Assembly (NCBI RefSeq): GCF_026239675.1 | Contig: NZ_JAPIVQ010000009.1 | Span: 186,001 to 250,000 of the forward strand | Direction of reading: 5' to 3' | DNA length: 64,000 bases | Source of the DNA: Pedobacter sp. PLR | GTDB lineage: Bacteria > Bacteroidota > Bacteroidia > Sphingobacteriales > Sphingobacteriaceae | In this document: positions 1 to 64,000 of the stretch, piece by piece | Layout: each line of letters opens with the position of its first letter | Numbering within the stretch: the stretch's first letter is position 1 | Position numbers and translations under genes: made by a program | Notes under the pieces: generated by a model | What the model was told of the DNA's origin: nothing | The model's database searches: none | What the model saw: the letters and a program-made list of their open reading frames with translations, nothing else

Positions 1-176
1 GTTCTATTGATCAAGGCCAATTTAGCTTTGTCCAAAAACTCCTGAATTTCCTGCTCCTCACCATTAGGCGTATAAGGCATATATCTGGTGATTTCAGGCG
101 TAAACTCAGCAAGAATATCGGCCTTGTATTGCTCAGATACCGGAACAAGCTTTAACCTACTGGTTTCTATTTTCAT
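1..176 (-). CDS. GNAT family N-acetyltransferase, N-terminal part
   Basis: Only the first 58 codons are in the window; the rest lies beyond the left edge. The protein opens with MKIETSRLKLVPVSEQY, the first strand of RimJ/RimL-type (Acetyltransf_3) acetyltransferases, which characteristically start with an E-T-x-R-L-x-L segment. Family members transfer an acetyl group from acetyl-CoA to an amine, either on a protein N-terminus or on a small molecule; the substrate cannot be inferred. The start ATG is at 174-176 on the minus strand. The family assignment rests on the short N-terminus alone. Confidence 0.7.
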   Translation of the reverse strand, partial: MKIETSRLKLVPVSEQYKADILAEFTPEITRYMPYTPNGEEQEIQEFLDKAKLALINR

Positions 177-302
177 TTGTGATTGGATTGCTTATTGTAA
201 ACATGCAGCACGATATACTCATCATTCATAACGACTTAACCCCATGAATATTACTACAAATCACCGTGACAATGCTATTGCCAGTCCAGCTAAACAGCTT
301 GG

Positions 303-1199
303 TTAATTCGAATTTCGGTAATCTACCGGAGATAAACCCACTCTTTGCTTAAATACCCTGGTAAAATGTTGTGGATATTTAAAACCCAGCTCATAAGCGA
401 CTTCACTAATGGACTTATCCAGATCAAAAATCCTTTCTTTAGCCAAGTCAATTACTTTCGCCTGGATGTATTCCTGCGCAGATTTCCCGGTTTCTTTCTT
501 AATCAGATCCCCGAAATAATTAGCGGATAAATTCAGTTCCCCGGCGCAATAACCTACGGATGGCAATCCAATAGTTTTTGGCTTGTCGGAAGCATAAAAC
601 CCAATCAATAAATCTTCAAATCGCGCTAATATACCTTTGTGGGTATTGTCCCTCGTAATGAACTGACGATCATAAAATCGGGTACAATAATTAAGAAACA
701 GCTCTATATTGGATGCAATCAATGTTTTACTGTGTTTATCAATTGACTGCTGCAATTCATATTCAATTTTCCCAAAACAATCCAGCACAATTTGTCTCTC
801 CTTTTCTGAAAGATGCAAAGCTTCATTCACATCATAAGAAAAGAAGGAATAATCCGCAATATGCTTTCCCAGAGGGGTGCCTCTAATCAATTCCGGATCA
901 AACAACAATGCCCAACCTTTAGGTTCAAAAGCTTCTACTTTCGGCTGTACTCCGATGACTTGTCCGGGGGCAATAAATACCAGAGTACCTTCCTGATAAT
1001 CGTAATTGTTACGTCCGTATTTCAGCTCACCACACATCAAATCCTTTAAATAAATAGCATACAGGCCGAAATTAATGGTCTGTGCAACCATAGAATTTGC
1101 TTTTGACAAGTCTATTACGGTAACCAAAGGATGTAAAGTTTCTACACCACGCATTCTATTGTATTCAGCAATACTGTCCAGTTTTACGATTTCTTCCAT
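303..1199 (-). CDS. AraC family transcriptional regulator
   Basis: A 298-residue DNA-binding regulator. The C-terminal third (about residues 195-298) is the double helix-turn-helix AraC domain: L-S-A-N-Y-F-G-D-L-I-K-K-E-T-G-K-S is the first recognition helix region, and the closing segment (I-S-E-V-A-Y-E-L-G-F, H-F-T-R-V-F-K, G-L-S-P-V-D-Y-R) is the family signature. The N-terminal part has the cupin-like pattern of AraC sensor domains (E-G-T-L-V-F-I-A-P-G-Q). It is divergent from the aldo/keto reductase at 1374, with 174 bp between the starts, so it probably controls that gene. The effector is unknown. Confidence 0.92.
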   Translation of the reverse strand: MEEIVKLDSIAEYNRMRGVETLHPLVTVIDLSKANSMVAQTINFGLYAIYLKDLMCGELKYGRNNYDYQEGTLVFIAPGQVIGVQPKVEAFEPKGWALLFDPELIRGTPLGKHIADYSFFSYDVNEALHLSEKERQIVLDCFGKIEYELQQSIDKHSKTLIASNIELFLNYCTRFYDRQFITRDNTHKGILARFEDLLIGFYASDKPKTIGLPSVGYCAGELNLSANYFGDLIKKETGKSAQEYIQAKVIDLAKERIFDLDKSISEVAYELGFKYPQHFTRVFKQRVGLSPVDYRNSN

Positions 1200-1346
1200 A
1201 ACGAGATTATTTTACTCATACAAATTTACACATTCCCTAACAGGTATAATCCCTGGTTCATACCAATCAGTAACATTGGTAAGAGAAGCAGTAATCTGTA
1301 TAACAAGCGCCTGATTTTATATCCTGAGATTTGTTGTAGAAAATGA

Positions 1347-2495
<1,149 letters not shown>

Positions 2496-2587
2496 GCGTT
2501 TTCTAAAAGAACACGTTTTACAAACGAAAACAGCTTAGAGAGATGAAAAAGACAAGAAGTATTGCAACAATGATCATGATGGTATGG

Positions 2588-2804
2588 CGCATTCAATGTT
2601 ATTATGGGAAGAAGAAGTTTTGCGGGTTCTAACAACGGCGGCATCGCCGAAACACAGGAAATGCTTGACTTCTGCTTTAAGCATGATATCGTCGCTGATG
2701 TTGAGACCATTAATATGCAACAGATATATGAAGCCTTTGTACGACTAGAAAAGGGAGATGTGAAATATCGCTTTGTAATCGATATGGCATCGCTTAAAAA
2801 CTAA
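2588..2804 (+). pseudogene. C-terminal remnant of a zinc-dependent alcohol dehydrogenase
   Basis: The last 66-70 residues ([23 protein letters not shown], ending [11 protein letters not shown]) match the C-terminal end of NAD(P)-dependent zinc alcohol dehydrogenases of the YahK/AdhA type, which are normally about 350 residues long. The Rossmann domain, zinc ligands and catalytic residues are absent. The frame is open only from about 2579, behind a stop, although a Met at 2604 gives a nominal 66-codon ORF. It is most simply the leftover 3' end of a deleted gene beside the aldo/keto reductase. A functional small protein is unlikely. Confidence 0.8.
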
Positions 2805-2819
2805 GCTCAAAAAGATAAG

Positions 2820-2865
2820 ACTTTAAACAGCAAAACCGGGATATCCCGGTTTTGCTGTTTAAAGT
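2820..2865. terminator. Perfect 46-bp palindrome, bidirectional terminator
   Basis: A perfect inverted repeat with 23-bp arms and no spacer, centred on GATATC, lies between the ADH remnant (plus, ends 2804) and the lipoprotein gene (minus, ends 2888). The arms contain AAAC-rich outer and CCGGG inner segments, so the RNA from either strand folds into a GC-topped hairpin with U-rich flanks. The position between converging genes supports a bidirectional intrinsic terminator. Confidence 0.8.
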
Positions 2866-2887
2866 TATAGCATGAAACTCTTTATCT

Positions 2888-4186
2888 TTAATCAGGCGCT
2901 TTACCATTTTTATAAAACTTAACATCCCTCCATTGCACAATAGCTTTACCGGTCTTCATAGTGCCATAACATCCATATTTCATATAATTAGTGGCATTTT
3001 CAGCATCGATTTTTTCAAATTTCTTCTCACCGTCAATATAAACGATCATCTTATCACCGGCATCGCCTTGTAAGTGTATTACATTGATGTGAACTTCCTT
3101 ATTATGAACCCCTGTTGCTAAAACAAAGCTGTTAGAGATTTTTAAAGTCCCCCCATTCTCTGAAAATCCGCGAATCATAAGCTGAGTTGCATTTTCAGAT
3201 GTACTACCAAAAATTTGAACCAGGCTTTCATCATTCAGCGGCGCATCAAATTTAAGATAGCCTGAAAACTGTCGGCTTCCTGTACTGTAATTATCCTCTA
3301 CCCTGATCTCTGAACGATTTGATTTTGTATTTAAAATCTGAAATGTTTCTGTTAAAGTATTACTGTCATAGCTGTAATCCGCACAGATAACCGGAGTGCA
3401 TGCTGATTTATAGGATGTCCAGCTATAAGTTTGCAGACCTGCTTCATTATCCAAATGAATCTTTTTAACCGGGGTATACAGTGCCCAGTCGGCACCCAGA
3501 AAAGAATTGGGTTGAATTACACTGGCAGATTTATATGCGGTATAGAATGCATCAATACTGCCCGCAGGTTGATATACTGAACGATACTCAAATGTATTGC
3601 CCAATTTAAAATTCGCTAAGGTCGCATTACCCGATAAGCTCGATACCGTTTGTAAGACATTTGCTGCATCATTATATTTGAAATCCATTCCGGTCAGTTC
3701 GGATCCGATACCGTTCCAGCTGATCAAAACTGTTTTCCGGGCTTCATTGAAAACAGCATCTTTGATCTCTCTATGAACCAATCCTGCTTCATACTTATCC
3801 CCATAAGCATGCCCGCTTACCGTTGTCTTTTCCGAAACATTCCCCTTGATGTCTATTGCAACAACAGAAAAAGTATAATCGCCTTCCAATAATTCATTCA
3901 GGATGATCTCCGTACTGTCAATTCCTTTAGTCAGAGGCATTTCCTTTGATTCCTTATCGGTACTCCCCCAACTGATCTTAAATTTCTGTAATTCTGAATT
4001 ACCTGGTATTTTCCAGGAGAGCTTAACCCGGTTTCTGCCCGGATAACTGATTAAACTTGTTGCTTTCCCTACAACCACAGGTTTTTCACTGGTATCGACA
4101 CCATCTACATGTTTCTTTTTACATGAAAAGCTAAAAGCAACAACTAAAAGAAGTAGATAAATTAAATAATTTGACTTCATCATCAT
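2888..4186 (-). CDS. Lipoprotein with FN3-like DUF4998 repeats and a lyase-fold C-terminal domain
   Basis: 432 residues with an SPII signal (hydrophobic stretch then F-S-F-S-C-K-K-K), so anchored in a membrane by the cysteine. Residues about 38-125 and 130-225 look like two fibronectin-III-type modules of the DUF4998 kind (Y-P-G-R-N-R-V-K-L-S-W). The C-terminal 190 residues contain N-R-S-E-I-R-V-E-D-N-Y-S-T-G-S-R-Q-F-S-G-Y and V-Q-I-F-G, which resemble the beta-jelly-roll of alginate-lyase-2/PL7-like and plant citrate-binding proteins. That suggests a surface polysaccharide-binding or -cleaving protein, but the catalytic residues cannot be confirmed by eye. It is transcribed alone, towards the palindromic terminator. 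Confidence 0.72.
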   Translation of the reverse strand: MMMKSNYLIYLLLLVVAFSFSCKKKHVDGVDTSEKPVVVGKATSLISYPGRNRVKLSWKIPGNSELQKFKISWGSTDKESKEMPLTKGIDSTEIILNELLEGDYTFSVVAIDIKGNVSEKTTVSGHAYGDKYEAGLVHREIKDAVFNEARKTVLISWNGIGSELTGMDFKYNDAANVLQTVSSLSGNATLANFKLGNTFEYRSVYQPAGSIDAFYTAYKSASVIQPNSFLGADWALYTPVKKIHLDNEAGLQTYSWTSYKSACTPVICADYSYDSNTLTETFQILNTKSNRSEIRVEDNYSTGSRQFSGYLKFDAPLNDESLVQIFGSTSENATQLMIRGFSENGGTLKISNSFVLATGVHNKEVHINVIHLQGDAGDKMIVYIDGEKKFEKIDAENATNYMKYGCYGTMKTGKAIVQWRDVKFYKNGKAPD

Positions 4187-4338
4187 ATAAAATATATAAT
4201 TAATTATTTGTAAGTTGTATTATTTATTAATCATAAAGTTATAGTTGCTGATCAATGAAAAAATCTACTTAATTAGCCGTGTTCTCAACTATCCTGGCAA
4301 ACAGATAATCCAGTTGTGCAACTAGAATAACCGGAATG

Positions 4339-5496
4339 TTAGTGATCCAGATTCCCTAACCAGGCAAAGGGAGAATACCGATCCCCAATACAGGCATCCA
4401 GGATAAGCGGAGCTGCATTTTCGAAATTTTCACTGTTACTCATCAATATCACAGAGATCCCTTGATCTGGAAAAGCAACAAAATAATTCTGGTTTGCTTC
4501 GCCATGACCTGAATGGAAAAATGCTGATCCATACTTGCTTTTGAATAGCCCTGTCCCCAATCCCCAGGATAAGCTCATCTTGTCGTTTTCTGTGCTAAGG
4601 TTATCTCTCCGCGGACCGAAGCCACGTTCAGTATGTATCCGGATTTGTGGCGAAAACATTTCAGCATACACTTTTTTCGACAGCCCTTTCTTATTCATTA
4701 GCCGGGCGACAAACTTTGCATAATCTGCGGCTGTAGTGGTCATAGAACCTGCCGCTCTGCTGCTTTTCCTTCTTTCTGAACCGTATTTTTTACCGTCTTT
4801 AAAGTAGGCGTAAGAGAAATTTCCCTCAAATTCAGGCTCCCATACCATACTGGTGTGGTTCATTTGCAGCGGAGCAAAGACTTCTTCTTTCGCCAATTCG
4901 GCGAGCCCCTTACCTGTATACTCTTCCACGATAAAACCCAGGAGGTTCATCCCTTCATTGGAGTAATAAAACTTTTCAGCAGGCTTAGCGATCAGGCGGA
5001 GTTTGTTTCCATAGATGCTCCGTAAGATTGGCAAACCGGAACTGTGGCTGAGAATCATCCCTGGCGTAATTTTATGGAAGGCAATAGAATCTTCTGCCAG
5101 TTCCTGCCATTTGGGATATTCTCCAATTGGCAATTTCAGGTAATCCCGGATAGGTTTATCCAGATCGAAAATCCCCTGATCTACCAGGCGAAGAAATAGA
5201 TAACTAAAAACAACTTTAGTCAGGGAGGCTGCATACATAACCGTACTGTCATTGAGTGGCAGTTGTTTTTCGACATCCTTCAAGCCGAAGCTCCCTGTCC
5301 ATACGGTTTGTCTGTTATTGATAATAGCCACCTGTAACCCGGTCAGCCTTGCACTATCCAGAATGTGATTCAATCGTGCTGACAACGCAGCTGTCGGGAT
5401 AGATTCGCCATTTAACTGTCTGATCGTTTTGGCTTGCTGTGCATAACTCGCTGTTAATATCCAACAGGAAGCTATTAAGAGAATTAGCTTTTTCAT
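4339..5496 (-). CDS. Exported serine hydrolase, beta-lactamase/DD-peptidase fold
   Basis: 385 residues with a cleavable signal peptide (about 1-20, ending A-S-Y-A-Q). The class C beta-lactamase / penicillin-binding-protein catalytic set is visible: Ser91-x-x-Lys94 in A-S-L-T-K, Tyr178-Ser-Asn180, and His328-Ser-Gly330 in place of the Lys-Thr-Gly box. The HSG variant is typical of the esterase/peptidase branch (EstB, AmpH, ADP-type) rather than of true AmpC. The protein probably cleaves esters or D-amino-acid peptides in the periplasm. The XRE/membrane protein immediately upstream on the same strand may be co-transcribed, though 129 bp separate them. Confidence 0.88.
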   Translation of the reverse strand: MKKLILLIASCWILTASYAQQAKTIRQLNGESIPTAALSARLNHILDSARLTGLQVAIINNRQTVWTGSFGLKDVEKQLPLNDSTVMYAASLTKVVFSYLFLRLVDQGIFDLDKPIRDYLKLPIGEYPKWQELAEDSIAFHKITPGMILSHSSGLPILRSIYGNKLRLIAKPAEKFYYSNEGMNLLGFIVEEYTGKGLAELAKEEVFAPLQMNHTSMVWEPEFEGNFSYAYFKDGKKYGSERRKSSRAAGSMTTTAADYAKFVARLMNKKGLSKKVYAEMFSPQIRIHTERGFGPRRDNLSTENDKMSLSWGLGTGLFKSKYGSAFFHSGHGEANQNYFVAFPDQGISVILMSNSENFENAAPLILDACIGDRYSPFAWLGNLDH

Positions 5497-5625
5497 ATTG
5501 CGTTTTTTTTACTAAATCTCGGGCTTAATCTATTCCGTTTCAACGACATCTGCACGTCACCTACCCGACAGATCAGCCCTTATTTCGTCAAAAAGCGTCT
5601 TTTCAAGTTTTAGCAGCTCCCGGGT

Positions 5626-6186
5626 TTAAAAAAATGCATAGGAAAATGGATATTTTACCGGCAGCAATTTAATGGACCGGTAAAGGTTAATCAGCGTCAT
5701 ACAGACCATAAAAACATAGACCATTGCCGTTAAAGGAAAGCCAACCGGAAAATAGAAAACCATCACCACAATGGAGGGGTATAATAGTATACTCATGCTG
5801 AGGTGAAAATTCAGCACTTGTTTTCCCTGCTGGTCATCCTCCGGAGTTTCATGTCTTTTGAATAGCCACAACAGGAATGGAAATATGATGTTTAAAATGG
5901 GGAGAATCAAGCCGATCAAGGCAGCCAGATGGAACAATGGGCTGATGGAAGAATTCTTTGCAGCTGGCTCCTCTTGCTCAGCTACGCTTCCCTCCGGTTT
6001 ATCCATTAACAGTTCCGGGTCGATTTCCAGACAAGCCGCCAGTATTTTTAAGGTTTGGATATGCGGAACAACACTCCCTTTTTCTATCCGCTGAATCGTA
6101 CGGGTGGTTACGCCGGATAATTCAGCAAGGTTTTCCTGGGTCAATCCTTTTTTCCGACGATAAACAGCTAGCTTGGAGGGGCGCAT
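5626..6186 (-). CDS. XRE-type helix-turn-helix protein with membrane helices
   Basis: 186 residues. Residues about 6-62 are a classic Cro/CI helix-turn-helix (Y-R-R-K-K-G-L-T-Q-E-N-L-A-E-L-S-G-V-T, then T-I-Q-R-I-E-K-G). After a short acidic linker come three to four hydrophobic segments (about 80-112, 127-150, 152-175) with a DUF4870-like arrangement, so the DNA-binding domain is tethered to the inner membrane on the cytoplasmic side. Fusions of this kind are common in Bacteroidota; their ligands are unknown. It precedes the serine hydrolase on the same strand and may regulate it. Start ATG at 6184-6186 fits the HTH start. Confidence 0.85.
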   Translation of the reverse strand: MRPSKLAVYRRKKGLTQENLAELSGVTTRTIQRIEKGSVVPHIQTLKILAACLEIDPELLMDKPEGSVAEQEEPAAKNSSISPLFHLAALIGLILPILNIIFPFLLWLFKRHETPEDDQQGKQVLNFHLSMSILLYPSIVVMVFYFPVGFPLTAMVYVFMVCMTLINLYRSIKLLPVKYPFSYAFF

Positions 6187-6651
6187 ACATTTTATGTTTA
6201 ATCTAAAATCGGAAAAAAAAACGATGAACAGCGCAACAGTTACTTAAAATTACACCTTAATAAGAGGCTCCGCTAAGCAAGCTCCATTTCCTTATCTTCC
6301 CCTTGTAAAGATAAGTTTAGCTCATCTTTATGTTTCAGTGTAAAAGCCAAAGCCTTTTTCACATAATCATTCCATGTGATATCATGAATCGCTGCAAATA
6401 GTGTTTAGGCTGCGTTCGGGATGCTGCCTACATGCGGCCTGATCATATTCATCATTCAACCATGGTTAGTTAATGGTTGATTAATCCCTGATAGGTCTAA
6501 TTGACCTTTCAAGTATGCTTTAAGGATTACCAGATATTGAATTGATGTTTAATTTATTCCGGACATATATCGAACTCATTATAAGGGGATACGGAACTTA
6601 ATGACTACATTAGAATATGCAACACACTGCTTATCAATAAATAAGAACGCT
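6187..6651. other. Intergenic stretch with a gene remnant and an inverted repeat
   Basis: No intact gene is visible in this 465-bp stretch. It holds the C-terminal coding remnant listed at 6273-6404 on the minus strand. It also holds a short inverted repeat at 6456-6480 whose 8-bp arms, TCAACCAT and ATGGTTGA, are separated by 9 bp; this could be a regulator site for the DUF6266 gene downstream. Confidence 0.5.
6273..6404 (-). pseudogene. Unidentified C-terminal gene remnant
   Basis: An open frame of about 43 codons on the minus strand reads A-I-H-D-I-T-W-N-D-Y-V-K-K-A-L and ends G-E-D-K-E-M-E-L-A followed by a stop at 6273. It has no start codon near its beginning and is cut off by a stop upstream. 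The composition looks protein-like (amphipathic, charged) rather than random, so it may be the tail of a deleted gene. I do not recognise the family; it could also be chance. Confidence 0.3.
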
Positions 6652-7539
6652 ATGGGAAGTTTACAGAATGGACTGTTTGGTGGATTTAAGGGCCGGGTAG
6701 GCAACTTAGTTGGCTATGAGCTGAACGGTAAAAACGTCATCAGGACCATTGGTCATAGTAACAAGCCCCTCAGTCCTGCCAGAAAGATCAATTGCGACCG
6801 CATGACCATCGTTAACAATTTTCTACGTCCTATCCAAAGTTTCATTAAACCCGGCTTCAGGCTAAAAGTGATGGGAACCGACAGAAACTACTATAACGAA
6901 GCCGTTTCCTATAACAAAAAACACGCGGTAAGCGGTGAATTCCCTAATGCGCAGCTAGATTACCCTAAAGCTATGTTGAGCATGGGAACACTGTTAAAAG
7001 CAGAAAAACCGCAAATCCAGCTCATAGGCACTGAAATTGAATTCAGCTGGGAAGTCCCTGCGGATCTCCCATGGCGAAATACAGGTGACCGTGCAATGGT
7101 ATTGCTTTATTGGCCGGATCAGCATCAACATACCCATTGCCTCAGTGGATCCCACAGAAAGGATGGAAAACACAGAATCCAGATTGCCCCTCATCTTGCC
7201 AATCAAAGAGTAGAGGCTTATATTTCCTTTATCAATGATGATGCATCAGAAATTTCGGATAGTGTTTATGCCGGAAGTATCAATCAAAACAAGTTGGAAA
7301 AAGCACCCACATTAGAGAACACTGATTCCCGGAAAAGAGCAGAGACCAGCTTGATTAAGGGCTTTAGAGCCATAGCAAAACCGTTGAACAGCACTAAAAC
7401 CAGACAAAAAAACAAGATTACTACCCCATTAAAAGCCAGCCATTCAGGAAAACTGAAAGAAGTAGTACCACCTTCTGCAAATCCCCAAATTCCAGACATA
7501 CCTGATCATCCAACGCCGGGATATAGAAGAAAAAATTAA
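6652..7539 (+). CDS. DUF6266 family protein
   Basis: 295 residues from the chosen start. The N-terminus M-G-S-L-Q-N-G-L-F-G-G-F-K-G-R-V-G-N-L-V-G-Y, then I-R-T-I, is the hallmark of DUF6266 proteins, a family frequent in Pedobacter and relatives and without a known function. Those proteins begin at M-G-x-x-x-x-G, so the in-frame ATG at 6652 is preferred to the one at 6601. The middle (about 130-220) is a beta-rich domain; the last 70 residues are basic, proline-rich and probably disordered. No signal peptide or membrane segment is seen. The stop is only 2 bp from the convergent copper ATPase stop. Confidence 0.82.
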   Translation: MGSLQNGLFGGFKGRVGNLVGYELNGKNVIRTIGHSNKPLSPARKINCDRMTIVNNFLRPIQSFIKPGFRLKVMGTDRNYYNEAVSYNKKHAVSGEFPNAQLDYPKAMLSMGTLLKAEKPQIQLIGTEIEFSWEVPADLPWRNTGDRAMVLLYWPDQHQHTHCLSGSHRKDGKHRIQIAPHLANQRVEAYISFINDDASEISDSVYAGSINQNKLEKAPTLENTDSRKRAETSLIKGFRAIAKPLNSTKTRQKNKITTPLKASHSGKLKEVVPPSANPQIPDIPDHPTPGYRRKN

Positions 7540-7541
7540 TG

Positions 7542-10049
7542 CTAGTCTATTTTAGCGCTTCTTAGTCTTAACGAGTTTAGGATAACGGACACTGAACTAA
7601 AACTCATGGCCAGGGCTGCAATCATTGGAGAAAGTAAGATTCCAAAAACAGGATACAATAAACCTGCTGCTACCGGAATCCCCAATACATTATAGCCGAG
7701 TGCAAAAAACAGGTTCCCTTTGATGTTACCCATTACTTTATGACTCAACAGTCTCGCTTTTGCGATCCCGTTCAAATCGCCTTTTACTAAAGTAATGGCA
7801 GCGCTTTCTATCGCCACATCAGTTCCGGTGCCCATGGCAATGCCGATATCTGCCTGCGATAATGCCGGAGCATCATTGATGCCATCACCAGCCATTGCCA
7901 CCATTTTACCCGCAGCCTGTAGTTTCTTTATCTCGTTCAATTTATCTTCCGGTAGCATTTGAGCCTTGAAACCATCAAGATTCAGGGTTTCACTGACTGC
8001 CTTTGCAGTATCTTCATTATCGCCGGTGAACATGATGACCTGCAAACCTTCTTCCTGAAGTTTACGAATCGCCCCTGCGCTGGATGCTTTAATCTTATCA
8101 GAAATAACGACAAACCCCACAGCAAGCTTTCCAACAGACAAATAAGAAACCGTTTTACCCAGCTTTTGTGCGGTCTTAACCTGTTCGCCCAATTCAGGAC
8201 TGATTTTCGCGCCTACATGTTCCATTAACTTTTGATTGCCTAAAGCGAGGTCCTCTTTGCCAAGCTTACCAATCACTCCTTTACCTGTTACCGCTTCAAA
8301 GTTCGATATAGATTGCACAGCGATCTTCTTTTCCTCCCCATAACGCAATGTTGCCTGCGCTAATGGATGCTCACTGCTTTTGTTCAAGGCCAGAATTCTT
8401 TCCAGCACATCCTTTTCAGAGAAATCGGGATCTACACTAACAACTTCTTCTACAGATGGTTTTCCTTCGGTAACTGTTCCGGTTTTATCAATGATGACAA
8501 TATCTATTTTATTCATTTTCTCCAGAGATTCCGCATTTTTGATGAGGATCCCCGACTGGGCACCCTTTCCTACCCCAACCATCACAGACATAGGTGTGGC
8601 AAGGCCGAGGGCACATGGACAGGCGATAATCAGCACCGCAATCGCATTTACAAAGGCGTATACATAAGATGGATCGGGGCCATATATGGCCCATACTGCA
8701 AAAGTAGCAAGGGCAATCAATACCACAACCGGCACAAAATATCCGGAGATTTTATCTGCCAGTTTCTGAATTGGTGCTTTAGAGCGACTTGCAGAATTCA
8801 CCATTTCAATGATTTGGGATAACAGTGTTTCCGAACCGACCTTTTCTGCCAGCATCACAAAGGTTTTATTGCCATTGATGGTACCGGAACTTACTTTATC
8901 CCCGGGTTTCTTCTCCACCGGCACTGGCTCACCTGTAATCATGGACTCATCAATCGTGACTTCTCCGGTTTTTATACTGCCGTCTACAGGAATCTTCTCC
9001 CCGGGTTTCACCCTAAGCAAATCTCCTTTTTGAATGTCATCAATTGAAACGGTCGTTTCTTTGTCCCCGACAACTTTTGTGGCCGTATTGGGGGCTAATT
9101 TCAAGAGCTCTTTGATGGCACTATTGGTTTTTCCATGCGCTCTGGCTTCTAAAAGCTGTCCGAGCAAGACCAGTGTCAGAATCACTGTTGCCGCCTCAAA
9201 GTATACGTAGACTGTCCCATGATGGGTTTTGAACTGGTCCGGAAAGACATCAGGGAAAAGCAGGGCAACAATACTAAAGAGCCAGGCTACCCCCGCACCA
9301 ATACCAATCAGGGTAAACATATTCAGGTTCCAGGTAATGATAGATTTCCAGGCACGTTCAAAGAACATCCAGGTTGCATAAAACACAACCGGTAATGAAA
9401 AAGCAAACTGTACCCAGTTCCAGTATTTAAGATCCATGAGCTTGAAAAGCGGGTTATCAGGGACCATTTCAGTCATGGCGATGATAAAAATTGGCACCGT
9501 AAATACCGCAGCAACCTTAAATTTTCGCAACAAGTCTTCATAAGTATGGTCTTCCGCCTCAGCATCCAGGTCCATAGGGACCAGATCCATTCCACATATC
9601 GGACAAGCACCAGGCTTATCTTTGATGATTTCCGGATGCATTGGACAGGTGAATTGTGCGCTTCTTTTTAACGTTGGTTGTTTCAAAAGATCCATTCCAC
9701 AGACAGGACAGCTCCCTGCTTTATCATAGGTTTTATCTCCCTCACAATGCATGGGGCAATAATATATGCCTGCTCCCTGATCTTTAGGTTTATGAACATG
9801 AGCAGTATGTGGTTTGTGCATATGTTCAGCTGTAGTATGATGGCCTTCCATTTCAATCCTATAATCACCTGCGGTGGACAATGCTTCCTGCAATTTTTCA
9901 GTTGCAATGTGTTTATCCATTGTGACAACTGCTTCGGCAGATTCTAAAGTTACGGCAGCAGTAATTCCATCAATTCCATTCAGTGCTTTTTCAACTTTAG
10001 TACGACAACCCTGGCAGGTCATTCCGCTTATCTTATAGGTATGCTTCAT
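7542..10049 (-). CDS. copA: Copper-translocating P1B-type ATPase
   Basis: Inner-membrane ATP-driven copper exporter, 835 residues from the chosen start. In order: an N-terminal HMA domain with G-M-T-C-x-x-C; a His-rich linker; two heavy-metal-binding zinc-ribbon-like modules, each C-P-M-H then C-P-x-C-G-M-D-L; transmembrane helices; the actuator T-G-E-P motif; the metal site C-P-C in A-C-P-C-A-L-G-L; phosphorylation D-K-T-G-T; hinge G-D-G-I-N-D-A-P; and a final helix pair with Y-N and M-S-F-S-S, as in Cu(I) pumps. The ATG at 10049 directly precedes the HMA domain and is preferred over an upstream ATG at 10076. It stands alone; no CueR/CsoR-like regulator is adjacent. Confidence 0.95.
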
Positions 10050-10140
10050 AGAGGGATTAATTATTGAATAATTCATGAGTGAAACTGTATAATTAACACC
10101 AGAATTACTTTAAAGTTTCCTTTATTACACTCCCCTATAC

Positions 10141-10168
10141 CACAAAAGCCTCATCTGAGGCTTTTGTG
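10141..10168 (-). terminator. Intrinsic terminator of the BtuG-like gene
   Basis: A 13-bp perfect stem (CACAAAAGCCTCA / TGAGGCTTTTGTG) with a two-base loop lies 22 bp beyond the stop of the lipoprotein gene at 10191, reading on the minus strand. Confidence 0.75.
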
Positions 10169-10190
10169 CTTAATATAAATCCGATAATTT

Positions 10191-11498
10191 TTACTGTGGA
10201 AATACAATGTCGGAAATCTGGTAACCGGCTTTTTTAACTTCCTTTTTAAGCTTCCCTGTTTTGTCAAAAATATACAGGTTACTGAATGGCTCGCCACCTG
10301 AAAATATCTCCGGACTATCAGCGATATAAAGATCCCCGTTTTTTGGGTTGACCTTCCAGCAAGTAGCGAATATGATCCCTGCATCAGCATGGTCAACAAA
10401 TTCTTCTGCCTTTTTGGTCAGGGTATTAAATCTGCAAATCACTCCTGTGGAAGTTTCCTGCCAATATAAGTACTCATCTTTTCCACCAGAAGTCAGCACC
10501 CCATTGGCTGGTACTTTAAAGTTAGCCGCAAGTTCTACAGAGTCTATTCCTTTGTTGCTTTTATCCAGCTTCACAAATTTGGCTTTGTTGGTTGCACTTC
10601 CCTGAACACCTAACCAGTAGCTATTATCCGAGCTTTTAACTATGCCGGATACGTTTTCTTTGTAGCTATTCAGAACGATTACTTTGCCATTCTCCACTTT
10701 GATCAGCTGTTTACCCGCAGCGGTAACAATGGTCTGATTAACGGTGTTTATCGGAATCAAGGTGACGTCCTTGCTTCCTTCCAGAATGGTTGAACTGATC
10801 GTTTTATTCGTCAGGTCTACCGGATACAAACCTGATTTCCTGCGATTGGTCACATTTACATAACCGGTTTTTCCGTCTGTGGTCGCAAAATATGTGACAT
10901 TGCTGGCACCTGATTGACTGATCACATAATTTAGCTTCATGGTCTGTGCATCTACAACGGTCAGTGAATTTGGTCCCGTCGAGGAAGTGATGTAATATTG
11001 GTTATTAAAATGGTACAGGTTGTTTGCTTCCGGTGATAAGAATGAACCGGGATTAGCTCTCGAAAAGATGTTCAGCTGGATCGTTCCATCCTCGTCCATG
11101 TGCGATATGCCTGAATTCCCCATTCCGGTTTGATCGGTATAGCTTAACAGTAAAACGCCGTCGCCATAAGGTCCGGTTACTTTTACACGGTAATTCAAGG
11201 CGGTCTTTCCTTTATCGTTTTCTACGGTAAATTCTATGTTGTAGACACCCGGATCTGCTTTTTTAAAGGTGTATGTGGCGGTATTGGCTACTTCCTTTCC
11301 GTTTTCCATCCATTGATAGCGGTTAGTTTTTCCGGTGATCTGTGGTGCCAGGGTCAGCTCCTTATCCATCTTCAGGGTGATCAGGCTGTCGCTGGCAGTC
11401 TGATAAGCTAGTTTTGCGATTTCTGTTTGTTCTTTTTTGCAGGATACGGCAAGTATCGCCAGGCAGAACATTGCTACTATAGTTTGTTTTATTTTCAT
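10191..11498 (-). CDS. BtuG-like surface lipoprotein: PKD-like domain plus beta-propeller
   Basis: 435 residues. An SPII signal (L-A-V-S-C-K-K) predicts lipidation. Residues about 45-105 form a PKD/Ig-like domain (Y-Q-W-M-E-N-G-K-E-V-A, then G-V-Y-N-I-E-F-T-V-E-N). Residues about 110-435 are repeated beta blades of the YncE/DUF5074 type. In Bacteroides, BtuG is a seven-bladed propeller surface lipoprotein that captures vitamin B12 and passes it to the TonB receptor BtuB. The cobalamin riboswitch about 100 nt upstream on the same strand ties this gene to B12, so capture of corrinoid at the cell surface is inferred. Unusually, no btuB is adjacent. Confidence 0.75.
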   Translation of the reverse strand: MKIKQTIVAMFCLAILAVSCKKEQTEIAKLAYQTASDSLITLKMDKELTLAPQITGKTNRYQWMENGKEVANTATYTFKKADPGVYNIEFTVENDKGKTALNYRVKVTGPYGDGVLLLSYTDQTGMGNSGISHMDEDGTIQLNIFSRANPGSFLSPEANNLYHFNNQYYITSSTGPNSLTVVDAQTMKLNYVISQSGASNVTYFATTDGKTGYVNVTNRRKSGLYPVDLTNKTISSTILEGSKDVTLIPINTVNQTIVTAAGKQLIKVENGKVIVLNSYKENVSGIVKSSDNSYWLGVQGSATNKAKFVKLDKSNKGIDSVELAANFKVPANGVLTSGGKDEYLYWQETSTGVICRFNTLTKKAEEFVDHADAGIIFATCWKVNPKNGDLYIADSPEIFSGGEPFSNLYIFDKTGKLKKEVKKAGYQISDIVFPQ

Positions 11499-11600
11499 CT
11501 TCTGTAGTTAAACCACAGCAAACGGAATTATTAAAAATGGGTATACCCCAAAAGGTATCCTCATTCCAGCTTCAATCCCCGAAAGCTATGAATCATAAAT

Positions 11601-11765
11601 GCAAAAGGCAGGTCTTCTGACTTGCTCCCCTAAGTACGGTCTTCCCATTTTTTCAAAACAGTGACCTTGTTAATGTACCTCGGTTAAGGAGCTTACAGCT
11701 GCGGGACAGTTCTGGAATTACACCAGATTCCCTTTTAATCCCGGTTGCGACACCGGGAACCAAAA
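11601..11765 (-). ncRNA. Cobalamin (B12) riboswitch
   Basis: Read on the minus strand, this stretch contains the cobalamin aptamer landmarks in order: the G-G-T-G-T-A-A-T-T-C-C segment, C-C-C-G-C-A-G-C-T-G-T-A-A, a G-T-C-A-C-T-G core element, and the B12 box at the 3' end (about 11601-11623; AAGTCAGAAGACCTGCCT). The order and spacing match RF00174-type riboswitches. It ends about 100 nt before the ATG of the propeller lipoprotein and should lower that gene's expression when adenosyl- or other cobalamins are plentiful. Confidence 0.95.
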
Positions 11766-11885
11766 GCGGCGCAAAGATATAAATCTATATGAACATCAGG
11801 CATTGGAAGCTGAATTTCATTCCTTAAGAGTAACCGATTGTAACATCACACAGAACCTAACATATTATTAATAAAGCCCTTGATT

Positions 11886-12036
11886 ATGAAAAAAGAGTTT
11901 GTCTTTTTGTTTTCTGCTCTGTTATTAAGTTTGAGTATTCCCCCAGAAGTATGGTCTCAGGATCATAAAACACCTCTTACGGATAACCCCTTAAGTAGCT
12001 GACCTGCGGGATGAGATTAAAGACGCACTAAAATAA
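11886..12036 (+). pseudogene. Small exported peptide gene, possibly frameshifted
   Basis: From the ATG at 11886 a 38-codon frame encodes a clear signal-peptide-like N-terminus (M-K-K-E-F-V-F-L-F-S-A-L-L-L-S-L-S) and then a short polar tail, stopping at 12002. In the next frame, from about 11997, the reading continues V-A-D-L-R-D-E-I-K-D-A-L-K before a stop at 12036. A single-base change would join the two into one roughly 50-residue protein. No family is recognised. It is divergent from the B12 riboswitch unit and is not served by it. Confidence 0.4.
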
Positions 12037-12055
12037 CCCTGTTAATCAGCCTCCT

Positions 12056-13141
12056 TTATTTCCAGTATTTTCGCGCTAAAGCTTTAGAGAAATCAATGGC
12101 CTGATCAGAAAATACAGGAGGATGTTGCTTGTCCTTTTTTGCAGCCTTGTTGTACAGGGTGATAAAATAAAATGGGTTCTGTACGTTTTCAATCAGCTCT
12201 TTGCTATAGCCGTTGCGTACGATGATATCTGCCATGTAATAACCGGGATTGTGGCCGCTGGTATAATTAAATAAGTTGCGGTAGTCTTTGACGGTTTTAA
12301 ATTTTACGCCGTTTGATTGTGCCATCAATTGCATCGAAGAGTCTAACTGCATCACAATACTATCTGGTTTGTTTAACAGCAATTCCTCAAAATGATACTC
12401 GTAAACGATATCCTTCGACTTATCAAATGAATACTTTTTATCGATCATATCTGCACTTCCTTCATTTAGGATGACTTGTAAGGCGTATAAGATCCCTTCT
12501 TCTGATGGATCAGTAGCTACCAGATTTCTTGGTTTACGGAGGACGTGGTGAAGTTCATGAGCCCCAACAATGCCATATTTCAATTTGTCCTGATTGTACA
12601 CGTTCCAAAGGGTAAAGACAACCGTTCCGCGGTGAACCAGGGCATCATTATCAATACCAATAATGAATATTTTGGTGTTTGTGGTTTTCTGGTGCAAACG
12701 CTTTGGAAGCCATTGCCAGCAGTATAAATACATGCTGTCTAAGTAAGCGGGCTGGTCCAGTTTGGCCGCATATTCCTTCAGTTCCTTTTCATGGATTTTG
12801 TATTGGTTAATCTTATAAACCAGCCAGTTGTTCAACTTATCATCCACTAGTTTTTGTACACGCGCCTCGTTTTTGGGGTTATACACCATATTTAGAGTTT
12901 TACGGTAGCTATCCAGAAACTTCTCACTAAAATCCTGATTTTCTATATAGGTTTTGTTTCCTTCCAGTTGCAGAAAGGTCTTCCATGCTTCGCGGGACAA
13001 GGTATCCCCTTGCTTCAATCTATCGGTGATTTTCCAGAATGCATTTAAGGAATTGAGATCGATCTGCTGGGCCACAGCTGGTTTTCCTAAACAGAAAAAC
13101 AATAGAAAAATCAGGCTAAAAGTCTTTAGAGAATGTTTCAT
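12056..13141 (-). CDS. DUF5700-type putative zinc-dependent protease, exported
   Basis: 361 residues with a signal peptide (about 1-25, ending P-A-V-A-Q). The zincin motif H195-E-L-H-H199 is embedded in G-I-V-G-A-H-E-L-H-H-V. A downstream E-G-S-A-D-M-I-D segment (about residue 227) offers a plausible third ligand glutamate, the gluzincin-like arrangement of DUF5700 proteins. Activity is predicted in the periplasm or on the surface; the substrate is unknown. No neighbour suggests a pathway: the gene is preceded by the MntA/HepT remnant on the same strand and followed by the small exported-peptide remnant on the other. Confidence 0.82.
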   Translation of the reverse strand: MKHSLKTFSLIFLLFFCLGKPAVAQQIDLNSLNAFWKITDRLKQGDTLSREAWKTFLQLEGNKTYIENQDFSEKFLDSYRKTLNMVYNPKNEARVQKLVDDKLNNWLVYKINQYKIHEKELKEYAAKLDQPAYLDSMYLYCWQWLPKRLHQKTTNTKIFIIGIDNDALVHRGTVVFTLWNVYNQDKLKYGIVGAHELHHVLRKPRNLVATDPSEEGILYALQVILNEGSADMIDKKYSFDKSKDIVYEYHFEELLLNKPDSIVMQLDSSMQLMAQSNGVKFKTVKDYRNLFNYTSGHNPGYYMADIIVRNGYSKELIENVQNPFYFITLYNKAAKKDKQHPPVFSDQAIDFSKALARKYWK

Positions 13142-13184
13142 ATTAACATAGACCGTCAGGGATCAGTTTTATTACAGGCTTGCC

Positions 13185-13355
13185 CTATATTCTTATGAAT
13201 GCGCATAAAAGAATAATCTCCAGGCTTCTTATTAATGCTCTTGAAAGAATTGGATCATTAATGACATCCTCTTTAATTTTCTCATGTGTAGCATCCAGCA
13301 CAAATGAGGTTTCTTCTAGAATATGTTTTAGTAATTCAATGTTAGAAGGAAACAT
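13185..13355 (-). pseudogene. hepT: HepT-like toxin, truncated
   Basis: A 56-residue frame starts inside the MntA gene (14-bp overlap, the usual coupling of this pair). It reads I-E-L-L-K-H-I-L-E-E-T, D-P-I-L-S-R-A-L-I-R-S-L-E-I-I, which is the N-terminal two helices of HepT/DUF86 proteins. Full-length HepT is about 110-140 residues, and the catalytic R-x4-6-H-x-Y motif lies in the missing C-terminal half. After I-R-S-L-E-I-I, where relatives read G-E-A, the sequence turns into L-L-C-A-F-I-R-I and stops. The toxin is therefore almost certainly inactive, leaving the antitoxin gene intact. Confidence 0.75.
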
Positions 13356-13659
13356 GCTCCGCTTGACTTAGGATATGGGGACCAATATATTTACTAAGAG
13401 ATTGTGGGGTGACGACCTCTACTCTTCTCCCTAACAAATCTTCCAGAAAGAAGGATAAATCCATGAAATTATCATAACTCTTTTGCTTGGGGTCAAACTC
13501 TACCAGTAAATCCACATCACTATCGGCATGTAGCTTCCCCGTAATAAAAGACCCAAACAGGCTTAAATTCAAAACACCAAAAGATCTTATCTTTTGGCCA
13601 TTAGCTTTTAGTAGAACTAATAATGATTGCTTATTTTGAACTGCTGTATGCATAATCAA
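13342..13659 (-). CDS. mntA: MntA-like nucleotidyltransferase antitoxin
   Basis: 105 residues of the minimal nucleotidyltransferase fold. The signature G-S-F-x-x-G then S-D-V-D-L-L-V-E gives the two metal-binding aspartates. In characterised MntA-HepT pairs this protein AMPylates HepT on a conserved tyrosine and so neutralises it. Here the partner gene directly downstream is truncated and lacks that region, so the enzyme may be an orphan. Start at 13659 gives M-I-M-H; the second Met (13653) is an equally plausible start. Confidence 0.9.
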   Translation of the reverse strand: MIMHTAVQNKQSLLVLLKANGQKIRSFGVLNLSLFGSFITGKLHADSDVDLLVEFDPKQKSYDNFMDLSFFLEDLLGRRVEVVTPQSLSKYIGPHILSQAEHVSF

Positions 13660-13702
13660 AGATAATCAAAATTCATTAGAATTATCTCCTACCCCTTTAC
13701 AA

Positions 13703-13739
13703 CACAAAGCGCCCGGATCATGACGATCGGGCGCTTTGT
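13703..13739. terminator. Hairpin terminator
   Basis: ACAAAGCGCCCG and CGGGCGCTTTGT form a 12-bp stem around ATCATGACGAT, which can pair further. It lies 45 bp beyond the GH20 stop (13784, minus strand) and is T-rich after the stem on that strand. Confidence 0.75.
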
Positions 13740-13783
13740 TATTTCAGCTTATTAAAACAGCTGCTTTGTATTTTAACTTTTCT

Positions 13784-16210
13784 TTATTTCGAAAGAGTCC
13801 CTTTATTAGCAAACTCCTTACTAATCTCCTCATCGGAAAGCATTTTCCTGAACACTTTCAAGTCATCTACCGCACCAGAAAAGCCGTTTTTCATACTGCC
13901 TAAAGTCTGTAGTGGAAAAACCAACGTTTCTACCTTTAACATATTCGCTTTAGTATCCGGGAACAGGATTTCCTTGCCCATCATCTTCTCCTGAAGTTTT
14001 CCATTGACATACAATGACGTTCCTTTATGATCTCCGGTAATCGTCACATGAGTCCAGCTGTTTAGTGGCAACTGGTAGTTAAACTCATAATCCATCCCTT
14101 CTCTGGAGAAGCCTACCTTCTGAGATTTGGTAGAAGATTTAAACACTCCATTTCCTGAGCCAAACAAAATACGCTCCCCAACAGAGGTACTGTCCGGTTT
14201 TACCCAAACTGAAACCGTATAACCGTAACCGATCTCTTTAAGAGGCAGTTGAACAAAGCTGTTTTCCCCAGATAAAACCAGTGATTTACCATTTAACCCT
14301 TTGGCAACACTTACGTTAGTTTTAACACCAGCGCCGCGGTTATAGCTTGACTGATCTTTAATTTTTGAATCTTCAAAAGTATAGTTCAACACCAGTGAAT
14401 CCTTTCCTAACACATAACCGGCTACATTTACACCCGGACCTTCTTTTACACCTTTACCTTTAACCAGGAAGTCTTTAAAAGGAATACTATCTGTACCAGC
14501 CCACATCTTTTGAGATAAAACCTGAAGCGCAGGGAACACACGGTCATGAACATCCTTCTCTGTAATTCCGTTTCCAGCCGGCGACTTATCATTCCACACG
14601 GCAAACATACCTCCTATAATTGAAGGATCTCCCGCCTGAAAAGTCACATTGCCAATATTTATCGGCTCCCACTTTCTGTACAGGTTCTTTAAGTTCAGGT
14701 AATCATAGTAATAACCTGCTGCCGGAACGATATATAACCAACCATCAGGAGTACTGATTTGCTTGTAACCTTGCTTCTTCATCTCTCTGGGCTCACCATA
14801 ACCATTGTACCAGGAGTTCATCGTTACCCCTTTCGAAGTTACAGGAGTCGTTCCTTTAGCATGGGTTAACGCGCCCCAAACACGAGCTTCTTTACCAAAT
14901 CCTTGTACATATTTGATAAAGTAATCCGTGAAATACCTGAACTTTTCCGCCTCTGCTTTTGCATATTCGTCGGTACCAATGTGGACTACCTTTCCCTGAA
15001 AAACAGGGTTCGAACCTTCCAGATATTCTTTAAATATATTACTTACAATTTCGTAGGTTTTTGGGTTATAAAGGTCCAGATGATCAGGGCCATATTTCTT
15101 ACTACCTATTTCCGGAAGGATTCTGGTGATGGCCAATGAATGCGCAGGGACATCAATTTCCGGAATAATATCTACACCATAAATGGACGCCATTTCCTGA
15201 AGTTCAATAAACTCTTTTTTCGTATAATGACCGTCTTTAGCCGTCAGTGTAGGATAAGTCGTACTTTCTAAACGGAAAGCAGCAGGAACATCTTCCCATT
15301 TGTTTTTGAAATAGATTGGGAAACCATTGTCGTTTAAGTGGATATGAAACTCAGACATTTTATAGTAAGACATCATTTTCACATAGTCTCTCAGGAAATC
15401 TATCGTAAAGAATTTCCTACCTACGTCCAATACCAATCCTCTTACGGCATACTTTGGATAATCGCGGCTCTCCCCTTTTACGATACTGTGATTTACAGGA
15501 TCCTGTTCCAGCAATTGCAACAATGTCCTGGTTCCCCAGATCGCGCCTTTCTTGTGTAAGGCTTTAATCTGAAGGTAATCTCCGATGATCAGTTCATATC
15601 CTTCTTCTGCCAATCCTTGATCTGAAGAATTCAGGGAAAGCAAAATATCGCCTGCAGCAGGTTTTCCTGATGTGCTGATTTCTAAGGAAAGATTCATCGC
15701 CTGAAGATCCTTTTGTAGTAAATTAGCTATCCCTTGTAAAACAGGATCTTTCTCTGCCAGGACGATTTTACTTTTCTTTTTCAATTGAAAAGTACCGGAT
15801 GCACCATGCCACTCTCTTAAAGCAGGGATCACAAAAGGTTTTGGATTGACCGTTTGCTGATCATTAAACTGGCCTGGCACTTTTAATTTAAGCGTCTGCA
15901 TATCCATCGTTACTTTGTCACTTTCGCGTTGTAACTGATAAAACAAAGAAACTTCTACATTTTCCAGGGGACTAAAGATCTTTCCATCGGCATTAATAAC
16001 TGTTAAGCGGTCTGTACCTTTCAAAAAGGCGGAAAATCCTTTGGGCACTTTCAAGTCAGGGATCATGGTAGCTCCGGATTTCAGTCCGCCGGAAAAGGAC
16101 ACTTGTTTTCCGATTTCTCCAAACAGTACACTATCGGTCTGCTGGGCAAATACCTGTCCGCCACATAAAATGGCGCAGGATACCATTGCGTATAATTTTT
16201 TCATCTTCAT
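13784..16210 (-). CDS. GH20 beta-N-acetylhexosaminidase with C-terminal LamG domain
   Basis: 808 residues, signal peptide about 1-22 (V-F-A-Q). Residues about 125-250 are the GH20 N-terminal alpha/beta domain; 253-570 are the catalytic TIM barrel, opening R-G-L-V-L-D-V-G-R-K-F and carrying the Asp414-Glu415 pair in H-I-G-T-D-E, which acts by substrate-assisted catalysis on terminal GlcNAc or GalNAc. Residues about 610-800 are a LamG/concanavalin-like module (Y-T-F-E-D-S-K-I-K-D-Q-S, V-S-V-W-V-K-P-D) that probably binds glycan. The enzyme would trim host or microbial glycans in the periplasm or on the surface. A CAAACGTTTG palindrome 158 bp upstream may be an operator. Confidence 0.93.
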   Translation of the reverse strand: MKMKKLYAMVSCAILCGGQVFAQQTDSVLFGEIGKQVSFSGGLKSGATMIPDLKVPKGFSAFLKGTDRLTVINADGKIFSPLENVEVSLFYQLQRESDKVTMDMQTLKLKVPGQFNDQQTVNPKPFVIPALREWHGASGTFQLKKKSKIVLAEKDPVLQGIANLLQKDLQAMNLSLEISTSGKPAAGDILLSLNSSDQGLAEEGYELIIGDYLQIKALHKKGAIWGTRTLLQLLEQDPVNHSIVKGESRDYPKYAVRGLVLDVGRKFFTIDFLRDYVKMMSYYKMSEFHIHLNDNGFPIYFKNKWEDVPAAFRLESTTYPTLTAKDGHYTKKEFIELQEMASIYGVDIIPEIDVPAHSLAITRILPEIGSKKYGPDHLDLYNPKTYEIVSNIFKEYLEGSNPVFQGKVVHIGTDEYAKAEAEKFRYFTDYFIKYVQGFGKEARVWGALTHAKGTTPVTSKGVTMNSWYNGYGEPREMKKQGYKQISTPDGWLYIVPAAGYYYDYLNLKNLYRKWEPINIGNVTFQAGDPSIIGGMFAVWNDKSPAGNGITEKDVHDRVFPALQVLSQKMWAGTDSIPFKDFLVKGKGVKEGPGVNVAGYVLGKDSLVLNYTFEDSKIKDQSSYNRGAGVKTNVSVAKGLNGKSLVLSGENSFVQLPLKEIGYGYTVSVWVKPDSTSVGERILFGSGNGVFKSSTKSQKVGFSREGMDYEFNYQLPLNSWTHVTITGDHKGTSLYVNGKLQEKMMGKEILFPDTKANMLKVETLVFPLQTLGSMKNGFSGAVDDLKVFRKMLSDEEISKEFANKGTLSK

Positions 16211-16367
16211 ATTTTAGGCTTTCATTGACAGCAGCATATTTAGACGCTGCAGCACCTGCACTTTTTTAATTCGCTTAACACTAATTAATGGTTCAGCACA
16301 GGATTGCTAACACAATGCTAATAAAATATTGGATAAGAGCAAGACAAATGACCCAGCTGAAATCACA

Positions 16368-16377
16368 CAAACGTTTG
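16368..16377. promoter_or_regulatory. Possible LacI-type operator
   Basis: The perfect palindrome CAAACGTTTG resembles LacI/CcpA-family half-sites with a central CG. It lies upstream of the GH20 gene (start 16210) and before the DUF998-like remnant. The match is short and could be chance. Confidence 0.25.
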
Positions 16378-16511
16378 CGTCAGCTACTGAGGAAAAAATA
16401 ATGATCAGTTTCCTGAAAGAATTTACCCTTAAGATTGTCGCGTATGCCCCCTAAATATGACATATTACCACAGGGAGTACTTTACACCAGGAAGATATAT
16501 TTGTATAAGCT

Positions 16512-16779
16512 TATGATCCTGGTCCAATTTCTAAAATCCATACCTGACCTTCCTTTGCCGGGAATTAAGGAGTATTCCATCGAAAAAGAGGAATGGTTCA
16601 TCATGTTTGTATTTTCGGTCTGGGTCTACAGTTATGCTTGTTTATGGAGGAGTTTCCCTTTCCGGATAAGAAGTCTGAAAGTAAAATTTAGCCTTACTTT
16701 ATTACTTATCAGTTCTATTGGATTAATAATTGCAGGGGTTTTGAACATGAATCCGATCCCTCCATGTAAAATAAGATGA
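16512..16779 (+). pseudogene. DUF998-like membrane protein fragment
   Basis: About 88 codons from the ATG at 16512 encode two hydrophobic segments; the second ends S-L-T-L-L-L-I-S-S-I-G-L-I-I-A-G-V-L-N-M-N-P, a motif typical of the third and fourth helices of DUF998 integral membrane proteins, which are normally about 200 residues with six helices. Both the beginning and the last helices are missing, so this is probably a truncated gene. An upstream in-frame ATG at 16435 adds residues that look non-homologous. Confidence 0.5.
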
Positions 16780-16814
16780 GAGACCAATTCACAAGCCATT
16801 AAAACCCGCTTTAG

Positions 16815-17195
16815 ATGAAAGACACAACAGATATCGTAAGTCAGAAAAACATACCCGCATATATCGCCACTTTTCCAGGTGAGGTACAACCGATTTTAGA
16901 GGAACTAAGAGAAACCATTAGAAAAGCAGCTCCTGAAGCGGATGAGACCATCAGTTATGCCATTCCAACATTCATCCTTAACGGCAATCTGGTTCATTTT
17001 GCAGCTTACAAAAGTCACATTGGCTTTTACCCTGCTCCTTCCGGAATTGAGACTTTTAAGAAAGAGTTGTCGGCATACAAAGTGGCGAAAGGATCGGTTC
17101 AGTTCCCGATTGACAAGCCGCTACCTTTAGACCTGATCAGCAAAATCGTAGCTTTTAGGAGGCAGGAGAATTTAGATAAAGGAAAAAGGAATTAA
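16815..17195 (+). CDS. DUF1801 / YdhG-like iron-chaperone-fold protein
   Basis: 126 residues of the DUF1801 fold, also described for the frataxin-like Bacillus Fra (YdhG). Features seen are Y-I-A-T-F-P-G-E-V-Q-P-I-L-E-E-L-R near the N-terminus, P-E-A-D-E-T-I-S-Y-A-I-P-T-F, then H-F-A-A-Y-K-S-H-I-G-F-Y-P and the closing basic helix F-R-R-Q-E-N. Cytoplasmic, no signal. Iron delivery is known only for the Bacillus relative; many DUF1801 proteins are of unknown function. The stop is 1 bp from the convergent next gene. Confidence 0.85.
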   Translation: MKDTTDIVSQKNIPAYIATFPGEVQPILEELRETIRKAAPEADETISYAIPTFILNGNLVHFAAYKSHIGFYPAPSGIETFKKELSAYKVAKGSVQFPIDKPLPLDLISKIVAFRRQENLDKGKRN

Positions 17196-17196
17196 A

Positions 17197-17949
17197 TTAA
17201 TACCGGATCTCTGCTGTTTTGACGGGATAGCTTTCCTTATTGAATTTCAAGATGCTTTTATGAGGCTTCTTCTGTACTATAATTTCTTCGCATTCCTCCC
17301 CTTTCTTAAAGGTTTCCGTAGTGATCGTTTTGCTGTTGATGATCAGATCGGCATACCCATTGGTTTTATCCGGTGATACCGAAATAATAGTCTTCAGGTT
17401 TTTAAAAATGCCCGCGCAATTCATATCCCACTCTCCGTTATACCTTTCTAAAAGCAGTTTATCCACCACTTTAATTAAAGAATTTCCGCTGATTACAAAC
17501 AAGGAAATGGTCTGTTCATTATAAGGGTTAGGGCCGGAATGCCCGACATGCTGGCCGGTGATTCCAAAAGCACGGGTATCCTTATTCAGGCGATAAGGTG
17601 CGGTATCTATGCCTATATCATCCAGGCGAACGGCATCAGATTCCCAATATCCTTTCTCATGGTACTTTTGTAGTATTTTACCTGTTCCTGATTCTACTAC
17701 GAGAATATAGGCATCCATTACAAACGAATAATCATCGTCGTCTTCCCGCGCCATCACCGGAATACTAACAATGGTTTTAGTCCGGTCGTTTGGCATTGGT
17801 TTGGTCCGGATATATTCTTCTTTAATTTTGGCCATGGGGATCCGCAATTCCTTTATCACGCTTTTGACCAGCAGGCTATCGAAATCAGCCGCTTTACTAT
17901 TGATATTTGAGGTGATCAGGAGAATAAACAGCAACAGTACATTTTTCAT
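17197..17949 (-). CDS. Exported protein of unknown function
   Basis: 250 residues with a signal peptide (hydrophobic residues 4-14, cleavage near S-K-A-A). The mature part is mostly beta-strand-like with an acidic patch R-E-D-D-D-D-Y-S-F-V and a two-half organisation: each half reports a value or derivative-like segment (V-V-E-S-G-T-G-K-I and V-I-S-G-N-S-L-I-K-V). No lipobox, protease motif or known domain is recognised. It appears to be a single-gene unit, ending against the DUF1801 gene. Confidence 0.75.
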   Translation of the reverse strand: MKNVLLLFILLITSNINSKAADFDSLLVKSVIKELRIPMAKIKEEYIRTKPMPNDRTKTIVSIPVMAREDDDDYSFVMDAYILVVESGTGKILQKYHEKGYWESDAVRLDDIGIDTAPYRLNKDTRAFGITGQHVGHSGPNPYNEQTISLFVISGNSLIKVVDKLLLERYNGEWDMNCAGIFKNLKTIISVSPDKTNGYADLIINSKTITTETFKKGEECEEIIVQKKPHKSILKFNKESYPVKTAEIRY

Positions 17950-18044
17950 AAACAGTATTTGGGTGATATCATGCCAAATGTAATAGCTAAACAGGAAACC
18001 GATCTAATTTATTATAAGAATTAACGATGACCGGACTAAGCGTA

Positions 18045-18082
18045 AAAATAAGCCCCGTTTGTTTTACAAACAGGGCTTATTT
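18045..18082. terminator. Hairpin terminator
   Basis: AAAATAAGCCC and GGGCTTATTTT form the base of a stem whose upper part pairs GTTTG with CAAAC. It lies directly after the GH95-type gene stop (18090, minus strand) and between it and the gene at 17949. Confidence 0.75.
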
Positions 18083-18089
18083 TAAAGTT

Positions 18090-20414
18090 TTATAAGGATG
18101 CTTTCAGCTTTTGCCCTTTTCTCAGCTTAACTTCATAAACATCAGCTGTTTTTGTGACGCCTTTAACATTCCATTCAGGCACTATACCTTCAAAATTATC
18201 TTTGATCCGCAAGGTCCCCGTCCTACCGGCGGTAATACTGAAACTTGTGGTCTTATTGTTTTTACGTGTTGCGGAAACCAGGTGCCCGCCTTCTGCTCTA
18301 AGGTCTGTAAAGGAAGCATCAGCCCATTTTTTCGGCATGGCCGGGAAAACACGAATTAAGCCAGTGTTTAGTTCTCCCGGCTTAGCACTCCAGCTTTGCA
18401 TCAACATTTCATGCACTGCCTGTGAAGCGAGGAAGTTTCCTTCTAAGGTAAAAGGACGGTAAGTAAAGCCGGAGTAACCGCTTTTGGTCTGATCACCGTT
18501 CACATGAAATCCGTTTCTTAAAACGAAGGCTTTCACAAAAATGTCCAGGTTTTTAACCGCAGCTTCTCCATCACCTACTCTTGCCCTTAGGCAGCTCATC
18601 CAGGAGAAGGTATAACCTACCCACTGTCTGGTTCCTAATTTATCCCAGTTATTTAAACTGGCGGCTATCATTTGGGTATCGGCTTTGCCGGATTCATTGT
18701 TGATCAGGTTAAAAGGATAGATACCCATAATGTTAGATAAATGTCGGTGGCTACTAGTCAGTTCATTTTTGGCATCCAGCAGTAACGTTCCATCGGCTTT
18801 GGTATGAAAATCACCCAGGGCTATTGCGGCATCGGACCATTTCTTTGCTTCCGTAGTTTTACCCATTTGTGCTGCCATTTCCTTTAAAGACAGGAACAGC
18901 ATTTTTAAGCTCATCAAATCATAATTACTATTGGGTTCTAACCATGCCTTTGGACTATTATCGAAAATCTCCGGTGAAGAAGAAAGCGGCAGTTTCAGCA
19001 GGCCATTGCTGTCCTTTTTCAAGAGGCCCAACATACATTCCCCAACTTCGGAACTCCATGGATAGGCTTTTTCTTCCAGGAAAGCATCATCAGCGGTGTA
19101 TAACCAGTGCAGGTAAAACAGGTGGGCACTCCAGGCGCTCATTGTTGGCGACATACTATATTGTCCCCAGCCACCTAAAGGTTGTCCGGAATAAGACATC
19201 ACGCCCGGACAAGCCAGTCCTTTTGTACCATAAAAATCTCTGGCAAAATCTCTGAAGAAATCACGACGGTCCCACAGGAAATTCAGGTAAGAAGCCCCTT
19301 CCTCATATCTGCCGGATTGTTGATACGCCATATAAGTCATCTGCGTATTTAAATCGTTATGGTAATCACCTTTCCATGGTGGCAGTGTGCCGTTGTCAGC
19401 AGTCCACACCCCTTGCAATGGCATTGGTGGCGCATTTAAGCGGGAAGCAGCACCATAAAAGTATTGTACCAGGTTGTATTGTTTTTGAACTGCGGTATCA
19501 GGGATGCTGACACTTGACTTCTCCCAGAAGGCAGTCCACCATTTTACATGTGGTTTGAGCATCCTCCGGTATCCTTTATTCAGGGCATCGGAAACACGTT
19601 CACGTGCCAATGCTAAAGGATCTTTGCCATCTACGGTTGAGGTAATCGTTAATGCGATGAGGCTTTCCTTAGCCGTTTTCTTAGTTTCGATATAGACGCA
19701 ATATTTAAGTCCGTCGGCAGCTTCCTGGATATACCATTCGGCATTGGCCGATTTCCCTTTGATCGCTTCCGGGTAACCGAGTTTACTGACAGATCCCCCG
19801 CTACTTGGTCCGCCGTCCCCTTTTATGGTTTTACGGTACACGTCCATCGGACTGAACAACTGTACTGCATCCGGCGATATTCCTTTTATAGATAACAAGG
19901 CAACCGGAGCACTCGCACTGTAGAAAGCATTCATAGTTGCTCCTGAATTGAATCTTGTGATTCCTTCTGCGGTGGCTTCCATCAATTCAAATTCCTTTAC
20001 TACTTCTCCGTCCGGGAATTTAAGTTCAATCCGGCCGGCCGGTAGTTTGGTCGGACTTACGCCATTATAGGCTTCATCCCACCAGTTGTTAACCTTATCA
20101 TATTCTTTTTTAGCAATCAGGTCTGCTCCTTTTTGATAGGTGTATTTTTTCCACCATTCCTTTTCTCCGTGGGTACGCTCATCCCATAAATCGCCTCTAT
20201 CTAAAGATAGTCTGATGGTGTTTTTTTCGCCCCATAGCAAACCGCCCATGAGGCCGTTTCCTAACGGCAGTGCTTCGTCCCAGGTGTTGACAGGTGCTTT
20301 AAGTACTAAATTATAAGCTTGTTCGGGCAGTTTAGCTTGCTGAGCATTGACGGTTAAGCCAACACAGATATTTAAAACAAGGAAGCTGGTTTTAAAAATA
20401 TTGGTTTTATACAT
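18090..20414 (-). CDS. GH95-type alpha-L-fucosidase-like glycosidase, exported
   Basis: 774 residues with a signal peptide (about 1-25, ending V-N-A-Q-Q). The N-terminal beta-domain starts with the GH95 signature (W-D-E-A-L-P-L-G-N-G-L-M-G-G). The (alpha/alpha)6 barrel carries G-D-Y-H-N-D-L-N-T-Q-M, S-S-S-P-E (the glutamate matches the general acid position of Bifidobacterium AfcA) and H-R-H-L-S-N-I-M-G-I-Y-P. GH95 enzymes remove alpha-1,2-L-fucose or L-galactose by inversion. The N-x-N asparagine pair of AfcA is only partly matched (N-D-L-N), so specificity may differ. It probably works with the nearby GH20 enzyme on the same glycans. Confidence 0.85.
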   Translation of the reverse strand: MYKTNIFKTSFLVLNICVGLTVNAQQAKLPEQAYNLVLKAPVNTWDEALPLGNGLMGGLLWGEKNTIRLSLDRGDLWDERTHGEKEWWKKYTYQKGADLIAKKEYDKVNNWWDEAYNGVSPTKLPAGRIELKFPDGEVVKEFELMEATAEGITRFNSGATMNAFYSASAPVALLSIKGISPDAVQLFSPMDVYRKTIKGDGGPSSGGSVSKLGYPEAIKGKSANAEWYIQEAADGLKYCVYIETKKTAKESLIALTITSTVDGKDPLALARERVSDALNKGYRRMLKPHVKWWTAFWEKSSVSIPDTAVQKQYNLVQYFYGAASRLNAPPMPLQGVWTADNGTLPPWKGDYHNDLNTQMTYMAYQQSGRYEEGASYLNFLWDRRDFFRDFARDFYGTKGLACPGVMSYSGQPLGGWGQYSMSPTMSAWSAHLFYLHWLYTADDAFLEEKAYPWSSEVGECMLGLLKKDSNGLLKLPLSSSPEIFDNSPKAWLEPNSNYDLMSLKMLFLSLKEMAAQMGKTTEAKKWSDAAIALGDFHTKADGTLLLDAKNELTSSHRHLSNIMGIYPFNLINNESGKADTQMIAASLNNWDKLGTRQWVGYTFSWMSCLRARVGDGEAAVKNLDIFVKAFVLRNGFHVNGDQTKSGYSGFTYRPFTLEGNFLASQAVHEMLMQSWSAKPGELNTGLIRVFPAMPKKWADASFTDLRAEGGHLVSATRKNNKTTSFSITAGRTGTLRIKDNFEGIVPEWNVKGVTKTADVYEVKLRKGQKLKASL

Positions 20415-20571
20415 AGTGGTATGATCTCAGGTTGTTGGTTTTAATATCTTCTTTGTGGTTAACAAGCAAAGTTAGCGGCATAAACTAATCAATAAATGGA
20501 TTAAGTTATTATTTTAATGGATTATCGGATGGATAATACCTGGAATTTGGGCTAATCTGTATATTAGCGAC

Positions 20572-21648
20572 ATGAGTTTTACTGCACAGTTTCCCGTACT
20601 AGCGAATTGCACCTATCTGAATACAGCAAGTTCAGGCATAATGTCGAGCTCCATTATGGAATGGAGAAAGTCGCATGATGAAGAGTTTTACCTACAAGGA
20701 AGTAACTTCCGCTTACAACAGCGGGAGTTTTTACAGGATGTCAGGGAACACGTTGCCAGATTCTTTCATAGCAAAGCAGAAAACACCTTTCTGGTACAGA
20801 ATTTATCCATTGGTTTTAACATCTTTTTAGATGGATTATCAGCTGACCATAAATTTCTACTGGTGACCAGCGATTATCCTTCCATAAATTACCCGGTAGA
20901 AAGCAGAGGATTTAGCTGTGATTATGCCCTGGCAAACGAACACCTTGAACAAAATATACTGGCCAAAATAGAGACTTTTAAACCATCAGTGCTGGCATTG
21001 AGTTTGGTTCAATATGCCAGTGGTATCAAGATAGACCTTAGTTTTATCAAAAAACTAAAAGAAAACTATCCGGAGCTGCTGATCGTTGGTGATGGCACTC
21101 AGTTTTGTGGGACTAACGCTTTTAACTTCGGGACATCAGGATTTGATGTACTCATCAGCAGCGGCTACAAATGGATGCTTGCCGGCTATGGGAACGGATT
21201 TGTGCTCTTAAAAGATCAGGTAAATCAGCATTTATATCAGAAACGAATCAATTACCCCTTGCCTACAGAACCTTTTTTAAAGGACCGGAGTTTATTATCG
21301 CTCTGCTTTGAGCCAGGGCATCTGGATACCTTAAATTTTGGTACGCTAAAGCAGTCCATTTTATTGTTTGAATCCTTAGGCACAGATTTTATTTCCAATA
21401 GACTGCAATCTATAGGCGAAATGGCCAGGAAAGCATTAACAGCACGTGGCTTACTCTCCAGCGCAGTTGTAGCACGCGGGGAACATGCTACGATTTTCAA
21501 TATACCGACCAGTACTGAGCTCAATAAGAGACTCCAGGAGGCCAATATCATTGTTACTCCCCGTGGCGATGGATTGAGGCTGTCCTTCCATTTTTACAAT
21601 ACAGTAGCGGATTTAGAAAAACTATTGAGCGTACTTGATCAGAAATAA
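20572..21648 (+). CDS. PLP-dependent class V aminotransferase / cysteine-desulfurase-like enzyme
   Basis: 358 residues of fold type I. The PLP lysine lies in I-S-S-G-Y-K-W-M-L-A-G-Y-G; the cofactor-binding aspartate is likely in V-G-D-G-T-Q-F-C-G-T. The N-terminus Y-L-N-T-A-S-S-G-I-M-S-S-S resembles the NifS/isopenicillin-N-epimerase-like subgroup, which includes desulfurases, selenocysteine lyases and kynureninase relatives. No catalytic-loop cysteine typical of NifS is obvious, so an aminotransferase or lyase role is more likely. Single gene, divergent from the GH95 enzyme. Confidence 0.85.
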   Translation: MSFTAQFPVLANCTYLNTASSGIMSSSIMEWRKSHDEEFYLQGSNFRLQQREFLQDVREHVARFFHSKAENTFLVQNLSIGFNIFLDGLSADHKFLLVTSDYPSINYPVESRGFSCDYALANEHLEQNILAKIETFKPSVLALSLVQYASGIKIDLSFIKKLKENYPELLIVGDGTQFCGTNAFNFGTSGFDVLISSGYKWMLAGYGNGFVLLKDQVNQHLYQKRINYPLPTEPFLKDRSLLSLCFEPGHLDTLNFGTLKQSILLFESLGTDFISNRLQSIGEMARKALTARGLLSSAVVARGEHATIFNIPTSTELNKRLQEANIIVTPRGDGLRLSFHFYNTVADLEKLLSVLDQK

Positions 21649-21698
21649 TAATTCTCCAGGCAGCGCTTCGGCTGACCACGTTGAGCCTGATCGCTATA

Positions 21699-21735
21699 AA
21701 AAAACCGGATTCCTGCATAAGGAATCCGGTTTTTT
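21699..21735. terminator. Bidirectional hairpin terminator
   Basis: An A-tract, an 11-bp stem (ACCGGATTCCT / AGGAATCCGGT), a 5-base loop and a T-tract sit between the PLP enzyme (ends 21648) and the convergent small membrane gene (ends 21785), so it can stop transcription on both strands. Confidence 0.9.
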
Positions 21736-21784
21736 CGTAAGTAAAAACGCTGTGTTGCAATACAAACAGGCTCGCTTTAAAACA

Positions 21785-22057
21785 CTAGGGCTTTAAGTAC
21801 TTAAGTGCAATCAATCCGATGGCAACTACTCCCCAGGCCAGTCCCCAGTATTGCAGACGGATGAAATACAGATCGTGCAGACTTTTCTTGTTTAGCCAGA
21901 TTCCCAGCAGAAACGTAACCGGCGCAGCCGCCAAAAGACTATACAGGAATAGGTCATAGCTTATATTTCCTTTTACTCCAAAAAGAGAAATTGCAATCAG
22001 CATCGCGATCACCGGGATCAACAGGGCAAGAAAGCCCCATCCTCTATATATTAGCAT
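21785..22057 (-). CDS. Small membrane protein of unknown function
   Basis: 90 residues with three hydrophobic segments (about 7-27, 35-52, 66-86) joined by short loops, and a K-K-S-L-H-D-L-Y-F-I-R amphipathic linker. No family is recognised. It follows the STM3941-like gene by 24 bp on the same strand and is probably co-transcribed with it, suggesting a joint membrane function. Confidence 0.7.
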   Translation of the reverse strand: MLIYRGWGFLALLIPVIAMLIAISLFGVKGNISYDLFLYSLLAAAPVTFLLGIWLNKKSLHDLYFIRLQYWGLAWGVVAIGLIALKYLKP

Positions 22058-22081
22058 TTGAATGATTTAAAATTAATATTC

Positions 22082-22603
22082 TTATTTATTTTTCGGACCG
22101 TAAGCGTTGATCTTAGCCAATAATTCTTCGGCGTTGCAATCAATATGAGAAGCGGTTAGGTAAACCATATAATGTCCGTTTTCATCCAGTCCACCGCTAA
22201 CAGCCATTTTTGATAGTTTCTTACTGATGATTCCCTTGTAGTGGTCAACATTGTTAAGGTGAAGCGTAACTAATACATCTGCGCCCATTTCAGTAAGGCT
22301 CATTTCCTGGATATCTTTCCAGCTGATCAGTCCGGCTGCTTTACTTACCGGTGTTACCCTTGAGGTAATGCCCTCAGGTTTAAGTGCGATCATCGGCGAC
22401 GTATCTTTTGCTGCAATTAAAGATTTAATAAGACAGAAGACAAGAACGATAAGACCAATTCCTGATATCACTGCCGCTTTAGGTAAATACCTCTCTGCGA
22501 TGATCCCGGTACTGTATAATAGAACAGCCGCTAACATCACGATCAGTCCTACATAGATTAGAACAAGTTGGTTTGATTTCTTTTGATTTCTATAAAATTC
22601 CAT
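22082..22603 (-). CDS. STM3941-like membrane protein with PH-type domain
   Basis: 173 residues. Two transmembrane helices at about 12-32 and 42-64 are followed by a soluble domain (about 70-165) containing A-L-K-P-E-G-I, I-S-W-K-D-I-Q-E-M and H-Y-K-G-I-I-S-K-K. This matches the STM3941/bacterial PH-like group of small inner-membrane proteins, whose function is unknown. The soluble part should face the cytoplasm. It heads a two-gene unit with the 90-residue membrane protein. Confidence 0.65.
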   Translation of the reverse strand: MEFYRNQKKSNQLVLIYVGLIVMLAAVLLYSTGIIAERYLPKAAVISGIGLIVLVFCLIKSLIAAKDTSPMIALKPEGITSRVTPVSKAAGLISWKDIQEMSLTEMGADVLVTLHLNNVDHYKGIISKKLSKMAVSGGLDENGHYMVYLTASHIDCNAEELLAKINAYGPKNK

Positions 22604-22918
22604 ATTAAGTTTTAATTAATCTTCCACATTTTATAACAAGAAGATTAAGGGTTTGAATTGGTAACAGGCTTAATTTGCCCATTTCAGCCCGTTCTTTCAA
22701 AAACCACGCCATTAAAGCCCATTTCCCAGATTTAAGTAGTATCTTTCTGGAAATCTGAAACATTCAGTTTAAGTTTATTTCGCAATTTCATTAAAATTGG
22801 CCTGAATAATGAGCAGGAATTCTATACCGATATTCTATTTTAAATTAAGATATTAGAACAGGATTACCGAAATAAATAAACTCATTACCTAAACAATCAT
22901 AGTCTTTATCTCCCCACT
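22604..22918. other. Intergenic region between divergent genes
   Basis: 315 bp, AT-rich, separating the divergent STM3941-like and TPR genes. No open frame with coding character is seen. A small inverted repeat (CAGATTT / AAATCTG, about 22728-22758) may be a control element. Both promoters must lie here, but I could not place them with confidence. Confidence 0.45.
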
Positions 22919-24154
22919 ATGTTACGAAGAACCCTGATCAGCTGCACATTCCTCTTAATATCCGGCATTTCATTTGGACAATCCAGCAGCTATGAGCAGG
23001 TGATCGATTCATTAAGTAACATCGGACAGCAGGCAAAAATCATCCCCTATCTGGAACAGGAATTAAAGGCAAAACCTAATGAAGAGCTCCTGCTGAGGAT
23101 GCTGGGCTTTTACCATATTGAGGATAAAAACCTGGATGTTGCTGAACAGTATTATACACAAGCATTGGCGGTTAACCCTACATGCAGCAAATGCTATATG
23201 AACATCGGAAGGATTTATGCGATGCGCAATGATTTTAACAAGGCACTGGAAAACTTTAACCTTGGTGTTCTTGCAGCTCCAAAAGATGGGCTTATTGTAC
23301 TTTGGAGGGCCAGACTAAAAGAATATCAGGGGGATAAAACCGCTGCGTTGGCAGATTACAACCTGGCGGTTAGCCTGGAGCCAGATAATGGAGCTGTTTA
23401 CCAGCAAAGGGCATTGTTCCATTCCAGTCAGGGGAATTTCCCATTGGAACTTGCTGATTTAAACAAAACCATTGCCCTGGTACCAAACGATTTAAAACCT
23501 TACTTACATCGGGCAACGCTTCATTTTAAAATGGAAAACCTGGATAGTGCTTGTCTGGATTACGAAATGGCAAAAAAGCTAAGCGCTCAGCAGAAAACTA
23601 AAGATACTTTACTAACGGATCAGCTGGAAACCGCGGTTCAGGACATTTGTAATCCTGAAAAACCAAGCTATTATTATCAGAGAGGCATTGCCTTCTATAA
23701 TCAGAAACAATACCAGAAAGCGATAGCAATGTATGACCTGGGCTTGAAAAAGTTCCCGGGCAATCCCTTAACTTTAAACTTTAAAGGAAACGCTTACCTG
23801 GCTTTACAAAAGCCAGATCAGGCACTCTTGTGTTATCAACTTGCATTACAAAGCAAGGACAGCTTCTTAAAAGCAATCAATGCTAATCCCCGGTTTTCTA
23901 CGGATGGAAAAAATCAGACTACAAAGCCAGGGAATAGTGATGCCGGACAAGTTTCTAAAGCTTTCCTGGCGGAGCTTCATTACCATATCGCTGAATGTCA
24001 ACTGGCGCTGGCTGCATTCCCTAAAGCCCTCTCGGAGATCAATCAGGCAATCGAACTAATTCCGGATACAGCCGGTTTCCCTAAAGAAATGTATTCCAAT
24101 CTGCGCGAACAAATCATGAAGAAAATTAGACTTCAAAAAAATTACGTTAATTAG
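22919..24154 (+). CDS. Exported TPR-repeat protein
   Basis: 411 residues with a signal peptide (about 1-21, I-S-F-G-Q). Most of the protein is tetratricopeptide repeats: tandem 34-residue units such as A-E-Q-Y-Y-T-Q-A-L-A-V-N-P and K-A-L-E-N-F-N-L-G-V, then A-L-A-D-Y-N-L-A-V-S-L-E-P and a second group after residue 250. Such proteins mediate protein-protein interaction in the periplasm; no enzymatic domain is present. It lies 110 bp upstream of the histidine kinase on the same strand and may belong with it, although an intervening promoter cannot be excluded. Confidence 0.85.
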   Translation: MLRRTLISCTFLLISGISFGQSSSYEQVIDSLSNIGQQAKIIPYLEQELKAKPNEELLLRMLGFYHIEDKNLDVAEQYYTQALAVNPTCSKCYMNIGRIYAMRNDFNKALENFNLGVLAAPKDGLIVLWRARLKEYQGDKTAALADYNLAVSLEPDNGAVYQQRALFHSSQGNFPLELADLNKTIALVPNDLKPYLHRATLHFKMENLDSACLDYEMAKKLSAQQKTKDTLLTDQLETAVQDICNPEKPSYYYQRGIAFYNQKQYQKAIAMYDLGLKKFPGNPLTLNFKGNAYLALQKPDQALLCYQLALQSKDSFLKAINANPRFSTDGKNQTTKPGNSDAGQVSKAFLAELHYHIAECQLALAAFPKALSEINQAIELIPDTAGFPKEMYSNLREQIMKKIRLQKNYVN

Positions 24155-24264
24155 AGTCAAATCAATAATTTTAATTAATATTACACACTTAGAAGTCTAG
24201 CGAAAGATTTCAATTAATTATTTATAAATTTAATCTTAATGCCATTCTAATTTTAAAACAAAAT

Positions 24265-26241
24265 ATGAGATTAGGCTCCTACCCGGGGATTGAAAAATTG
24301 CGCTTCACTCATCTACAGCACTTGTTTGATGAGGAAAACAAAATGAACTTTAGTGTCATAATATCATTGGCTGAACTCCTATGTGAGGTCCCGATAGCTT
24401 TCATCGCAATTGAAGACGAAAACGGCAATTTAATAAAGACCAGCACTACCATTGCTGACCTTAAAGACTCCCGGACACTTCCCTTTCCTGACAACTTGCC
24501 TTTAGTCATACCTGATGTTACTCTTGATGACCGTTTTTCTAATCATCAGTTGTTAAAATCAGGCATCCGTTTTTATGCCGGTATCCCGATCCTGAATCCC
24601 GAAAACTATGCTGTGGCTTATCTGTGTATCATGGATAAAAGTCCGCGGGAGCTTAACAGCAAACAGCTCAATGGGCTGATATTACTGGCTCAGCAAGCTT
24701 TTGAAATTATCAGGGTTGAACTGGACAACCTGGAGCTTAAAGAGCTGGCCAATAACATAGTTACTCCTGCCCAGGAAATCGACACTATTTTTCACAATGC
24801 CATAGATGCAGTGATTGTGGTGGACGATAACGGGATCATCTCCCAATGGAATCCAAAGGCTGAAAACATCTTTGGCTGGCAAAAGGCAGAGGTTACCGGG
24901 CATTATTTCCATGAAGTAGCCCTTCCACCGGAGTATCAGGGACACTACCTTCAGCTATTGGAGAACTTTAAGTATAATTCCGCAGAAAACCACCCGAATA
25001 CCACCGTGGAAATTTCTGCCATTCGAAAAGACCAGACCACTTTTGATATCGCACTGAGCATTTCTCCGGCAACAATCCAGGGAAAGCATTTTTTCATCTG
25101 TTTTGTGAGTGACATCACCAATCGGAATCAAATTTCTCAGGAGCTGGATAAACAACAAAAGTTTTATGAAAACATATTAAACAAACTGCCTACAGATATT
25201 GCCGTTTTTGATGCCAATCATAAATACCTGTTTGTAAATCCAGGGGCAATCAGTGTTAAAGAATACCGTGACTTTATTATTGGTAAAGACGATTATGAGT
25301 ATGCGGCCTACCGCAACAGGGATACGGTTACCGCAGATTTACGAAGGGCACAATTTCTGGAAGCAAAAGAGAGCGGCACGCAAATCCGTTGGGAAGATAG
25401 TCTGAAGGGACCTGAGGGCAATACCATTACCCATTTACGCCGCATGTATCCTGTACACGATGAAAATGGGGAACTTTCTATGGTAATCGGCTTCGGTATT
25501 GACATTACAGACCGGAAAGTGATGGAAGAAAAACAGGCGGCACTGGTCCAACAATTGTCTTCACAAAACACACAGCTCATTGATTTTTGTAATATCGTAT
25601 CTCATAACCTAAGGGCTCCATTGGTGAATATGTCGATGCTCGTAGAGTTTATTGAAGACACCAACAATCCTGAAGAACAGAAAACCCTGATTTCTAAACT
25701 GAAACCAGTTATTGAAAACCTCCACACTACGTTTAATGAGCTGGTAGAATCCATACAAATTAAACAAGACCTGGAAATCAAATCGGAAAACATTCTCTTA
25801 ACAGACTGTATCCGCAGAACTTTTGAAGGGCTACAATCTGAGATTAATAAATCCGAAGCGATTATAGAAACCGATTTTGAGGATGCTCCATCGGTTTATT
25901 TTCCGGCTAAATACTTGTACAGCATTTTCCATAACCTGTTCAGTAACTGCCTGAAATACCAGAGTCCAAAAAGGAAACTTGTCATTAAGCTGGTCAGTAA
26001 AAAGATGGATGGAAAAATATTGTTGTCTTTTACGGACAACGGACTTGGTATTGACATGGACAAACATAAAGACAACTGTTTCAAGATTGGAAAGGTATTT
26101 CACCACCACCCAAATTCAAAAGGATTTGGCCTGTACATGACCAAAACCCAGGTAGAAGCCATGAAAGGCAAAATATGGGTAGAAAGTAAGATTGATGTTG
26201 GCTCTACCTTTTTTATTGAATTTACAAATCAAAAAGCATGA
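24265..26241 (+). CDS. GAF/PAS-containing sensor histidine kinase
   Basis: 658 residues, no membrane helix, so a soluble sensor. Order: GAF-like domain (about 15-150, with V-P-I-A-F-I-A-I-E-D and F-Y-A-G-I-P-I-L), PAS 1 (about 172-290, I-I-S-Q-W-N-P-K-A-E-N-I-F-G-W), PAS 2 with PAC-like end (about 300-425), then the HisKA-like helix containing His447 in I-V-S-H-N-L-R-A-P-L, and a HATPase domain with N-box N-L-F-S-N-C-L-K-Y, D-N-G-L-G-I and G-F-G-L-Y-M. It should autophosphorylate in response to a cytoplasmic signal and pass the phosphate to the adjacent response regulator, whose ATG overlaps its stop by 4 bp. Confidence 0.93.
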   Translation: MRLGSYPGIEKLRFTHLQHLFDEENKMNFSVIISLAELLCEVPIAFIAIEDENGNLIKTSTTIADLKDSRTLPFPDNLPLVIPDVTLDDRFSNHQLLKSGIRFYAGIPILNPENYAVAYLCIMDKSPRELNSKQLNGLILLAQQAFEIIRVELDNLELKELANNIVTPAQEIDTIFHNAIDAVIVVDDNGIISQWNPKAENIFGWQKAEVTGHYFHEVALPPEYQGHYLQLLENFKYNSAENHPNTTVEISAIRKDQTTFDIALSISPATIQGKHFFICFVSDITNRNQISQELDKQQKFYENILNKLPTDIAVFDANHKYLFVNPGAISVKEYRDFIIGKDDYEYAAYRNRDTVTADLRRAQFLEAKESGTQIRWEDSLKGPEGNTITHLRRMYPVHDENGELSMVIGFGIDITDRKVMEEKQAALVQQLSSQNTQLIDFCNIVSHNLRAPLVNMSMLVEFIEDTNNPEEQKTLISKLKPVIENLHTTFNELVESIQIKQDLEIKSENILLTDCIRRTFEGLQSEINKSEAIIETDFEDAPSVYFPAKYLYSIFHNLFSNCLKYQSPKRKLVIKLVSKKMDGKILLSFTDNGLGIDMDKHKDNCFKIGKVFHHHPNSKGFGLYMTKTQVEAMKGKIWVESKIDVGSTFFIEFTNQKA

Positions 26242-26639
26242 ATTCGTTAAAAAAAATAGCGCTCATAGATGACGATAGCACTTTTGTTTTCCTGACAAAA
26301 AGAATGATTAAGCAGGCAAATATATCGACACACATCGATGAATTTAATGATGGTCTGCAAGCACTTAATTTCCTGATAGCCAACCAAAACAACGAAGAAG
26401 TATTACCTGACGTGATATTCCTGGACCTCAGCATGCCTGTTATGGATGGCTGGGAGTTTTTAGAAGAATATACGGTTGTTGAACCAGGGATAAGAAAACG
26501 GATCATTTTGTATATCGTTTCTTCTTCCATTTCTCCTCATGACATTGAAAGATCCAGAAATTTCAGTGTGGTATCTGATTTTATCATTAAGCCATTGAAC
26601 AAAGAAAGATTTATCCAGATTATGGGAGATCTATCTTAA
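26238..26639 (+). CDS. Stand-alone response regulator receiver protein
   Basis: 133 residues of a CheY-like receiver domain and nothing else. The acidic pocket is D11-D12-D13, the phospho-acceptor Asp63 lies in I-F-L-D-L-S-M-P-V-M-D-G-W, and the conserved Lys is in F-I-I-K-P-L. It belongs to the Rcp1-like single-domain group often paired with PAS kinases. Start overlaps the kinase stop (ATGA), so translation is coupled. With no output domain it must act by protein contact or as a phosphorelay step. Confidence 0.93.
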   Translation: MNSLKKIALIDDDSTFVFLTKRMIKQANISTHIDEFNDGLQALNFLIANQNNEEVLPDVIFLDLSMPVMDGWEFLEEYTVVEPGIRKRIILYIVSSSISPHDIERSRNFSVVSDFIIKPLNKERFIQIMGDLS

Positions 26640-26672
26640 TTCCTTCCTACGCATTCAATTAATCACCATAAC

Positions 26673-27842
26673 ATGTTCTCCTCTCCAACAGTTAACCTTG
26701 ATGTTCTAAAAAAAAGGGCTTACAATTTAAGGTGGGCAACCGTTCCAGACGGTGTCATTCCTTTAACAGCAGCCGATCCGGATTTCCCCTGTGCCCCGGA
26801 AATCTCAGAAGCAATTATCCGTTTTACAAAAGACCGCTACCTGTGCTATGGTCCGCCGGAAGGCTTGCCACAGTTCAAAAAAAGCATGGCTGGTTTCTTT
26901 CAGGAAAAACGAAATATTCCGGCAGACCCTGCCCTTCTTTTTCCGGTAGACAGTGCCGCGTTTGGCATCTGGTTAACCTGTAAAGCGTTTTTAACACCAC
27001 AGGATGAAGCGATTATCTTTGATCCGGTAGACTTTCTTTTCAGGTACTCCATAGAAGCTGTAGGTGCTACTGCCATTCCTTTTTCTATCCCTCCGGGTGA
27101 TGCAGCTGTGGATTTTGACAGACTGGAAAAGCTGATCAGCAAGAACACTAAAATGATCTGCATCTGCAATCCTTTAAATCCAACAGGAAAAGTTTTCAGT
27201 AAAGAAGAGCTACTTCGTTTTGGAGAAATCGCCTGTAGACATGACCTGATCATCTTATCGGATGAGATCTGGAGCGATATCATTTATGCGCCTCATGTTT
27301 TCACCAGTATCGCCTCCCTGAATGAAGAGATTCGCGACAGAACCATCACGATTACGGGATTCAGCAAATCTTATGGACTGGCAGGTTTAAGAATCGGCAC
27401 AGTGATGGCTTCTAATTCAGCGCACTACAGCCGGTTATTTGAAGCCTCGCTACACGGTTCTACTATCAATGGCGCCAATGTATTGTCGCAACTTGCAGCA
27501 ACAGCGGCATTAGACGAATCCGCCTATTATCTTGACGCGTTCAAAACACACCTGCACCAGATGCGGGAATTAGTTGTCAAAGAACTCAACAGCGTAGATG
27601 GCTTCCACTGCATTGCACCGGAAGGCTGTTACGTGGCTTTTGTTGACATCACCGGAACTCATAAATCCAGTTCAGACGTTCGGGATTTACTCTTTAATGA
27701 GGCAAAAGTTGCCGTGGTACCAGGTTTAAAACAATGGTTTGGGGAAGGTGCTGAAGGCTATATCCGCCTCAGCTTTGCGACCTCAGAAGGAATACTCACA
27801 GATGCGCTCTCCCGTATCAGGAACACCATAAAATCACTATGA
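26673..27842 (+). CDS. MalY/PatB-like pyridoxal-phosphate aminotransferase or C-S lyase
   Basis: 389 residues of fold-type-I class I/II. Visible are A-D-P-D-F-P-C-A-P near the start, Y-G-P-P-E-G-L-P, the Asn of N-P-L-N-P-T-G-K, the Asp/Tyr of L-S-D-E-I-W-S-D-I-I-Y, the PLP lysine in T-G-F-S-K-S-Y-G-L-A-G-L-R, and the Arg of I-R-L-S-F-A that binds the substrate carboxylate. The D-E-I-W-S-D element and size favour the MalY/PatB group, which cleaves cystathionine and related C-S bonds, but an ordinary aminotransferase is possible. It follows the response regulator by 33 bp and overlaps the next gene by 4 bp. Confidence 0.88.
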   Translation: MFSSPTVNLDVLKKRAYNLRWATVPDGVIPLTAADPDFPCAPEISEAIIRFTKDRYLCYGPPEGLPQFKKSMAGFFQEKRNIPADPALLFPVDSAAFGIWLTCKAFLTPQDEAIIFDPVDFLFRYSIEAVGATAIPFSIPPGDAAVDFDRLEKLISKNTKMICICNPLNPTGKVFSKEELLRFGEIACRHDLIILSDEIWSDIIYAPHVFTSIASLNEEIRDRTITITGFSKSYGLAGLRIGTVMASNSAHYSRLFEASLHGSTINGANVLSQLAATAALDESAYYLDAFKTHLHQMRELVVKELNSVDGFHCIAPEGCYVAFVDITGTHKSSSDVRDLLFNEAKVAVVPGLKQWFGEGAEGYIRLSFATSEGILTDALSRIRNTIKSL

Positions 27843-29776
27843 AAGTTGTCATAATTGGAGGAGGCATCGCCGGACTCACCCTTGGTATATTTTTGCGAAA
27901 ACAAAATATAGAATCTGTAATCAATGAAAGGCTGGTAAACATGCCGGAAAGAGGTCACGCTTTTTTAATGCACAGCGATGGACTCAGTAAACTGAAAGAA
28001 CTTAGTCCGGACGACAATACCGCAGTTCCGGGTAAAACAGTTGATGATTTCATCTTAAAAAGACCTTCAGGAAAGGAAATCAAGCATTTACACCTTGATT
28101 CCTGGAAATGTATCAAGCGTGGCGACCTGATCCGCTTTCTAAAGCGCTCCATCCCAAAGGACCTCCTTATTGAAGGCCGTGAATTCTCACATTTCATTTA
28201 CGAAAATGACAAAGTTGTTGCTGCTGCCTTTAAGAATGGGGACCTGGAATATGGCGACATTTTTGTGGGCGCGGATGGCGGAAATTCCAAAGTAAGACAG
28301 CAGATCATTGGCGACGTTACTTTTACCCCGGTAGCGGTGAAAGAAGTTGTAGGTGTTTCTTACAATGAAAAGCTTGGAAAAACACATGGCGAAAACTTCA
28401 CAAAGTTCCAGGACAACACCAAAGGCTTAGCTTTTGGCATGATTCCAACGGATAAAAACGAATTTGTATGGTTTGTACAGTTTGATGCGAATGCCAACAA
28501 AGTTGAGGATGATAGTCCGGAGGGAATTAAGACATTTTGTACGGAACTGCTAAAAGATTTCCCGGCAGAGGTTTCTGAGCTGTTGTCAACCAATGATTTT
28601 ACCAGCAGTTACATCTGGAATACGCGTGATTTTGACCTGCTACCCACTTTTCACCACCAAAACGTGGTTTTAATCGGTGATGCAGCACATCTTTCCCTGC
28701 CATTTACCAGTGCCGGTACAACCAATGCCATTGTGGATGCCAGAACACTGGTAGACGAATTGTTGCAACATGAAAATCATGAGGATGCTTTTGAGCAATA
28801 CTATGCGACAAGAGCGCCGCAAATAGAAAAGCATATCCAGTTGGGCAGAGAATTAAAACATGTCTTCCTGAATCCTACGGATCAGAATGATGATGATATT
28901 CCGGTTCCATTGATCGCGAATAAGGAACAACTGGATGAGGTAAGTGCTAATCTGCAAATTGAGGTGTTGTACTTTACCGACCCGATTTGTTCTACCTGCT
29001 GGACTATACAACCTTTATTGAGGAAACTTAAGCTGGAATATGGCAGTTACCTGAATATTAAATACTGTATGGGCGGAATGCTTCCTTCCTGGGGAGAATA
29101 TCCTAAAGGAAAAGTGAACGGTCCGACTGAAGTGGCAAAGCATTGGGATGAGGTTTGTGCCATTCATGAAATGCCTATCGATGGTGATTTATGGATTGAA
29201 GACCCTATGAATTCTTCTTATCCGCCTTCCATTGCATTTAAAGCCGCACAGATGCAGGACAATGACCTTGCTCCCCTTTTCTTAAGACGGATCAATGAGA
29301 TGGTTTTTGTAGAAAAGAAAAATATCATCAAATGGGAGTTTCTGGAAAAAGCAGCGTTAGAAGTAGGCCTGGATTCTGCCAGACTTTTAAGGGATTATGA
29401 AGGTCGGGCAAAAGAATTGTTTAAAGAAGACCTGAATACCGGCAAAACGCATGGGGTGACTAGTTTTCCTACCTTGATCTTTTCAGACCCCTCAAATGAC
29501 CATGTGACAATTAAAGGCCACCAGACCTATGACCATTTTGTAGACATCATTTTGCAGCGTCTGCCGCATGCGAAAAAGGCGGAGATAGATACCGATCCTA
29601 AAAACCTGTTTGGTCATTTCCCGACCATGGCCGATAAGGAATTCGCTTATTTGAGTGATATTTCTATGGAAGCAGCAGCTGTGAAACTGGAGGAGCTGTA
29701 TGATCAGGGTTTCCTGAAAAAAATGGAAAGTAAAAACGGTATCCTCTGGAAAAGCAATTACTTCGAGCTGGTGTAA
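27839..29776 (+). CDS. FAD-dependent monooxygenase fused to a DsbA/SpxH-like thioredoxin domain
   Basis: 645 residues in one uninterrupted frame. Residues 1-345 are a PHBH-type flavin monooxygenase: G-G-G-I-A-G-L dinucleotide fingerprint at the start, G-A-D-G-G-N-S near 144-150, and I-G-D-A-A-H at 279-284. Residues about 373-590 are a DsbA-fold module like SpxH/YjbH, with active-site Cys384-Ser-Thr-Cys387 in F-T-D-P-I-C-S-T-C-W and downstream segments S-S-Y-P-P-S-I-A-F-K-A-A. A short winged-helix-like tail (about 610-645) ends the protein. The two halves are normally separate proteins. ATG overlaps the stop of the PLP enzyme, so a joint role in sulfur or thiol metabolism is plausible but inferred. 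Confidence 0.88.
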   Translation: MKVVIIGGGIAGLTLGIFLRKQNIESVINERLVNMPERGHAFLMHSDGLSKLKELSPDDNTAVPGKTVDDFILKRPSGKEIKHLHLDSWKCIKRGDLIRFLKRSIPKDLLIEGREFSHFIYENDKVVAAAFKNGDLEYGDIFVGADGGNSKVRQQIIGDVTFTPVAVKEVVGVSYNEKLGKTHGENFTKFQDNTKGLAFGMIPTDKNEFVWFVQFDANANKVEDDSPEGIKTFCTELLKDFPAEVSELLSTNDFTSSYIWNTRDFDLLPTFHHQNVVLIGDAAHLSLPFTSAGTTNAIVDARTLVDELLQHENHEDAFEQYYATRAPQIEKHIQLGRELKHVFLNPTDQNDDDIPVPLIANKEQLDEVSANLQIEVLYFTDPICSTCWTIQPLLRKLKLEYGSYLNIKYCMGGMLPSWGEYPKGKVNGPTEVAKHWDEVCAIHEMPIDGDLWIEDPMNSSYPPSIAFKAAQMQDNDLAPLFLRRINEMVFVEKKNIIKWEFLEKAALEVGLDSARLLRDYEGRAKELFKEDLNTGKTHGVTSFPTLIFSDPSNDHVTIKGHQTYDHFVDIILQRLPHAKKAEIDTDPKNLFGHFPTMADKEFAYLSDISMEAAAVKLEELYDQGFLKKMESKNGILWKSNYFELV

Positions 29777-29817
29777 AAAACAGTTCATTGAGATTCCGTT
29801 TAGCGCTATAAACATTC

Positions 29818-29849
29818 AGCGGCTCCCCTTTTAGGAGAGCCGCTTTTTT
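29818..29849 (+). terminator. Intrinsic terminator after the kinase-monooxygenase operon
   Basis: AGCGGCTC and GAGCCGCT form a GC-rich stem around CCCTTTTAG-like loop sequence, followed by six Ts. It lies 42 bp after the fusion-gene stop. Confidence 0.9.
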
Positions 29850-29913
29850 GTGCCTGATGGTTGGCTCCCTTTGTTTTGTTTGGAAAACCCGGTAATAGTA
29901 GCCATCTTAGATT

Positions 29914-30876
29914 ATGAAAAAATTAATGCTCCTCAGCCTGCTCATCAACACCTTAGCCATAGGAACCGTCTTTTCTCAAGCCGAAAGTCCGGCAAGTAAA
30001 TATGTAATGAACAAATTCCATCATTACTATAATGAAAAACAGCCAGACAGTATTTTTAATATGTTTAGTACTGCCACCAAAACGGCATTACCTTTAGAAA
30101 AAACAAGGGGATTCCTGAATCAACTTTATACCAATTACGGTAAAATCGAACAAACTAGCTTTAAGAAGTACCAATCGGGCTTTGGGATTTATAAAACCAG
30201 TTTTAAGAACCAATCGCTACAACTTGGCCTGGCTGTAGATCAAAATCAACAAATCACAGGTGTATTTGCCAGGCCTGATGTTGAAGAGGGTCCTTCAAAA
30301 AGAAACCTTACTAAAATGCAATTGCCTTTTAAGGGGGAATGGGCAGTATTCTGGGGTGGTGATACGGAAGCACAAAACTATCATGTGGTGTCAAAAATGC
30401 AAAAGAACGCCTTTGATATCGTAATTCAGGATGCTAGTGGCAAAAGCTATAAAACAGACGGGAAAAGCAATGAAGATTATTATGCCTTCGGCCAGTCTTT
30501 AACATCGCCATGCGATGCAGAAGTGGTTTTCGCTGTTGATGGTGTGAAGGATAATGTACCGGGGAAGATGAATACCATGCATACCCTCGGCAACTCTGTG
30601 CTTTTAAAAACCCCGGCTAACGAGTATATCCTATTTGCTCATTTCAAACAAGGATCCGTGAAAGTTAAAGCTGGTGAGAAAATTAAAACCGGTCAGCTTC
30701 TGGGGCTTTGTGGAAACTCCGGAAACTCATCAGAAGCCCATTTACACTTTCACCTTCAGGATACCGAAGATTTTAATCAGGCAACGGGTATCAAATGTTA
30801 TTTTGAGAAGTTAACTGTAAATGGAACCCCTAAAACGGACTACTCCCCTGTTAAAGGGGAAAAGATCAGGTTATAA
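29914..30876 (+). CDS. Exported M23-family metallopeptidase with DUF3887-like N-terminal domain
   Basis: 320 residues with a signal peptide (about 1-21, T-V-F-S-Q). Residues about 25-125 resemble DUF3887 (F-N-M-F-S-T-A-T-K-T-A-L-P-L). Residues about 145-300 are a lysostaphin-type peptidase domain: N-Y-H-V-V and a following Asp, G-N-S-V-L-L-K-T, H-F-K-Q-G-S-V-K-V-K-A-G-E-K-I-K-T-G-Q, and the H-L-H-F-H metal motif. Such enzymes cut peptidoglycan cross-bridges or peptides in the cell wall. It is a single-gene unit flanked by two terminators. Confidence 0.88.
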   Translation: MKKLMLLSLLINTLAIGTVFSQAESPASKYVMNKFHHYYNEKQPDSIFNMFSTATKTALPLEKTRGFLNQLYTNYGKIEQTSFKKYQSGFGIYKTSFKNQSLQLGLAVDQNQQITGVFARPDVEEGPSKRNLTKMQLPFKGEWAVFWGGDTEAQNYHVVSKMQKNAFDIVIQDASGKSYKTDGKSNEDYYAFGQSLTSPCDAEVVFAVDGVKDNVPGKMNTMHTLGNSVLLKTPANEYILFAHFKQGSVKVKAGEKIKTGQLLGLCGNSGNSSEAHLHFHLQDTEDFNQATGIKCYFEKLTVNGTPKTDYSPVKGEKIRL

Positions 30877-30880
30877 ACGC

Positions 30881-30922
30881 TAGCCCTCATTCTTGCGCCG
30901 GAAGCCTGGAATGAGGGTTTAT
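30881..30922 (+). terminator. Hairpin terminator after M23 gene
   Basis: CCCTCATTC and GAATGAGGG form a 9-bp stem closed over a GC-rich 16-base loop and followed by TTTAT, five bases past the M23 stop. Confidence 0.65.
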
Positions 30923-30988
30923 CATAAAAATGTAAAGACAATTTTCTTCAAAGAAAGCAACTGGCTAATATTCTATATTTGGCACCGT

Positions 30989-31351
30989 ATGTTTATCAAG
31001 TTGTTTCATTTTTTATCGCTGTTCGCGTACCTGAACATTATTGCTTATGAAGCAGGAGACGCTTCTGTTAAGCAATATTCGTTTGCCGGCGATTCTTTGC
31101 TTGAAATTGTACTCGATGACCTGCTGGATATTCCAATGCACAATTATGAAGACGGCATTGAGATTCCCAATGAAAACTACCGACTTTTCCAAACGGCGAT
31201 TTACATCCTACCGGCTATTCTGATTCTTTTTTCTGTCTTTATCTTTAAGCAGATTGGAAAAGTAATCACTACCATCCACCCGTTTTACAAAACGAAAAGC
31301 ACTTGCTTACCAAGTTATTACACCCACCTTTTTAGGTTGAAGCCATTCTAG
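30989..31351 (+). CDS. Small membrane protein of unknown function
   Basis: About 120 residues from the ATG at 30989, which gives M-F-I-K-L-F-H-F-L-S-L-F-A-Y-L and a first hydrophobic helix. A more upstream in-frame ATG at 30893 falls inside the terminator hairpin and is rejected. The middle is acidic (D-S-L-L-E-I-V-L-D-D-L-L-D-I-P); a second strong helix (about 72-92, I-Y-I-L-P-A-I-L-I-L-F-S-V-F-I-F) precedes a basic tail. No family is recognised. It lies 240 bp before the efflux operon on the same strand and may be associated with it. Confidence 0.6.
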   Translation: MFIKLFHFLSLFAYLNIIAYEAGDASVKQYSFAGDSLLEIVLDDLLDIPMHNYEDGIEIPNENYRLFQTAIYILPAILILFSVFIFKQIGKVITTIHPFYKTKSTCLPSYYTHLFRLKPF

Positions 31352-31559
31352 GCATTCATTTTATCTTTTAGTATTTCTGAGGCTGAAAACCAGATGTATA
31401 GGTGGCTGTCCGACGCAATGTCCGGGCCTTTCCATGCTTTTGTCTGATTCCAGCAGTTTAGCAATGCTTTATTGCCCTTTCCGGCAATTGTTTTAAGCCC
31501 TTAACGGCCTTACAAACACTCATTTTCGCGCATTTCCCTTTTTAAACATTCCATATCAC

Positions 31560-31579
31560 GGGACGCATTGACGCGTCCC
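31560..31579 (+). promoter_or_regulatory. GC-rich hairpin immediately before the efflux operon start
   Basis: GGGACGC and GCGTCCC form a perfect 7-bp stem with a 6-base loop, ending 11 bp before the ATG of the adaptor gene. No T-tract follows, so it is not a standard terminator; in the mRNA it would occupy the ribosome-loading region. Confidence 0.35.
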
Positions 31580-31590
31580 TAAAATTCATT

Positions 31591-32724
31591 ATGATTATGA
31601 AAGTTAAGTATTTAGCTTATTTCCCAATTTTAGCTGCCGTTACAATAGTCGGCTGTACCTCTTCTCAAAGTAAGGAGAACACTACAGACCAGGCCAAAAC
31701 AGTGCCTATCGCTACAGTCAGCGTATTAGACACCATCATTTTCAAAGAATACATTGCCGATATACAGGCGGTGAAAAACGTAGAAGTAAGATCCAGATTG
31801 TCAGGATTCTTAGAGAAAATCTATGTAGAAGAAGGTTCAGCGGTTAAAGCCGGACAAGTCCTCTTTAAAATCAACGACGAAGAGTACAAAGCCGACCTGA
31901 GCAAGGCTGAGGCCGTATTAAACAATGCCATCGCAGATGCGAAAACCGTAGATCTGGAACAGGAAAGAACCAGGGTATTGGTACAAAGCAATATCGTTTC
32001 CAAAACGGAACTTGATTTAGGCGCAGCAAAGCTGAAAGCCGCTGAATCCCGTGTTGCCGAAGCCAGATCTGTGTTACGCTATGCGAAATCAAGACTTTCA
32101 CACACCCTGATCAAATCGCCTTTTACCGGACGTATCGACAGGATGCCACTGAAAGCAGGTAGTTTATTGGCGGAAGGTTCCCTCCTAACCACCGTATCTG
32201 ATTTAAGCGCGGTAAACGTGTATTTTTCAATCTCGGAAAAGGAATACCTGAACATTGCCAGCGACTCCGCTTATTCTAAAAACAACTTCAAAAAACAGGT
32301 TAAACTTACGCTGGCCAATGGAACCGTCTATCCATTTGAAGGGACAGCCAGATTTGCCGAAAGTGAATTCGCGAGTCAGACAGGTTCTTTATCATTAAAA
32401 GCGAATTTCCCTAATGCAGAAGGACTGCTAAAACATGGTGCTTCCGGTAAAATCAGCGTTCCTGTGGAAACAGGAGAGATTTTAGCGGTGCACCAGAAAT
32501 CTGTATTTGAAATCCAGGACAGAACTTATGTGTATGTGTTAAATGAAAATAACACCATCAAAATGACTCCTTTCCATGCCGGACAACGTATCGGACACTA
32601 TTACATGGTCAACTCCGGATTAAAGAAATCTGATAAGATCGTTTTTGAAGGCACGCAAAGTCTACGCGACGGCCTAACCGTTAAGCCTATGGAGGCCAAA
32701 ACTAACCCTATCGCCAAAAACTAA
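31591..32724 (+). CDS. RND efflux periplasmic adaptor (membrane fusion protein), lipoprotein
   Basis: 377 residues. An SPII signal (A-V-T-I-V-G-C-T-S-S) predicts lipid anchoring to the inner membrane. The AcrA/MexA-type order is visible: beta-barrel start, half-lipoyl V-R-S-R-L-S-G-F-L-E-K-I-Y-V-E-E-G-S-A-V-K-A-G-Q-V-L-F, an alpha-hairpin about residues 105-165, second half-lipoyl L-I-K-S-P-F-T-G-R-I-D-R, then beta-barrel and membrane-proximal domains. It links the inner-membrane pump to the outer-membrane channel, both encoded by the next gene 26 bp downstream. The second Met (31597) is an equally likely start. Confidence 0.93.
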   Translation: MIMKVKYLAYFPILAAVTIVGCTSSQSKENTTDQAKTVPIATVSVLDTIIFKEYIADIQAVKNVEVRSRLSGFLEKIYVEEGSAVKAGQVLFKINDEEYKADLSKAEAVLNNAIADAKTVDLEQERTRVLVQSNIVSKTELDLGAAKLKAAESRVAEARSVLRYAKSRLSHTLIKSPFTGRIDRMPLKAGSLLAEGSLLTTVSDLSAVNVYFSISEKEYLNIASDSAYSKNNFKKQVKLTLANGTVYPFEGTARFAESEFASQTGSLSLKANFPNAEGLLKHGASGKISVPVETGEILAVHQKSVFEIQDRTYVYVLNENNTIKMTPFHAGQRIGHYYMVNSGLKKSDKIVFEGTQSLRDGLTVKPMEAKTNPIAKN

Positions 32725-32750
32725 ATCCTGCGCATAAATCAAAAACTATC

Positions 32751-35700
32751 ATGTTTGAACAATTTATAAAACGACCGGTATTATCACTGGTTATTTCCCT
32801 TTTTATCACCCTCCTGGGTTTACTGGCGCTATTTACCTTGCCGGTTACCCAATTCCCGGACATCGTTCCGCCATCCGTCGTGGTAACGGCAAATTATACC
32901 GGTGCAAATGCCGAAGTGAGTACAAATGCCGTGGCTATTCCTCTGGAAAGGACCATTAATGGTGTTGCAGGCATGACTTACATGAGTTCCGTATCCACCA
33001 ATAACGGAACTACCCTGATCCAGGTTTTCTTTAAAGTAGGCACAGATCCTGACATTGCAGCGGTTAACGTGCAGAACAGGGTAACCACTGTGCTCGACGA
33101 ATTACCTGAAGAAGTAATCAAAGCCGGGGTTACAACCGAAAAAGAAGTGAACAGTATGCTGATGTATCTGAACATTTATAGTGACGATAAAACAGCAGAT
33201 GAGCGTTTTATCTACAACTTTACCGATATCAATATCCTAAAAGAATTGAAACGTATTGAAGGTGTTGGTTTTGCGCAGATCATGGGCTTAAGGGATTATG
33301 CGATGCGTGTATGGCTAAAACCAGACCGCCTGGCTGCCTACAACATCTCTTCCGATGATGTCATTGCCGCTCTAAGAAGGCAAAATGTGGAAGCTGCACC
33401 CGGACAAACGGGTATCGGTTCTGACAAATCGATCAATATGCAGCAATATGTATTGCGCTATCCGGGCAAGTTTTCGGACGCTGAGGAGTATAAAAACATT
33501 CCAATCCGCGCCAATGCAGATGGTTCTATTATCCGGATCAAAGACGTTGCAGATGTAGAATTTGGTTCCTTAGATTATGAGATGGTGTCTAAAACTGATG
33601 GCAGGCCTTCAGCCTCTATCATGCTGAAACAGCTGCCCGGCTCTAACGCACAGGAAGTTATTAAAAACGTAAAAGACCGCATGGCCGCCTTACAGGGGAA
33701 CTCTTTCCCTCCGGGAATGAAATACACCATGGGCTATGATGTATCCAGATTCCTTGATGCCTCAATTTCAAGCGTATTGATCACTTTACTTGAAGCCTTT
33801 ATTCTCGTATTTATTGTGGTATTTATCTTCTTACAGGACTTCCGTTCTACCTTAATTCCGGCGCTTGCCGTACCGGTTTGTTTAATTGGCGCCTTGTTTT
33901 TTATGCAGATGCTGGGCTTCTCCATCAACTTACTGACCTTGTTTGCACTCGTGCTTGCGATAGGTATTGTGGTCGATAATGCCATTGTAGTGGTGGAGGC
34001 AGTCTACTCTAAAATGGAGGAAGAACACCTTCAACCCATGGAAGCAACCATCGCTGCGATGAAAGAAGTTGGTAAGCCGGTTGTGGCAATCACCCTGGTG
34101 ATGTCGGCCGTGTTTATTCCGGTAGCTTTCCTTTCTGGTCCCGTAGGTATTTTCTATCGCCAGTTCTCCTTAACACTGGCTTCGGCGATTATCATTTCCG
34201 GAATCAATGCCTTGACCTTAACACCGGCGCTATGTGCCATCATTCTTCGTTCTCCGCATGATAAACCTGAGGCCAAAGGCTGGATGTCCAGATTTTTTGC
34301 TGGCTTTAACAGGGTTTACAACAGAATGGCGGGCGGTTATAAAGGATTACTGACCAGAATTGCAGGAAGAAGAATTCTGACATTCGGACTGTTGATCGCT
34401 TTCTTTATCGCCACCTGGGGCATGAGCAGTATTTTGCCTTCCGGTTTTATCCCGACTGAAGATCAGGGGATGATTTACGTGAACGTAACCACGCCTCCCG
34501 GAGCTACAGTTGACAGAACCGAAAGCGTATTGAATGAAATTGATGCCATCAGCAGAAAGATGCAGGCGGTAGAAACGGTTTCTACCCTTGCCGGTTACAG
34601 TTTAGTAAACGAGGTTTCCGGTGCGTCTTACGGGATGGGCATGATCAATCTCGTGGCCTGGAAAGACAGAGAAGAATCGGTAACCGACATGATCGAAAAG
34701 CTTAAAAAGGCTACTTCACACATCATGGATGCGGATATTGAGTTCTTCCCTCCGCCTACCGTGCCTGGTTTCGGTAACTCTTCAGGTTTTGAATTGCGCC
34801 TTTTAGATAAAACCGGTGCTGACGACCTGAACCGGACTTCCGAAGTGATGAAGAAGTTTATTGAGGATCTAAAGGCCACTCCTGAAATTGGTAATGTGTT
34901 TACCACTTTCGACGTGAGCTTCCCGCAATATCTGATCAAAGTAGATCATGATCTGGCAGCGAAAAAAGGCATTAGCGTGGAGAATGCGATGAACACTTTG
35001 CAGACTTTAATGGGTAGTTATTATGCCACCAACTTCATCCGATACGGACAAATGTACAAGGTGATGGTGCAGGCAGGCCCTAATTACCGCGAAAAACCGG
35101 AAGATGTATTGAACCTTTTCATCAAGAATGATCAGGGAGAAATGATGCCATTCTCTACATTCATCAATATGGAGCGCGTTTATGGTCCGGAGCAGATCAC
35201 CCGTTACAATATGTTCTCTTCGGCGATGCTGAATGGGGATGCCACCGCAGGTTTCAGTAGCGGACAGGCGATTGATGCAGTAGAAGCCGTAGCGAAAAAG
35301 CTTCCGGCAGGTTATGAAATTGAATGGTCTGGTATGACGCGTGAGCAGATTCTTTCCGGAAATCAGGCTTTATACATCTTTGCATTATGTTTACTGTTTG
35401 TATACCTGATCCTTGCTGCCCAGTATGAAAGCTTCCTTTTACCATTGCCAGTATTGTTGTCTTTACCGGCAGGTATTTTCGGGGCCTTCCTGTTCTTATG
35501 GATGTTTGGACTGGAAAACAATATTTATGCGCAGGTCGCATTGGTTATGCTCATCGGTTTACTCGGGAAAAACGCGATTCTGATCGTAGAGTACGCTATT
35601 ATTAAACAAGAACAAGGTATGAGTTTCTTAGATGCTGCAATTGAGGGTTCTGTTGCCCGTTTGCGTCCGATCTTGATGACCTCTTTTGCTTTTGCAGCAG

Positions 35701-37298
35701 GATTGGTTCCTTTAATGCTGGCTACTGGTGCCGGTGCCCTTGGAAATCGCTCTATCGGAACAGCCGCTGTAGGCGGGATGATCATTGGTACGGTGGTCGG
35801 CGTAATCGTGATTCCAGGTCTCTATGTGCTCTTCTCATCATTGATGAAGAAGAAAGTAACTGCTAGCGCTAAGGTTATTGTAGCGATTACCTCGGTGATG
35901 TTGATCAGCAGCTGCTCCATGAAGAAAGATATTCCTGTTTATGAGCACCGTAGTCTGCCGGAAAGCTTCCAGAAAAGTACGGATACGAACACTGTAGCCA
36001 ATACTACCTGGAAGGAATTCTTTAAGGATGAGCAGTTGATTGCACTAATTGAAACTGCCCTTGCCAACAATACAGATATGAAGCAAACTTTGCATCATAT
36101 TGAGATCGCGAAGGCAAACTTAAGAATGCGAAAAGGTGCAGCTTTACCTAATATAGACCTTGCAATTGAAGGAGGACTAAGGAGATACGGTTTCTATACC
36201 GCTGATGGAATTGGTAATTACGACACCAATTTCTCTCCCAATCTGAAACCAGGTGAGCAGGTTCCCAACCCGCTTCCCGACTATTTTGTGGGGATCAGGA
36301 CTTCATGGGAACTGGATTTATGGGGAAAGCTGAAAAACAAAAAGCAGGCCGCATTGAACAAGTTCATGGCTTCCTATGAGGGACAGAAACTGGTGCAGAC
36401 AGAGTTGATCAGTAATGTATCCGCAGCCTATTTCGAATTGCTGACCCTGGATGAGGAGCTTAAGATTTTAAGCAGAAACATCCAGCTTCAACAGAATGGA
36501 TTAAAGTTGATTCAGGTGCAAAAAGAAGCGGGTGTGGCTACCGAATTAGGCGTACAGCAATTCAAAGCGGTGCTTGCCAATTCCAAAGCTAAAGAGCAGG
36601 AAGTATTACAACAGGTTAGTCTGATGCAGCACCACCTGAACTTCCTTACTGGTAGATTTGAATCTACTATTACATTAAAGGAGAATGGATTAGAAGAATT
36701 CACTTCTACCAGTACTTTAGCAGAAGGCACACCTTTACAGATGATTGCTTTGAGGCCGGACATTAGACAAGCCGGACTGGAATTGATCGCTTCGCAGAAA
36801 GAAACGAAGGCCGCAAGTGCAGCATTCTTACCTGCAATTGTGTTAGCGCCGCATATTGGCTTGCAATCTTTTGACCTGAGTAAATTGCTACAACCGCAAA
36901 CGGCATTGGCTTATGGATTGATAGGTGGCTTAACTGCTCCTATTTTCAACCAGCACCGCATACGCGCAGAATACGAGAGTTATAAAGCAAGTTACGGGAT
37001 AGCATTTCAAAATTATGAGAAGATCGTTCTGAAGGCTTACAATGAGGTTCAGGACGCGGTAAAATCTCAAGCCTTCATTAAGGCGAAAAGAGGTTACATC
37101 TCTGAGGAAGTGAAAGCGCTGAATGCTTCCGTTAAAGCAGCAAACGCCTTGTTTTTAGCTGGAAGGGTAACCTATCTGGATATCATTACCACGCAAAGGA
37201 ATGTTTTGGATGCGGAACTTAATGAGGTTCAGGCGAAGAAACAGCAGGTGCTGAACCAGATTTCTATTTACAAAGCCTTAGGTGGCGGCTGGAAATAA
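32751..37298 (+). CDS. RND multidrug efflux pump fused to TolC-family outer-membrane lipoprotein
   Basis: 1515 residues in one frame. Residues 1 to about 1030 are a complete HAE1/AcrB-type proton-driven pump, with 12 helices, G-I-V-V-D-N-A-I-V-V-V-E in helix 4 and the G-N-x-S-I-G-T end motif. Residues 1055-1515 are a NodT/OprM-type outer-membrane factor (W-K-E-F-F-K-D-E-Q-L-I-A-L-I-E-T-A-L, later W-E-L-D-L-W-G-K-L). The join, residues 1032-1055, is a complete lipoprotein signal: M-K-K-K, a hydrophobic core, then L-I-S-S-C with Cys1055. The second half could be released by signal peptidase II or made from an internal start at Met1032 (35844). Substrates are unknown; the adaptor gene is directly upstream. 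Confidence 0.92.
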   Translation: MFEQFIKRPVLSLVISLFITLLGLLALFTLPVTQFPDIVPPSVVVTANYTGANAEVSTNAVAIPLERTINGVAGMTYMSSVSTNNGTTLIQVFFKVGTDPDIAAVNVQNRVTTVLDELPEEVIKAGVTTEKEVNSMLMYLNIYSDDKTADERFIYNFTDINILKELKRIEGVGFAQIMGLRDYAMRVWLKPDRLAAYNISSDDVIAALRRQNVEAAPGQTGIGSDKSINMQQYVLRYPGKFSDAEEYKNIPIRANADGSIIRIKDVADVEFGSLDYEMVSKTDGRPSASIMLKQLPGSNAQEVIKNVKDRMAALQGNSFPPGMKYTMGYDVSRFLDASISSVLITLLEAFILVFIVVFIFLQDFRSTLIPALAVPVCLIGALFFMQMLGFSINLLTLFALVLAIGIVVDNAIVVVEAVYSKMEEEHLQPMEATIAAMKEVGKPVVAITLVMSAVFIPVAFLSGPVGIFYRQFSLTLASAIIISGINALTLTPALCAIILRSPHDKPEAKGWMSRFFAGFNRVYNRMAGGYKGLLTRIAGRRILTFGLLIAFFIATWGMSSILPSGFIPTEDQGMIYVNVTTPPGATVDRTESVLNEIDAISRKMQAVETVSTLAGYSLVNEVSGASYGMGMINLVAWKDREESVTDMIEKLKKATSHIMDADIEFFPPPTVPGFGNSSGFELRLLDKTGADDLNRTSEVMKKFIEDLKATPEIGNVFTTFDVSFPQYLIKVDHDLAAKKGISVENAMNTLQTLMGSYYATNFIRYGQMYKVMVQAGPNYREKPEDVLNLFIKNDQGEMMPFSTFINMERVYGPEQITRYNMFSSAMLNGDATAGFSSGQAIDAVEAVAKKLPAGYEIEWSGMTREQILSGNQALYIFALCLLFVYLILAAQYESFLLPLPVLLSLPAGIFGAFLFLWMFGLENNIYAQVALVMLIGLLGKNAILIVEYAIIKQEQGMSFLDAAIEGSVARLRPILMTSFAFAAGLVPLMLATGAGALGNRSIGTAAVGGMIIGTVVGVIVIPGLYVLFSSLMKKKVTASAKVIVAITSVMLISSCSMKKDIPVYEHRSLPESFQKSTDTNTVANTTWKEFFKDEQLIALIETALANNTDMKQTLHHIEIAKANLRMRKGAALPNIDLAIEGGLRRYGFYTADGIGNYDTNFSPNLKPGEQVPNPLPDYFVGIRTSWELDLWGKLKNKKQAALNKFMASYEGQKLVQTELISNVSAAYFELLTLDEELKILSRNIQLQQNGLKLIQVQKEAGVATELGVQQFKAVLANSKAKEQEVLQQVSLMQHHLNFLTGRFESTITLKENGLEEFTSTSTLAEGTPLQMIALRPDIRQAGLELIASQKETKAASAAFLPAIVLAPHIGLQSFDLSKLLQPQTALAYGLIGGLTAPIFNQHRIRAEYESYKASYGIAFQNYEKIVLKAYNEVQDAVKSQAFIKAKRGYISEEVKALNASVKAANALFLAGRVTYLDIITTQRNVLDAELNEVQAKKQQVLNQISIYKALGGGWK

Positions 37299-37310
37299 GA
37301 ATTGTTAACA

Positions 37311-37345
37311 AAACAGGTTCGTATCAATGATACGAACCTGTTTTT
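37311..37345. terminator. Bidirectional hairpin terminator
   Basis: A perfect 15-bp stem (AAACAGGTTCGTATC / GATACGAACCTGTTT) with a three-base loop lies between the efflux gene (ends 37298) and the convergent lipoprotein gene (ends 37362), with T-tracts on both strands. Confidence 0.92.
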
Positions 37346-37361
37346 CTATTCAACTACCCCC

Positions 37362-37961
37362 TTATTTAGCGCTCTTCATGGCATCCCGCAGTTGCTTCTC
37401 CTTATCCCCATTCCAATACCCACAATCCAGTTGTAAAAACACCGAAGTATAGGGAATGACTTCATTTGTTTTAATCACCAGCACCTTAAACAACTTAGAT
37501 TCAGCGTCGAGTTTCCTGAATACCTCATCATGAAGCATCGTTTCTACCTTTTGAGTTCCCAATATCCCACGTGCATCGGACACGAAGTTCCTGACCCCTT
37601 TTGCCTGATCTTCAGTGATGAAGTTCAATTCCTGATCCTGATAAATAATCGGTTTAACATGGGCAGAAGAGTTCACTTGTGTGAGCACCTCCTTCAATAC
37701 CGGCAATAGATCTTCATTCGCATAGATGTATTCCATTCCCGGGGCATTCTGTTCCGGAAAAGCCTTGTCAACAACCAGAATCCAGTTCCGATGTCCTAAC
37801 AGTGGAAGTTTGGAATGCAATTGTTTTTTCCAGTCCTGAGCTTTTTCTACCGCAACATCGTTGGCATTGCTGACAGGTGCCTCACAACCTGAAAAGGCTA
37901 CTGAGCTGGCTAAAACGACCATCCCAACAAGTTTTCTTAAGGTATTCACTGATGCTCTCAT
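37362..37961 (-). CDS. RbsD/FucU-like lipoprotein
   Basis: 199 residues. The N-terminus has a lipobox (S-V-A-F-S-G-C), so the protein is exported and lipidated. Residues about 45-199 match the RbsD/FucU mutarotase fold: L-P-L-L-G-H-R-N-W-I-L-V-V-D-K-A-F-P with the catalytic-type histidine, and C-terminal V-F-L-Q-L-D-C-G-Y-W. Classic RbsD/FucU proteins are cytoplasmic and interconvert ribose or fucose anomers. It is 10 bp downstream of the GH116 gene and ends the polysaccharide-type operon. Mutarotation of the released sugar in the periplasm is an inference. Confidence 0.72.
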   Translation of the reverse strand: MRASVNTLRKLVGMVVLASSVAFSGCEAPVSNANDVAVEKAQDWKKQLHSKLPLLGHRNWILVVDKAFPEQNAPGMEYIYANEDLLPVLKEVLTQVNSSAHVKPIIYQDQELNFITEDQAKGVRNFVSDARGILGTQKVETMLHDEVFRKLDAESKLFKVLVIKTNEVIPYTSVFLQLDCGYWNGDKEKQLRDAMKSAK

Positions 37962-37970
37962 ATAATTGAT

Positions 37971-40688
37971 TTAGGAAAAAGTGATTTTTAAGCTTTCATT
38001 CATTTTAACATTCATTTTCTTGTCGCTGCTGATGGTCAGTTCGGCTCCGTTCTGTTTGAAATTTACAGGAATATTCTGAGCGCCCAGCATGACAGAAACC
38101 GACTTTATGCGTCCTTCGCCTATTTTGGTGAAAGCCAGGTCCTTTAACTGCAATTCACCATACTTTAAACTGATCGTATGCAGCTGTTTCGCTCCTGTCT
38201 TTTTCTGTGCATAAGTTCCCCAGCCTTTTGCAGCGGTAAAAGGAGTTTTAAAATCGGCCGCGTTCCATGCAGGAGAGAATCTAATATACCCTTTAGGACC
38301 GTGATACTCAAACCCGCCGGCATTTATAAATGTACCGTAACTCGCCATGGCTCTGGCATAGTGATCACTACATTCGATCTCATTGAAAGGATTTCTTTTA
38401 GCGGCGTGATATCTGTCGTGGATAGATCGGGTAAGGATCAGGCTTTCTGCTACCATCCCTTCTCCCATCAAATGTGCGGCTACCTGATGTTCAAAACCAC
38501 TCATACACTCATGGAAATAGCCCAGTTGCCAGCCTACATTCTCTCCAAAGGGCTTAGGTTCATTGTATGGATTCGTATTCATCACCATACCTCCTTCACC
38601 CGACAATGCGTATGGCCTACCCCCAACATGGGTTTTGATATATGGCCCAACATCCGAAGCGTAGTTATATTTCCATAAAGCTTTTAGTGCCGCAACCGCT
38701 TTATCTTTACTCAACACCCTTGGCAGGCCGACCTGAAACGCCCAGCTCTGACCGTAGACCTGATCAATGTGACAGGTATTGTAAGAGCCCAGTTTTTTGC
38801 GTCCCTCCACCTTGTCCGGTCGGTGGATAAAGTATTCGCCGTTAAACAGCTCTTTTTCCATATTCTTACGACCATTCGTTACATAGGTTTCACAAGTTTT
38901 TGCAAAAGCGGTATCGTTCATTTCCTCGGCCATTGCCTGACCAGCCCTTGCACCGGCAATACAAAGTCCCACAATCCAGGCAATTTCCCCTTCCCAGACC
39001 GCATCCAATGTGTTTTCCATTGGGGTATCGGTCATGCCATCCCCATTCTTATCCTGATCCAGCATGAATTGTGTGGCCTTTTTAATTCCCGGCCAGTTCG
39101 TTTGCAGGAAACTATTATCGGCGCTCATCTGATGTTCGCGGTAAAACCGGAGTACCGTACCTGCCTGTCCGTCAATTGCCGGTCTGCTTTCATTTTCTGC
39201 GCGGAAAATAATGGCTCCGGTATCCTCCTTAAACCCGATTCCCAAATCTACACGATGCCTTAAATCGCGCTCCAATTCAGGGAATATTCGGGCTACAGAT
39301 TGTGCATATTGCCAAACATGGGTGCAGGTACCGGCACAAGCGCCAACTCCCTCCCAGCCCCAGAATCTACCATCGGCAAAGCGATAGGTATTGGCGGTGG
39401 CCAGGGTATCAATATTAATGAAAGTACGCTCCAGAAACCAGTGTGGTAGTGTTGAGTCATTCCAGGTACTCGTCCACAATTCTGTAGTTTTTGTCAGCTT
39501 GTCAAAATTATCCTGCAGATAAGCACTTACCGCAGCGGCATCTTTAAATCTGGTGGCATAATGAAAACCCTTTTGCGCGTCCTTAACGATATTCTTAAGT
39601 TTTACATTGGCGTTATTGAAATGCCAGGCGACAGAATAATCTGCTTTAACTGATTTCCCCGGAGCAACAGTTGCGGTAACTTCAATACCACCGACTAGTT
39701 TTTCCGGTGCCTCTGCAACTGCTGAACTGCTCCCTGCAGCATTGAACTGTTTATCCGTCACGGGCCATGGGCTAATGGCGGGATAGGCTTTCCCGTTAGG
39801 CTGATGCAGGGTAAAACACATTGTTCCGGCATCCTGCGCATTTTTCAGTTCGTCAGTAAGGGCTTCAAAAGAAGAAGAGATGCTAATCGCGTTTTTGCTG
39901 GCGGATACCTCATTTTTCCTTTGTCCGGTTTTTGCCTTTCCGGTTAGTTTGTTGGCCCCGTTTTCCATCCAGCCTAAAACGGAAACCTGGATTGGGCTGG
40001 CGGTGGTGTTTTTTACTTCTGCACGGAGCATAGTCCCGGGCAAGGCCGAATTCAGCGCATCAAGGGGGATAAATGGAGAATAGACCTTTAACTGTACTTC
40101 AACAGGAAAATCCTTACTGATATACTGTATAGTAGCCATAGGATAAGCTGGTTTAAAAATAACCTCATCCCAATGGTCTTCTGTCAGTTCTTTGATATAC
40201 GTTTTGCCATTGGTGACAACTTTTACGGCAAATCCCTGTTCTAGAACCCGTTTATTATTGGCTATAGCAGGTTCAACATAGGCAGCACCATCTCTCACAC
40301 GAATCTTTCTCAGCTCCGTGCCATCGTTCCAGTTCACCGTTTTAGGATCTATACCTTCCTGTGCACCTTCAAAGGTTTCATTGTAAATCTGCCAGAGCCA
40401 TAGTCTGCCATCTCCCCCAACATACACTGTTCCGGCATGAAGACCACCTACAGGCATTCCAATGTATTTAAGTTCATTTTTACTTTTGTAATAAGCAGTT
40501 TCTTTACCTCTGTTGTAAAGGGAGCTTACCCATTTGGGGTCTAAGTTTTTGTCTACCGGGATGTTATGAACCGGATAATCCATTGCAAAAACACTTTTCG
40601 CCCATACGGGGAACTGAACAGTTGCAAGACCGGCTGTGAGTAGTCCTGCATTCTTTATAAAATCTCTTCTGTTTGATGTCATAATCAA
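37971..40688 (-). CDS. GH116 glycosidase (beta-glucosidase/glucocerebrosidase type), Tat-exported
   Basis: 905 residues with a twin-arginine signal (S-N-R-R-D-F-I-K-N-A-G). The N-terminal beta-domain (about 55-380) starts with G-M-P-V-G-G-L-H-A-G-T-V-Y-V-G-G-D-G-R-L-W; the (alpha/alpha)6 domain carries W-G-W-E-G-V-G-A-C-A-G-T-C-T-H-V-W, L-D-A-V-W-E-G-E-I-A-W and G-E-N-V-G-W-Q-L-G. This is the DUF608/GH116 family, including human GBA2 and Thermoanaerobacterium beta-glucosidase. It probably hydrolyses the glycoside taken up by the SusC/SusD pair upstream. Export through Tat places it in the periplasm. Confidence 0.9.
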   Translation of the reverse strand: MIMTSNRRDFIKNAGLLTAGLATVQFPVWAKSVFAMDYPVHNIPVDKNLDPKWVSSLYNRGKETAYYKSKNELKYIGMPVGGLHAGTVYVGGDGRLWLWQIYNETFEGAQEGIDPKTVNWNDGTELRKIRVRDGAAYVEPAIANNKRVLEQGFAVKVVTNGKTYIKELTEDHWDEVIFKPAYPMATIQYISKDFPVEVQLKVYSPFIPLDALNSALPGTMLRAEVKNTTASPIQVSVLGWMENGANKLTGKAKTGQRKNEVSASKNAISISSSFEALTDELKNAQDAGTMCFTLHQPNGKAYPAISPWPVTDKQFNAAGSSSAVAEAPEKLVGGIEVTATVAPGKSVKADYSVAWHFNNANVKLKNIVKDAQKGFHYATRFKDAAAVSAYLQDNFDKLTKTTELWTSTWNDSTLPHWFLERTFINIDTLATANTYRFADGRFWGWEGVGACAGTCTHVWQYAQSVARIFPELERDLRHRVDLGIGFKEDTGAIIFRAENESRPAIDGQAGTVLRFYREHQMSADNSFLQTNWPGIKKATQFMLDQDKNGDGMTDTPMENTLDAVWEGEIAWIVGLCIAGARAGQAMAEEMNDTAFAKTCETYVTNGRKNMEKELFNGEYFIHRPDKVEGRKKLGSYNTCHIDQVYGQSWAFQVGLPRVLSKDKAVAALKALWKYNYASDVGPYIKTHVGGRPYALSGEGGMVMNTNPYNEPKPFGENVGWQLGYFHECMSGFEHQVAAHLMGEGMVAESLILTRSIHDRYHAAKRNPFNEIECSDHYARAMASYGTFINAGGFEYHGPKGYIRFSPAWNAADFKTPFTAAKGWGTYAQKKTGAKQLHTISLKYGELQLKDLAFTKIGEGRIKSVSVMLGAQNIPVNFKQNGAELTISSDKKMNVKMNESLKITFS

Positions 40689-40704
40689 TTTTCTTTTTAA
40701 CGAA

Positions 40705-42342
40705 TTACCAACCTGGATTTTGAGGCAACAAATTCCTGTTTCTATCTATGATCGCCTGAGGAACAGGCCATATATAATTCTTACTTGCATTAAATACCCT
40801 GTCCTGAGCTTTAAACATTGGTTTTGTCCAATCACCTATCGGATCTGCAATATTACTATTGATTCCATAAGCAGGTTTCGAGAGCACAAATTCTGCGGTT
40901 TTCCACCTCAACAGGTCAAAATATCTTTTATGTTCCGCTACAAATTCATGGCGACGTTCTTCCCGGATCGCTTCGCGCATTTTAACCTGATCTCCTAACA
41001 AGGGATCTACCCCCGGAAGTCCGGCTCTTGACCTGATTTTATTCATGGCCCAGGTAATCCTGGAATTGCCCGGATCAGTTTCATTTAACGCTTCTGCGAG
41101 CAGTAGTAAGGTTTCTGAATAACGATAAATCGGCCAGTTGGCCCAATTTTCTCCGGGTTTAGGATTAGTCTGATCATTAAATTTCAGGTACATATAGCCC
41201 GTTATCCCACCACCTTCGGCATTGATCCGTTCTGGCATAGCAGCTGAAGGATGCGGTTGATAAGGCGTAGATGTACCATTCGGTCTCAACACAGGGATAC
41301 CAGGGAGCATAAACGTCATTTTTAACCTTGCATCTCTATTTTCGAAAGGCTTTGCGATGTCATAAATTGCAGATGTTTTGATTGATTTCCCATCTGTACA
41401 CTCATAAGAATCAATCAGGTCTCTGGTTGGACAGAAACTGGCCCATCCTTCTCCGGTCACTCCGGTTCCTGAAGGAGAAGCCAATACCGGCAGGAACTGG
41501 GTTAATTTATCCTGAACATATTGGTAAGCTAAAATCACCTCTTTGTTGGCATTATTTGATTCTTTTTTGAACAACATGGAATAATCTTCCTCCAGATCAT
41601 AGCCCATGGTGGTGACTTCCTCTGCGGATTTTGCTGCTTCTGCCCATAATGTAGCATCTTGCTGACCCTGGTGAAACTTTTTCATACTGGCCATATACAG
41701 ATAAATATTAGCCCTTAGCATCAAAGCTGCCGCCCTGGTAATACGGCCATTATCTGCGGCAGAAGTGTATTTAACGGGTAAACCTGCGATGGCGGCCTCC
41801 ACATTTTGCAAAGCATAATTCAGCACTTCCTGCTTAGGACTGCGCGATAAATTTGACTCCTCCAGACCAATTGGTTTTTCTTTAATCAAAGGAAGATCTC
41901 CGAACAGTTGTGACATCCGGAAGTACCGCATGGCCAGAATAAACCTCGCCTCGGCATCAAATCTCTTTTTAATACTTGCGTCAATGGTCATGGTACTTAA
42001 CTTATCGATAAAATACAAAGCGATACGAATCTGATCATATCTCCATTCTTCCCCAATATAACCATCTGTTGCAGAATAAGTACCCATACTGACAAAACCC
42101 AATCCACCCTCACCCCATGCGTTGGTCATCACCGTATTATCGCTCTGACAATCGCGCCAGAAATCACGACTATTTGGTAAAGTAGCATATACGGCATTTA
42201 ATCCTTTTTGTGCATCATCAGCTGTTTTCCAAAAGGTAGCATCAGAAGATTCTGCGAGTGGTGAAGTATCTAGAAAACCTTTTTTACAACTGCCGGCCAT
42301 AAAAACAACCACAATTAACAGGTATATATTTTTTCTTTTCAT
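40705..42342 (-). CDS. SusD/RagB outer-membrane nutrient-binding lipoprotein
   Basis: 545 residues from the chosen start. The upstream in-frame ATG at 42459 adds 39 residues overlapping the SusC coding end, so the ATG at 42342 is preferred: it gives M-K-R-K-N-I-Y-L and a lipobox M-A-G-S-C-K-K. The helical TPR-like SusD fold follows (A-T-F-W-K-T-A-D-D-A-Q-K-G-L-N-A-V-Y-A; the C-terminal R-E-E-R-R-H-E-F-V-A-E-H-K-R-Y-F-D-L-L-R-W). It acts as the lid and glycan-binding partner of the SusC channel, 4 bp upstream. Confidence 0.95.
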   Translation of the reverse strand: MKRKNIYLLIVVVFMAGSCKKGFLDTSPLAESSDATFWKTADDAQKGLNAVYATLPNSRDFWRDCQSDNTVMTNAWGEGGLGFVSMGTYSATDGYIGEEWRYDQIRIALYFIDKLSTMTIDASIKKRFDAEARFILAMRYFRMSQLFGDLPLIKEKPIGLEESNLSRSPKQEVLNYALQNVEAAIAGLPVKYTSAADNGRITRAAALMLRANIYLYMASMKKFHQGQQDATLWAEAAKSAEEVTTMGYDLEEDYSMLFKKESNNANKEVILAYQYVQDKLTQFLPVLASPSGTGVTGEGWASFCPTRDLIDSYECTDGKSIKTSAIYDIAKPFENRDARLKMTFMLPGIPVLRPNGTSTPYQPHPSAAMPERINAEGGGITGYMYLKFNDQTNPKPGENWANWPIYRYSETLLLLAEALNETDPGNSRITWAMNKIRSRAGLPGVDPLLGDQVKMREAIREERRHEFVAEHKRYFDLLRWKTAEFVLSKPAYGINSNIADPIGDWTKPMFKAQDRVFNASKNYIWPVPQAIIDRNRNLLPQNPGW

Positions 42343-42346
42343 CTTT

Positions 42347-45300
42347 TTAGAATTTAAGGTTGAAACCAAATGACCAGGTTCTTGAAAGTGGGTAATACCC
42401 ACCTTCCGGATCAAAGCCGGTATAGTTAGTAATGGTCGCCAGATTTTGGACAGAAGCAAACAGTCTTAATGAGTTAAGCTTTAACTTAGTTAATGCTGCT
42501 TTTGGCAGTTGATAACCAATCTGTACATTCTGGATTTTGATATAATCGGCCTTTCTCAACCAGAAGCTCGAATATTTGGTATCATTCGCATTATTCTGAA
42601 TAGATAACCTTGGATAAGTGGCATTCGGGTTATCCGGAGTCCAGTTGTCTAAAGCCAGCGGACGGGCATTTTGTGAAAGATAGAAGGCCCATCCCTCATA
42701 ACCGCTCATGTACCTCATCCCATTCAACGCACCGATTACATTTGCTGAAACATCAAAGTTTTTCCATCCAAAGTTGAAGTTGGCACCAAACCTAACCACC
42801 ACTTTATCATTTAAGATTACCCTGTCATTACCATCAATCACCTTGTCATTATTGGTATCCTGGTATTTGATGTTTCCAGGAAACACATTGGGCCCCTGAT
42901 TCGGACTGTTTTTAATTTCCTCCGCACTTTGAAACAAGCCTAAAGCTTTTAAACCATATGGCAATTGATATTGCAAACCTTCATCGGTATAAGTATTTCC
43001 AATCTGAGGCCCTTTACCTGCAAGATCGATGACTTTGTTCTTCGAAAAAGAGGTGTTAAAATCAACGCCCCAATTGAATTCGCCAGACCTATCCTTATAA
43101 TTGAGCAGGAATTCCCAGCCTTTACTATCCATTTTCAACAAATTACTAAATGGCGCTGGCAGGCCGAATTCTGCACTTACAGGCGGATTATTCAATATAT
43201 TGTCCCTTTTGTTTATGAAATAATCTACACTAATCCCTAATCTCTGACCAAGCAACATCACGTCAAGGCCAAGATTCGTTTGTTTAGATTGCTCCCAGGT
43301 TATGTTCTTATTTACAGAAACGCCGTTATAGGCGCCTGGCACCGCAACACCATTAAATCCATAAATCGTAGAGTTATAGGTCAGCACCTCAGCTGTTGGG
43401 TAGTACCCAACTTTTTCCGCGTCGCCCAAAATCCCCCATGATCCACGAACCTTTAGGCTGTTGACCCAGGATACATCAAAAAATGATTCTCTGTGAATGT
43501 TCCACCCAGCGGAGAATGAAGGAAAATACCCCCATTTATTCCCTTCCGCAAAGCGTGAAGAGCCATCACCACGAATGTTTGCCTGAAACAGGTATTTCCC
43601 ATCATAATCGTAATTCAATCTGCCGAAATAAGACCTGATGGCCACATCTGAAGCCGTACCTGAATTCTGCATATTAGTGGATGCCCCGGTATTCAAGACA
43701 TCAATATTTCCAAAAGGAAGTTGATCGCGGTAAGCGCTAAAACTATTGTTGTAATAATATTCCTGGGAATACCCTGCCAATGCTTTGAATCCATGTTTAT
43801 TCAATTGGTAGTCATAATCAGCAGTTGCCTGAAAAACATTCCTGTAGTTGCTCCCGTAGCTCTCTGTCAATGCGGTTACCAGGTTTTTTCTGGTTGCTAT
43901 TGCTCCACTCTCATCGTACAGGTTATAGGCGAGCACCCTATCGGTAGTCCGTTGATCACTGGAAGTTCTGGCATAGGAACCTTTAATATTTAAATTTTCT
44001 AAAGGCGAATAAACCAGATCTGCCACGCCGAAGAGCTCTTTATATTTCGCATAATTGTACCCTCCTTCATTGACCCCGGCAATGGTATTCCCAACCATAG
44101 AAGAGCCAACACCATATTGCCCGTTTGAGGTATAGATAGGACTAATTGGTGCCGCACGTGCAGATTCAGATTGCCATCTATCGGTTCCTCCCTGCGGTTG
44201 CATGATATAGGTTTGGGTATATTGCAGATTGGTGGAGAGTTTCAGCTGGTCTGAAATTTTGATATTTATATCCGGCCGAAAGGTGTATTTATTGTAGTTG
44301 TTATTTGGCAGCGTTCCATCCTGATAATCATAAGAACCGGACACCCTGTAAGTCACATTTTCAGATCCACCGGAAATTGCCAGACTATTATTGTTAATCA
44401 GGGTGTTCCTTTTATAAATGTCCATATACCATTTGTTATCGGCATATTTCCCGGCAGCAAGATCCTCCAGGCCTTTCGCGCCATATATCGGCTCCTTGCC
44501 ATCATTTATCAATACCTGATCCCATAATTTCATGTAATCTGCGGCACCCACAAAATCCAGCATGAATTGTGGTTGCTGTATCCCTATGCTGCTATTCAGC
44601 TCTACCATAGGTTTACCGGTTTTATTTCCTTTTTTTGTGGTCACCAGCAGCACACCATTTGCAGCTCTTGAACCATATATGGATGCTGATGCAGCATCTT
44701 TAAGTACAGAAACGCTCTCTATATCATTAGGGTTTAAGGTGTAAATATTACCTGGAAAACCATCTATCAAGACCAGTACGCCTGAGCTCCCGCCAATGGT
44801 AGAAGTTCCGCGGATATTGATGCTGGCACCAGAGCCTGCTGCACCTGATCCTTTGGAGATATTTAGTCCGGGAACGGTTCCTGCAAGTAATTCCTGAACA
44901 TTGGTAACCGGCCTTGAAGTAAGCGCCTTATCTACGTTTACGACCCCTACAGCACCGGTAAGATCCGCTTTCTTCTGTGTACCGAAGCCCACAACTACCA
45001 GCTCCCCCAACTGTGATGCTTCTTCCTGAAGCGCCACATTCAGGTCGGGGTTTTGCCCATCTGCAATAGTGATGTCTTTTGATACCGGGGTATAACCGAT
45101 ATAATTCCAGGTCATTTGATAATTACCTGGTTTTAAATTCACAAAAATGTAATTTCCCTCTCCGTCTGCTATCTTGTTCTGCGTGATGCCTTCTCCAATG
45201 AGCTTAATGGTTACGCCAGGCAAAGATAATCCGGTTTTACCTTCGGTTACTTTTCCTTTCAACACGCCTGCGACTACGAAGTAGGTGGTTTTTATAAAAA

Positions 45301-45709
45301 TTACTGGTTTAATGATTACGGTTTTGTCAACAATGGAATAAGTGATTGGCTGTCCGGCGAAACACTGTTTAAGGACTTCTTCCAGTAAAGCATTTTTAGC
45401 CACAATGTTTATACGTTTAGTACCAGAAAGCATATCATCTGCGTATAAAAACTGATAGCCACTCTGCTTTCCAATCTGTTTAAATAGCTCTTTGAGGTCT
45501 TTATTTTTGGCAGACAAGCTAATACGCTGTGCACTAGCCCCAAGACTCAGTTGAAGAAACAAGGTGATTAATAAAACCAGGGTTAATTTGGCACGCATAA
45601 TTATTTTCTTAGCTAGTTCCTGGTTGGCTAGCAACCGGATAATTCCTGGTGGGAATTTCTGAGGCATGAGCATAGCAAGCTCATACTTCATTAAAGTATA
45701 AAATTTCAT
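42347..45709 (-). CDS. SusC-like TonB-dependent transporter with STN domain
   Basis: 1120 residues from the ATG at 45709, which gives M-K-F-Y-T-L and a signal around residues 40-60 (L-G-A-S-A-Q). In order: STN (secretin/TonB N-terminal) domain with L-F-K-Q-I-G-K-Q-S-G-Y-Q-F; a carboxypeptidase-regulatory-like domain (G-K-V-T-E-G-K-T-G-L-S-L-P-G-V); plug with V-V-V-G-F-G-T-Q-K-K-A-D-L-T-G-A; then the 22-strand barrel ending F-G-F-N-L-K-F. An STN domain on a SusC usually signals to a FecR anti-sigma factor, matching the FecR gene upstream. It imports oligosaccharide across the outer membrane. Ends 4 bp before SusD. Confidence 0.95.
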   Translation of the reverse strand: MKFYTLMKYELAMLMPQKFPPGIIRLLANQELAKKIIMRAKLTLVLLITLFLQLSLGASAQRISLSAKNKDLKELFKQIGKQSGYQFLYADDMLSGTKRINIVAKNALLEEVLKQCFAGQPITYSIVDKTVIIKPVIFIKTTYFVVAGVLKGKVTEGKTGLSLPGVTIKLIGEGITQNKIADGEGNYIFVNLKPGNYQMTWNYIGYTPVSKDITIADGQNPDLNVALQEEASQLGELVVVGFGTQKKADLTGAVGVVNVDKALTSRPVTNVQELLAGTVPGLNISKGSGAAGSGASINIRGTSTIGGSSGVLVLIDGFPGNIYTLNPNDIESVSVLKDAASASIYGSRAANGVLLVTTKKGNKTGKPMVELNSSIGIQQPQFMLDFVGAADYMKLWDQVLINDGKEPIYGAKGLEDLAAGKYADNKWYMDIYKRNTLINNNSLAISGGSENVTYRVSGSYDYQDGTLPNNNYNKYTFRPDINIKISDQLKLSTNLQYTQTYIMQPQGGTDRWQSESARAAPISPIYTSNGQYGVGSSMVGNTIAGVNEGGYNYAKYKELFGVADLVYSPLENLNIKGSYARTSSDQRTTDRVLAYNLYDESGAIATRKNLVTALTESYGSNYRNVFQATADYDYQLNKHGFKALAGYSQEYYYNNSFSAYRDQLPFGNIDVLNTGASTNMQNSGTASDVAIRSYFGRLNYDYDGKYLFQANIRGDGSSRFAEGNKWGYFPSFSAGWNIHRESFFDVSWVNSLKVRGSWGILGDAEKVGYYPTAEVLTYNSTIYGFNGVAVPGAYNGVSVNKNITWEQSKQTNLGLDVMLLGQRLGISVDYFINKRDNILNNPPVSAEFGLPAPFSNLLKMDSKGWEFLLNYKDRSGEFNWGVDFNTSFSKNKVIDLAGKGPQIGNTYTDEGLQYQLPYGLKALGLFQSAEEIKNSPNQGPNVFPGNIKYQDTNNDKVIDGNDRVILNDKVVVRFGANFNFGWKNFDVSANVIGALNGMRYMSGYEGWAFYLSQNARPLALDNWTPDNPNATYPRLSIQNNANDTKYSSFWLRKADYIKIQNVQIGYQLPKAALTKLKLNSLRLFASVQNLATITNYTGFDPEGGYYPLSRTWSFGFNLKF

Positions 45710-45881
45710 ACATTTGGTTGGTTTAGGTTTTCGCGAGTCGTTTATCCTTTCGGAATTCAAAAACGATTCGCAATTATTTGGTTTTGTTTTTCGCAATGAT
45801 CAATATGGGAACCTATACTTTGCCGGGAGTGTTACTAGCACTTCCGGTATTTACGATTCTGCTGATGATAATTATGAGGGT

Positions 45882-47051
45882 TTAAGGCATAACTATTATC
45901 CTCCTTTCTTCAATTTTAAAATGAACACGGGTTGTTAATTCCAGCATACTCAAGACCTGTGAAACATTTGCATAGCGGGAAATGCTTCCCGTAAAGGTTT
46001 TTGCTGATATATCGCCTTTGTAGACTATTTCTACATCATACCACCTCGATAACTGACGCATTATATCCTCCAACGGGAGGCTATTGAAAGCGAACTTGTT
46101 ATCTTTCCAGGCCATCACCTCTTCCAGGTCTGCCTTTCTAACTTTAAGATCAGCACCAACAACAGCCTGTTCTCCGGGCTTTAACACCACCATCCTGGAT
46201 GTTGCCGCCGGACTTTTAACTTTAGCAATCACTTTGACTGACCCTTCCAATAACGTTGTTTTGATGTTACGTTCATCCGTATAACTGTTGATGTTAAAAT
46301 GAGTACCGAGTACCTCAATAACCTGCTGGTCGGTACTCACTTTGAAAGGCATTCTTTTATTCTTTGCTACTTCAAAATAAGCCTCACCAGTTAGGCTAAC
46401 CAGTCTTTCATTACCGGTAAAGCGAGCGGGGAAACGAATCGTAGTCGCTGCATTTAACCAGATAGCGGTACCATCAGGCAAGGTTACCTGGTATTGTCCT
46501 CCTTTAGGAGTAGTTATCGTATGGAAAGCCAATCCATCACTTAAAACAGGGTTTTGATCAATGTTGTAAATCAATTGACCATTCTTTACTTTTTTTACAA
46601 TTACACCCGACTGACTTGCGAGTACTCCATTGCTGGCCTCGTTAAGTACAATCTGCTCTCCGTTACCCAGCGTCAATACCGCTTTATTCCCACCCGGATT
46701 AATCGTCGAAATTTGCGGTTGGCCAGGTATCTCTGAAGTTTTAGGAATATTCATTTGGGGATAAAAAAATAGGGAAAGTCCTACAACCAGAAGGATTGCA
46801 GCGGCGGCAGAGATTATTTTCGTATAAAACTTCCAGCTTTTGTTTTGCGTAGGACCAGGATTTTGCTGAGCATGATTAGACACCACTTTCCACATCGCCT
46901 CTTTGGCAAGTACCGGGTCCTGGTTACCTTTTGGAAGTTGCCTGTTTAAGGCTTCTTCCATATAAAACCGCTCTATCAAGGCTTTTTCTTCCAGTGTACA
47001 TTTTCCTTCTAAATACCTATCTATGAGTTGTTCTACCGTTTGCTTATCCAT
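45882..47051 (-). CDS. FecR-family anti-sigma factor
   Basis: 389 residues. The N-terminal cytoplasmic part (about 1-85) begins D-K-Q-T-V-E-Q-L-I-D-R-Y-L-E-G-K-C; one membrane helix follows (about 87-107, A-A-A-A-I-L-L-V-V-G-L-S-L-F-F). The periplasmic part contains the FecR core (T-P-K-G-G-Q-Y-Q-V-T-L-P-D-G-T-A-I-W-L-N-A) and the DUF4974 C-terminal domain (F-N-S-L-P-L-E-D-I-M-R-Q-L-S-R-W-Y-D-V), which receives the signal from the STN domain of the SusC receptor. It controls the ECF sigma factor encoded just upstream. Confidence 0.95.
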   Translation of the reverse strand: MDKQTVEQLIDRYLEGKCTLEEKALIERFYMEEALNRQLPKGNQDPVLAKEAMWKVVSNHAQQNPGPTQNKSWKFYTKIISAAAAILLVVGLSLFFYPQMNIPKTSEIPGQPQISTINPGGNKAVLTLGNGEQIVLNEASNGVLASQSGVIVKKVKNGQLIYNIDQNPVLSDGLAFHTITTPKGGQYQVTLPDGTAIWLNAATTIRFPARFTGNERLVSLTGEAYFEVAKNKRMPFKVSTDQQVIEVLGTHFNINSYTDERNIKTTLLEGSVKVIAKVKSPAATSRMVVLKPGEQAVVGADLKVRKADLEEVMAWKDNKFAFNSLPLEDIMRQLSRWYDVEIVYKGDISAKTFTGSISRYANVSQVLSMLELTTRVHFKIEERRIIVMP

Positions 47052-47117
47052 GGGCGTTTTAGTCTTATCATACTAAAGACACCTGCCAAAGGACGAGGGA
47101 GTAGAAGAATAGAAAAA

Positions 47118-47708
47118 TTATTTAAGAAAGTACCAGGTGGTCATACCGAGGAGAATGGTAGGAACGGCTAGTTTTAAGCGTATGATCCGGATGGCATTGG
47201 CAACTTGTTTCTTGACTGTTTTATCGGAGATCCCCAATTGTTCTCCAATTTCGCGATGCGAAAGGTATTCCTTCCGGCTATACTCAAAAACAGCTCTCAT
47301 TTTTTGCGGGAGATTCTGGATTTCGGTTTCTATTGCGGCAGCCAATTCTTTCTCATTGATCTGATCGATAATAGAATCGTTGTGAGTGTCGGCATATTCC
47401 GCCATTCCATCAATGAAAAGGTCTCTGGTTTTACGTTTACGGATGGTATTCAAAACCTTATGCCTTGCCGTAACATACAAATATCCCTGCAGGTTATTGG
47501 TCAGTGGCAAGTCGGAAGATTTCCCCCAAAGGCTGATAAAGAGCTCTTGTACTACATCCTGAGCTTCGGCCTCGTCTTTTAGCATCTTAAGGCAATGGCC
47601 GTATAGAATACCCCAATAGCGGTTGTAAATTTCTGAAAATGCAGCATGATTCCCAGCCTTTACCAGCTGAATTAATTGAAAATCAGAAAACTCCCCATTT
47701 TGATTCAT
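47118..47708 (-). CDS. ECF-type RNA polymerase sigma factor
   Basis: 196 residues of sigma-70 region 2 (about 25-95: I-Y-N-R-Y-W-G-I-L-Y-G-H, D-V-V-Q-E-L-F-I-S-L-W) and region 4 (about 128-182: L-S-H-R-E-I-G-E-Q-L-G-I-S-D-K-T-V-K-K-Q). This is the Bacteroidota FecI-like ECF group that pairs with FecR. It should activate the SusC/SusD/GH116 operon when the receptor is occupied. 66 bp separates it from FecR. The C-terminus has a hydrophobic tail (L-G-M-T-T-W-Y-F-L). Confidence 0.95.
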   Translation of the reverse strand: MNQNGEFSDFQLIQLVKAGNHAAFSEIYNRYWGILYGHCLKMLKDEAEAQDVVQELFISLWGKSSDLPLTNNLQGYLYVTARHKVLNTIRKRKTRDLFIDGMAEYADTHNDSIIDQINEKELAAAIETEIQNLPQKMRAVFEYSRKEYLSHREIGEQLGISDKTVKKQVANAIRIIRLKLAVPTILLGMTTWYFLK

Positions 47709-47829
47709 GAATATCTCCCCTATTAGCCTGTGCCTATTAAAGGTATATACTTTAAGGGACAGAACCTGGCAAATGCCAAATACGCTTAATATTATGACGA
47801 AATTGTAAAACGAACGTTTTCCAATAAAA

Positions 47830-47855
47830 ACCCTTGTCTTAAGAAAAACAAGGGT
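47830..47855 (-). terminator. Intrinsic terminator of the 47894 gene
   Basis: ACCCTTGT and ACAAGGGT pair over an AT-rich loop; on the minus strand the stem is followed by five Ts. It lies 38 bp past the stop of the dehydrogenase-like gene. Confidence 0.75.
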
Positions 47856-47893
47856 CTGATTGGACCAGGAACTAGATTGACAGCGATTCCGTG

Positions 47894-48925
47894 TTACATT
47901 TCAACTTTAATCGCCTCTGATGACCTGATCAGGTTCAAAAACTCCAGTGGTTGATGTAACTGATGACTAAAGAAAACTCCATCCTTTTGGTCTGTTTTCA
48001 ACATCGCTTCTATATGTAATACTGTGCAAAAAGCCGTTAGGTGGGCCTGCCCTAGTGTATCCTGAACAGCGATTTTCCTGTTTTCCTTTCCATTGTCTAC
48101 GATCACATCAAATAGCGTCTGGTCTCCTTTCCCATTGGCACTAAAGATCAGTCTTCTCATCGATAAGGAAAGGACATCAAACAACTTAATGTTTTGAAAA
48201 GCGCCCAGTAGCCAGGTAATAAACACAGAATTATAGGTCATTTTTACCTGAACGGTAGGTATTCCTTCCGCTTTATGGAGGATGAATAAGTCGGGGGTAT
48301 CAAAATTATAGGACTGCCTCTTTCCTATGCCAAAAGAATAATGATGCTTTTCTGAGTTTAAGAAATGTTTGAGCCATATCAGTTTATTTTCCAGGTAGCC
48401 TTTAAACGGTTTTGCCACATGTTCTGCCATAAAATGAGCGGAGCTTACTCCTGCCAGGTCATTGACAGAATAGTAAACGAATAGTTTTACCGCCTGGATT
48501 TTCTCTTTATGAGGTTCAACAAGGAAGGCCAGGCTGCTCACCAGTCCGGCCATCCAACCGGAGCTGAATACAATCTGACTATTCACCTTTCTGTTTTCTG
48601 TAAACCGCAATGCCTTTTCAAGATCCGGAGTCGGTTTGGTGATGTCAATGTAATCAAGCCCGTTTTCGATACAGTAATTTAAGATATGGTTTGACTTATC
48701 GTTGGCACACAACACAACTAGCTGGATGTTCTTTTCGGCAATTGAAGTAAACGAACCGGGATTGTCAACGTCGATCTGCAATGCATCTGGCAACGCCGGA
48801 TCCAGGTTACGACTTCCTATAAAAACTGCTGTTTTTGGGTTTCTTTCTTGTAGCAGTCTGACAATTTTATTGCCAACCAGCCCTTTTCCGCCTACTACGA
48901 GGATATTGTTTTTTAATCTTTGCAT
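47894..48925 (-). CDS. Saccharopine-dehydrogenase-like NAD(P)-binding protein
   Basis: 343 residues from the ATG at 48925; the alternative at 48952 adds nine residues before a typical start. The N-terminus is a Rossmann fold: N-I-L-V-V-G-G-K-G-L-V-G-N-K-I-V, then F-I-G-S-R-N and a V-V-L-C-A-N-D turn; the rest resembles saccharopine-dehydrogenase/trans-acting enoyl-reductase-type proteins. Substrate and reaction are unknown. It is a single gene with its own terminator. A GGACAAATGTCC palindrome (48981-48992) upstream could be an operator. Confidence 0.78.
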   Translation of the reverse strand: MQRLKNNILVVGGKGLVGNKIVRLLQERNPKTAVFIGSRNLDPALPDALQIDVDNPGSFTSIAEKNIQLVVLCANDKSNHILNYCIENGLDYIDITKPTPDLEKALRFTENRKVNSQIVFSSGWMAGLVSSLAFLVEPHKEKIQAVKLFVYYSVNDLAGVSSAHFMAEHVAKPFKGYLENKLIWLKHFLNSEKHHYSFGIGKRQSYNFDTPDLFILHKAEGIPTVQVKMTYNSVFITWLLGAFQNIKLFDVLSLSMRRLIFSANGKGDQTLFDVIVDNGKENRKIAVQDTLGQAHLTAFCTVLHIEAMLKTDQKDGVFFSHQLHQPLEFLNLIRSSEAIKVEM

Positions 48926-48980
48926 CTGTAAATTGATAAATTCAGCTGGCAAAGTTGTTTCAAAAGCACCTGTTTACAGC

Positions 48981-48992
48981 GGACAAATGTCC
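48981..48992. promoter_or_regulatory. Possible operator palindrome
   Basis: GGACAAATGTCC has 5-bp arms (GGACA/TGTCC) around AA, 56 bp before the chosen start of the saccharopine-dehydrogenase-like gene. A regulator is not apparent in the window. Confidence 0.25.
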
Positions 48993-49032
48993 AAAAATCA
49001 AAGAGGTCCGTTGTTTCCAGGACATAAAAAAA

Positions 49033-49072
49033 CTGCAAATGAAAATACTTTTAAAAGTACATTCATTTGCAG
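49033..49072 (-). terminator. Intrinsic terminator of the 49110 lipoprotein gene
   Basis: CTGCAAATGAA and TTCATTTGCAG make an 11-bp stem with a second weak hairpin inside; on the minus strand seven Ts follow. It is 38 bp past the lipoprotein gene's stop. Confidence 0.8.
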
Positions 49073-49109
49073 CCTCTGATATATATGTAAAGATATCAGC
49101 ACATCTTTG

Positions 49110-49664
49110 TTAGTCCCACTTTACATTCAGGTCATGCTTTTGTGCATATGCTTTTCCTTTTTCCAGCAATAAAGCAAACTTCTCTTCAAATTTAGGGACA
49201 TATTTCTGTTCAATATTTTGAATGATTGTTTGTTTCTGATCTTCCGGTCCTTTTGCATCACAAAGTTTTGCATAGGCTGTATATTCATTTTTATAAACAG
49301 GGAGCACATATTCAAATGTACTTAAAGACAAAGCTTTAATCTCTTTGGTATCATCATTTTCAGGCAGTTCATTAACGTCTTTCAGCACCTTTTCCATGTA
49401 TAGCACCTTATTATTGATAAAGATTTGCGCCTCATCCCCTTTTTTCTTAGAGGAAGGTATATCTGCAAACTCCAGTGTTGCCTGCTGGATATGTCTTGCC
49501 AATCTATCAGTTCCAAAATCGCTGATGGTATTGGTGTTTAGCACTGCTTTACCAAAAAAGTCATCAGGTGAAGTATTCAGATTACAGGAAAAGAACACAG
49601 TGGTTGCTGCTATGATGGCTAGTTTAGGAAGAGATTTCAGGGAAAAATTGTTCATTAAATTCAA
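49110..49664 (-). CDS. Lipoprotein of unknown function
   Basis: 184 residues. The signal (A-I-I-A-A-T-T-V-F-F-S-C-N) contains an SPII lipobox. The mature part is largely helical and charged (Y-M-E-K-V-L-K-D-V-N-E-L-P, Y-V-P-K-F-E-E-K-F-A-L-L-L-E-K-G) and could be a small helical bundle. No recognised domain. The first in-frame Met (49664) or the second, three codons on, may be used. Single gene with its own terminator. Confidence 0.75.
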   Translation of the reverse strand: MNLMNNFSLKSLPKLAIIAATTVFFSCNLNTSPDDFFGKAVLNTNTISDFGTDRLARHIQQATLEFADIPSSKKKGDEAQIFINNKVLYMEKVLKDVNELPENDDTKEIKALSLSTFEYVLPVYKNEYTAYAKLCDAKGPEDQKQTIIQNIEQKYVPKFEEKFALLLEKGKAYAQKHDLNVKWD

Positions 49665-49976
49665 TTAAATAGTAATAATATGATTAGACACTATTATTGC
49701 AAAGACCAGGCCATAATGACCTAAAGACTTAGAATAAACCCTATTCAACTCATTATCTGATCACTTAAAATTTCAGCGCGCGTTGCAAATTCTATAATAC
49801 TAGTCATAGGATATCTCTTATCTTTACAATCTATCTATATCTTGTAAGTTAACGGAGCTCCTGTCAAATTGTAAATCTGAAGGCAGCTAGCAAAGTAGCC
49901 TGATCAGTTTTGTTTCATTTGAAATTTATTCACAACAATTTTAATCCTATTGACGTTAAAACTTTAAACGACCATC
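49665..49976. other. Intergenic region between divergent genes
   Basis: 312 bp separating the lipoprotein gene from the beta-lactamase gene. No open frame with coding character is visible. It must hold both promoters, but no TAnnTTTG element was convincingly placed. The closest is TATCTTTA near 49818, one base off consensus. Confidence 0.4.
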
Positions 49977-50876
49977 ATGAACAAAAAAATATACCTCTCC
50001 TGTCTGATCTTACTTTGTGCATTCTTCTCAAGTATCGCTCAGAAAAAACAATTAAGAGCACAGATACAACAAGTTCTCGCCCATAAGAAAGCCGATGTAG
50101 GCGTTTCCGTATATGGAATAGAAGACAAGGATACGCTTAGTGTTAATGGCGACAAGCATTACCCAATGCAAAGTGTTTTCAAGTTTCACATTGCTATGGC
50201 AATGTTAAATCAGGTAGATAAAGGCCGGTTTAGCTTGTCGCAGAAAATCCACATTAAGAAAAGTGATCTATTGCCGGATACCTGGAGCCCTATCCGCGAT
50301 GCGCATCCCAATGGAGAGGTGGACTTACCCCTTTCAGAAATCATCAAATCTACTGTTGCACTAAGCGACAATAACGGCTGTGACATCCTGATGAGGCTAC
50401 TTGGAGGTCCTAAACCCATCAATGACTACATTCATAGTCTGGGTATCAAAGATGTGGCTATCAAGGCAAATGAGGAAGAAATGCATAAAGAATGGAATGT
50501 ACAATTCTCTAATTGGAGTACGCCTAAAGCCATCACCGATCTATTAGTAAAGTTCTACACGAAAAATCTGTTATCAAAAGAGAGTTTCAACTTCTTATGG
50601 ACCACAATGGTGGAAACCAGTACAGGTGTAAACAGGCTTAAAGGACAATTGCCAAAAGGAACGATTGTTGGCCATAAAACCGGCACTTCCGATACTAATA
50701 AAGCAGGAATTACTTCGGCTATTAACGACATGGGAATTATCCGCTTGCCAAATGGAAAACATTATGCGATAGCAGTTTTTGTTTGCAATACAAAAGAGAA
50801 TGAGGCGACCAACGAGAAAATCATTTCAGATATATCAAAGCTGGTTTGGGACTACTTTAACAAGAAATCTAAATAA
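49977..50876 (+). CDS. Class A beta-lactamase, subclass A2-like
   Basis: 299 residues with a signal peptide (about 1-21, S-I-A-Q). All catalytic boxes are present: Ser66-Val-Phe-Lys69, Ser130-Asp-Asn132, and Lys234-Thr-Gly236. The omega-loop region reads E-E-E-M-H-K-E-W then Q-F-S-N-W-S-T-P, the arrangement of subclass A2 enzymes of Bacteroidota (CfxA, CepA, CGA, PER lineage). It should hydrolyse penicillins and probably cephalosporins in the periplasm. Flanked by its own terminator, with no mobile element nearby, so it looks like a resident chromosomal gene. Confidence 0.95.
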   Translation: MNKKIYLSCLILLCAFFSSIAQKKQLRAQIQQVLAHKKADVGVSVYGIEDKDTLSVNGDKHYPMQSVFKFHIAMAMLNQVDKGRFSLSQKIHIKKSDLLPDTWSPIRDAHPNGEVDLPLSEIIKSTVALSDNNGCDILMRLLGGPKPINDYIHSLGIKDVAIKANEEEMHKEWNVQFSNWSTPKAITDLLVKFYTKNLLSKESFNFLWTTMVETSTGVNRLKGQLPKGTIVGHKTGTSDTNKAGITSAINDMGIIRLPNGKHYAIAVFVCNTKENEATNEKIISDISKLVWDYFNKKSK

Positions 50877-50900
50877 CCCAGCTGAAGTAATTTCGAGAAC

Positions 50901-50950
50901 AAAAAAAAGAGGGTTAAACGAACATTAATGATGTTTGTTTAACCCTCTTT
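50901..50950. terminator. Bidirectional hairpin terminator
   Basis: A long stem based on AAAGAGGGTTAAAC / GTTTAACCCTCTTT with an inner AACAT/ATGTT pairing lies between the beta-lactamase (ends 50876) and the convergent acyltransferase (ends 50971). A- and T-tracts flank it on both sides. Confidence 0.9.
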
Positions 50951-50970
50951 CTATTTAAAGACGCTTTATC

Positions 50971-52113
50971 TTACATAATGAAACGGCGTGTTGGCTTAAA
51001 TGCCTTCATCAACAACACCAATAAAGCACTAATTCCGAAAGTAAAACAAGCAATACCTAAGATTTTAAACAATACTGGTAATGGCGAAGCGATCTTCTCG
51101 ATCACATCATAACCGACTTCTACAAATACAAAGTGACACAGATAGATTCCAAAGGTTAAAGAAGCTAGCTTCGACAACCCGGCAGTAGAAGTGATATTCA
51201 TTTTCTGAACGATCACAAACACAGGGAAAGTCATCATAAAGACGTTGATACCGGCGAAATACCATACGATTTCAAGATTGGCATAATTGCCAGGGAAGTG
51301 CTTCTGAGTCTCGATAAATCCAAATGAAGTGATAAAATATCCGACTAAAAACATTGGGATGGTGATGCTGAGCATCTTTTTCCAGCTCCAGTCCAACGGA
51401 TAAGTTACTAAATAATAAGCCAGGACTAAGTAACCGGTAAACCCGGAAATATAATAAAAGGTACCGTAATCGTTCCAGTCGCAGACGCCAAAAAGGCCCA
51501 TATTTCCATAATTCCCTTTGTAACCCAATACCGGAGCCAGCATTTTGATGTAAGGTAACATTAAAGCAATTCCCCATACACACAGAAAAAGCTGAATGTC
51601 CTTTTTAGACGCTTGCTTTAACCAGCCGCTAAACACCGGCATGATCAGGTAAAGTCCAACCAGCATGTACATATACCACAATGGAATGGTTGCAAAACTG
51701 AAATTGAAAATGAACATATACAGGTTACTGAAAGTAGCATCAAAAGTATGGTTAGCAAGGCTTAATGCCTTGTTTTGAGTACCAGGATTGATATAATTCA
51801 GATAAACAAAGAATAATATTGGTAAGACTAGTGACCAGAAAACAAGTGGGATCAGGATTCTGACAATTCTTTTCTTGTAAAAATCTGCCATGCTCATATT
51901 GATGGGTAACAGCAAAACGCCGGACATCATCACAAATAAGGGCACACAAGACCGGACAAAACTTCCTGTAAACACACCGGTAAGGAAAGCTCCCCGGTTC
52001 GAATCGAATTGCGCTACAAAAGGATCACAACTGTGGGATAAAACCACTAAAAAACAAGCAATTACGCGTAATAGATTAACCCATCCCATCTCTCCCTGCA
52101 CTTTTTTTTCCAT
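50971..52113 (-). CDS. Acyltransferase family 3 membrane protein
   Basis: 380 residues from the ATG at 52113, which gives M-E-K-K-V-Q-G and places the first helix correctly; an upstream ATG at 52152 is less likely. Ten or so membrane helices are visible. The family signature is W-V-N-L-L-R-V-I-A-C-F-L-V-V-L-S-H-S, with the key Arg and His, followed by R-S-C-V-P-L-F-V-M-M-S-G-V-L-L. Such proteins O-acylate surface polysaccharide, peptidoglycan or exported sugars from acyl-CoA. No glycan-synthesis genes are adjacent, so the acceptor is unknown. Confidence 0.9.
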   Translation of the reverse strand: MEKKVQGEMGWVNLLRVIACFLVVLSHSCDPFVAQFDSNRGAFLTGVFTGSFVRSCVPLFVMMSGVLLLPINMSMADFYKKRIVRILIPLVFWSLVLPILFFVYLNYINPGTQNKALSLANHTFDATFSNLYMFIFNFSFATIPLWYMYMLVGLYLIMPVFSGWLKQASKKDIQLFLCVWGIALMLPYIKMLAPVLGYKGNYGNMGLFGVCDWNDYGTFYYISGFTGYLVLAYYLVTYPLDWSWKKMLSITIPMFLVGYFITSFGFIETQKHFPGNYANLEIVWYFAGINVFMMTFPVFVIVQKMNITSTAGLSKLASLTFGIYLCHFVFVEVGYDVIEKIASPLPVLFKILGIACFTFGISALLVLLMKAFKPTRRFIM

Positions 52114-52374
52114 ATATATATTTAATTTAATTTCTAAAAAGAGGTCCATCACAAAAAGACGCTATTCCCCCCTTTACGAAATCGTATAAAATGGTATATG
52201 TGGTGTCGGCTAGTTTGAATGTTACCGCAAAGTAGACAAAAGATCTATAAAAAATGAACAATAACGAAAATACTTAATTAAAAAGTTCAGTCCTGTAAGA
52301 CAACAGACATTCTGCCGCTTAAAGCCGTTCAGCAGCGGCTCCTGGCTTATACCTAAAGAGAACTGACAATCACG

Positions 52375-52382
52375 TACCTTTG
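52375..52382 (+). promoter_or_regulatory. Possible Bacteroidota -7 element
   Basis: TACCTTTG matches the TAnnTTTG -7 consensus 34 bp before the AAA ATPase start. No clear TTTG -33 element was found at the expected distance. Confidence 0.35.
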
Positions 52383-52416
52383 GCAAGAATCAAGACCAGT
52401 ATTTAACCTAAAACGT

Positions 52417-53157
52417 ATGGATTTCAAGCCTTACCTGCAAGAGATTGGAATAAAAGAAGGAAGCATTGAATCCTTTGAAAACTACCCCTTTAACATTCCC
52501 GCCATCAGAAACATGCCTGTGATTAAATTCCACGCTGACGTTACTTTTATTGTCGGCGAAAACGGTTCAGGGAAATCTACATTTATTGAATCATTGGCAC
52601 AATATTTAGGGATTTCCAGAGAGGGTGGTTCAAAACACAGCCAGATTGAAGAAAGACCAGACTTATCACTTTCCGATCATTATAAAAGCTCAAAAAGCTA
52701 TCGTAAACCGGCTGACTATTTTTTCTTACGTGCAGAAAGTCTTTACAACCTTGCCACTTATCTTGATGGAGTCGGGGAAACCGCTAAAAACTATGGCATT
52801 GATTCTTTGCATGAATGTTCACACGGAGAATCATTTTTAGCAGTCATGGCAAACCGGTTAGGAGGTAACGGCTTATATCTTTTTGATGAACCTGAGGCGG
52901 CCCTTTCGCCAACACGGCAATTGACCGCCCTAAGTCTCATCGATAACCTGGTGAAAAAGAATTCACAATTTATCATTGCTACGCACTCTCCTATCCTTCT
53001 GGCCTATCCGAATGCGAAAATATATCAATTCGATGAAAGCGGAATAAGGGAAGTTAAATACGAGGACACGGAGCCCTACATCATTACAAAATCCTTCCTG
53101 AACAACCATAAACCGATGATCCACAACTTACTGAAACCAGAAGAAGATGAATCGTAG
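52417..53157 (+). CDS. AAA-family ATPase, ABC/SMC-like
   Basis: 246 residues of a stand-alone nucleotide-binding domain. Walker A is G-E-N-G-S-G-K-S-T in F-I-V-G-E-N-G; Walker B is L-Y-L-F-D-E-P-E-A-A-L-S; the switch histidine is in I-I-A-T-H-S-P. This matches AAA ATPases of the COG3910 kind, some of which regulate or serve defence or transport. The partner protein, if any, is not obvious: the next gene is convergent and its stop abuts this one. Confidence 0.85.
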   Translation: MDFKPYLQEIGIKEGSIESFENYPFNIPAIRNMPVIKFHADVTFIVGENGSGKSTFIESLAQYLGISREGGSKHSQIEERPDLSLSDHYKSSKSYRKPADYFFLRAESLYNLATYLDGVGETAKNYGIDSLHECSHGESFLAVMANRLGGNGLYLFDEPEAALSPTRQLTALSLIDNLVKKNSQFIIATHSPILLAYPNAKIYQFDESGIREVKYEDTEPYIITKSFLNNHKPMIHNLLKPEEDES

Positions 53158-54588
53158 TTACACTTTATAATACTGCTCCCAACCTTTACGTGCTGGCGGA
53201 CCAACAAGCAAAGCATTGGCCATTTTATGATTGGTAATTACTTTTCTTTCCCTGTCAAATTCAAGTTTTGTATTTAATTTCTGAGCGAGGACTCCCAGAC
53301 AGAATACCTGACTAAGCGGACCGGCTATGGAAAATGGCGACCTCGTTTGCTCTTCTCCTTTACAAGCCAGCAGGAAGTTCTTAAAATGATTTGAAGGACT
53401 TAATGGAACTTCCGGAAGTGAGGAAGCCATAGCCAGCGCTTTTTCTCCGGGAATAATCGATAACGTGCTACCATGAGAGCCTCCTTTAAAAGTAAGTTCT
53501 TTGCTGTAAATGATCTTTCCAGGGTTTAATTTTGCCGGTGCTATTGCTCCCGTACTTGGCGCTGGTATATTCGGATCTAAACCGGAAACACCGTATCCTT
53601 TTGGTATTGGTGGTAAATTATTAACCCCATCATACCAGTTAACATCTAATGCCGGCATATTACCTCTTTCAGGGAATTTAAAGGTTAACGTAGATGAGGT
53701 TGGAAAGAAGAAATCGTTATGTCCATCTAAAACCGGGTTAATCTGATAGGGTAAGCCCAGATCAAGAAATTCGTGAGCAGTATCCAGGATATGTGCGCCC
53801 CAATCACCAAGCGCCCCCATGCCAAAGTCGAACCAGCAACGCCATTGCCCATTAACGAAATCCTTATTATAACTGTGCCCCTTTGTGGCCATTTGCCAGA
53901 TATCCCAATCGATGCTGGCAGGCATTTCTTCGGCAGGCGGGAAAGATTTGATATTAACATCCCATCCATGCCAACGCCTTGGGGAATTCATATGTGCTGT
54001 TATCGAGGTTACATCCTTAATGATACCAGCCTCCTTCCATGCTTTAAATTGAAAATAGTTCGCTTCAGAATGTCCCTGATTACCCATTTGCGTGACTACC
54101 TTAGGGTGTTTCCTGGCGGCTTTCATCATCAGCTCTACTTCATTAAAAGTACGGGCCATCGGTTTCTCTACATATACATGTTTTCCTAAACCCATAGCCA
54201 TCATGGTGATGGGGAAATGTGAAAAATCAGGTACACCAACAGTGACGGCATCTATCTGGCTAGCCATCTTATCAAACATCTTTCTGAAATCCTGAAAGCG
54301 TGGTACATCGGGAAACTGTTTCAAAATGGCAACTGTTTGTGGCGCTCCCATATCCACATCACACAGGGCGACAATATTAACAAGGCCTGTTTTATACAGA
54401 TCGAGGATAATTTCAGCCCCCCTGTTTCCGATACCAATGCAGGCTAAATTTACCCTTTCGTTAGGGCTGGCGAATTTTATATCTCCCTTACTCATCCCCA
54501 TCAACATGCCGGGGGCAAGTGCTGCCGCAGCAGATATCATCATTGTTTGCTTTAAAAAATGTCGTCTTGAAAATTCTGTGGTTCTCAT
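53158..54588 (-). CDS. Tat-exported Gfo/Idh/MocA family oxidoreductase
   Basis: 476 residues with a twin-arginine signal (S-R-R-H-F-L-K-Q). The NAD(P)-binding domain reads V-N-L-A-C-I-G-I-G-N-R-G-A-E-I; the E-K-P motif (V-Y-V-E-K-P-M-A) precedes the C-terminal alpha/beta sheet domain with W-R-C-W-F-D-F-G-M-G-A-L-G-D-W-G-A-H. Exported members of this family in Bacteroidota oxidise or reduce sugars, and some act as NAD-dependent glycosidases (GH109-like). The Tat export implies the cofactor is carried along. The stop abuts the convergent ATPase stop with no gap. Confidence 0.92.
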   Translation of the reverse strand: MRTTEFSRRHFLKQTMMISAAAALAPGMLMGMSKGDIKFASPNERVNLACIGIGNRGAEIILDLYKTGLVNIVALCDVDMGAPQTVAILKQFPDVPRFQDFRKMFDKMASQIDAVTVGVPDFSHFPITMMAMGLGKHVYVEKPMARTFNEVELMMKAARKHPKVVTQMGNQGHSEANYFQFKAWKEAGIIKDVTSITAHMNSPRRWHGWDVNIKSFPPAEEMPASIDWDIWQMATKGHSYNKDFVNGQWRCWFDFGMGALGDWGAHILDTAHEFLDLGLPYQINPVLDGHNDFFFPTSSTLTFKFPERGNMPALDVNWYDGVNNLPPIPKGYGVSGLDPNIPAPSTGAIAPAKLNPGKIIYSKELTFKGGSHGSTLSIIPGEKALAMASSLPEVPLSPSNHFKNFLLACKGEEQTRSPFSIAGPLSQVFCLGVLAQKLNTKLEFDRERKVITNHKMANALLVGPPARKGWEQYYKV

Positions 54589-54843
54589 TTAAAATTTGGT
54601 TACAAGTTTATATTTGGTTTATGACATCCTTTGCACTTAATTTCCCTTCTCTACCGAAAGGTAAGTTTAAAATTAAAATAATTGCTATAGTTAGTCATAA
54701 AAATGCCCTATAAGGTGTCTGACTTTTTAGGGGCATTGTAGCTTTCCCGGGGCCGACAGGCCAGATGAAACCTTTATGATAGCCAATTGTTTTTAATTAC
54801 CATCTAGGTTCGCTCCGAATTGTTTACTTAAATCCATAATCTT

Positions 54844-55230
54844 ATGAAAACGATTAAAATGATTTCAATGTCTTTGCTTTTGGGATTATTTATGACCCTA
54901 AGTGCAAATGTGCGTGCACAAGACCCAGTTAAAGTGGCACCAAATGCGTATAAGAAAGTAATCCTGGAAAATGATCAGGTACGGGTAATGCAGGTTGAGA
55001 TAGCGCCGATGGATTCGGTGCCGTGGCACAGTCACCCCGATCATATAGTCTACGCCTTAACAGATGGAAAGCTGGAGATTACAGACAAAGGAAAAGCGCC
55101 AATGGTTGCAGAATTTAAAGCAGGAGATGCGATGTATATGGTTGCCACAACCCACATGGCTAAAAACATCGGCGATGCCACTGTTAAACTGATTGTAACG
55201 GAACTGAAAACCATCAAAACAAAAAATTGA
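54844..55230 (+). CDS. Exported cupin-domain protein
   Basis: 128 residues with a signal peptide (about 1-25, N-V-R-A-Q). The single cupin barrel shows the metal motif W-H-S-H-P-D then the second motif T-T-H-M-A-K-N-I-G. Such small exported cupins may bind a metal and act on or sense a small ligand; their function is usually unknown. Divergent from the oxidoreductase upstream, so a related role is possible. Confidence 0.88.
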   Translation: MKTIKMISMSLLLGLFMTLSANVRAQDPVKVAPNAYKKVILENDQVRVMQVEIAPMDSVPWHSHPDHIVYALTDGKLEITDKGKAPMVAEFKAGDAMYMVATTHMAKNIGDATVKLIVTELKTIKTKN

Positions 55231-55251
55231 TGACTGCCGCTTTTTAAAGTA

Positions 55252-55290
55252 TAAAGAAAGTCTTATCGGTTAAGACCAGGACTTTCTTTA
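55252..55290 (+). terminator. Terminator after cupin gene
   Basis: AAAGAAAGTC and GACTTTCTTT pair in a 10-bp stem with an inner CTTA/TAAG pairing, 21 bp past the cupin stop. It also faces the convergent gene ending at 55362. Confidence 0.7.
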
Positions 55291-55361
55291 CCTGGAACAT
55301 ATCCTGACTTTAAGATTTCAAACAACCCATATTGCTGCACCAACAACAGCCAATTTAGGTT

Positions 55362-55808
55362 TTAACGGTTTTCAATCGCTTCACTGATTTTTAAGACATA
55401 TGGTTTAAGGATCTCACTTTCACATTCCCAACCATTTTCATAACATACTGTCCCGAATGACTTTCCATTTTCATCTAAAACGGCATAGGTATCATCAGAT
55501 CCTGTCATATCAACAATTGTAACAACCTGACTCCTTCCATCAATAAACAGCTCCAGCTTCAACACTTTATTAGACGATGGATTCATCTCAATAAGCAATT
55601 CCCTATCCTCACCAATTTTGGATACATAAATTGATATGGGCTCGTCACCGGAGAAATATTCAGGTAATAAATCTTCCAAAACACCAGCAAATTTTGATAA
55701 ATCAGTATCTGCTGAGACGATGACTGAATATATATTATAAGGAGTAGCACTTACATCTAAGATTGTATCAGGAAAATCTTCTTTAAGTATTTCAACTAAT
55801 GCTCTCAT
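55362..55808 (-). CDS. Protein of unknown function downstream of the hip operon
   Basis: 148 residues, acidic, with no signal or membrane segment. A ferredoxin-like alternation of helices and strands is suggested (V-E-I-L-K-E-D-F-P, Y-S-V-I-V-S-A-D-T, I-S-I-Y-V-S-K-I-G), followed by a beta-rich half (Y-A-V-L-D-E-N-G-K-S-F-G). No family is recognised. It lies 81 bp past the HipT-like gene on the same strand, so it may be read through from the hip operon or be an accessory member. Confidence 0.65.
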   Translation of the reverse strand: MRALVEILKEDFPDTILDVSATPYNIYSVIVSADTDLSKFAGVLEDLLPEYFSGDEPISIYVSKIGEDRELLIEMNPSSNKVLKLELFIDGRSQVVTIVDMTGSDDTYAVLDENGKSFGTVCYENGWECESEILKPYVLKISEAIENR

Positions 55809-55889
55809 CCTCTAATTTACGATTTATCTGCCTCAATATCAACAAATTTAATAAGCTGAACACTCCCTGATTATAGGTTTTTTCAGTGC

Positions 55890-56840
55890 TTATTTAAAAA
55901 GAATCTTATATCGCTGATCCATTAACCCGATATACTTTTCTTTGAACTCATCAGATAAAAATGACCGGTCTACCCATCCTTCCGCCACATCCCTAAAACC
56001 ATTAAATCTTTCGAATACTTTGCCAATCTGTTTGCCATTAAGCCCCAGGTTTTTACCCAAACGATCAAAATGCTCTGCACTAAGTTTTCTCTTTTTACCT
56101 TCTAAGGTTAGAGCTAACTCTTCTTTATCTGCCGGGTTTACAATAGCCACGTTCAGCAGATCATAGGCAGGTGAAAATATCCACTTCTCTCCATTTAAGA
56201 TCATGGAAAAGTTTTTTAAATGCATATCACTATTACCCGTAAGAAAGCTAAAAATGGTAAGCTCAAGAAAATAAAGCTTATCAAAAATAGCACGGCTGGA
56301 ATACTGGCCGACCGCACTTCCCACCTTTTCCATGGAGCTTTTGTACTTATCAAATGCTTCCAAAATCTGGAACATATCTATCATATGTATTTTTTTTCCT
56401 TCATCGGTCCTATCGAAACGTTTTGTGATGTAAGATAGTTCTCCGGATTTAAGGCGAATGAGACTTGACTTTGCCGTTTTCATGCCAAATGATTCTGCCA
56501 TTCTCATGGTCAAGTGCTCATTGGCCGGCATTTCCTGATAGATTGCTGATGGCGGTTTGAATATATAATTTCCTCCAAGGGCTCCAACTACAGTCAATCG
56601 CCCAGCTTTGTCACCCCCCATAGTTGCATTCACCATCGTCAGCGAAAGTTTAGGCTGCACACCTGGAACTGCAACACTACGTTCGATGACATTTTTAGCT
56701 AGCTCATCCATCTGTTCCAATGAATAGGAAAATTCAGGCTGCTCCCTGGTACCGAAAATTTCCAGACTGCACTGCCCATGAAAATCCCCTTGAATTGCAG
56801 CTCCAAGCTCGTTATAACAATATAAACACTTCCTACTCAT
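55890..56840 (-). CDS. hipA: HipA/HipT-like serine-threonine kinase toxin
   Basis: 316 residues of the HipA kinase core. An N-terminal zinc-ribbon-like piece (C5-x-x-C8 ... H21-x-x-C24) precedes the Gly-rich loop segment S55-V-A-V-P-G-V-Q-P-K-L-S, the catalytic N-S-D-M-H-L-K-N-F-S loop and the metal-binding S-P-A-Y-D-L-L. The N-terminal subdomain of classical HipA is encoded separately by the gene immediately upstream. This is the arrangement of HipBST systems and of many Bacteroidota HipA proteins. HipA family toxins phosphorylate aminoacyl-tRNA synthetases and slow growth. The target here is unknown. Confidence 0.9.
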   Translation of the reverse strand: MSRKCLYCYNELGAAIQGDFHGQCSLEIFGTREQPEFSYSLEQMDELAKNVIERSVAVPGVQPKLSLTMVNATMGGDKAGRLTVVGALGGNYIFKPPSAIYQEMPANEHLTMRMAESFGMKTAKSSLIRLKSGELSYITKRFDRTDEGKKIHMIDMFQILEAFDKYKSSMEKVGSAVGQYSSRAIFDKLYFLELTIFSFLTGNSDMHLKNFSMILNGEKWIFSPAYDLLNVAIVNPADKEELALTLEGKKRKLSAEHFDRLGKNLGLNGKQIGKVFERFNGFRDVAEGWVDRSFLSDEFKEKYIGLMDQRYKILFK

Positions 56841-56841
56841 T

Positions 56842-57165
56842 TCAATCTTTTATTGGTTTTACGCTTACTGCACCAATACAGTTCTGACAACATGCCAAAA
56901 GCAGTCCCATACGGTCATTTTGGTTGATCTTCCAGTTTTTGGAGGCAATGTCCAAAAGCCAGCCTTCGGGTATCAGGCCTTCAAAAAATGGGAACAGCCG
57001 TTTTTCTCTGTAGATTTCCTCAGTAACAGGCATTGAAAAAGTGATAAACTGGTCAGGATATTCTTTAACATATTCACTGTCATATTGGAATGTGTATATT
57101 CCGTCATCTGTTTCAATGAGTATCCCAGCTAACACATCCTGATAAAATATCTCTGCACTTCTCAT
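56842..57165 (-). CDS. HipS-like protein (detached HipA N-terminal subdomain)
   Basis: 107 residues corresponding to the HipA N-terminal subdomain 1: Y-Q-D-V-L-A-G-I-L-I-E, F-I-T-F-S-M-P-V, L-F-P-F-F-E-G-L-I-P-E-G-W-L-L, then N-D-R-M-G-L-L-L. In E. coli HipBST this small protein (HipS) is the antitoxin and HipB only augments it. Here it overlaps the hipB stop by 4 bp (ATGA) and ends 1 bp before the kinase start, so the three are translationally coupled. Confidence 0.85.
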   Translation of the reverse strand: MRSAEIFYQDVLAGILIETDDGIYTFQYDSEYVKEYPDQFITFSMPVTEEIYREKRLFPFFEGLIPEGWLLDIASKNWKINQNDRMGLLLACCQNCIGAVSVKPIKD

Positions 57166-57386
57166 GATCCCGAATCATTTCCTGACACTTCGCTACTATC
57201 CATTGGTACAAGTACTTGCCCGAACATAGCCAATACCTGATTCACACTGGAGAGGTTTAGGTTTTCCTTTCCCTGTTCGATTTTCCTGATCACTGTAAGT
57301 GCCACGCCTGCACGATCAGCAAATTCCTCCTGAGTCAATCCCTCCTCCTTTCGCTTGTCCTTAATGAACTCTGATAATCTTTTCAT
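57162..57386 (-). CDS. hipB: HipB-like XRE transcriptional repressor
   Basis: 74 residues from the ATG at 57386 (M-K-R-L-S-E-F-I-K-D-K-R). The helix-turn-helix is G-L-T-Q-E-E-F-A-D-R-A-G-V-A then V-I-R-K-I-E-Q-G-K. An upstream ATG at 57395 lies within the first operator and is less likely. The C-terminal tail (V-P-M-D-S-S-E-V-S-G-N-D-S-G-S) is probably flexible. It should bind the three palindromes directly upstream and repress its own operon. Confidence 0.9.
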   Translation of the reverse strand: MKRLSEFIKDKRKEEGLTQEEFADRAGVALTVIRKIEQGKENLNLSSVNQVLAMFGQVLVPMDSSEVSGNDSGS

Positions 57387-57404
57387 TATATGCATTTGCT
57401 CGTA
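57387..57404. promoter_or_regulatory. hip operator O1 (imperfect)
   Basis: TATATGCA-TT-TGCTCGTA: the left arm is identical to the other operators and the right arm is degenerate. It touches the hipB start codon, so a bound repressor would block both promoter escape and ribosome loading. Confidence 0.7.
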
Positions 57405-57411
57405 TTTTACT

Positions 57412-57419
57412 CAAATATA
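57412..57419 (-). promoter_or_regulatory. -7 promoter element of the hip operon
   Basis: On the minus strand this reads TATATTTG, an exact TAnnTTTG match to the Bacteroidota -7 consensus, 26 bp before the hipB start. It sits between operators O1 and O2, ideal for steric repression. Confidence 0.6.
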
Positions 57420-57425
57420 ATGTTT

Positions 57426-57443
57426 TATATGCAAATGCATATA
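57426..57443. promoter_or_regulatory. hip operator O2
   Basis: Perfect 8-bp arms: TATATGCA-AA-TGCATATA. It starts exactly 39 bp from O1 and covers the likely -33 region of the hip promoter. Confidence 0.8.
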
Positions 57444-57464
57444 ATTCCAACAAAAACAGTGATT

Positions 57465-57482
57465 TATATGCATTTGCATATA
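57465..57482. promoter_or_regulatory. hip operator O3
   Basis: Perfect 8-bp arms: TATATGCA-TT-TGCATATA. It starts exactly 39 bp from O2, upstream of the promoter. Confidence 0.8.
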
Positions 57483-57538
57483 ACAAATAACAATACAAAT
57501 ATCTCGAGATAGAGCAGCGTAAATAATCAAAGCACATC

Positions 57539-57709
57539 CATCCATACTTCTGTTTCAAGCCAGTATCTATCTTTTCGAACTTATTAAAATAGGTTAAGTA
57601 CTAATAGTCTAATAAACGTTCCGCTGAACTTACATACTTGTAGCCTGATCTGGATTAACCATTGAATAAGCACCCAACTAAACCCTAAGCCCGAAAAAAA
57701 GTATGGATG
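57539..57709. repeat. 171-bp segment with short terminal inverted repeats
   Basis: CATCCATACTT at the left end and its exact inverse AAGTATGGATG at the right end bound a non-coding segment; the match extends imperfectly inwards (TTTC/GAAA region). ATC flanks both ends and could be a 3-bp target duplication. It might be a small non-autonomous element inserted between the hip operator copies, or a chance pair of repeats. Confidence 0.3.
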
Positions 57710-57716
57710 ATCAAGA

Positions 57717-57784
57717 CCTTTTCATTATATGCATTTGCTCGTATTTTAATCAAAAACAACGTTTTATATGCAAATGCATATAAG
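57717..57784. repeat. Decayed duplicate of the hip control region
   Basis: This stretch repeats 57379-57445 with few differences. It carries O1-like (57726-57743) and O2-like (57765-57782) palindromes again 39 bp apart, and a vestigial start ATG-AAA-AGG-TCT-TGA (minus strand from 57725) that matches only the first codons of hipB before a stop. The intervening promoter element has changed (CAAATATA to CAAAAACA), so the -7 box is lost while both operators survive. The exact offset between copies is 339 bp. Confidence 0.8.
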
Positions 57785-57884
57785 AATTAACAAAGCCAAA
57801 TAGAGCGGATCAACCTATGTTGATATCATAATTATGATACAATACTATGAATCAGGTTATTTTAATAATGATTTAAAGCGAACT

Positions 57885-57892
57885 AACTTTGC
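57885..57892 (+). promoter_or_regulatory. -7 promoter element of the cyclase gene
   Basis: TAACTTTG matches TAnnTTTG, 70 bp before the cyclase ATG. A TTTT tract 20 bp upstream (57861-57864) may act as the -33 element. Confidence 0.5.
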
Positions 57893-57961
57893 CCTGTACA
57901 ATTCAAAAGCGATCAGGCTATATCAAATCATTGATGATCTGATCGCAATAAAAACATCAAA

Positions 57962-58969
57962 ATGGAATACACAAAATCAGGCTTAACCCTTAAAGCCATA
58001 AAGACCAAAAACTTCTTAAAAACAGCTGGACTGGCGGGATTACTATTAGCAAGTGGAAGCCCCTCGTATGCACAAAGCCAAAACCCAGGTACCCATGCCG
58101 ACTGGTATCCATCCACCTACGGCGCAAATGACGAAATCGGTGCAGCCAATTTACTGAGTCCGGAAATGGTGCTACAAGCCGTTAAATTAGTGAAAACGGG
58201 TAAGACCTACCCTCTTGCGGTTCCTGTAGACAAAAACCTACCAGCCTTCCGTCACCGTAGTTTCAACCTGTATAACATTCAGCCGGGAGAACAAGCCGGT
58301 AAAACCATGGGACCAAATAAGTTCAGCTTCAATGACGAACTTGTAAACGGCTGGACAGGTGTAGGAACTCAGCTTAATGGTATCGGACATATCGGTATCG
58401 ACAATGTCTATTACAACGGCAACAAGGCTGTCGACTTTGTAACTGTTGAGGGCGTAACAAGGCTTGGCATAGAAAAGGTACCCCCAATTGTTACCCGTGG
58501 TTTGGTTTTAGACATGACCACCCATTATGGAAAGGCCATCGTGCCAGGTGGCACTGAATTTACCGTTGCAGATATCCAGACTGTACTTAAAAAACAAGGC
58601 ATAACCATTCGGAAAGGTGACGTGGTGCTGTTTAATACGGGCCGGCTGGAACTAATTGGAAAGGATAACAAGCAATTCCTTGAAACAGAACCAGGCATCG
58701 GCATGGAAGCCGCTCAATGGCTGGCCAATCAGGGTATTGTAGCATTTGGAGGCGACACCTGGGCTTCAGAGGTTTATCCAAACCCGAAAAGCGATGAGGA
58801 ATTCCCAATTAACCAATACATGCTCGCAAAACGCGGAATATATAATCTGGAATTGATCGACAGTCGGGCGCTAGTGCAGGACAAGGCCTGGGAATTCCTA
58901 TTCGTATTAGGTCAGCCACTATACAAAGGCTCTACACAGGTCAACATAAACCCGGTAGCCATCCGTTAA
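57962..58969 (+). CDS. Exported cyclase-family protein (kynurenine-formamidase-like fold)
   Basis: 335 residues with a signal (about 12-38, ending S-P-S-Y-A-Q) that is longer than usual. The cyclase domain starts N-D-E-I-G-A-A-N-L-L-S-P and carries G-V-G-T-Q-L-N-G-I-G-H-I-G, where canonical members have T-H-x-D-x-P-x-H; this is the G-T-Q-x-D/N-G-x-x-H variant. V-V-L-F-N-T-G-R and G-G-D-T-W-A-S-E-V complete the fold. Family members are metal-dependent amidohydrolases or isatin hydrolases. Substrate unknown. Followed after 41 bp by the PPC-domain gene. Confidence 0.85.
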   Translation: MEYTKSGLTLKAIKTKNFLKTAGLAGLLLASGSPSYAQSQNPGTHADWYPSTYGANDEIGAANLLSPEMVLQAVKLVKTGKTYPLAVPVDKNLPAFRHRSFNLYNIQPGEQAGKTMGPNKFSFNDELVNGWTGVGTQLNGIGHIGIDNVYYNGNKAVDFVTVEGVTRLGIEKVPPIVTRGLVLDMTTHYGKAIVPGGTEFTVADIQTVLKKQGITIRKGDVVLFNTGRLELIGKDNKQFLETEPGIGMEAAQWLANQGIVAFGGDTWASEVYPNPKSDEEFPINQYMLAKRGIYNLELIDSRALVQDKAWEFLFVLGQPLYKGSTQVNINPVAIR

Positions 58970-59010
58970 TCTTAAAAACACTCCGCTCATTTTTTAATCA
59001 TGTAATTATT

Positions 59011-59520
59011 ATGAAGAAGATCTTATTTGTATTTATCGCCATTCTCCTATTGACTAAATCCTATGCGCAGGAAAAAAAGTCTGCCATTAACCGCTATGTT
59101 AAAACGCCTACCGGGTACCTGATGGTCCTTAGGGAAGGTGATTCCATTTTTGAAGCGATGGAACAACTGGCAGAAAAAGAGCAAATTCCATCGGCAAATT
59201 TCTATGGAATGGGTTTCGCAGGCAGCGTTACTTTTGGCTTTTACGATTACAATAAGAAACAGTTTAACCCAAAGGAATTCAAACGGGTAGAGATGGGCAG
59301 TCTTACCGGATCCATAGGCTGGACAGCAGGCAAACCATCGCTTCATATCCATGGAGTAGCCACAGATCAGGAATTTAAAGCTTACGGAGGCCATGTGTTA
59401 GCGATGGTTGTAGGAACCGGTTCTATGGAAATAACGGTTACCGTACACAGTCAAAAGCTGGAAAGAAAGATCGAACAACCCTTGAATGCTAATGTGCTGC
59501 AATTAGATCCCGAAGAATAA
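59011..59520 (+). CDS. Exported PPC-domain (DUF296) protein
   Basis: 169 residues with a signal peptide (about 1-19, K-S-Y-A-Q). The PPC/DUF296 fold is seen in G-Y-L-M-V-L-R-E-G-D-S-I-F-E-A-M, S-A-N-F-Y-G-M-G-F-A-G-S-V-T-F-G-F and H-I-H-G-V-A-T-D. In bacteria the fold is a trimeric cytosolic protein, and in plants it is linked to AT-hook DNA-binding proteins, so export is unusual. The H-x-H motif could bind metal. It is 41 bp downstream of the cyclase gene and probably co-transcribed. Confidence 0.85.
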   Translation: MKKILFVFIAILLLTKSYAQEKKSAINRYVKTPTGYLMVLREGDSIFEAMEQLAEKEQIPSANFYGMGFAGSVTFGFYDYNKKQFNPKEFKRVEMGSLTGSIGWTAGKPSLHIHGVATDQEFKAYGGHVLAMVVGTGSMEITVTVHSQKLERKIEQPLNANVLQLDPEE

Positions 59521-59540
59521 GAAAACTAAAACCACAAGTC

Positions 59541-59579
59541 AAAGCCTCCTGCGAAACCCGTTTCAAAGGAGGCTTTTTA
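59541..59579 (+). terminator. Intrinsic terminator after the cyclase-PPC pair
   Basis: AAAGCCTCCT and AGGAGGCTTT pair with an inner GAAAC/GTTTC helix, followed by a T-tract, 20 bp past the PPC gene stop. Confidence 0.9.
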
Positions 59580-59684
59580 TATTACCCTACGCGGTTTCAG
59601 TCCCGTTCTCATCAGCTCTTAATACAGTTCTTATCCCGCCCTAATCTCTTTCTTTTTTCTTTGTAATAAATAAAAGAGGTAAAC

Positions 59685-61847
59685 ATGACGAGACACAGGA
59701 AGCGTATTATCCTGGCGGTGGTATTAAGCATTTCATTTTCAGCTAATGCACAACAAACCCAGCCAGACAGTTTAAAAAATCTGAGCTTAGACGAGATCTC
59801 GATCTTCTCCAAGTATTTTAAAAGGTACAAGTCTTCTCAATTGTCTGAAATGTTGCGATTACCAACACCTTTATTAAAATTACCACAGAATATTCAGATT
59901 CTAAGTTCAGAGATACTTAAAGATCAGGGCGTTTACAATCTAAATGAAAGTGTGACCCGCAATGTTAGTGGAACACTCCGGGAAGAACTTCATAATGGAA
60001 TATCTCCGGATATTTATTCCCGTGGCGGATATATTAGCCCTCAGCGAAACGGTGTAGATATGCGCCCATTGGGTAAAGGACCGTTGGCCGACGATGTCTC
60101 TATCATTGAAAGTGTGGAGTTTCTAAAGGGCCCGAGTAATTTTATGCATGCGATGAGCGACCCTTCCGGTTCTTATAATATAGTCACAAAGAAGCCTACT
60201 GGCAGAACCAGACAAAGTGCAGATATACTATTGGGCAGTTTTAATATGCTTCGTGCTGCTGTGGATCTGGATGGTAAATTAGACAAGAGTAATAAGCTCC
60301 AGTATCGTTTCAATGTAATGGGAATGGGTGCTAAAGGATTCCTAAAGCACGATCGCAGCAGTAAATTCCTCTTTGCTCCTTCCTTAAAGTACAAGTTCAA
60401 CGACAATACCTCCATAACCGGGGAATACATTTTTCAACACCTGAATTACAAGATGTTAAGTGAGGCGCAAACCTCTCCATACGGCTATGGTACGCTTCCG
60501 CGAGATTTTACGATGACAGACCCTGCCACCAGACCCTTCATCGGAAAAGATCATAATGCATTTCTTACCTTCCAGCACAAATTCAGGAAGGACTGGCAGG
60601 TAACCGCTAAGGTTTCTTATGTGAATAGCGCCTATGATGGCACCTTATTTTGGGTAAATGGAGTCAACCCTACGGATAAGGATATTTTGGATCGGAATCT
60701 GATTTACGATTCCAACAAATACACCGTTTTTTCTACACAGGCCTACCTGAATGGCACATTCAAAACCGGAAGTATCGGTCACCATTTTATTGCAGGGGTT
60801 GATGTAAACAGAAAATCATCGAGAAGCTGGGATACCTGGGGAACTGCAACCACCATTTATCCACTAAGTATCTCTAATCCGGTCTATTCCGAAGTGATCC
60901 TAAACAACGGGATTGGTGGGGATTTTGGATCAGAAAACAATACATTTTCTACTGCCAACAAAATCCATAGAACACTCAATTATACCTCTTTATATGCCAT
61001 GGATGAATTGGCCTTGTTAGACGAAAAATTAAGAGTCTCGCTTGGTTTACGTTTAACAGCATCTGATGGAATGACCAATGACTATGGCCAACAGAGTCAA
61101 TCCAAAGATTGGGCATTAACGCCTCGTCTCGGTATAAACTACTCCCTGAATAACAGCTCAGCTTTATATTTCTTGTATGACCAGACTTTTCTTCCCCAGG
61201 CCGGCATCTCCGTAGAAGGAAAAACGCTTAAGCCTTTAAAAGGGACTAGCTATGAAGTAGGAATGAAGAAAGATTGGGCAAATGGTGGCTGGAATACCAC
61301 ATTATCCCTGTATAATATCTATAGGAACAGATTGATCACAGCAGATCCAACCTCAAATTTATTGTATCAAACCGGTGAAAGCCAGTCCAAAGGTATAGAG
61401 TTCGATTTAAAAGGCCGGATTGCAAAGGGCACGAATGTAATTTTCAATTATGCTTATACAGATTCGAAAATTGTCAAAGATGATTTAAATCCGGCAAATA
61501 TTGGTATGGCGACACCTAACCGGGTGAAACACATTCAAAATACCTGGATCAACTATTTGCTACCCTTAGAAAAACTAGAGGGATTCACCGTATCACTTGG
61601 ATACCAGCTATTAATGGGAAGAACGGAACGTATACCAACTACTACCCCCGATAAGCTGAATGATATATTCAGACTAGACACTGGACTAGGCTGGAGTAAC
61701 GAAAAATACAACATCAATCTCCTGGTGAACAATGTCCTGAATTCAAAAATTTACTCGACGGCATGGAGAAATAAAACCGGTGACATGTACTATTGGGTAC
61801 AACAGGCTCCTGTAAATGCCAGACTATCTTTTAGTATTAATTTTTAA
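59685..61847 (+). CDS. TonB-dependent siderophore-type receptor
   Basis: 720 residues with a signal peptide (about 1-25, A-N-A-Q-Q). The plug domain reads L-L-K-L-P-Q-N-I-Q-I-L-S-S-E-I-L-K-D-Q-G and continues S-V-T-R-N-V-S-G; the 22-strand barrel ends N-A-R-L-S-F-S-I-N-F. This is the FecA/FhuA-type TonB siderophore receptor, without STN or carboxypeptidase-like domains, so signalling to a sigma factor is not expected. It starts an operon with the substrate-binding lipoprotein 7 bp downstream. The metal-chelate or cobamide substrate is not certain. Confidence 0.93.
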   Translation: MTRHRKRIILAVVLSISFSANAQQTQPDSLKNLSLDEISIFSKYFKRYKSSQLSEMLRLPTPLLKLPQNIQILSSEILKDQGVYNLNESVTRNVSGTLREELHNGISPDIYSRGGYISPQRNGVDMRPLGKGPLADDVSIIESVEFLKGPSNFMHAMSDPSGSYNIVTKKPTGRTRQSADILLGSFNMLRAAVDLDGKLDKSNKLQYRFNVMGMGAKGFLKHDRSSKFLFAPSLKYKFNDNTSITGEYIFQHLNYKMLSEAQTSPYGYGTLPRDFTMTDPATRPFIGKDHNAFLTFQHKFRKDWQVTAKVSYVNSAYDGTLFWVNGVNPTDKDILDRNLIYDSNKYTVFSTQAYLNGTFKTGSIGHHFIAGVDVNRKSSRSWDTWGTATTIYPLSISNPVYSEVILNNGIGGDFGSENNTFSTANKIHRTLNYTSLYAMDELALLDEKLRVSLGLRLTASDGMTNDYGQQSQSKDWALTPRLGINYSLNNSSALYFLYDQTFLPQAGISVEGKTLKPLKGTSYEVGMKKDWANGGWNTTLSLYNIYRNRLITADPTSNLLYQTGESQSKGIEFDLKGRIAKGTNVIFNYAYTDSKIVKDDLNPANIGMATPNRVKHIQNTWINYLLPLEKLEGFTVSLGYQLLMGRTERIPTTTPDKLNDIFRLDTGLGWSNEKYNINLLVNNVLNSKIYSTAWRNKTGDMYYWVQQAPVNARLSFSINF

Positions 61848-61854
61848 GTAACAA

Positions 61855-62874
61855 ATGACTATGAACAAAATTATCACCATATTATTCATCGCCGGAACGA
61901 TGATCCTCTTCGGTTGTACAAATAGTACAAAAGTAGATTCCGGGAAAAAGAAAGCCATCACTGTAAAGGATGCTTCGGGGCACATTATTGAACTCGACAA
62001 ACCTGTAGAAAGAATCGTAGTCTTATATGAGCCTGCACTGGATGCGCTTTACATGTTAAACGCAGAAGATAAGATCGTTGGCATTTTTAACAACATCTAT
62101 AACAGTGACGAATTATTTCCATTTTACTCCAAATTAGATGACAGGATACAGCAAAAAAAGCTGGCGGTTCCCGGAAACAATGGTGATGGCAGTATCGAGA
62201 GTATCATGATGCTTAATCCTGATATTGTTATTCTGCAAGCTGCTCAGGAAGACCTCGCGCAAGCATTGCGATCTGTTGGTGTAAAGGTTTATACGACCAA
62301 AGTAGAACAGTATCAGGAGGTATTTCAAACGATGCATGATCTGGCGATGTTGACAGGGACTTCCGAAAGAGCTAATGAGTTGGTTTCCTATGTTAAAGCG
62401 GAATTAGCAACGATGAAAAACAGAGCGGATTCCATACAGACTAAGAAAAAAGCGTATTTCTCCTGGGCTCATGGCCGGATATTTTCGACCGCAGGCCGGA
62501 ACAGCATGATGAACTTTTGTCTGGAGGCAGCCGGGGTAGAAAATGCCTGTACTTTTGAGTTAGATCAACCCAATATCAATCCCGAAACTTTGGTCGGCTG
62601 GAATCCGGATATGATCATTATGTGGAATGACAGTCCGAATGAATTCTACAAGAGAAAGGAATTGGGGGAAGTATCAGCCATTAAAAACAAGCAAATCTAT
62701 AACCTGCTGCCGATGTTTTTCTACAACCCACATACGTTAAAGTCGCTGAGCACTGCGGTCAGCATCCATAACTGGGCTTATCCAAAAGCGGATGTCGATG
62801 TGAAGAAGCAAGTGGAACTCATCATCTTAAAACTTTATGGAGAAAAAGGGAAAGCACTTATTCCCTCCATTTGA
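61855..62874 (+). CDS. ABC-transporter substrate-binding lipoprotein (FepB/BtuF-like)
   Basis: 339 residues with SPII lipobox I-L-F-G-C-T-N. The helical-backbone type III binding-protein fold is indicated by V-E-R-I-V-V-L-Y-E-P-A-L-D-A-L, S-I-E-S-I-M-M-L-N-P-D-I-V-I, a long middle helix and L-V-G-W-N-P-D-M-I-I-M-W. Members bind ferric siderophores, heme or cobalamin for import. No permease or ATPase is present in the window. Either M1 or M3 may be the start. It lies 7 bp after the TonB receptor stop. Confidence 0.92.
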   Translation: MTMNKIITILFIAGTMILFGCTNSTKVDSGKKKAITVKDASGHIIELDKPVERIVVLYEPALDALYMLNAEDKIVGIFNNIYNSDELFPFYSKLDDRIQQKKLAVPGNNGDGSIESIMMLNPDIVILQAAQEDLAQALRSVGVKVYTTKVEQYQEVFQTMHDLAMLTGTSERANELVSYVKAELATMKNRADSIQTKKKAYFSWAHGRIFSTAGRNSMMNFCLEAAGVENACTFELDQPNINPETLVGWNPDMIIMWNDSPNEFYKRKELGEVSAIKNKQIYNLLPMFFYNPHTLKSLSTAVSIHNWAYPKADVDVKKQVELIILKLYGEKGKALIPSI

Positions 62875-62886
62875 TAAATGAAACAT

Positions 62887-62922
62887 AAAAAAAGCCGCTT
62901 GATTTAATCATCAAGCGGCTTT
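62887..62922. terminator. Bidirectional hairpin terminator
   Basis: AAAGCCGCTTGAT and ATCAAGCGGCTTT pair in a 13-bp stem with a small loop and flanking A/T tracts, between the binding protein (ends 62874) and the convergent PepSY gene (ends 62941). Confidence 0.92.
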
Positions 62923-62940
62923 AAAATTGAATACCCTTTT

Positions 62941-64000
62941 TTACACGGGCAGATATTGCTTTATTTTAGACCTTCCTGCCTTCTTTTTAGACTTGCTCTT
63001 TTTCCCCCACCAGATATAAAACCCGGTGATTGGTAGCGAAGCACATATCAGGCTGACTATGAAAAAGAGGATTTTTGTTGGCAATTCGCCGATTGCACCC
63101 ACGTGGATGCCATAATTTACCCTTCTGATCAGGTCTGCCGCATTTTCATCCAGCAGTCTTTTGTTAGAGGCTGGTAATACTTCCAAAGTATGCTGATCCA
63201 GATAAACATCGCGCCAGGTGCCACTAAACATGTCTGTGCAAACATAAATCGCTTCTGAAGCTTTTTCAGGGAAGCTCACAATGATGTCTTTTGGATTGTG
63301 CTCCGCAAGCTCATTGATCCCCTTATGCCAGGCTTTATCCACCTGCACTAACATCTTTGTCTGTGGGTTATTTAAAGTGTCAGAAACCGCTTCGATTCCT
63401 GGCTTATCTGTTCCTCCGGCTATCCAGAACAGCCCTTTATTGAACCATTGGAAGCTCATCATCAAGCCCGTAACGGCAAGCAGAATGGCAACAATGATAG
63501 AATAAAAACCCAGCACATTGTGCAGATCATAATTGAGGCGCTTAAATCTCGCCTTCCATTTGATCTTAAAGCTCTGATCCAGACTCTTCTTATTCCATCT
63601 TTTTGGCCACCATAAAATGAGACCACTAAGCAACAAAATGAAAAAGATGAACGTTCCCCAGCCGACAACTTGTTCTCCGATTTCTTTCGGTAGCCAAAGG
63701 TAAAAGTGACCTTCTTCCACGATATGAAAGAAGTCCTCATGATCTACCATGGCCACTACTTTGGCCGTATATGGATCTACAAAGACGGTAGAGTCTGAAT
63801 TTACCGTCACATGAGCTGTATGGTCTTCCCCATGATACCAGATAGAAGATACCTCATTATCTGGCAACGCAGTAGACACAGCTTGATAAAGTTTTGATGG
63901 AGGCAACAACGATCTCCCTTCCGCGGCTGCATGCAACCATGGGGAAGAAATGCTTCTGATTTCTTGTTCAAAGACAAGGATACAACCGGTGATGCCCAGA
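62941..64000 (-). CDS. PepSY-associated membrane protein, C-terminal part
   Basis: At least 353 residues; the N-terminal start lies beyond the right edge, the frame being open to 63999 (upstream reading L-G-I-T-G-C-I-L-V-F-E-Q-E-I-R). The order is a first membrane helix end, a PepSY-like periplasmic part, a helix around W-G-T-F-I-F-F-I-L-L-L-S-G-L-I-L-W-W-P, conserved basic loop and His in Y-D-L-H-N-V-L-G-F-Y, and further helices. PepSY-TM proteins of this type are often encoded beside siderophore receptors and may help ferric-siderophore reduction. Next to the TonB/FepB-like pair this role is inferred. Confidence 0.88.
   Translation of the reverse strand, partial: LGITGCILVFEQEIRSISSPWLHAAAEGRSLLPPSKLYQAVSTALPDNEVSSIWYHGEDHTAHVTVNSDSTVFVDPYTAKVVAMVDHEDFFHIVEEGHFYLWLPKEIGEQVVGWGTFIFFILLLSGLILWWPKRWNKKSLDQSFKIKWKARFKRLNYDLHNVLGFYSIIVAILLAVTGLMMSFQWFNKGLFWIAGGTDKPGIEAVSDTLNNPQTKMLVQVDKAWHKGINELAEHNPKDIIVSFPEKASEAIYVCTDMFSGTWRDVYLDQHTLEVLPASNKRLLDENAADLIRRVNYGIHVGAIGELPTKILFFIVSLICASLPITGFYIWWGKKSKSKKKAGRSKIKQYLPV

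Follow-up and report, generated by a model that had tools for sequence, protein, structure and literature searches.

In the soil bacterium Pedobacter sp. PLR, one gene joins a class A FAD monooxygenase, as predicted from sequence and of the PHBH/HpxO type, to an entire SpxH/YjbH-type protein. It is the last member of a four-gene cassette, in the order PAS histidine kinase, lone receiver, PLP enzyme and monooxygenase, that also occurs in other Bacteroidota. Phylogenetic trees and the state of the related loci indicate that the SpxH half was gained once and then lost at least twice. Coordinates refer to the window, the whole stretch of 64,000 nucleotides that was analysed, and all features given lie on its forward strand.

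The fusion gene (27839–29776; open reading frame, Pfam, phmmer and AF2 model) encodes 645 amino acids without an internal stop, and both its coordinates and its two fused domains agree with the initial annotation: Pfam FAD_binding_3 (PF01494) scores 79.7 bits over residues 2–333 (cut-off 22), and Thioredoxin_5 scores 157.1 bits over residues 378–568 (cut-off 27). The AF2 model (pLDDT 87.4, pTM 0.80) is least confident at residues 361–369, within a linker of residues 346–372 (28874–28954) whose pairwise identity is 0.38 and within whose matching region the bare monooxygenase proteins described below terminate. One segment alone is strongly hydrophobic (mean hydropathy 1.98), namely residues 1–19, which are the Rossmann motif for FAD binding, MKVVIIGGGIAGL; the earlier prediction of a cytosolic thiol half is supported. 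In genome contigs, 20 other full-length fusion loci were located. Together with the cysteines and flavin motifs that are invariant in 24/24 aligned fusions, these loci argue against a chance joining, and the single stop-free frame, seen here and in the 20 other loci, led us to reject the misreading of two neighbouring genes as one.

The monooxygenase half (residues 1–345; 27839–28873) carries flavin motifs, G7/G9/G12, D146-G147 and G280-D281, that are invariant in all 24 aligned fusions, and the same GxGxxG, DG and GD motifs are invariant in 12/12 bare monooxygenases. Cys91 (28109–28111) is likewise invariant in all 36 cassette monooxygenases and is absent from three outgroup proteins. Structurally, the half matches the urate hydroxylase HpxO, a PHBH-type enzyme among its closest solved structures (3rp7; Z 39.4, r.m.s.d. 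2.3, 349 aligned residues by VIA-align, whose rows for the fusion span almost only residues 1–362, the SpxH half being assigned by Foldseek and sequence). The two share the FAD motifs, but identity is 18% and the FAD-dependent urate hydroxylase HpxO model NF033623 scores 103 bits, below its curated cut-off of 500. The top PDB sequence match is instead Tet(51) (phmmer, E = 1.6e-17), and this match, with the patchy distribution of the cassette (21 of 145 Pedobacter genomes), could be read as a xenobiotic- or antibiotic-modifying system in which a tetracycline-destructase-like oxygenase is controlled by a cytosolic sensor and the thiol half guards against the oxidised product. We regard this as very unlikely: the tet_destruct model NF033476 gives 71 bits against a curated cut-off of 550, HpxO and other metabolic hydroxylases outrank the destructases structurally, and no transporter or resistance gene recurs in the cassette.

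The second half comprises a DsbA-fold domain with a helical insertion (residues 373–580; 28955–29578; Thioredoxin_5 and the Foldseek match to 6ghb), containing the redox motif Cys384-Ser-Thr-Cys387 (28988–28999; sequence and alignment), and a C-terminal winged-helix domain (residues 585–640; 29591–29758). The latter is assigned from the secondary structure of the model, the 6ghb alignment reaching residue 638 and the YjbH architecture as set out in an excerpt of PMC7253607. Residues 370–638 align by phmmer to Geobacillus YjbH (6ghb, E = 1.5e-40), which makes the second half a whole YjbH-like protein, and the predicted model of the fusion superposes on 6ghb with a Foldseek TM-score of 0.91 by target. 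All parts of the SpxH/YjbH architecture are present (Thioredoxin_5, the helical insertion and the winged helix at the C terminus); DSBA (PF01323), related in fold only, scores 20.2 bits, under its gathering cut-off of 25.6. Both cysteines are invariant in 24/24 aligned fusions, as Cys384-Ser-(Thr/Asn)-Cys387, and in 10/10 aligned standalone SpxH proteins. Identity is 0.66 for the SpxH half and 0.58 for the monooxygenase half, and this better conservation, with the intact cysteine pair in all 24 fusions, led us to reject a vestigial thiol half.

A homology of this extent raises the possibility that the SpxH half is an adaptor for ClpXP, working in cis or in trans and delivering a client or the fusion itself, with the flavin half or the cysteine pair gating the process by redox state. 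A standalone homologue with 50% identity is indeed annotated as a 'ClpXP adapter SpxH family protein', and the full YjbH architecture, winged helix included, is that of the adaptor as excerpted from PMC7253607. The same paper reports that the CXXC of Listeria YjbH is required for function, that B. subtilis and S. aureus degrade Spx without need of the YjbH cysteines, and that thioredoxin activity of SpxH/YjbH had no prior demonstration. The genome of strain PLR speaks against such a role, which we consider improbable: a search for ArsC/Spx-family proteins (PF03960) returned one protein (L060), whose motif, PNCNTVKK, has a single cysteine, and no client of the CXXC type was found in the genome. 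The motif of Spx is CXXC. In Bacteroidota, the standalone SpxH genes adjoin an HxlR-family regulator in 5/10 loci and lie two genes from one in one more.

Immediately upstream, the third gene (26673–27842) encodes a fold-type I PLP enzyme, PatB/aminotransferase-like (Aminotran_1_2, 167 bits), with an invariant Lys232 (27366–27368; 19/19 family members) that is presumed, as in other fold-type I enzymes, to be the Schiff-base lysine of PLP. The initial annotation had proposed that this enzyme releases or handles the sulfur of an oxidised substrate. In its full form, that reading has a PatB/MalY-type C–S lyase, a monooxygenase acting on a sulfur-bearing or aromatic substrate and a cysteine pair that resolves a disulfide or sulfenate, all within one cycle. 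In its favour, the best NCBIfam match of the PLP enzyme is TIGR04350 PatB, matched by 19/19 family members; the closest structure to its model is a B. subtilis C–S lyase (6qp3, Z 47.7, r.m.s.d. 1.9, 377 aligned residues); and, in an excerpt of PMC8283759, the tropodithietic acid genes offer a precedent for PatB alongside a flavoenzyme. The PatB score, however, is 217 bits against a curated cut-off of 340, and none of the 25 NCBIfam models shown is matched above its own cut-off. Aminotransferases tie with the lyase structurally (1gd9, Z 47.1) and head the profile search (1dju, 1gd9). Although fold and PLP-binding residues are those of PatB/MalY lyases and fold-type I aminotransferases alike, Asp120 (27030–27032), invariant in 19/19 family members, occupies a position that is aromatic in five relatives of known structure (F, F, Y, W and W in the PDB alignments). 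No flanking gene family recurs across the cassette loci, as would be expected of a sulfur partner, and the thiol half is gone from 12/21 cassettes that keep the other genes. Sulfur release was therefore not substantiated, and we judge the pathway as a whole unlikely.

The genetic tie between PLP enzyme and monooxygenase, also part of the initial annotation, proved sound. The PLP gene overlaps the fusion start by four bases (ATGA) and lies immediately 5′ of the fusion in 19/22 loci; a four-base overlap of PLP and monooxygenase genes is found in 29/39 locus records, in which six genomes are counted twice. All 21 PLP-gene-bearing genomes among the 145 Pedobacter genomes searched have the kinase–receiver–PLP–monooxygenase arrangement. 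Two loci lack a local PLP gene (L039 and L040), both in genomes that hold a separate diverged monooxygenase–PLP pair, and L042 is truncated by a contig end. Diverged pairs in reverse order, without the kinase, occur at L146, L147, L148 and the contig-cut L150; their presence in further families marks PLP enzyme and monooxygenase as the old core. The pair is not obligatory, since G244 carries a PLP gene at 60% identity without an adjoining monooxygenase. Distances among 28 loci, after removal of six duplicates, gave Spearman coefficients of 0.43–0.73, which do not tell co-inheritance from common ancestry and carry no weight in the argument.

Other associations were considered and set aside. The genes scanned 3′ of the fusion include hybrid kinases and code for, among others, a TonB receptor, an M16 peptidase and a protein of the outer membrane; a conserved downstream partner was rejected, no downstream family being common to the loci. 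A defence system was rejected as none of the four proteins of the cassette matched a PADLOC family at E ≤ 0.001, and carriage of the fusion on plasmids was rejected as a tblastn search of PLSDB gave seven records, none with the whole protein.

The cassette opens with a probably cytosolic GAF–PAS–PAS_4 histidine kinase (24265–26241; Pfam PAS, PAS_4, HATPase_c and GAF), followed on the same strand, still upstream of the fusion, by a 133-amino-acid receiver without an output domain (26238–26639; Response_reg, 51.7 bits, and synteny), whose gene overlaps that of the kinase (26238 versus 26241). Both other cassette genomes tested have a kinase orthologue at 64–66% identity, whereas in genomes of the same genus without the cassette (20/20) the best match is 36%, which argues that the kinase is dedicated to the cassette. 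At L038, L041, L058 and L149 the pair has no neighbouring kinase and receiver, and a search of the respective genomes gave no orthologue (best match, 38%). The kinase is thus cassette-specific and its synteny is kept far beyond this genome, as the link to an upstream PAS kinase and receiver in the initial annotation would lead one to expect. Within the kinase, PAS_4 (identity 0.69), which adjoins the kinase core, is conserved like that core (0.71 and 0.62), above the outer sensor domains (0.29 and 0.42). From this, and from the way the kinase tracks the cassette, one could picture a self-contained circuit in which the PLP/monooxygenase product is read intracellularly by PAS_4 of the dedicated kinase, the SpxH half acting as a redox-gated adaptor to thiol stress. 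We hold this to be doubtful; the excess conservation of PAS_4 is modest, since in these same five loci a kinase taken as control likewise has a sensor of high conservation (0.69 versus 0.90 and 0.74).

The SpxH half behaves differently from the rest of the cassette. In 12/21 Pedobacter cassettes the monooxygenase is bare and the operon otherwise unchanged. We rejected frameshifted fusions as an explanation, as the bare genes end cleanly and the retrieved DNA of the 12 loci, downstream of the monooxygenase too, holds no SpxH-coding remnant. The sole match of the remnant search at bare loci was weak and unrelated (L123, E = 0.30). At E ≤ 1e-5 no SpxH homologue was found in 11/12 bare-monooxygenase genomes, and the twelfth has one on another contig. 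Alignments and trees were built from 24 of 26 distinct fusion loci, leaving out a near copy (L023) and the contig-cut L042, with the outgroup row L148 on a long branch. All 24 fusions form one SpxH clade (100/100), a single origin judged against 10 standalone proteins, further standalone ones being left out, and the bare monooxygenases are nested among the fusions in two places. Fusion and standalone SpxH occur together in no genome of the standalone sample, which is too small for this to be informative; both are present in G505. That relatives drop the tail and keep the cassette marks the tail as an optional add-on rather than core chemistry, which goes against its earlier description as an integral catalytic step. 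Halves that stand apart, the case the initial annotation had named against itself, are what these bare loci and genomes present. Of that interpretation, the domain assignments are supported, as are a cytosolic thiol half and the PLP/kinase linkage; integral thiol catalysis and sulfur chemistry find no support.

We therefore favour, as the probable reading, a cassette in which PLP enzyme and monooxygenase run successive steps under the regulation of the kinase–receiver pair, with the SpxH half as an accessory thiol module. The substrate of the two enzymes would be a single small molecule, amino-acid-derived or aromatic/enolic, on which they would act in an order at which we can only guess, the monooxygenase step presumably using NAD(P)H, O2 and a C4a-hydroperoxyflavin. 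Kinase and receiver may sense that compound or the resulting stress, and a receiver that lacks a DNA-binding domain would exert its output by protein contact. The SpxH half would take no part in making the product; its cysteine pair and winged helix would most likely handle disulfides or quinone/electrophile adducts near the oxygenase, or alternatively dock a client protein. The CXXC requirement of Listeria YjbH and the stress context given by the HxlR-family neighbours of standalone SpxH genes speak for such a module, the dispensable YjbH cysteines of B. subtilis and S. aureus against it.

Several known systems resemble parts of this protein. HbpA, phenol hydroxylase, RebC and RdmE likewise combine, within a single chain, a monooxygenase of the FAD_binding_3 type with a thioredoxin-fold domain behind it, whereas the part added here is a whole SpxH/YjbH protein with invariant CXXC, insertion and winged helix, separately acquired and dispensable. 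The third domains of HbpA-type monooxygenases are not known to have a CXXC. In HbpA, this thioredoxin-fold domain, D3, comprises residues 428–585 (PMC4515095, in excerpt), and an excerpt of PMC3546652 calls the function of the third domain of such monooxygenases unknown. YjbH/SpxH, the ClpXP adaptor of Spx in Firmicutes, shares the three-part architecture and the CXXC over residues 370–638, but the fusion has a monooxygenase attached, in a genome where no CXXC-type Spx was found, and the fusions have Q391 where standalone Bacteroidota SpxH relatives have E391. MICAL, a eukaryotic family, differs in its modules. It too fuses an FAD monooxygenase-like domain to protein-interaction modules (PMC3645671, in excerpt). 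Within the open PMC library, we found neither the fusion nor the cassette described.

The fusion thus joins subjects that are usually separate, namely class A flavin oxygenases, SpxH/YjbH thiol adaptors and those two-component systems of Bacteroidota that have a lone receiver. As a single genus contains cassettes both with the SpxH half and lacking it, the series constitutes a natural experiment on the benefit of an SpxH domain to an enzyme.

As the initial annotation had proposed, window positions 27839-29776 encode a monooxygenase and an SpxH-like domain in one chain, a real open reading frame (ORF) of 645 residues that joins two complete proteins. In Pfam profile searches, residues 2-333 matched FAD_binding_3 and residues 378-568 Thioredoxin_5, both far over cut-off, and a sequence search aligned Geobacillus YjbH (6ghb) to residues 370-638 (E 1.5e-40). 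An AlphaFold2 model built from an input alignment of 49 sequences (pLDDT 87.4, pTM 0.80; low confidence at residues 361-369 of the linker, which spans 346-372) scored 0.91 against YjbH (Foldseek TM-score by target) and 0.82 against HpxO, with VIA-align pairing 349 residues of HpxO 3rp7 (Z 39.4, rmsd 2.3). Its C-terminus is modelled as helix-strand-helix-helix-strand-strand, and the SpxH half shares the architecture described for YjbH, a thioredoxin domain with a helical insertion followed by a C-terminal winged helix (PMC7253607). The alignments show no variation at Cys384 or Cys387 in 24/24 fusions and 10/10 standalone SpxH relatives, nor at Cys91 of the monooxygenase half in 36/36 cassette proteins. 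SpxH itself is already known, and thioredoxin-like domains at the C-terminus of class A monooxygenases have been described (PMC4515095, PMC3546652); in the open literature we found neither a monooxygenase-SpxH fusion with intact CXXC and winged helix nor a kinase-receiver-PLP-monooxygenase cassette.

Among 99 related genomes, 5 carry the full fusion (Pedobacter sp. PLR counted), 5 the monooxygenase half only (51-53% identity) and 10 the SpxH half only. Across the phylum, 33 of 395 genomes gave any match: the fusion in 2 (Pedobacter sp. PLR counted), the SpxH half only, whole or partial, in 22, and a distant monooxygenase only in 9. A scan of named genomes yielded 21 loci, 20 of them full-length, from Pedobacter, Flavobacterium, Chitinophagaceae and unclassified Bacteroidota. 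Clustering all ORFs around these and the window (22 loci) revealed a constant gene order wherever visible: PAS histidine kinase (24265-26241), lone receiver (26238-26639), PLP enzyme (26673-27842) and fusion. The PLP gene adjoins the fusion in 19/22 loci and the kinase and receiver are present in 15/22; the other seven comprise three contig-end cuts (L027, L032, L042) and four that lack both genes in the available sequence (L038-L041), and a second contig of the L042 genome carries the first three cassette genes followed by the beginning of a monooxygenase. The remaining flanking genes are common to close relatives only. Within the genus, 21 of 145 genomes carry the PLP gene (69-100% identity, with no further match at E <= 1e-60), all 21 in the four-gene order, 9 of them with the SpxH half and 12 without it.

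In the clade of bare monooxygenases (cassette proteins lacking the SpxH half), a LuxR-type response regulator gene usually lies 3′ of the cassette (L044:8825-9427 and equivalents) and may supply the absent DNA-binding output. A class V aminotransferase-like gene at 20572-21648, cysteine desulfurase/selenocysteine lyase-like but under cut-offs, shows synteny only with the nearest Pedobacter relatives. Elsewhere in the window, a single 1515-residue ORF (32751-37298, plus strand), with an HlyD-type adaptor gene just 5′, runs from an AcrB-type RND permease (1-1028) into an in-frame outer-membrane efflux protein (OEP) from residue 1099, a fusion of permease and outer membrane factor.

The kinase is specific to the cassette, since genomes without the cassette (best match at most 36% identity in 20/20 of the same genus) and those with the PLP-fusion pair alone (no match, or 38% at most) hold no close match. 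Its most hydrophobic 19-residue window (mean 2.29, residue 31) falls inside a GAF-like region, so we treat it, with some reserve, as probably cytosolic. Its PAS_4 domain is conserved (0.69) like the kinase core (0.71, 0.62), against 0.29 and 0.42 for the outer domains; this says little on its own, because the sensor of a control kinase from five of the same loci is likewise conserved (0.69 versus 0.90 and 0.74).

Bare monooxygenases nest among the fusions at two points of the monooxygenase tree (L118 and an 11-member clade). All 24 fusion-borne SpxH halves group together, apart from the 10 standalone SpxH proteins (support 100/100); the simplest account is one fusion event and at least two losses of the SpxH half. 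The six bare protein ends inspected stop just past the linker motif. No SpxH remnants lie downstream in 12/12 loci, and a search at E <= 1e-5 detected no SpxH homologue in 11 of the 12 genomes, the exception (G525) carrying one on a different contig. A diverged pair, monooxygenase (28-36% identity) adjoining PLP enzyme (45-49%), occurs in L146, L147, L148 and the contig-cut L150 in reversed gene order and without the kinase; two such pairs belong to the genomes of L040 and L039, where the fusion lacks a local PLP gene. The pairing is not strict, since in one genome (G244) a PLP enzyme copy (60% identity, L145:7004-8176) adjoins unrelated genes, with no monooxygenase alongside; that genome also carries a standalone SpxH on a different contig.

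The PLP enzyme is of fold-type I and retains Lys232, Arg240, Asp197, Asn169 and Arg365 in the family alignment. Asp120, invariant in 19/19, occupies what we take to be the PLP-stacking position of the fold, which holds F, F, Y, W and W in five PDB relatives. Given this aspartate for an aromatic residue, a model tied between C-S lyases (6qp3, Z 47.7) and aminotransferases (1gd9, Z 47.1), and a PatB profile score of 217 against a cut-off of 340, we describe it no further than as PatB/aminotransferase-like.

HxlR-family proteins such as HypR and YodB are sensors of disulfide and quinone stress. Standalone Bacteroidota SpxH genes have an adjacent HxlR-family regulator in 5/10 loci (L048, L053, L054, L055, L057; four of the five pairs divergent), and L050 has one two genes away; among these SpxH proteins, some start with a lipoprotein-like signal and the majority have an N-terminal NPLLC(D/N)..G.C motif. 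The YjbH CXXC is reported as required in Listeria and not in B. subtilis or S. aureus (PMC7253607). These HxlR neighbours, the Listeria requirement and the retained cysteine pair are consistent with a stress role for the SpxH half. Electron transfer from YjbH to a neighbouring redox protein was suggested for YjbI and judged inconclusive there (PMC9536834). We favour a pathway, regulated through the kinase-receiver pair, in which the PLP enzyme and monooxygenase would perform two steps on a small molecule and the SpxH half would serve as an accessory thiol module.

Follow-up and report, generated by a model that had tools for sequence, protein, structure and literature searches.

In the stretch of DNA analysed here (the window, 64,000 nucleotides in full), an RND/HAE1-type efflux pump and an outer membrane channel are encoded by one open reading frame, with a lipoprotein signal embedded at the join. 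Comparison of related sequences leads us to regard a natural pump-channel polyprotein as highly probable: the embedded signal would export the channel, Lgt and signal peptidase II (Lsp) would process the chain at Cys1055, and the two parts would be supplied one to one. Pump and channel of a tripartite efflux system are required in equal numbers and reside in two different membranes, and it is not obvious how the cell maintains this balance. In the present case, both parts derive from one chain, and selection has retained the signal needed for their separation.

A complete pump and a complete channel in one frame

The region 32,751–37,298 of the forward strand is a single open frame of 1515 codons without internal stops (Table 1). 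The first-pass annotation of this DNA had read it as a pump and a channel in one frame, and profile searches bear this out, with a complete AcrB/HAE1-type pump in residues 1–1031 and a complete OprM/NodT-type channel in residues 1055–1515. Pfam ACR_tran covers residues 1–1028 (profile positions 1–1020 of 1021) with 1028.9 bits against a cut-off of 28, and TIGR00915 covers residues 2–1039 with 1058.5 bits, above its curated cut-off of 940.35; the full-length ACR_tran match and the TIGR00915 score place the first part among RND/HAE1 pumps. The second part is matched over its full length by TIGR01845 (outer_NodT; residues 1051–1513, profile positions 6–460 of 460) with 242.7 bits, above the curated cut-off of 210.05, and thus belongs to the NodT/OprM channels, in line with the OprM/CusC fold of its model. 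The Pfam OEP match begins at residue 1099.

Relatives of the pump part with solved structures include CmeB, MexB and AcrB, and the Lys and Arg motifs of the pump are present at positions 939 and 970. We note that the TM4 motif of the pump (encoded within 32,751–35,843) is VVDNA, with Asn where AcrB carries the second proton-relay Asp; the VDNA motif is common to 30 unfused relatives. The gene for a periplasmic adaptor ends 26 nt upstream of the fusion, and each of the 20 named relatives checked likewise has a gene related to the adaptor immediately before the fusion.

Structure prediction was performed on the last 525 residues of the 1515-residue protein (pLDDT 68). The model consists of the TM12 helix (12–43), a short turn, a 15-residue helix (50–64) that ends just before the Cys, and mostly coil up to the channel helices. 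The junction is modelled with low confidence (pLDDT about 40–50), and the channel part is confident enough for structural matches, of which CusC (3pik) and OprM are the best.

Table 1. Features of the fused gene and of the adaptor gene upstream of it, in window coordinates
Feature	Position	Strand	Basis
Periplasmic adaptor (MFP, HlyD/CusB type) with its own lipoprotein-like signal, IVGC	31591..32724	+	ORF; Pfam HlyD_D23, HlyD_3, Biotin_lipoyl_2
RND/HAE1 pump part, residues 1–1031, 12 TM ending in the cytoplasm	32751..35843	+	ACR_tran, TIGR00915
Met1032 ATG, proposed internal start, not conserved across fusions	35844..35846	+	Sequence; absent in relatives
Positive stretch KKKVTASAK (1033–1041), pump cytoplasmic tail and n-region of the embedded signal	35847..35873	+	Translation; charge
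Hydrophobic core VIVAITSVM (1042–1050) of the embedded signal, putative TM13	35874..35900	+	Translation; low-confidence model helix
Lipobox L-I-S-S-C, Cys1055 (TGC at 35913–35915)	35901..35915	+	Cys in 85/85; pattern fits every row
Mature NodT/OprM-type channel, residues 1055–1515, and stop	35913..37298	+	TIGR01845, OEP; model matches CusC and OprM

Distribution and origin of the fusion

Among 99 genomes of the genus, eight other Pedobacter genomes carry the full-length fusion with 89–97% identity over all 1515 residues, and a ninth (Pedobacter quisquiliarum, G097) carries it with a longer junction. When a profile of junction and channel was employed, full-length matches free of stops were obtained in 79 of the 301 genomes drawn from the family, representing six genera, and no fused match outside the family was found among 395 genomes drawn from the phylum. 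The survey yielded 85 distinct copies of the fusion, from Pedobacter, Parapedobacter, Olivibacter, Sphingobacterium, Arcticibacter and one more genus of the same family; the first five of these genera were also recovered in a search among named genomes. Only full-length matches without stops were counted as fusions. The open-frame lengths of partial matches were not trusted, because two such cases proved to be separate ORFs: an apparent second fusion in the source genome (C34, open frame 1537) has a stop between pump and channel, and an apparent fusion in another family (G680, 1611) consists of two ORFs with several stops between them. Both candidates were rejected.

Could an assembly or sequencing artefact have deleted a stop codon, a possibility that the first-pass annotation had raised? 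Unfused relatives are indeed just one or two stop codons away from the fused state, some of them in the same frame, but the 85 distinct fused genes come from many independent assemblies, and the recurrence of the fusion across genomes, including the eight highly similar Pedobacter copies, excludes both chance and misassembly.

In a tree of pump sequences, the 72 fused genes in which the pump is complete all grouped in one clade (support 0.96) that contained no unfused pump, of which 52 were included. The channel tree likewise grouped all 72 fused genes, with weak support (0.51). The placement of all fused genes in one clade thus points to a single old fusion event from which all copies arose. 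In the unfused sisters, the channel gene either begins within the last few bases of the pump gene or starts 9–18 nt after its stop, and some genomes have both genes in the same frame. Judging from these arrangements, the fused form would be reachable by a small change, namely loss of the stop and of part of the acidic pump tail. We also observed that in one group of unfused sisters (L164–L170) pump and channel lie in the same frame, separated by one stop and 9–18 nt, and that readthrough of this stop would yield a fused protein.

A lipoprotein signal is conserved at the junction

The join reads M1032-KKK-VTASAK-VIVAITSVMLISS-C1055 and contains the features of a type II signal: a charged n-region, a hydrophobic core and a lipobox with its Cys. 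The intact lipoprotein signal described in the first-pass annotation, with Met1032 at 35,844 and Cys1055, is therefore present in the sequence. The lipobox pattern matches the 1515-residue protein once only, at Cys1055, and is likewise a single match in 69 of 71 full-length relatives, the other two having a second occurrence. The signal occupies residues 1033–1055 of the 1515-residue frame and hence does not lie at the N-terminus of the precursor, where a bacterial lipoprotein carries it. In the unfused sister genes, a signal of the same type is found at the true N-terminus of the channel.

We extracted the junctions of the 85 distinct fused genes and analysed them as 86 rows, the P. quisquiliarum gene being counted in two of them. 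The Cys is kept in 85/85 genes (73 TGT and 12 TGC codons) and is the sole invariant column between positions -24 and +15; neighbouring columns vary over 3–15 residues. The lipobox pattern fits all rows, with Ser, Ala or Gly at position -1. The first-pass annotation had envisaged that related fusions might all lack the lipobox Cys, which is clearly not the case: the genome survey that it had suggested, for fusions with the lipobox retained, returned only genes that keep it. The Cys is followed by Ser, Thr, Asn, Gly, Lys or Ala and never by Asp, which in E. coli at this position is an inner-membrane retention signal, though this phylum may follow another rule. Between TM12 and the core the net charge is mostly +3 to +8, with the P. 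quisquiliarum gene as the sole exception, and in all fused genes but one 31–43 residues separate the Cys from the end of TM12. The P. quisquiliarum junction (L048/L078) has an acidic, glycine-rich insert of ~34 residues between TM12 and the signal, followed by a new KKK before the core.

The first-pass annotation had offered two uses for such a signal: it could serve for export, as a thirteenth segment of the chain and a target of signal peptidase II, or it could mark the beginning of a separately initiated channel. In the second case, ribosomes would also initiate at Met1032 (35,844), the channel would be made on its own with a normal N-terminal signal, and the fused protein would be a by-product. 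The source genome and most close Pedobacter relatives do have an ATG exactly where the lipoprotein signal (MKKK) would begin, and the channel gene of unfused relatives begins within or just behind the end of the pump gene. However, 64 of the 86 rows have no ATG placed so as to include the charged n-region, and 48 have neither ATG, GTG nor TTG there; such a codon is also missing between TM12 and the Cys in the close relative Pedobacter sp. B4-66 (L018/L046), and the frame is open through the junction in all fused genes. A start codon serving the channel should be conserved, yet it is not, and we thus reject internal initiation as a conserved mechanism and consider it unlikely overall, although 35,844 may be used in the source genome. 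Across the aligned fusions, it is the protein-level signal that is conserved at the junction rather than a start codon, and this speaks for processing by Lgt and signal peptidase II. The first-pass proposal of an export signal open to cleavage by signal peptidase II is well supported by comparison, through the invariant Cys, the net-positive stretch and the lack of Asp after the Cys.

Proposed processing into pump and channel

Since all 85 fusions examined keep the lipobox Cys, we consider cleavage in two by the lipoprotein signal peptidase the most likely fate of the chain. We propose that the ribosome would produce one chain of 1515 residues, whose pump segments TM1–TM12 would insert into the inner membrane, TM12 ending on the cytoplasmic side. 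Next, the translocon would take up the lysine-rich stretch together with the hydrophobic core as a thirteenth segment, leading to export of the channel part. Lgt would lipidate Cys1055, and signal peptidase II would subsequently cut before it, leaving the signal on the pump as a C-terminal TM13 unless it is trimmed later. The freed channel would be an ordinary lipoprotein, able to reach the outer membrane, form trimers and reconnect with the pump via the product of the neighbouring upstream adaptor gene. The genome encodes two copies of Lsp (G000:C12:316881 and G000:C45:88682). To our knowledge, cleavage by Lsp at a signal behind a 12-TM protein has no experimental precedent.

Pump and channel would be produced one to one by this route, fitting the 3:3 of assembled pumps. 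Assembled AcrAB-TolC contains channel, adaptor and pump in a ratio of 3:6:3 (PMC13095208), and one chain would therefore supply pump and channel in the proportion needed.

The chain might instead stay uncut, as a tethered pump-channel protein that spans both membranes. The frame is fused throughout the clade, with no re-splitting of a fused lineage in our sample, and the embedded core is hydrophobic enough to remain a TM helix; with a Kyte-Doolittle mean of 2.42, embedded cores slightly exceed the hydrophobicity of their counterparts in unfused channels (2.01), which could also suit a permanent anchor. The dimensions of the linker speak against such a protein. Cys1055 is separated by 32 residues from the conserved Trp that opens the equatorial part of the channel, and automatic scoring of 69 genes gave 32–38 residues for this distance, while alignment gave values up to about 42. 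At an estimated 0.36 nm per residue, the fully stretched linker would span no more than about 15 nm, which is probably insufficient in a periplasm whose two membranes lie about 25 nm apart (PMC5705723). If the dimensions of E. coli and Pseudomonas apply, an uncut chain held by TM13 could probably hardly leave the channel in its normal place, given that the equatorial part is located close to the outer membrane. Nor does an uncut protein account for an invariant lipobox Cys within a fast-changing stretch, and we judge it very unlikely.

If cleavage at Cys1055 is correct, the substrates of Lgt and Lsp extend to a signal located behind a polytopic membrane protein, and efflux assembly is tied to an enzyme with a specific inhibitor (globomycin).

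Comparison with known systems

MexAB-OprM and AcrAB-TolC are built from the same three parts, with full-length pump and channel domains and an adaptor gene directly upstream. OprM also has the signal of a lipidated channel, and its N-terminal Cys is palmitoylated and anchors it in the outer membrane (PMC4790312). Unlike in these systems, the Pedobacter pump and channel form one ORF, and the channel signal is internal rather than N-terminal. The product would thus be a standard tripartite pump made as a polyprotein; RND-channel fusions as such are visible to domain searches. In open-access papers we found no description of a natural RND-channel fusion of this kind, of its embedded type II signal or of its processing, which is weak evidence of novelty; nothing pertinent on internal type II signals turned up in the same literature either.

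CusA/CzcA-type pumps fused to TolC-like channels occur in the same genome and are widespread in the family (L068, L069, L177–L206), with open frames of about 1440–1490 residues. They resemble the 1515-residue protein in having one frame (~1450 residues) that runs from pump to channel with an export signal embedded at the join, but they belong to the heavy-metal pump family, and their signals resemble signal-peptidase-I sites (AxA-Q) and not a lipobox. In the 17 CusA-type junctions located by motif, the ends are mostly of the signal-peptidase-I type (e.g. ATA-Q, AKA-Q and SHA-Q), and no lipobox is conserved among them. The two pump families are distinct, because the 1515-residue protein scores 388.4 bits with TIGR00914, below the cut-off of 701.45 for the CusA/CzcA class. 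By these sequence criteria, two distinct pump families have each been joined to a channel with an export signal left at the join.

An analogy for the general arrangement is FbcH of Bradyrhizobium, in which cytochromes b and c1 are made as one precursor, a polytopic protein followed by an internal signal, and are cut into two subunits of one complex. It differs from the Pedobacter fusion in that signal peptidase I is employed instead of signal peptidase II and both products remain in the inner membrane.

We think it likely that signal peptidase II acts here as a polyprotein-processing protease, which would sort two parts of one machine to two membranes and fix their ratio, that the CusA-channel fusions may be cut by signal peptidase I, and that embedded export signals would then be a general route to pump-channel pairs in this group.

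The window contains another fused gene (27,839–29,776, forward strand), which encodes an FAD-binding monooxygenase-like domain (residues 2–333) and a thioredoxin/DsbA-like domain with a CSTC motif (residues 378–568).
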